DNA of 21,967 bases from Collinsella aerofaciens (GTDB lineage: Bacteria > Actinomycetota > Coriobacteriia > Coriobacteriales > Coriobacteriaceae), in assembly GCF_028207065.1 (NCBI RefSeq), contig NZ_JAQLFP010000036.1, forward strand, positions 1 through 21,967, given 5' to 3'. Numbering within the stretch: position 1 is the stretch's first letter; every line of letters begins with the position of its first letter. Of the stretch, positions 1 through 21,967 are shown one piece after another. Position numbers and translations under genes: made by a program. The notes beneath the pieces are model-generated. The model made no database searches, was not told the DNA's origin, and saw only the letters and a program-made list of their open reading frames with translations.

Positions 1-95
1 TCTAACGAACGACGGCGCCCACACTCACTTTTTATTCAGCCCTAGTCATCGCGCAAAGCCCCTTCGGCAGCACACGGTGCAACCGAGTCACCGTA

Positions 96-184
96 GGCCG
101 GGGCGGAGGGGGCTGAGTTTCCCCCTTCGCTCCGGCTGCAAGCAGAGTCGCTCAGTGAGAAACTCAGCCCCCTCCGCCCCGGCC
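96..184. repeat. 26-bp perfect inverted repeat downstream of carB
   Basis: The arms at 96-121 and 159-184 are perfect reverse complements over 26 bases, separated by a 37-base loop. The arms are very GC-rich and begin GGCCGGGGCGG on the plus strand. The element starts 12 bases past the carB stop. It could act as a 3' stabilising or termination structure, but on the minus strand no T-run follows the stem, so it is not a standard intrinsic terminator. It could also be a small mobile palindromic repeat. Nothing else is recognised in positions 1-95; any gene there would lie outside the window. Confidence 0.85.
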
Positions 185-196
185 GGCCAGCTCAAT

Positions 197-3511
<3,315 letters not shown>

Positions 3512-3512
3512 G

Positions 3513-4952
3513 TTAGTTCTCCTCGGTCGCAGCGTTCTCGGACTCGGCGAAATTCCAGCCGGCGAGGCGGTCCTTCGCGGTGTCGATGTCCAGGTAGTTC
3601 TCCTCGCCGTCCATGAGTCGCGTAAAGGCGGTAAAGAGATAGTGGGCATCGGTGGGGCCAGGCGAAGCCTCGGGGTGGTACTGGACCGAGAAACACGGGG
3701 CGTCGAGCAGCTGGATGCCCTCGGCGGTGCCGTCGTTGAGGTTCACATGTGTCAGGCGAATGCGACCAAAGCGCTCGTTCATCACGACCGGCGCGATGCC
3801 GCGACGCACCCAGGCGCGCAGGTCACCGTCGGCCGCATGCTCGGTTTCGCCGCCGGAAAGCTCCGGAATCAGTTTGCCCAGACTGGGGAACAGCAGGCCA
3901 AAGCCGTGGTTTTGCGCGGTGATCTCCACGCGACGGCTCACCAGATTCATAACCGGCTGGTTACCGCCACGGTGACCGAATTTAAGCTTTTCCATTTGGG
4001 CGCCGCAGGCCAGGCTGATCATCTGGTGACCGAGGCAAATGCCAAAGACCGGCACCTTGCCGATCAGCTGCTGTACCTGCTCATAGGTCTCCACCACGGC
4101 ATCGGGGTCGCCGGGGCCGTTGGACAAAAAGACGCCATCGGGATTCATGTCGAGCACCTGCTGGGCGGGCGTATCCCACGGCACGACGGTGAGATCGCAG
4201 CCGGCACGGACCAGGCCCTCCAGAATACCGCGCTTCACACCGCAGTCGTAGGCGACCACTTTGTGACGGGCAGGAGCGGCAGCCGCAAGCGCAAAGTCAT
4301 GCGTGGCAGGCAGGTCGGCGGCCACAAACTCGTGAGGCGCGGGGCAACTTACGGTCTTGACCAGGTTCTCGCCTACCAGCGTGGGCGCAGCGGACAAGCG
4401 CTCGGCAAGCTCGTCGACGTCGAAGATCTCGGTCGAGATAATGCCCATCTTGGAACCATTGTCGCGCAGATGGCGCACCAGAGCGCGGGTGTCGATACCC
4501 TCGATAGCGACGATGCCGTGAGCGCGCAGGTACTCCGGCACGCTGACGGCCGAGCGCCAGTTAGAAGGCGTGGCGCACATATCGCGAACGATCATGCCGC
4601 GCATAGCCGGAGCGCTCGCAGGGCGCACGGCGTCGCCGGGGAAGGCCGACTGGACATCGGTCTCGTCGATACCGTAATTGCCGATCTGCGGATAGGTCAT
4701 GGTTACAATTTGGCCGGCATAACTCGGGTCGGTCATGACCTCAAAGTAGCCCTCGAGCGAGGTGTTGAAGCAGACTTCGCCGGTCGCGGTGCCCTCGGCG
4801 CCGCATGCACGTCCATAAAAAATGGTCCCATCCTCAAGATACAGGATACAGGGACCGCAGGTGCCCTTGCTGGTTTTGGCCAGCATACGCTGGCAAAGCT
4901 CGCTGGGCGCGAAGGTGCGGGCGGCAGCGCCCGCGGTATGGTTGTTCGCCAT
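3513..4952 (-). CDS. carA: Carbamoyl phosphate synthase small (glutaminase) subunit
   Basis: CarA hydrolyses glutamine and channels ammonia to CarB. The 479-residue protein has the CarA N-terminal domain (about 34-190) and a class I glutamine amidotransferase domain (about 230-450). The catalytic nucleophile is Cys306 in [10 protein letters not shown], with His426 and Glu428 in QYHPEASPG. The start at 4952 is chosen because AAGGAG lies 4 bases before it; a possible ATG at 4973 falls inside an RNA hairpin. Two points are unusual against the E. coli-type enzyme: about 30 extra residues at the N terminus, and an insertion of roughly 35 residues (about 353-395) between the TAQNHGF motif and the THVNLNDGT strand. 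The gene directly precedes carB. A hairpin with a PyrR-type loop abuts its ribosome binding site, so control by pyrimidine level through translation is likely. Confidence 0.97.
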
Positions 4953-4956
4953 AATT

Positions 4957-4981
4957 CTCCTTCCCGGTCTCACAGGACCGG
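4957..4981 (-). promoter_or_regulatory. PyrR-type binding hairpin abutting the carA ribosome binding site
   Basis: Read on the minus strand, CCGGTC-CTGTGA-GACCGG forms a perfect 6-bp stem with a 6-base loop (4964-4981). The loop fits the CNGNGA signature and the flanks fit the UCC...GA-G pattern of PyrR binding loops known from Bacillus and mycobacterial pyr genes. One base further comes the carA ribosome binding site AAGGAG (4957-4962), then 4 bases and the start codon. This layout fits PyrR-dependent translational repression, as described in mycobacteria, better than transcription attenuation: no terminator or antiterminator is visible. No pyrR gene lies in the window, so the regulator is inferred. 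Confidence 0.82.
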
Positions 4982-5112
4982 CTTAAAGGTGTGTAGTTAG
5001 GCCTCGCGGTATTGTAACCGCAAGCATGCCTCATGGCGTTAATTTCATCGAAATGTTTACGAAATGATAATTATGACTTTCTATGCATAATGATTATTTA
5101 ATCCCCGTCCCA
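4982..5112 (-). other. carA upstream region, AT-rich, probable promoter
   Basis: The stretch between the PyrR hairpin and the preceding terminator is markedly AT-rich at 5036-5100, in contrast with the surrounding sequence, and very probably holds the carA promoter. A TACAAT hexamer (5011-5016, minus strand) could be a -10 box. It sits in the loop of a small GCGGT/ACCGC hairpin (5006-5021). No convincing -35 hexamer was found at 16-18 bases, so the exact promoter is not assigned. Confidence 0.4.
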
Positions 5113-5154
5113 GAAAAATTATCCCGCGTGGGCTTGTGGCTCACGCGGGATAAT
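5113..5154 (-). terminator. Intrinsic terminator of the ABC exporter operon
   Basis: The minus strand reads ATTATCCCGCGTG, a short loop, then CACGCGGGATAAT (stem arms 5142-5154 and 5118-5130) followed by a run of T. The 13-bp perfect stem lies just after the stop of the membrane protein gene at 5161 and separates it from carA. Confidence 0.93.
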
Positions 5155-5160
5155 GGCCTC

Positions 5161-6126
5161 TTACTTTTGCTTGTCCTGTTCCAGCAGATCGGACGGTGAG
5201 CGATCGGGCTTGCCGCCGCGGAAAATCTCGCGGCCATGCAGACGATGCTCCAGGTCACGTTCGGCCTTTTCCTCGTCAATCTTGGTCTGGCTCACCACCG
5301 GGTCCTCGATCAGCGACGAAACCGAGTTCACCTGTTTTTGAATGCGCTCGGCAATGGTGTCGTCCATGCTTACGATGCGCATCTTCCAGTCGATACTCGT
5401 GGCGTTGGATGAGCTCTTGGTCCACACAAACGTCAAAATGGCGCTCTGATGACCCCGCGCGGGAAACATGCCAAAGAAGGAATCGTGCTGAATGTTGCTA
5501 TCCTCGTCGATATAGGCGTGAACGTTATACACCACGCGGTCGATCTTATCGTTGAGCAGCGCGTTGGTCGCAAGCGCAGCGGCCTGAATCTGCCCGTTGG
5601 ACAGCAGCTCGAGCTCGTTGGCAGACGATGTGTCCAACACCGTCACCTCGACCGTGCCCGTACGCTCATCAGCTTCATCGACGGTAAAGTCGAGCGGGAA
5701 CTGCGTAAAGCCGTTGCCCCACTCAAGGCCGCCCTTCAGCGCCGTCGAAACGGTATCCACCGAAACGCTCTCGGACAGGTTGGCGGTGTTCAGGCGTCGC
5801 ATCACGCCGTAGCCAATCTGCATGCCCACAATCAGCACCAAGATGCCGATGACCACGGCCATGGCAGTCTTCGTAATGGTATGGCTCACCTGCGAGCCCG
5901 AAGGGTCGTCCTCGGACAGCGGGTCGATATGTTTTGCCTGGCTCGCGCGGTCCTCGCTGCGCAGCTGCGCTAGCGCCGCTTTGTCACCGCGCTTGGCCGC
6001 AGCCTCCTTCTCACGCATGCGCTCGGTTCGCTTTTTGGCAAGCGTGGGATCCAAGACACCGGATGCATCGATTTCGGAGAATAACTCCGTCACTTCTTCC
6101 GGAGTCAAAGGGTTCTTGTCAGCCAT
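5161..6126 (-). CDS. Single-pass membrane protein of unknown function
   Basis: The 321-residue protein is not recognised. It has a charged, probably cytoplasmic N-terminal part rich in Lys, Glu and Arg (about 1-84), one clear membrane segment at about 86-108, and a large probably extracytoplasmic part (about 110-280) with alternating strand-like segments. It ends in a charged tail. There is no cleavable signal peptide, so an N-in/C-out topology is inferred. The gene starts 19 bases after the ABC exporter stop, with AGGAAG before its ATG, and a strong terminator follows it. It is therefore almost certainly co-transcribed with the exporter and could be an accessory or substrate-handling partner, but nothing in the sequence proves this. 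It is a real gene by its start signals and its place in the operon. Confidence 0.85.
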   Translation of the reverse strand: MADKNPLTPEEVTELFSEIDASGVLDPTLAKKRTERMREKEAAAKRGDKAALAQLRSEDRASQAKHIDPLSEDDPSGSQVSHTITKTAMAVVIGILVLIVGMQIGYGVMRRLNTANLSESVSVDTVSTALKGGLEWGNGFTQFPLDFTVDEADERTGTVEVTVLDTSSANELELLSNGQIQAAALATNALLNDKIDRVVYNVHAYIDEDSNIQHDSFFGMFPARGHQSAILTFVWTKSSSNATSIDWKMRIVSMDDTIAERIQKQVNSVSSLIEDPVVSQTKIDEEKAERDLEHRLHGREIFRGGKPDRSPSDLLEQDKQK

Positions 6127-6145
6127 AAACTTCCTGTCATATCAA

Positions 6146-7918
6146 TCAGTCGAGCTCGTGCGCACGCGCACCTTCGAACTGCATTCGATAGTAACGGGCA
6201 TAGGTGCCGCCACGGGCGAGAAGCTGTTCATGCGTGCCACGTTCCACAACGCGACCATGCTCAACGGTCGCAATCTCATCGGCGTGTTTAATGGTCGAGA
6301 GACGGTGGGCGATGATGATTGTGGTACGGCCGCGTGCCAGCTCTTCGAGCGACTCCTGGACCGCCTCCTCGCTCTCGTTATCCAAAGCACTCGTCGCCTC
6401 GTCCAAAATCAGGATCTTGGGGTTCTTGAGAAACACGCGCGCAATGGCAACGCGTTGCTTCTGTCCGCCCGAAAGACGGCTGCCACGCTCGCCCACGACC
6501 GTGTCATAACCCTGTGGAAGCGACTCGATAAAGGCATCGATGTTGGCGCGACGGGCGGCCTCGGCGATCTCTCCTGCCGTAGCGCCCGGCTTGCCGTAGG
6601 CGATGTTCTCGCCAATCGTGCCGTCAAACAGATAGACATCCTGCTGCACCAGGCCGATGGCGCGACGCAGGCTCTGCTGCGTCACATCGCGCACGTCCTG
6701 GCCGTCGATGCTAATGGATCCGGCAGCCACGTCATAAAAGCGCGGCAGCAGCGAACAGGTCGTGGACTTGCCGCCGCCCGAAGGGCCAACCAAAGCGATG
6801 GTCTGCCCAGGCTTGATGGACAGATTCATATGGTCGATAACGGGACGCTCTTCGGCATCGCCCTCGCCCAGCTCAACGTCCTCGTAGTTAAAGCACACGT
6901 CGTGATACTCCACGGCGCCGGCAGTCACCTGCAGATCCGTAGCGCCCGGCTTGTCCTGGATATCCGGCGCGGTCGAGAGCACCTCGTCCATGCGCTTAAA
7001 GCCGGCGATGGCCTTCTGATACGTTTCGGCCGAATTGACGAGTGTCTCGAGCGGCGTGCAGAACAGCGAAATATAGAGTGCAAAGGTCGCCATATCGACC
7101 GCCTGCAGCTGTCCCTGGGCGACCAGCCAGCCGCCCAGCAGCACCACGATCACATAGAGCACACCCGAGAGCAGGCCATACGTCGCGGTATAGACGCCCA
7201 TGGCGTGATACATGTTCTCCTTGGACGAAAGGTAGCGATTGTTGGAGGCGCGGAACTTGAAGCGTTCGGTCTCCTCATTGGCAAAACTCTTGACCACGCG
7301 CATGCCCGCCAGCGAATCCTGCAGCTGCGCATTGATGCCGCTGATCTTTTTGCGGTTGTCGCTAAAGACCTCGCGCATGCGCATGTTCTGCCAAAACATG
7401 ATGACCGCAAACGCCGCCGTCACCACGGCCATGGCGAGCGCCAGCACCGGGGCGATGGTAAAGAGGATCACAAACGAGCCGATAATCTCGATGCCGCAGA
7501 TGATGATCCACTCGGGCACGTGGTGCGCCGCCTCGCAGATATCGAACAGGTCGTTGACCACGCGGCTCATCATGTCGCCCGAGCTGTTGCGGTCAAAGTA
7601 CGCAAAGCTAAAGCGCTCATACTGGTCAAACAGGTCCTCGCGCATCTTGGACTCCATACGCGCGCCCATCACGTGACCCCAATAGCTCACAAAATAGCGG
7701 CAGGCGCAGCGGGCGGCATACATCAGCACCAAGCCCACCGCGATCATGCCGAGCGCCTGCATAATGACAGCCTGACCCTGAGTAAAGAGCCCACCGGTCA
7801 AATTGCGCAGGATAATGGGGAACGCCAGGTCAATGGCGGCAAGCACCAGAGCACAAACAGTATCAGCAACAAAAAGCCCCATCTGGGGCCTGTAGTAAGA
7901 AAGAAACCTCTTCAGCAT
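6146..7918 (-). CDS. ABC exporter, fused permease and ATPase (half-transporter)
   Basis: This is an ATP-driven exporter half-molecule, expected to act as a dimer in the cytoplasmic membrane. From the start used here it has 590 residues: a six-helix ABC type 1 membrane domain (about 12-300) and an ATPase domain (about 335-580). Visible motifs are Walker A GPSGGGKST (378-386), Q-loop VQQDVYLF (424-431), signature LSGGQ (483-487), Walker B ILILDEATS (502-510) and H-loop His538. It resembles lipid and multidrug exporters of the MsbA/BmrA kind; the substrate cannot be told. Starts are ambiguous. The ATG at 7918 has AAGGTG 5 bases before it and begins at the usual family position. An in-frame ATG at 8017 with a stronger AGGAGG would add 33 basic residues of low similarity to exporters. 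The long structured leader is listed separately. The next gene follows after 19 bases. Confidence 0.93.
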   Translation of the reverse strand: MLKRFLSYYRPQMGLFVADTVCALVLAAIDLAFPIILRNLTGGLFTQGQAVIMQALGMIAVGLVLMYAARCACRYFVSYWGHVMGARMESKMREDLFDQYERFSFAYFDRNSSGDMMSRVVNDLFDICEAAHHVPEWIIICGIEIIGSFVILFTIAPVLALAMAVVTAAFAVIMFWQNMRMREVFSDNRKKISGINAQLQDSLAGMRVVKSFANEETERFKFRASNNRYLSSKENMYHAMGVYTATYGLLSGVLYVIVVLLGGWLVAQGQLQAVDMATFALYISLFCTPLETLVNSAETYQKAIAGFKRMDEVLSTAPDIQDKPGATDLQVTAGAVEYHDVCFNYEDVELGEGDAEERPVIDHMNLSIKPGQTIALVGPSGGGKSTTCSLLPRFYDVAAGSISIDGQDVRDVTQQSLRRAIGLVQQDVYLFDGTIGENIAYGKPGATAGEIAEAARRANIDAFIESLPQGYDTVVGERGSRLSGGQKQRVAIARVFLKNPKILILDEATSALDNESEEAVQESLEELARGRTTIIIAHRLSTIKHADEIATVEHGRVVERGTHEQLLARGGTYARYYRMQFEGARAHELD

Positions 7919-7927
7919 AATCACCTT

Positions 7928-8063
7928 ACGCGGTTTTACCAAACCGCGTTTCGTCTCGACGCTGCAAGTGCTCCATTTGGACAATCTGGCCTTCAATCGT
8001 CGGTCGCGTATATCCATACGCTTCCCTCCTCTTTTGGGCCACCTTGTCTCAAATGGAGCACTT
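7928..8063 (-). promoter_or_regulatory. Highly structured leader of the ABC exporter gene
   Basis: On the minus strand three nested or consecutive hairpins occur. First, arms 8037-8063 and 7966-7991 pair over about 24 bp (14 perfect pairs, a one-base bulge, 5 pairs, a two-base mismatch, 5 pairs). Second, the loop of that stem holds an AGGAGG ribosome binding site, an ATG at 8017 and a 6-bp hairpin GCGTAT/ATACGC (8006-8021). Third, a perfect 9-bp hairpin ACGCGGTTT/AAACCGCGT (arms 7928-7936 and 7941-7949, plus-strand reading) ends just before the second ribosome binding site and the ATG at 7918. A cis-regulatory RNA, an operator or a translated leader are all possible. No known riboswitch family was recognised. 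Confidence 0.7.
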
Positions 8064-8083
8064 TCGCTGACTTACACAAACCT

Positions 8084-8099
8084 GCGGGATCATCCCCGC
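8084..8099 (-). terminator. Weak hairpin after the Nudix gene
   Basis: A GCGGG/CCCGC hairpin with a 6-base loop begins 4 bases past the Nudix stop codon on the minus strand. It is followed by AGGTTTGTG rather than a T-run. It may be a weak or partial terminator, so read-through from purD and the Nudix gene into the ABC exporter cannot be excluded. Confidence 0.35.
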
Positions 8100-8102
8100 T
8101 CG

Positions 8103-8798
8103 TTAAAGCTCCGCACCCCCAAGGCGATGCGCGATGCTATCGCAGGCCAAGGCGCCCACGACGGTCTTGGCGTCTTCGATCTTGCCGTCGAGTACGGCGT
8201 CGATCAACTCGTGCAGCGGCACCAGGTCCACGTTGACAAACTCGTCATCATCGGGGTTGGGCGCATCAAACTCGAGCTTGGTAGCCAAGTAGATGTGGAT
8301 GATCTCATCGCAAAAACCGCAGGACGTGACAATCGACGTCAAAAAGCGAATACGACCAGCCCTAAAGCCCGTCTCCTCATGCAGTTCGCGCTTGGCGCAA
8401 TCGAGCGGGTCCTCGCCTGGATCGAGCTTGCCGGCGGGAATCTCGACCGTCACGCGGTCGATGGCGGTGCGGTACTGACGCACCAGTACGATCTTACCGC
8501 TCTCGGTCAGCGCCACAACGGCCGCCGCACCCGGATGGCGAACGATATCACGGGCGCTGCGGCGACCGTTGGGCAGCTCAACCTCAAGACGGTGGACGTC
8601 GAGGATCTTGCCCTTCCAGGCGCACTCCTCCGAAAGAATCTTCTCGTGCAGCTCGGCATCGTGCGGGTCATCGTCGCCCAGCACCAGCGCCGACTCGTCA
8701 GCGACCTCGCCGCCGGGTTCGCCCTCGGCGTGCCCATACACGCGGCTGTCTTCCTCGACGATCTGCGCATCCACGAGCTCTTCGTTCTTTTCGTCCAT
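8103..8798 (-). CDS. Nudix hydrolase, ADP-ribose pyrophosphatase type
   Basis: The protein hydrolyses a nucleoside diphosphate linked to another group; the NudF-like family cleaves ADP-ribose to AMP and ribose phosphate. The Nudix box is intact at residues 123-145 of the 231-residue form: Gly123, Glu129, then RELHEETGF (137-145), which provides the metal-binding glutamates. Residues 61-120 match the usual N-terminal strand domain of ADP-ribose pyrophosphatases. About 55 residues at the start are very acidic, poor in recognised structure and longer than in typical members. The ATG at 8798 is preferred, because AGAGGA lies 9 bases before it; an ATG three codons upstream (8807) directly touches that same site. 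The gene follows purD by about 20 bases and is probably co-transcribed. Substrate specificity is inferred only from family resemblance. Confidence 0.9.
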   Translation of the reverse strand: MDEKNEELVDAQIVEEDSRVYGHAEGEPGGEVADESALVLGDDDPHDAELHEKILSEECAWKGKILDVHRLEVELPNGRRSARDIVRHPGAAAVVALTESGKIVLVRQYRTAIDRVTVEIPAGKLDPGEDPLDCAKRELHEETGFRAGRIRFLTSIVTSCGFCDEIIHIYLATKLEFDAPNPDDDEFVNVDLVPLHELIDAVLDGKIEDAKTVVGALACDSIAHRLGGAEL

Positions 8799-8819
8799 CC
8801 GTCTCATTCCTCTCGGACT

Positions 8820-10124
8820 TTAGGCATCCCAGGCGTCGCGGCCGCGCAGCGCGCGCAGGCCGATGTCGTGACGCAGGGTCTTACCCTCAAAATCAATCTT
8901 CTCGCAGGCCTCGTAGGCAAGGTTGCGAGCGTTCTCGAACGTGTCGCCCAGAGCGGTCACGGCAAGCACGCGGCCACCATTGGTCACGAGCTGGCCGTCC
9001 ACCACGGCAGTGCCCGCGTGGTACACGGTCACGTTCTCCATGGCCTCGGCATCCTCAATGCCAGTGATGACCTTGCCCTTCTCGTAGCTGCCGGGATAGC
9101 CCGCGCTCGTCAGGACAACGGCCACGGCCCACTCGTCACGCCAGTCGAGCTCAATCTGATCGAGCTCACAGTTGGCGCAGGCCAGCATGACCTCAACCAG
9201 GTCGTTCTTAAGGCGCGGCAGCACGACCTGTGTCTCGGGGTCGCCAAAGCGGGCATTGAACTCCAGCACCTTGGGGCCGGCGGGCGTGAGCATAAAGCCG
9301 CCGTACAGGCAGCCGCGGTAGTCGATACCCTCGGCAGCAAGCTCGGCAACGGTCTGCTCCATGACCTTCACCATGGTGGCGTGCTCCTCGTCGGTCACGA
9401 CGGGCACCGGGCTGTAGACGCCCATGCCGCCGGTGTTGGGGCCCTTGTCGCCCTCGAGCGCGCGCTTGTGGTCCTGCGAGGTGGCCATGGGGCGCACGGT
9501 CTTGCCGTCGGTAAAGGCCAAAAGCGAGCACTCGGGGCCGGTCAGCATCTCCTCGATAACCACGGTGTTGCCGGCATCGCCAAAGGTGCCGCCAAAGCAC
9601 TCGCGCACGGCCTCCTCGGCCTGCTCAAGTTCGGTCGCCACGATAACGCCCTTGCCCGCGGCAAGGCCGTCGGCCTTGACGACCAGCGGAGCGCCCTGCT
9701 CACGCACATAAGCAAGAGCCGAAGCCTCGTCGGTAAACGAGCCGTAGGCTGCCGTCGGAATGCCCGCGCGCTCCATGAGCTGCTTGGAGAACAGCTTGGA
9801 GCCCTCCATCTGGGCGCCCTCGGCACCCGGGCCAAAGCAGGGAATACCCGCCGCGCGCACGGCGTCGGCCACGCCCGCCACGAGCGGAGCCTCGGGGCCA
9901 ATTACCACGAGTCCGCATCCGTGGCTCTGCGCAAACGCCGCCACGGCCGCAGGATCGCAGTCGTCGAGAACAACGTTCTCGCCGCAGCTCGCGGTGCCGC
10001 CGTTGCCCGGCGCGATGTAGAGCTTGCCGGCGCGCGGTGATGCTGCGAGCTTAGCTGCCAAAGCATGCTCACGGCCGCCGCTGCCCAACAACAGGATGTC
10101 GATGGTTTGAGTGTCCGCCTTCAA
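8820..10124 (-). CDS. purD: Phosphoribosylamine-glycine ligase (GAR synthetase)
   Basis: PurD joins glycine to phosphoribosylamine using ATP, the second step of purine synthesis. The 434-residue protein begins with the family motif [12 protein letters not shown] (11-22), continues with an ATP-grasp domain containing [13 protein letters not shown], and carries the conserved stretch [17 protein letters not shown] and the metal-site sequence [13 protein letters not shown]. The frame is open for 56 codons further upstream but those residues do not resemble PurD and overlap the purA terminator. The likely start is a TTG at 10124, with a perfect AGGAGG 5 bases upstream (10130-10135). It lies downstream of purA but behind a terminator, so it probably has its own promoter in 10136-10178 or depends on read-through; no clear promoter hexamers were seen. 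The Nudix gene follows closely. Confidence 0.96.
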
Positions 10125-10178
10125 GGGTGCCTCCTCTATGGATGAATGGCCCGCTCCGCGCGAGCCCTTTGCAAGCAA

Positions 10179-10220
10179 ATATACCCCTCGGCCGCCCGCT
10201 TGGGCTGCAAAGGGGTATAT
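10179..10220 (-). terminator. Terminator after purA
   Basis: Minus strand ATATACCCCT and AGGGGTATAT form a 10-bp perfect stem (arms 10211-10220 and 10179-10188). The loop of about 22 bases contains its own GCCC/GGGC stem. The following sequence is only moderately T-rich (TTGCTTGC), so termination may be partial. It lies 22 bases after the purA stop. Confidence 0.7.
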
Positions 10221-10242
10221 CGCAATAACCAAATAGTCCCGA

Positions 10243-11538
<1,296 letters not shown>

Positions 11539-11595
11539 TTACATTCATGGACTGTCTACGCGCCACGCCGGCACGCAGAAGCACAAAACATTCCC

Positions 11596-11624
11596 AGTAT
11601 ACCCGTGCAACGGGCGCCTGTCCT
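11596..11624 (-). promoter_or_regulatory. Candidate purA promoter overlapping the dnaB stop
   Basis: On the minus strand AGGACA (11619-11624) and TATACT (11596-11601) stand 17 bases apart, matching the -35 and -10 consensus at 4 and 5 of 6 positions. The -35 box overlaps the dnaB stop codon. The spacer holds a small CCCGT-TGC-ACGGG hairpin that could bear on regulation. Predicted transcription would start about 60 bases before the purA ATG. Confidence 0.6.
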
Positions 11625-13014
11625 ACTCCTCGGCATGTGCCCCATCAAGCTCATAGAACTTGGTGGATGCCGGCAGGAACATCAGGTCGACGTCGCCGAT
11701 CGGGCCCGAACGGTTCTTGGCCACGACGATACGCGTAACGCCCTCGTCGGGTCGATCGTCGCGCGAGGCTTCGGCCTCGTCGGCGGAGCGGTCCAAGAAC
11801 ATAACGATATCGGCGTCCTGCTCGATGGAGCCCGATTCACGAAGGTCGGAAAGCTGCGGGCGCTTGCCGGTACGGGATTCGACCTGACGCGAGAGCTGCG
11901 ACAGCGCGATGAGCGGGATCTTGAGCTCCTTGGCCATGATCTTCAGACCACGCGACATCTCGGAGACCTCGACGGTACGGCTCTCGGAGCGGCGTCCCGG
12001 CGGAGGACTCACCAGCTGCAGGTAGTCCAGGATGATGATGGCCTTCTCCTTGTTGTGGAGCATGCGGCGGCTCTTGGCGCGAATTTCGGTCACTGTGGTG
12101 CCGGGCGTATCGTCAATCAGAATATCGAGCTTGGACAAGGTCTGCGTGGCCTCGTTGATATTGGCCCACTGCTCGGGGCTAATGCGGCCCATGCGGAAGT
12201 CACTGATCGAAATCATGGCGTAGGCGCAAATCAGACGCTGGGCAATTTCCTTGCCCGACATCTCCAGAGAGAAGAAGCCGACGGTATAACCGGCGGCGGC
12301 GGCGTTGAGCGCCAGGTTCAGGGCGAACGACGTCTTACCCACAGCAGGGCGGGCGCCGATGATGATGAGCTGGCCCTCGCGAAAACCCATGAGCATGCGG
12401 TCGAGCGACGGGAAGCCCGTGGGCACGCCCGCAGCCTGGCCGCCGGCCTGGCACACTTCCTCGGCCTCGTTATAGGCCTCGACCATAAACTCGGTCAGCG
12501 TCTTGTAGCTCGACTTGACCTCGCGCGCCGTGACCTTGAGCAACTTGCTCTCGGCCAGCTCCACGACCTCTTTGGTGTCGGTGGGGGCGTTGTATGCCAG
12601 CGCGTTGATCTCGTTGGTGGCGCCGATCAGCTCACGCAGCATCGAATCGCGGCGAACGATAGCGGCATGGTGCTGCCAGTTGACGAGCGACAGGGTCTGA
12701 CCCATCAACTCCAAAATGTACGCTTCGCCGCCCACGGCATCGAGCTTGTTGATGCTTCGCAGGTAATCGATCAGCGAGATGGAGTCGATGGGAATGCGGC
12801 TGTTGTACATATCGACCATCGCGGTATAGATGGTCTTATGAATGGGCCGGTAGAAGTCATCGGGCTGCAGCTCGACCTGGGCCTCTTCGACTACCTCGGG
12901 CGATAGCAGCATGGCGGCCAGTACATTGGCCTCTGCATCTTGGTTTTGGGGGAGACCCAACTTGGAACCACGGTCCTCGACCGTCAACCCGGTCTCCCTA
13001 TCGTCATATGCCAT
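11623..13014 (-). CDS. dnaB: Replicative DNA helicase DnaB
   Basis: DnaB is the hexameric 5'-3' helicase of the replication fork. The 463-residue protein has the N-terminal primase-interacting domain (about 20-125, starting LPQNQDAEANVLAAML), a linker, and the RecA-like motor domain (about 190-455). Motifs include Walker A GARPAVGKTS (220-229), Walker B IIILDYLQL (326-334) and the arginine-finger region KNRSGPIG (433-440). No intein interrupts the gene. Three in-frame ATGs crowd the start; the one at 13014 is chosen because GAGG lies 6 bases upstream of it. The gene follows the rpsF-ssb-rpsR-rplI operon, a common neighbour in Gram-positive bacteria, but a strong terminator separates them. The 150-base upstream region holds a short palindrome but no clear promoter. 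Confidence 0.97.
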   Translation of the reverse strand: MAYDDRETGLTVEDRGSKLGLPQNQDAEANVLAAMLLSPEVVEEAQVELQPDDFYRPIHKTIYTAMVDMYNSRIPIDSISLIDYLRSINKLDAVGGEAYILELMGQTLSLVNWQHHAAIVRRDSMLRELIGATNEINALAYNAPTDTKEVVELAESKLLKVTAREVKSSYKTLTEFMVEAYNEAEEVCQAGGQAAGVPTGFPSLDRMLMGFREGQLIIIGARPAVGKTSFALNLALNAAAAGYTVGFFSLEMSGKEIAQRLICAYAMISISDFRMGRISPEQWANINEATQTLSKLDILIDDTPGTTVTEIRAKSRRMLHNKEKAIIILDYLQLVSPPPGRRSESRTVEVSEMSRGLKIMAKELKIPLIALSQLSRQVESRTGKRPQLSDLRESGSIEQDADIVMFLDRSADEAEASRDDRPDEGVTRIVVAKNRSGPIGDVDLMFLPASTKFYELDGAHAEE

Positions 13015-13115
13015 GAGCATCCTCATTCATATCGCTTGCGAGCATCCATAGTATCAGTCACAGTCCCAAAACGGGCCGCGCCCCGGCAATCATCACCGGA
13101 CGAAACGGATGAACG

Positions 13116-13131
13116 GTCCTGTATATAGGAC
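13116..13131. repeat. Short palindrome upstream of dnaB
   Basis: GTCCT-GTATAT-AGGAC is a symmetrical sequence about 100 bases before the dnaB start, between it and the rplI terminator. It could be an operator half-site pair for a dimeric regulator or chance. No promoter hexamers are clearly linked to it. Confidence 0.35.
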
Positions 13132-13170
13132 TTCGACGCAACGTTCACCATGACACTCACTCAGCGCAAA

Positions 13171-13206
13171 AAACAAAAGGGCGCCCTGGTTTCCCAGAGC
13201 GCCCTT
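13171..13206 (-). terminator. Terminator of the rpsF-ssb-rpsR-rplI operon
   Basis: Minus strand AAGGGCGC-t-CTGG, a GAAA loop, then CCAG-g-GCGCCCTT, followed by TTGTTTTTTG. The 12-bp stem has a single mismatch. It begins 33 bases after the rplI stop. Confidence 0.93.
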
Positions 13207-13238
13207 CTTAGAACAAGATTGTTGCGTTGCAGCAAATG

Positions 13239-13778
13239 CTACTCGGCAGCAGCCTCAGTCTCGACCTCGGCGGTCTCGGCCTCGGCGACCTCAGCGGCCT
13301 CCTCGACCTCAGCCTCGGCAGCGAGCTCCTCGGCGGTAACGCCGACGAGAACGACAACCTCGGCCTTGATCTCGCGGTACAGCGAGATGGCAACGGTGTG
13401 GGCACCGGCAACCTTGATGGGCTTACCGAGCTCGACGCGCTTGCGGTCGATGTCCATGCCGAGCTGAGCCTTGATGGCGTCAGCGATCATAGCGGCGGTA
13501 ACGGAGCCAAAGAGGATGCCCTCGTCGCCGACCTTGACGTCAACGGTGACCGTCTTGCCCTCGAAGGCAGCCTTGGTCTCGTTGGCGGTAGCCAGACGGA
13601 CGGCCTCGCGCTTGGCGATGTTGTTGCGACGCTCGTCAAGCTGCTTGAGGTTGCCCTTGGTGGCGGCAACAGCGAGCTTCTTGGGGAACAGGAAGTTCTC
13701 AGCGTAACCCTGAGCGACCTCTACGACGTCACCCTCGCCGCCCTTGCCCTTGATCTCATCGAGAAGAATAACCTTCAT
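13239..13778 (-). CDS. rplI: 50S ribosomal protein L9
   Basis: L9 binds 23S rRNA near the base of the L1 stalk. The N-terminal RNA-binding domain starts MKVILLDEIKGKGGEGDVV, followed by the long connecting helix (about 40-75) and the C-terminal domain to about residue 147. The 179-residue protein then carries a tail of about 30 residues made almost only of Ala, Glu and Val (148-179), which is longer than usual L9 (about 148-150 residues) and likely disordered or helical. AGAAGGGAG lies 7 bases before the ATG. It is the last gene of the rpsF operon, 15 bases after rpsR. Confidence 0.97.
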   Translation of the reverse strand: MKVILLDEIKGKGGEGDVVEVAQGYAENFLFPKKLAVAATKGNLKQLDERRNNIAKREAVRLATANETKAAFEGKTVTVDVKVGDEGILFGSVTAAMIADAIKAQLGMDIDRKRVELGKPIKVAGAHTVAISLYREIKAEVVVLVGVTAEELAAEAEVEEAAEVAEAETAEVETEAAAE

Positions 13779-13793
13779 GATGCGTCTCCCTTC

Positions 13794-14060
13794 TTAGCCG
13801 CGGTCGCGGTTGCCACGAGAGGAAACCACGGGGACGGTGTACGGCAGGAGAGCCATCTCGCGGGCGCGCTTGATGGCGTTGGCGATGTCATGCTGATGCT
13901 GCGTGCAAGCGCCAGTGACGCGACGGGGCTTGATCTTGCCACGGTCGGTCATGTACTTACGGAGAAGCTGAGTGTCCTTATAGTCGATGAACTCAGTGTT
14001 CTCCTTGCAGAACTGGCAGTACTTACGACGCGGCTGACGTGCAGAAAAATCATTAGCCAT
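13794..14060 (-). CDS. rpsR: 30S ribosomal protein S18
   Basis: S18 binds the central domain of 16S rRNA together with S6. The 88-residue protein matches the family: basic N terminus, KYCQFCKEN with the cysteine pair Cys15 and Cys18, [19 protein letters not shown], and the [18 protein letters not shown] helix that supplies a further Cys and His. The cysteines mark it as the zinc-binding (C+) form; actinobacteria often also have a cysteine-free paralogue, which is not in this window. The start at 14060 is used, with AAAGGT 8 bases upstream; an upstream ATG at 14111 would add 17 unrelated residues. It lies between ssb and rplI. Confidence 0.97.
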
Positions 14061-14132
14061 GTCAAAATACCTTTCATTTGGCAACTTCGGCGAACCGAAG
14101 CCGCCTCTCACTCAAAAATAGGTGAACAACCC

Positions 14133-14585
14133 TTAGAACGGGATGTCCTCATCGTAGACGTCGACCGCGGGCGGCGTGGCCACCGGTGCGGCAGGACGTG
14201 CTGCGGGCGCGGGAGCTGCGGGGGCGTAACCGCCCTGATCGTAGCCACCCTGGCCACCACGGGAGCTCATAAACTCGATCTCATCGACGATGACTTCAAG
14301 CTTGCTCCGGCGCTGGCCGTCGCGCTCCCAAGAGCTGTAGCGCAGCTTGCCCTCGATCGCGACCTTGTTTCCCTTTGCCAGGAAACGGCTCACGGCCTCG
14401 GCGCGGGTGCCGAACATAGTGCAGTCGACAAAGTTGGGATAGTCCTCCCACTCGCCAGTCTGCGCGTTGCGGCGACGATCGTTCACGGCGACGCCAAAGG
14501 ACAGAACCTGGGTTCCGCCGGCAGTGGCGCGCAGCTCGGGATCGCGGGTGAGGTTACCGGTGATGTTCACTCGATTGATGCTCAT
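14133..14585 (-). CDS. ssb: Single-stranded DNA-binding protein
   Basis: SSB coats single-stranded DNA in replication and repair. The 150-residue protein has the OB-fold (about 1-108) beginning SINRVNITGNLTRDPELR, then a Gly, Pro and Ala-rich flexible linker, and ends in the acidic tip DEDIPF (145-150) that docks partner enzymes. The ATG at 14585 has AGAGGAAG upstream. Its position between rpsF and rpsR is the classical arrangement, which marks it as the main chromosomal SSB. Confidence 0.98.
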   Translation of the reverse strand: MSINRVNITGNLTRDPELRATAGGTQVLSFGVAVNDRRRNAQTGEWEDYPNFVDCTMFGTRAEAVSRFLAKGNKVAIEGKLRYSSWERDGQRRSKLEVIVDEIEFMSSRGGQGGYDQGGYAPAAPAPAARPAAPVATPPAVDVYDEDIPF

Positions 14586-14633
14586 AACTCACTACTTCCT
14601 CTTGGGGCACAAGCCCAGTCCAAAACGACAGTC

Positions 14634-14927
14634 TTACTCCTGGTCGTCGCGACGGACGATCATGTGGCGGACCACAGCGTCGGTGATGCGCAGGACGCGA
14701 TCAAGCTCGGCGATCTGGGTAGGATCTGCGTGGAAGTTGATGAGGGTGTAGTCACCATCGGTGAGGTCGTTGATCTCGTAGGCGAGCTTGCGCTTGCCCC
14801 ACTCGTCAACGGAGTCGACCTTGCCAGCGCCCTCAGCGATCGTGGTATCGATACGCTTCATAACAGCGAGACGAGTCTCGGGGTCGAGCGACGGGTCAAC
14901 AAAGAACAGCAGTTCATAAGCCTTCAT
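14634..14927 (-). CDS. rpsF: 30S ribosomal protein S6
   Basis: S6 pairs with S18 on the 30S platform. The 97-residue protein begins MKAYELLFFVDPSLDPE and shows the ferredoxin-like fold pattern with KRKLAYEINDLTDGDYTLINFHA. The ATG at 14927 has a perfect AGGAGGTGA 4 bases upstream; an earlier ATG at 14948 would disrupt this. It is the first gene of the operon, with a promoter candidate and a stem-loop in its leader. Confidence 0.97.
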   Translation of the reverse strand: MKAYELLFFVDPSLDPETRLAVMKRIDTTIAEGAGKVDSVDEWGKRKLAYEINDLTDGDYTLINFHADPTQIAELDRVLRITDAVVRHMIVRRDDQE

Positions 14928-14953
14928 ATTGTCACCTCCTCTGGGCAAATGTG

Positions 14954-14982
14954 GCTTCAGGTCGTGAAGGTGCGCCTGAAGC
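14954..14982 (-). promoter_or_regulatory. Stem-loop in the rpsF leader
   Basis: GCTTCAGG (14975-14982) and CCTGAAGC (14954-14961) on the minus strand form an 8-bp perfect stem with a 13-base loop, between the promoter candidate and the rpsF ribosome binding site. S6:S18-binding leader motifs are known in several phyla. The signature CCG of that motif is not obvious here, so this role is only a possibility. Confidence 0.45.
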
Positions 14983-14998
14983 AGGAAAAGACTTGGTA

Positions 14999-15027
14999 AT
15001 AATATCTTTCAACCTCCTAGGCTGCAA
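14999..15027 (-). promoter_or_regulatory. Candidate rpsF operon promoter
   Basis: TTGCAG (15022-15027) and TATTAT (14999-15004) stand 17 bases apart on the minus strand. The -10 box matches 5 of 6 positions and the -35 box 3 of 6. A GCTGCA/TGCAGC inverted repeat (15021-15038) overlaps the -35 box and might be an operator. Confidence 0.5.
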
Positions 15028-15038
15028 GAATATGCAGC

Positions 15039-15388
15039 TACAACCTCATGACCTCCACATATGCCCATACTCACACGACGTTTCATGCGCATTCCAACCA
15101 AATGCTGACCAAAAGCTTGACGGATCTGTTGACAAGATACGGTGCCGTGGGGACAAGCTGAGCCAAGCCGCAGGTCAACGGGCACAAGGCTGTGGTCGCA
15201 AAATGCATACCAGTGGCCCACAGCACCACCCAAAGATTTTTAAATTCATTGCCAAGTCGCTTATGAATACCCTTTTTTGAACAATTGAGTTGATCAACCA
15301 CGCTGGTCGGAAGCCGTTTTTTGGCACCTCAAGCCCCACTGCAGCGCCAAGCACGGCCAAGCGTTTTAAAAAATGCCAACTTTTCTGT
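15039..15388. other. Gene-free stretch between the rpsF and tRNA-Ser promoters
   Basis: No convincing coding region or RNA family was found here. Open frames are short, lack good ribosome binding sites and show no family motifs. Visible structure is limited to a GCTGTGG/CCACAGC inverted repeat (15189-15195 and 15218-15224) and a 10-base palindrome GTTGATCAAC (15289-15298). Base composition is more AT-rich than in the neighbouring genes. Confidence 0.5.
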
Positions 15389-15416
15389 TTGCACTTTGCG
15401 ATTCCTCGTGTATACT
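15389..15416 (+). promoter_or_regulatory. Candidate promoter of tRNA-Ser(GGA)
   Basis: TTGCAC (15389-15394) and TATACT (15411-15416) stand 16 bases apart. The predicted start point is about 8-10 bases before the tRNA gene, which suits a stable RNA promoter. Confidence 0.6.
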
Positions 15417-15432
15417 GACTTTCGCATTTAAC

Positions 15433-15523
15433 GGAGAGTTGTCCGAGTGGCCGAAGGAGCACGATTGGAAATCGTGTAGGCGTCAAAAGCGTCTCCAGGG
15501 TTCAAATCCCTGACTCTCCGCCA
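15433..15523 (+). tRNA. tRNA-Ser (anticodon GGA)
   Basis: The cloverleaf is clear: acceptor GGAGAGT pairs with ACTCTCC, followed by G and an encoded CCA. The anticodon arm CACGA-TTGGAAA-TCGTG carries GGA at 15467-15469. A long variable arm, as expected for serine tRNA, precedes the T-arm CAGGGTTCAAATCCCTG. A terminator follows. Confidence 0.97.
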
Positions 15524-15531
15524 GTTAATTC

Positions 15532-15562
15532 CAAAGCAGGCCTTCGAGCCTGCTTTGTTTTT
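15532..15562 (+). terminator. Terminator after tRNA-Ser(GGA)
   Basis: CAAAGCAGGC, loop CTTCGA, then GCCTGCTTTG followed by TTTTTA. The 10-bp perfect stem and T-run lie between the two serine tRNAs, so some transcripts reach the second gene only by read-through. Confidence 0.9.
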
Positions 15563-15571
15563 ACCCCACGC

Positions 15572-15662
15572 GGAGGGGTGGCAGAGTGGTTGAATGCGGC
15601 GGTCTCGAAAACCGTTTGGCCTGTATAAGGTCACGAGGGTTCGAATCCCTCCTCCTCCGCCA
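15572..15662 (+). tRNA. tRNA-Ser (anticodon CGA)
   Basis: Acceptor GGAGGGG pairs with CTCCTCC (one G-T pair), followed by G and CCA. The anticodon loop CTCGAAA carries CGA at 15606-15608, reading UCG. The variable arm is long and the T-arm is GAGGG-TTCGAAT-CCCTC. Its last 25 bases (15637-15661) recur inverted at 15727-15751. Confidence 0.97.
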
Positions 15663-15673
15663 TTTTGGTTGAG

Positions 15674-15702
15674 AAAGCTCCCGAAAACGGGGGCTTTTTT
15701 GT
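15674..15702 (+). terminator. Terminator after tRNA-Ser(CGA)
   Basis: AAAGC-T-CCCG, loop AAAA, CGGG-G-GCTTT, followed by TTTGTTT. It stands 11 bases after the CCA end. Confidence 0.9.
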
Positions 15703-15726
15703 TTAGAGTCCCTTACAAGCAAATAC

Positions 15727-15887
15727 GGCGGAGGAGGAGGGATTCGAACCCGCCAGGGCGCGGAGCGTAAAGAAAACGCGCCACTGGCGCGTTTTTAGCG
15801 CAGCGCGGTCGGTGCAAGCCGACCGAATAAATTTTGAGCTCCGCTCAAAATTTGGACATCCCTCCTATTCAGCCACGTCCCCCATTG
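15727..15887 (-). other. Multi-hairpin element with a tRNA-Ser 3' end (tRNA-like remnant or repeat)
   Basis: On the minus strand the element starts GGGGGACGTGGCTGAATAGG, which resembles the 5' acceptor and D-arm of a serine tRNA. It ends with 25 bases identical to the 3' end of tRNA-Ser(CGA), including T-loop TTCGAAT. The two ends could pair at 6 of 7 acceptor positions. Between them, instead of an anticodon arm, lie three perfect hairpins: 15829-15853 (AAATTTTGAGC arms), 15806-15825 (CGGTCGG arms) and 15773-15795 (AAAACGCGCC arms). A further 9-bp pairing joins 15735-15743 to 15858-15866. No recognisable anticodon arm remains. It could be an interrupted tRNA pseudogene, a mobile palindromic repeat or a structured RNA. 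Confidence 0.65.
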
Positions 15888-15909
15888 CTTTCGATTGCAC
15901 CTTGAATCT

Positions 15910-15976
15910 CAAACATGTACGTCACCCTCCAAAACCGACATTTTTCGACATCTTTGGAGGCTGATGTACATGTTTG
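15910..15976. repeat. Long imperfect palindrome with paired CGACAT repeats in its loop
   Basis: The 24-base arms at 15910-15933 and 15953-15976 are complementary at 22 positions, beginning CAAACATGTAC and ending GTACATGTTTG. The 19-base loop contains CGACAT twice. No T-run follows on either strand. It may be a dispersed palindromic repeat or an operator region. The rest of the gene-free stretch to 16090 shows no other convincing feature beyond the ribosome binding site of the next gene. Confidence 0.75.
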
Positions 15977-16090
15977 GTACCCATGACCGTTCCCAGTCCC
16001 GACCGTTTACCGAGCAATAGGGTCACCACGCCCGCCAACCATGTACTATGTACGGGCATTGTCTAAACCCGCAACCAAAAGGACCCCATC

Positions 16091-16780
16091 TTGCCCGTCG
16101 TCGCCGCTATGACTGTTACTTCACACGCCTCGGATGCCATGGTCGCTATCCCATTTTGGCTCGAGATGTTCGCCGTTGTCGCGGCATCGATCTCGGGCGT
16201 GCTGGTCGCTCGCGAGCACAAGCTCGACCTGGTGGGCGCGGTCGCGCTCGCGGTGGTCTGCGGTCTGGGCGGCGGTCTCTTGCGCGACATGACGCTGCAG
16301 GTGGGCAACGTCTACATCCTCAACCAGCCGATGGCGCTCCCGCTTTCCATTGCCACGGCAGCCATCATCTACATTTTCCCGGCAATCGTCGACAAGCCCG
16401 AAAAACTCATTCCCCTGCTCGACATCATCTCAGTCGGCATCTATGCAGCAACCGGCGCGGACAAGGCGTTGGTGTACGGATTTGCGCCCGCCGTATGTAT
16501 CATGATGGGCTTCTTTACCGCCGTGGGCGGCGGCATGCTGCGCGACGGCTTTATGGGCGTGGTCCCGGGCATTTTCCAACGCACCAACTTCTATGCCATC
16601 GCGGCCATCGCCGGATCGGCAAGCTATGTAGCCCTCGTCATGAGCGGCCTCATGAGCAATGTTGCCGCGCTGGTCGTATGCGTTGTGGTGACCATGGGGC
16701 TGCGTTGGCTATCACTGCGCTTTGACATTAAAAGCCCTACCGAGGAAGATATCGCGCGCTTCTTGCACCGTAAAAAGTAA
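16091..16780 (+). CDS. TRIC/UPF0126-family membrane protein
   Basis: The 229-residue protein has about seven hydrophobic segments and two copies of the family's glycine-rich motif: GLGGGLLRDM (58-67) and AVGGGMLRD (144-152). This matches the duplicated three-helix layout of the UPF0126 (YadS/YicG) family, related to trimeric intracellular cation channels. Known bacterial members conduct monovalent cations, so a cation channel in the cytoplasmic membrane is likely but not shown here. The start is taken as a TTG at 16091, which has AAAGGA 7 bases upstream; the first ATG (16109) has no ribosome binding site. The gene stands alone on the plus strand after the repeat-rich stretch. A small AACC-GAGA-GGTT hairpin followed by CTTTT (16807-16823) may end the transcript. 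Confidence 0.88.
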   Translation: MPVVAAMTVTSHASDAMVAIPFWLEMFAVVAASISGVLVAREHKLDLVGAVALAVVCGLGGGLLRDMTLQVGNVYILNQPMALPLSIATAAIIYIFPAIVDKPEKLIPLLDIISVGIYAATGADKALVYGFAPAVCIMMGFFTAVGGGMLRDGFMGVVPGIFQRTNFYAIAAIAGSASYVALVMSGLMSNVAALVVCVVVTMGLRWLSLRFDIKSPTEEDIARFLHRKK

Positions 16781-16849
16781 ACAGCACGGCACGACCCTTC
16801 GAAATGCAACCGAGAGGTTCTTTTAGAGCGCCCACGCGTTGGGTACCCT

Positions 16850-16874
16850 GTTAGATACCTGTCGAGTATCTAAC
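16850..16874 (+). promoter_or_regulatory. Perfect 9-bp inverted repeat at the ribosome binding site of the bactofilin-like gene
   Basis: GTTAGATAC-CTGTCGA-GTATCTAAC is perfectly symmetrical and directly abuts the GAAGGA ribosome binding site (16875-16880). As DNA it has the form of an operator for a dimeric repressor; as RNA it would be a hairpin beside the site of translation start. No regulator gene is adjacent. Confidence 0.6.
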
Positions 16875-16886
16875 GAAGGATTCACT

Positions 16887-18032
16887 ATGCCTTGCAACCA
16901 AGTACCGTCGATCCGGCGCCACAAAGCGCAGGCCCGCATCACCATCCTATTCGCGCTGATTGCGCTCGCGCTCACCGCACTTCCCACGGTGTCGTTCGCC
17001 GGCACCGACACCGCGGGAAACGTGCTCGCAACCGAAGTTGACTCAACTCCGTCCGGTATCGAAGGCGACCTGTACTGGGCCGGCCAAAGTCTCAACCTAG
17101 ACGACGCCTCCATCGGCCGCGATATTATCGCGGCGGGTGAGAACCTGTCGATTCGCGATTGCACCGTAGGCGGCGCCGTTCGTCTGGCGGCACGCACCAT
17201 CGATATCGCCAAAACCGCAATCGATGGCAGCGTCACGGTGGCCGGCCAGCACGTCGTGCTCAACACCGGCAGCACCGCCAACTGTTTTTACGCGGCGGGC
17301 GAAACGGTCGCCCTGCGCGGCTCCGCCAAATCGGCGGCGCTTGCCGGCGACACCGTTACCATCGACGGCACCGTCGATGGCGATGTTGAAGTCTGGGCCG
17401 ACAAGCTCATCCTGGGTAAAAACGCCCGCATCACCGGCACGGTGAACGCCCACGTCTCACAGGACCCCGAGCGGGCCGAGGGCGCTCAGGTTGGAGCCCT
17501 CAAGATCGACCGGACCGAGAACGAGAACACCTCTACGGTCAACGACATGATCGGCGGCATCGTTGCCGCAGCGCTTTCCACCTGCTTTGTCGCTATCCTG
17601 CTTGAGCTTGTCTTTCCGCGCGCAACCGCCAGCGCCGCTGGCATGCTCCATCAGCATCCCATGCCGCTGTGGGTAAGTGGCCTTCTGGGCACGGTCGCCA
17701 TCGCTCCCGCCGTCCTGCTGCTTATCATCTCGATTGCAGGCCTGTCGCTCGCCGGAGCCCTCATGTGCAGCATCATCGGCATCGCTTTGGTCTCGGCGGC
17801 ATTTACGGGTACCGCGATCGCACGCATGGTCGGACACAACCAAAACCGCTTCGCCATGGCCGCCGCGGGCGGTATCGTCGCGGGCGCGCTCACGGCACTT
17901 CCTCTTATGGGCAACTTTGTCAGCGGCGTAGCCTTCGTCTTCACGCTCGGCTACGCCATCCAGATCATCTGGCACAACGCCCACCTCAAGCCGCAGCAGC
18001 CGGCTAACACGCCAGGCCTTCCCACCGCCTAA
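16887..18032 (+). CDS. Secreted bactofilin-like beta-helix protein with C-terminal membrane segments
   Basis: The 381-residue protein begins with a basic N terminus and a hydrophobic signal segment (about 18-36) with a possible cleavage after VSFA (38). Residues 58-190 form short repeats of the kind IGRDIIAAGENLSIRD and DGTVDGDVEVWADKL, the pattern of polymer-forming bactofilin (DUF583-like) beta-helices. Residues 220-365 hold about five membrane segments. The overall layout, exported beta-helix followed by membrane helices, is seen in other bacterial proteins of unknown role; it might organise envelope structure. The ATG at 16887 is used because GAAGGA stands 6 bases before it; an ATG at 16839 would add 16 residues and overlap the inverted repeat. 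It is a single-gene unit, convergent with typA. Confidence 0.85.
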   Translation: MPCNQVPSIRRHKAQARITILFALIALALTALPTVSFAGTDTAGNVLATEVDSTPSGIEGDLYWAGQSLNLDDASIGRDIIAAGENLSIRDCTVGGAVRLAARTIDIAKTAIDGSVTVAGQHVVLNTGSTANCFYAAGETVALRGSAKSAALAGDTVTIDGTVDGDVEVWADKLILGKNARITGTVNAHVSQDPERAEGAQVGALKIDRTENENTSTVNDMIGGIVAAALSTCFVAILLELVFPRATASAAGMLHQHPMPLWVSGLLGTVAIAPAVLLLIISIAGLSLAGALMCSIIGIALVSAAFTGTAIARMVGHNQNRFAMAAAGGIVAGALTALPLMGNFVSGVAFVFTLGYAIQIIWHNAHLKPQQPANTPGLPTA

Positions 18033-18039
18033 CCACCAA

Positions 18040-18072
18040 CCACCACAAAGGGGACAGGCACCTTTGTGGTGG
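18040..18072. repeat. REP-like hairpin between convergent genes
   Basis: CCACCACAAAGG and CCTTTGTGGTGG form a 12-bp perfect stem around GGACAGGCA, so the top of the hairpin reads AAAGGGGACAGGCACCTTT. It stands 7 bases after the bactofilin-like stop and has no T-run. It could stabilise or end the transcript, and the shape is typical of dispersed palindromic repeats. Confidence 0.75.
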
Positions 18073-18097
18073 CGTAGGCCGCATCAATCCCCATGCA

Positions 18098-18134
18098 CCA
18101 AAAAGGGCGCCGACCATTGCGGTCGACGCCCTTT
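18098..18134 (-). terminator. Terminator after typA
   Basis: Minus strand AAAGGGCG-t-CGAC, loop, GTCG-g-CGCCCTTT followed by TTGG. It begins 26 bases after the typA stop and faces the plus-strand gene. Confidence 0.92.
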
Positions 18135-18160
18135 CTCATTAAAGCTATAAAGCCCGGCGC

Positions 18161-19999
<1,839 letters not shown>

Positions 20000-20116
20000 G
20001 TAGTTCCCCTATCTTCTATCCATATACAAACGGCACGCGTATGCGGCCCGCCCAGCGATACAACGCTCAGCGGGAATATTGAGCCTTTTACCGAAAACTC
20101 GTTTATTTTAGCGATT

Positions 20117-20566
20117 TTAGATAAGAGGGGTTTCCTCACCTGCAGGTTCAGGGTCGCTCCACATAAAACCATCGCCGGCACCCATGCCCTCATACAGCAC
20201 GTATGCCGAAAAACCGCTCTCGAGCGTGGTTTCGAAGAAGCTCACGAGCAGGGCGTCGTGATAGCCGCCGTCAATTTCGACACAACCGGTGTAGCCGATG
20301 GCATAGCGGGCGATACGGCCCAGGCCCTCGTCCTTAAGACCCATCTTGTGCTCGGAGATAAAGTTGGTGGCAGCCTCCAGGCATGCCTCCTCGCCATCTT
20401 CGTCGAGCGCGGCCAGATAGCGGTTGGAAGCGGCGTCCTCAATTGCCACAACCACGCCCGGGTTCTCGCCCGCAGCCAGATCGTCCAAGAAGGCGCCAAT
20501 CAGATCGCACACCATGGCGTCGAGCTCGGCGGAGACGTTACCGGCGTCCTGCATATCCTGTGCCAT
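20117..20566 (-). CDS. Small acidic protein of unknown function
   Basis: The 149-residue soluble, acidic protein is not recognised. It begins MAQDMQDAGNVSAELDAM, has an N-terminal helical part and a mixed strand and helix centre (about 38-125), including GYHDALLVSFFE. There is no signal peptide or membrane segment. The ATG at 20566 has GAAGG 7 bases upstream, and codon use is like that of neighbouring genes, so it is taken as real. It follows the small membrane protein gene by 30 bases and precedes typA by 117, which suggests co-transcription with the former. Confidence 0.8.
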   Translation of the reverse strand: MAQDMQDAGNVSAELDAMVCDLIGAFLDDLAAGENPGVVVAIEDAASNRYLAALDEDGEEACLEAATNFISEHKMGLKDEGLGRIARYAIGYTGCVEIDGGYHDALLVSFFETTLESGFSAYVLYEGMGAGDGFMWSDPEPAGEETPLI

Positions 20567-20596
20567 CTTTAGACCTTCCCATCGAGTCTGGCGTCG

Positions 20597-20953
20597 TTAC
20601 AGTTCTTGTGCCTCGGCAGCAATCTTGGCGGCAGCGTCGCGGGCGCGCATCATATCCATCGCGCGCTTATCGAGTACCTTGATCTGGTTGGTCAGCATTA
20701 CTGCATCGACCACGCCCCAGATTACCAAGCCCGTTGAAATCGAAAACCCAAGCGCACCAACTGTACCACGAAGGCGCGAGCAGATTGCCGCGACAAGGGC
20801 GGAGACGACAACCATCTTGATAAACGAGCCGCGGCGCTCGCGAAGCGTGCGGGCCTGCGTCACATAGGCAATGCGAGCCGCCTCAGAAGCCTCCGAGCGC
20901 ATCTGGGCTTCACGCGCGATGGCGGCCGCTTCAGCCGATACGCGGGTACCCAT
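20597..20953 (-). CDS. Small membrane protein of unknown function
   Basis: The 118-residue protein has an Ala, Glu and Arg-rich helical N terminus (1-45), two membrane segments (about 46-62 and 67-88) separated by a short basic turn, and an amphipathic helical C terminus (about 90-118). No family motif was recognised. The ATG at 20953 is preferred because GGAGAGG lies 6 bases upstream. An ATG at 20983 would touch the preceding stop (TAAATG), would add ten residues and has only a weak ribosome binding site. It is packed between the DUF151 gene and the small acidic protein gene. Confidence 0.78.
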   Translation of the reverse strand: MGTRVSAEAAAIAREAQMRSEASEAARIAYVTQARTLRERRGSFIKMVVVSALVAAICSRLRGTVGALGFSISTGLVIWGVVDAVMLTNQIKVLDKRAMDMMRARDAAAKIAAEAQEL

Positions 20954-20983
20954 CAGCGACCTCTCCGCTCGCGTGCCAGACAT

Positions 20984-21484
20984 TTAGAAGTCATCGGGGG
21001 AGAGCGTATGGACGAACTCGTCGAACTTCTCGAACTCCTGCTCGTCGTCGACTTCCTCGGCGTGGGTAGAAACAGTGCCCAGGCGATTCATGATGTCGTC
21101 CTCCACAAACATGGGGGCATTGCTGCGCACGGCAAGGGCAATGGCGTCACTGGGGCGGGCGTCGATCTTGCGCTCCTCGCCATCGACCAGCACGACAATC
21201 GTCGCGTAGAACACCGGCGGCTCGGCGCGAACGATCTCGATGCGCTCGAGCTTGGCGCCCAGGGCGTCAACGGTATCGAGCAGCAGGTCATGGGTAATCG
21301 GGCGCTCGGCGCGGCCGCTATCGATGCCGCGGCTGATGGCAGCAGCTTCAAACGAACCAGTCTGAATGGAAAGGGAACGCAGCGGCGCGGGCGAGTCCGA
21401 TTTGCTGCTGCGCTCACGAAGTACGATAAGCGATGGCACGGGACCGGCGGCCATGACGATGGTCTCTATGTCGACACGAACCAT
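20984..21484 (-). CDS. Bifunctional nuclease (DUF151) domain protein
   Basis: The 166-residue protein matches the bifunctional nuclease family: an N-terminal strand segment, RPITHDLLLDTVDALGA (61-77), and the family's conserved DARPSDAIALAVR (108-120). The family is small, some members have DNase and RNase activity, and its role in most bacteria is unclear. An acidic tail rich in Glu and Asp (143-165) follows the domain. The ATG at 21484 has GGAGGTG 4 bases upstream; an ATG ten codons earlier lacks one. It appears to be the first gene of a short transcription unit with the two small genes downstream. Confidence 0.9.
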   Translation of the reverse strand: MVRVDIETIVMAAGPVPSLIVLRERSSKSDSPAPLRSLSIQTGSFEAAAISRGIDSGRAERPITHDLLLDTVDALGAKLERIEIVRAEPPVFYATIVVLVDGEERKIDARPSDAIALAVRSNAPMFVEDDIMNRLGTVSTHAEEVDDEQEFEKFDEFVHTLSPDDF

Positions 21485-21574
21485 GGAACACCTCCGGTAC
21501 GTAGCGGTTAACACGCGGCAGCCCGCCGCATTGAATAGCTATACTACCCAAACTTTCGCACAGCACACAAAATC

Positions 21575-21611
21575 AAAGTAGTTAATTTGGGACGGGGGCT
21601 TTGACTACTTT
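21575..21611. repeat. Inverted repeat upstream of the DUF151 gene
   Basis: AAAGTAGT (21575-21582) and ACTACTTT (21604-21611) are perfect reverse complements, and an overlapping CAAAG/CTTTG pair (21574-21578 and 21599-21603) gives an alternative pairing. It lies between the tRNA terminator and the DUF151 gene, about 90 bases before its start. It may be an operator; a weak promoter candidate (TTGTGT, 18 bases, TAGTAT, minus strand) lies just downstream. Confidence 0.45.
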
Positions 21612-21622
21612 CTGTAGGTAAG

Positions 21623-21652
21623 AAAAAAGCCCCGAGGTAACGCCCCAGGGCT
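21623..21652 (-). terminator. Terminator of the tRNA-Ala/tRNA-Ile unit
   Basis: Minus strand AGCCCTGGGG, loop CGTTA, CCTCGGGGCT followed by TTTTTC. The 10-bp stem contains two G-T pairs. It lies 14 bases past the CCA of the first tRNA-Ile. Confidence 0.9.
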
Positions 21653-21666
21653 CTTCACGGTTTTGA

Positions 21667-21743
21667 TGGTGGACCTGACAAGATTCGAACTTGTGACCTC
21701 CCGGTTATCAGCCGGACGCTCTAACCAACTGAGCTACAGGTCC
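21667..21743 (-). tRNA. tRNA-Ile (anticodon GAT), copy 1
   Basis: The acceptor GGACCTG pairs with CAGGTCC, the anticodon GAT lies at 21707-21709 on the minus strand, the T-loop is TTCGAAT and CCA is encoded. The gene is identical over its full length to the copy at 21891-21967. It lies 4 bases downstream of tRNA-Ala and is probably cut from the same transcript. Confidence 0.97.
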
Positions 21744-21747
21744 ATCA

Positions 21748-21823
21748 TGGTGGAGGTTAGGGGGATCGAACCCCTGACCTCAGGCTTGCAAAGCCCGCGC
21801 TCTCCCAGCTGAGCTAAACCCCC
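21748..21823 (-). tRNA. tRNA-Ala (anticodon TGC)
   Basis: The acceptor GGGGGTT pairs with AACCTCC (one G-T pair), the anticodon TGC lies at 21788-21790 on the minus strand, the T-loop is TTCGATC and CCA is encoded. It sits between the two tRNA-Ile copies. Confidence 0.97.
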
Positions 21824-21834
21824 ACGGAGACAGT

Positions 21835-21879
21835 AATAAACACCCCAGCGGCGACTCGGCTCTCGCTGGGGTGTTTATT
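21835..21879 (-). terminator. 16-bp perfect stem between tRNA-Ile copy 2 and tRNA-Ala
   Basis: AATAAACACCCCAGCG and CGCTGGGGTGTTTATT (arms 21835-21850 and 21864-21879) form a perfect stem around a 13-base loop. The symmetric A-rich and T-rich outer ends allow termination in both directions. It implies that copy 2 is transcribed separately from the Ala-Ile pair, or that read-through is regulated. Confidence 0.82.
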
Positions 21880-21890
21880 GCGAAAGAAAG

Positions 21891-21967
21891 TGGTGGACCT
21901 GACAAGATTCGAACTTGTGACCTCCCGGTTATCAGCCGGACGCTCTAACCAACTGAGCTACAGGTCC
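21891..21967 (-). tRNA. tRNA-Ile (anticodon GAT), copy 2
   Basis: The sequence is identical to copy 1, with anticodon GAT at 21931-21933 on the minus strand and encoded CCA. The 5' base coincides with the end of the window, so the gene is complete but its promoter lies outside. Confidence 0.96.

Follow-up and report, generated by a model that had tools for sequence, protein, structure and literature searches.

Gene-free, hairpin-rich DNA units at the 3' ends of tRNA genes in Collinsella and its relatives look like miniature mobile elements

Introduction

The 3' ends of tRNA genes are the commonest insertion sites of bacterial islands. To our knowledge, the elements found at such sites are kilobases long and carry an integrase of their own. 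Among integrons, gene-less cassettes and arrays without an integrase exist; the boxes of their attC sites follow the consensus R'' (RYYYAAC) and R' (GTTRRRY).

Several systems close to the one reported here have been described. Mycobacteriophage Ms6 joins its host in the T-loop of tRNA-Ala (PMC1762012). Prokaryotic tRNA fragments are presented as integration scars, the elements between the full and the partial tRNA copy being about 9-23 kb long (PMC9897764). The island finder Islander drops candidates that have no integrase or are shorter than 2 kb (PMC4383910), and units of the kind described below would therefore not be listed there.

The DNA analyzed here (the window) is a stretch of 21,967 nucleotides from Collinsella aerofaciens (NZ_JAQLFP010000036.1), in which a tRNA-Ser(CGA) gene is followed by a short, hairpin-rich unit. 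Judged from the sequences compared, this unit belongs to a family of gene-free DNA elements located at the 3' ends of many different tRNA genes.

Results

The unit behind tRNA-Ser(CGA)

A preliminary description of the window placed an element at positions 15727-15887, with 25 bases identical to the 3' end of the neighbouring tRNA-Ser(CGA) in the opposite orientation, and with perfect hairpins of 11, 7, and 10 bp. The sequence contains the element at this place, the identity is borne out by an inverted repeat (I1, arms of 30 nt, 93% complementary), and all three hairpins are present by inspection and by a script count (Table 1). The minus strand of the element (161 nt) folds at −72.7 kcal/mol, compared to −56.3 ± 4.5 kcal/mol for 200 dinucleotide shuffles (z −3.65), none of which folded as well.

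The other end of the element had been taken for the 5' half of a tRNA-Ser. Read on the other strand, that segment is 15858-15875, which directly repeats the tRNA-Ser 3' end at 15 of 18 positions (D1). The two end segments can pair, as had been proposed, because the supposed 5' half is a reverse-complemented copy of a tRNA 3' end. The idea of a tRNA gene interrupted by a palindromic repeat fails on the same point: no 5' half exists, and the corresponding segment in relatives copies the 3' end of the adjacent tRNA, usually exactly (tRNA-Val, Glu, Gly, Arg, Leu, Lys, and others). A structured RNA that mimics tRNA found no support here, as ARAGORN and Rfam called no tRNA at the element, only the two flanking tRNA-Ser genes, and no Rfam 15 family except tRNA reached the gathering score in the window. 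Weak Rfam matches (E up to 10), with scores below gathering, were discarded as chance. Direct repeats of the integrase type had been set aside on the ground that the copy is inverted; both exist, the inverted T-arm inside the unit and the direct repeat at its far edge, and the latter is, as we read the locus, the main clue to the nature of the element. The far-edge copy in the window has decayed, and the window unit is therefore probably fixed.

A long palindrome adjoins the unit (15910-15976; arms of 24 nt, 92%; fold z −7.55). Several relatives have a similar sequence close to tRNA-Ser(CGA), whether or not a unit is present, and the 22-nt core of the palindrome (up to three mismatches) was found in three of five genomes, at 2-4 copies each.

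Table 1. Features of the tRNA-Ser(CGA) locus in the window.
Feature	Position	Strand	Basis
Second tRNA-Ser gene, GGA	15433-15523		ARAGORN, Rfam
tRNA-Ser(CGA), host gene	15572-15662	+	ARAGORN, Rfam
Unit, 213 bp tail to tail	15645-15857	+	D1 spacing of 213; relatives with the same plan
Near edge of unit: last 18 nt of tRNA-Ser(CGA), T-loop nt 59 to CCA	15645-15662	+	Direct repeat D1
Intrinsic-terminator-like hairpin (AGCTCCCG/CGGGGGCT) and T-run, 3' of tRNA-Ser(CGA)	15676-15700	+	Sequence reading
Inverted copy of tRNA-Ser T-arm and 3' end: 25 nt, GGGTTCGAATCCCTCCTCCTCCGCC on the minus strand, identical to 15637-15661	15727-15751	-	Repeat I1
Predicted closing stem P1, one side (AGGAGGGAT), pairing with 15858-15866 (ATCCCTCCT)	15735-15743	.	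Predicted fold; repeat I3
Small hairpin D, CCC-TGGC-GGG on the minus strand	15749-15758	-	Sequence; motif in relatives
Hairpin C, 10 bp, loop ACT/AGT	15773-15795	.	Sequence and script count
Hairpin B, 7 bp, loop of 6	15806-15825	.	Sequence and script count
Hairpin A, 11 bp, loop TCC/GGA	15829-15853	.	Sequence and script count
GGAC, module edge adjoining the tail copy	15854-15857	+	GGAC or a close variant in many relatives
Decayed direct copy of tRNA-Ser 3' end, 15/18 (83%)	15858-15875	+	Repeat D1

Anatomy of the units and their tail copies

Relatives of the window unit share one plan. Seen in the orientation of the tRNA, its 3' part (nt 59 to CCA) comes first, and behind it stand a terminator and the inverted T-arm (GGGATTCGAACCC). 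One small hairpin (CCCGNCAGGG) and three larger ones follow, then an edge (GGAC, for example) and a copy of nt 59 to CCA. The terminator-like hairpin seen in the window stands at the corresponding place in other units too. Units occur singly or in tandem, and their typical size is about 190 bp; tail-to-tail lengths are mostly 130-227 bp (range 95-227 bp in 152 rows, among them a few neighbouring tRNA genes such as the tRNA-Ile pair of the window). The module ends are inverted repeats of the T-stem, 4-9 nt long, with an 18-nt copy of the target at the far edge. In many loci this tail copy extends into the terminator, unlike a duplication of fixed length.

Tail copies matching at least 16 of 18 positions were present 70-330 nt away in 92 of 244 distinct tRNA contexts, a fraction that is not a rate, since the contexts come from loci mostly fetched by motif. 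Seventy-nine of the 92 copies are exact (18/18), and 17 isoacceptors are represented. The plan is repeated at no fewer than 17 tRNA isoacceptors, chiefly in Collinsella and sister genera; the 17 labels were assigned by script, part of the units having been inspected by eye, and Leu-CAA is not among them. A less biased sample comes from one genome (G024), for which the full set of 57 tRNA genes was covered. An exact tail copy that is no part of a neighbouring tRNA gene stands behind seven of them, namely Val-TAC, Gly-CCC, Leu-CAA, Leu-CAG, Lys-TTT, and two of the three Arg-ACG genes. Imperfect copies lie behind Gln-TTG (15/18) and Ser-CGA (14/18), and Ser-GCT and Arg-CCT have the inverted T-arm only. 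Upstream copies at 16/18 or better were seen solely beside repeated tRNA genes.

The inverted arm follows the host tRNA. Over 91 units, it agrees with nt 59 of its own tRNA in 100% and with nt 60 in 99% of cases, compared to 54% and 73%, respectively, for other tRNAs. Positions 61-62 are CC nearly everywhere and uninformative, while positions 63 and 64 match the own tRNA in 86% and 66%, and other tRNAs in 76% and 26%.

In the tRNA-Gly arrays (L152, L161, L139, and others), a second cassette type of about 131 bp stands in tandem behind the first; it has hairpin A and the GGAC edge of the first type and is without the terminator-T-arm part. A recurring stretch like CAAAAAATGGCAAAAATGAGTACTG lies just past the last unit at tRNA-Val (L198-L227), tRNA-Glu (L145/L146), and tRNA-Leu-CAG (L289) loci.

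Distribution over genomes and tRNAs

When the window element was compared with 58 genomes, near-complete matches (E 2e-37 or better) were obtained in eight, all among the 35 genomes of the same genus. Seven of the eight lie behind tRNA-Ser(CGA) and one (G025) behind tRNA-Ser(TGA); through partial matches, units of this plan were found at further tRNAs. A search motif was taken from hairpin D (CCCTG(N)CGGGTTCGA). In the form CCCTG(N)CGGGTTCGARTCCC, it occurs in 28 of 43 genomes of the genus, while the reversed control occurs in none. The hairpin module, which the preliminary description had suggested seeking elsewhere, is thus common in related genomes and not confined to the window.

Among 84,980 species genomes, the motif was found in 103 stretches, 70 of them titled Collinsella. 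At 73 of the 103 loci (64 of the 73 in Collinsella), the opposite strand carries a tRNA 20-300 nt behind the match; the remainder includes tRNA-Leu genes and chance matches, and two (L056, L098) of the nine non-Collinsella loci with a tRNA are doubtful. Outside Collinsella, units with a tRNA come, by the MAG assignments as deposited, from Coriobacteriaceae MAGs, Enorma, Eggerthellales (tRNA-Arg), two Coriobacteriia MAGs (tRNA-Trp), and one Clostridiales MAG (tRNA-Ala). An Agrococcus MAG (L045) holds a stretch that looks unit-like by eye, on a short contig without a tRNA.

A covariance model (R1), with no more than nine candidates scored per genome, matched in at least 12 of 396 Actinomycetota genomes, each of which belongs to the same family as the relatives of the window; the model is rough, the first automatic structure of its alignment (A2) being partial and two rows of A2 being misplaced by one base at the 5' end. 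At all 30 of the R1 loci fetched, an adjacent tRNA gene points at the match, and 24 of the 30 have a tail copy of at least 16/18.

Gain, loss, and change of host tRNA

The tRNA-Ser(CGA) 3' pattern is found in 40 of 43 genomes of the genus. Inspection of 30 such loci by eye revealed a full unit in 11, a remnant in five, and none in 14. The tRNA-Val 3' pattern is present in 37 genomes, and most of the 30 loci fetched have one or several units; in one of them (G026, L221), three near-identical units stand in tandem. Across strains, the tRNA-Val units differ in the kind and order of their terminators and in the type of hairpin B.

Presence and absence at the same tRNA can be compared directly. In 21 locus pairs with identity above 93%, a single stretch of 130-203 bp makes the difference (four tRNA-Glu, 13 tRNA-Gly, and four tRNA-Val pairs). 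The pairs are not independent, since certain genomes appear twice under different names. At tRNA-Glu, a locus without a unit (G024, L280) is 97% identical over 739 nt to one with a 189-bp unit (G007, L017), and the alignment gap lies directly behind TTCGA of the T-loop; owing to small indels, an ungapped breakpoint comparison did not hold up for this pair (223 of 700). At tRNA-Val, G009 and G063 differ by one extra 185-bp unit, with 439 of 440 nt identical. Insertion and deletion are indistinguishable in such pairs, and the tRNA-Val and tRNA-Gly pairs, which lie in tandem arrays, could be due to unequal crossing-over. A stretch of about 1.4 kb resembling an insertion sequence lies within the tRNA-Glu terminator of three loci (L280, L017, L146).

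On a tree of 86 modules, the tRNA label changes 20 times, the minimum being 10 and the mean of shuffled labels 55.4. The tree is based on 108 columns, has good support at nine of its 83 inner branches, and joins long branches to each other. As far as this poorly resolved tree goes, modules appear to stay with one tRNA for a long time and yet to have changed host tRNA repeatedly, most clearly in the Collinsella tanakaei group.

Could all of this have arisen without mobility? The units may be ancient insertions that no longer move, with copy number and spread produced by unequal crossing-over, gene conversion, and replication slippage at palindromes and repeated tRNA ends. Most gains and losses do fall within tandem arrays, the tRNA-Gly modules form one group on the tree, as do the tRNA-Glu modules, and the loops of the Ser-CGA set, which are reverse complements of each other, would be a sign of palindrome flipping. 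However, the account does not sit well with tRNA-Glu genes that have either no unit at all or one (L280/L017), with a repeated change of tRNA in which the new tRNA's own 3' end always stands at the edge, or with a far edge that lies at nt 59 in unit after unit. We regard an origin through homologous processes of this kind as unlikely.

Structure of the hairpins

Within the tRNA-Gly set (16 distinct modules of equal length), 95.7% of cells are paired, compared to 27-48% when the partners are slid, and changes on both sides occur in seven of 36 pairs, compared to none or one when slid. Four of five pair statistics exceed all 500 shuffles, and the fifth runs in the opposite direction (seven further pair types vs. 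8.1 in shuffles, 498 of the 500 shuffles being as high). For 74 full modules folded with DNA parameters, the mean z is −3.36, with 53 modules below −2 and 21 above it, and perfect hairpins number 2.43 per module on average, compared to 0.83 in shuffles. The data support the hairpins. In the Ser-CGA set, three-base loops occur as the reverse-complement pairs TCC/GGA, ACT/AGT, and CGT/ACG, and we read them as probable traces of palindrome flipping at the DNA level.

A conserved multi-hairpin fold with two-sided changes in the tRNA-Gly set, in a fixed position and orientation to the tRNA, is also what a structured regulatory RNA would look like, transcribed from the minus strand or by read-through of the tRNA, with the hairpins conserved for RNA function. 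This explanation is very improbable: no Rfam family except tRNA was matched in the window, and none except tRNA and the FMN riboswitch in nine further loci (gathering score); the sequence past the tail copy, where a promoter would be placed, varies by tRNA, a further unit or a terminator often being found there; and about half of the Ser-CGA loci have no unit.

Searches for a recombinase, phages, and plasmids

Matches to the phage-integrase family (PF00589) number two to six per genome in four genomes. None of the 12 tyrosine recombinase loci fetched from these genomes lies beside a tRNA, and no recombinase could be linked to units in the four genomes by PF00589. A search with the window element (blastn, E 1e-5) was negative for units in both the phage (50,697) and the plasmid (72,556) records, and phage or plasmid cargo was accordingly rejected as a candidate. 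The sole yield from viral contigs was one prophage edge with an inverted T-arm.

Prophages at Collinsella tRNA-Gly (L090) and tRNA-Glu (L054, L096) also carry units or the inverted T-arm, and the L090 prophage starts with an integrase-like reading frame. In two viral contigs (L031, L033), a T-arm and a matching 7-bp acceptor-like stem, with nothing between them, form a mini-tRNA-like hairpin.

That the units are attachment-site debris of ordinary phages or conjugative islands integrating in tRNA genes is barely credible, even though prophages sit at the same tRNAs and islands typically leave a displaced tRNA 3' fragment as their scar (PMC4383910), because the same module with the same hairpins recurs at 17 or more isoacceptors and in tandem, the phage and plasmid records hold no unit, and the L090 prophage joins in the anticodon region rather than at nt 59. 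An ordinary prophage scar (L090, L054, L096) was rejected as well.

Discussion

We consider it likely that the element in the window is a member of a family of gene-free, non-autonomous, site-specific mobile cassettes of about 130-230 bp that occupy tRNA 3' ends. Such a cassette consists of a copy of the host tRNA 3' end (nt 59 to CCA), a terminator, the inverted T-arm, and three hairpins. It would enter or leave at the T-loop, between nt 58 and nt 59. The tRNA would then be completed by the copy that the cassette brings, and its former 3' end would be pushed outward to the far edge, as happens with ordinary tRNA-gene islands; tandem arrays would result when such events are repeated. The unit contains no gene, and the enzyme would therefore have to come in trans; we presume that it is a recombinase with site specificity, the tyrosine family being the most likely one. 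Once folded and closed by P1, the hairpins may serve in recognition or replication. The preliminary description had offered a tRNA-derived selfish element as one of its three readings, and this came nearest; selfishness of the cassette, as opposed to usefulness, seems to us plausible. The cassette model does not explain how a unit that switches to another tRNA gains the 3' end of that tRNA.

It also speaks against the model that the junction expected of a circular form (..GGAC|ATCCC) would, unlike a classical attP, not include the left half of the T-loop core. A more specific and tentative proposal, to which we give a minor though real chance, is an integron-like system, in which the tRNA T-arm is the insertion site and the recombination site of the gene-free cassettes arises only in the folded minus strand. 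The left half of the T-loop core, absent at the far edge, is present in inverted form inside the unit. In the putative minus-strand fold, P1 would pair the inverted T-arm with the T-stem strand of the tRNA and so rebuild the core, which would read GGGTTCGAATCCC on one strand. New cassettes would enter next to the tRNA, and older ones would be shifted outward and decay. Adaptation of the P1 strand to its host tRNA might have let the cassettes colonise numerous isoacceptors within a single genome, unseen by island finders.

If the cassette reading holds, a family of about 190 bp that consists of sites and hairpins alone, spreads over many tRNA genes, and forms arrays would comprise the smallest tRNA islands known to us. 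With dozens of cores, both occupied and empty, the units would provide natural experiments on T-loop recombination, and they raise the question of which enzyme moves them. Should the folded strand be the substrate, the single-strand principle known from integron cassettes would have a second instance, unrelated to the first. The units also matter for annotation, since the tRNA fragments and inverted T-arms to which they give rise are open to misreading, as happened in the window. No description of such units was found in the open-access journal literature searched; they have the appearance of a miniature mobile DNA of a type not yet described.

How do they compare to known systems? With tRNA-gene islands of the tyrosine integrase class II, such as Ms6, they share an intact tRNA, a displaced, co-oriented 3' fragment at the opposite end, a join in the T-loop, and tandem arrays. 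The cognate fragment is exact in 79 of 92 units and matches at 15 of 18 positions in the window. Unlike such islands, the units have no gene, measure about 190 bp, contain an inverted T-arm and three hairpins, and occupy many tRNA species per genome. There is no integrase inside or overlapping them, the window unit being 213 bp and units in general too short to encode one, and they are shorter than the 2 kb set by the Islander filter.

Integron cassettes are likewise short tandem units behind a fixed site, and end in an imperfect palindrome with pairing ends, as those of the unit are predicted to be. The logic of a folded attC would resemble that of the unit, which has P1 in the predicted fold and an inverted arm that follows nt 59-60 of the host tRNA. 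In contrast to integrons, the fixed site would be the T-arm of a tRNA, and no integron integrase was seen beside units; attC itself was rejected, as the R'' and R' boxes are absent from the module ends on both strands (none of 75 modules).

MITEs and REP/BIME palindromes (GTAG/CGTC-tagged, TnpA-REP) likewise lack genes, are short, dispersed, and rich in hairpins, and presumably depend on enzymes supplied in trans for their movement; the units differ from them in their fixed place at tRNA 3' ends and in their 18-nt tRNA copy. Finally, the units share with the tRNA gene fragments of PMC9897764 the presence of partial tRNA copies left by integration, but are about 0.2 kb long and without genes, compared to about 9-23 kb for the elements reported there.
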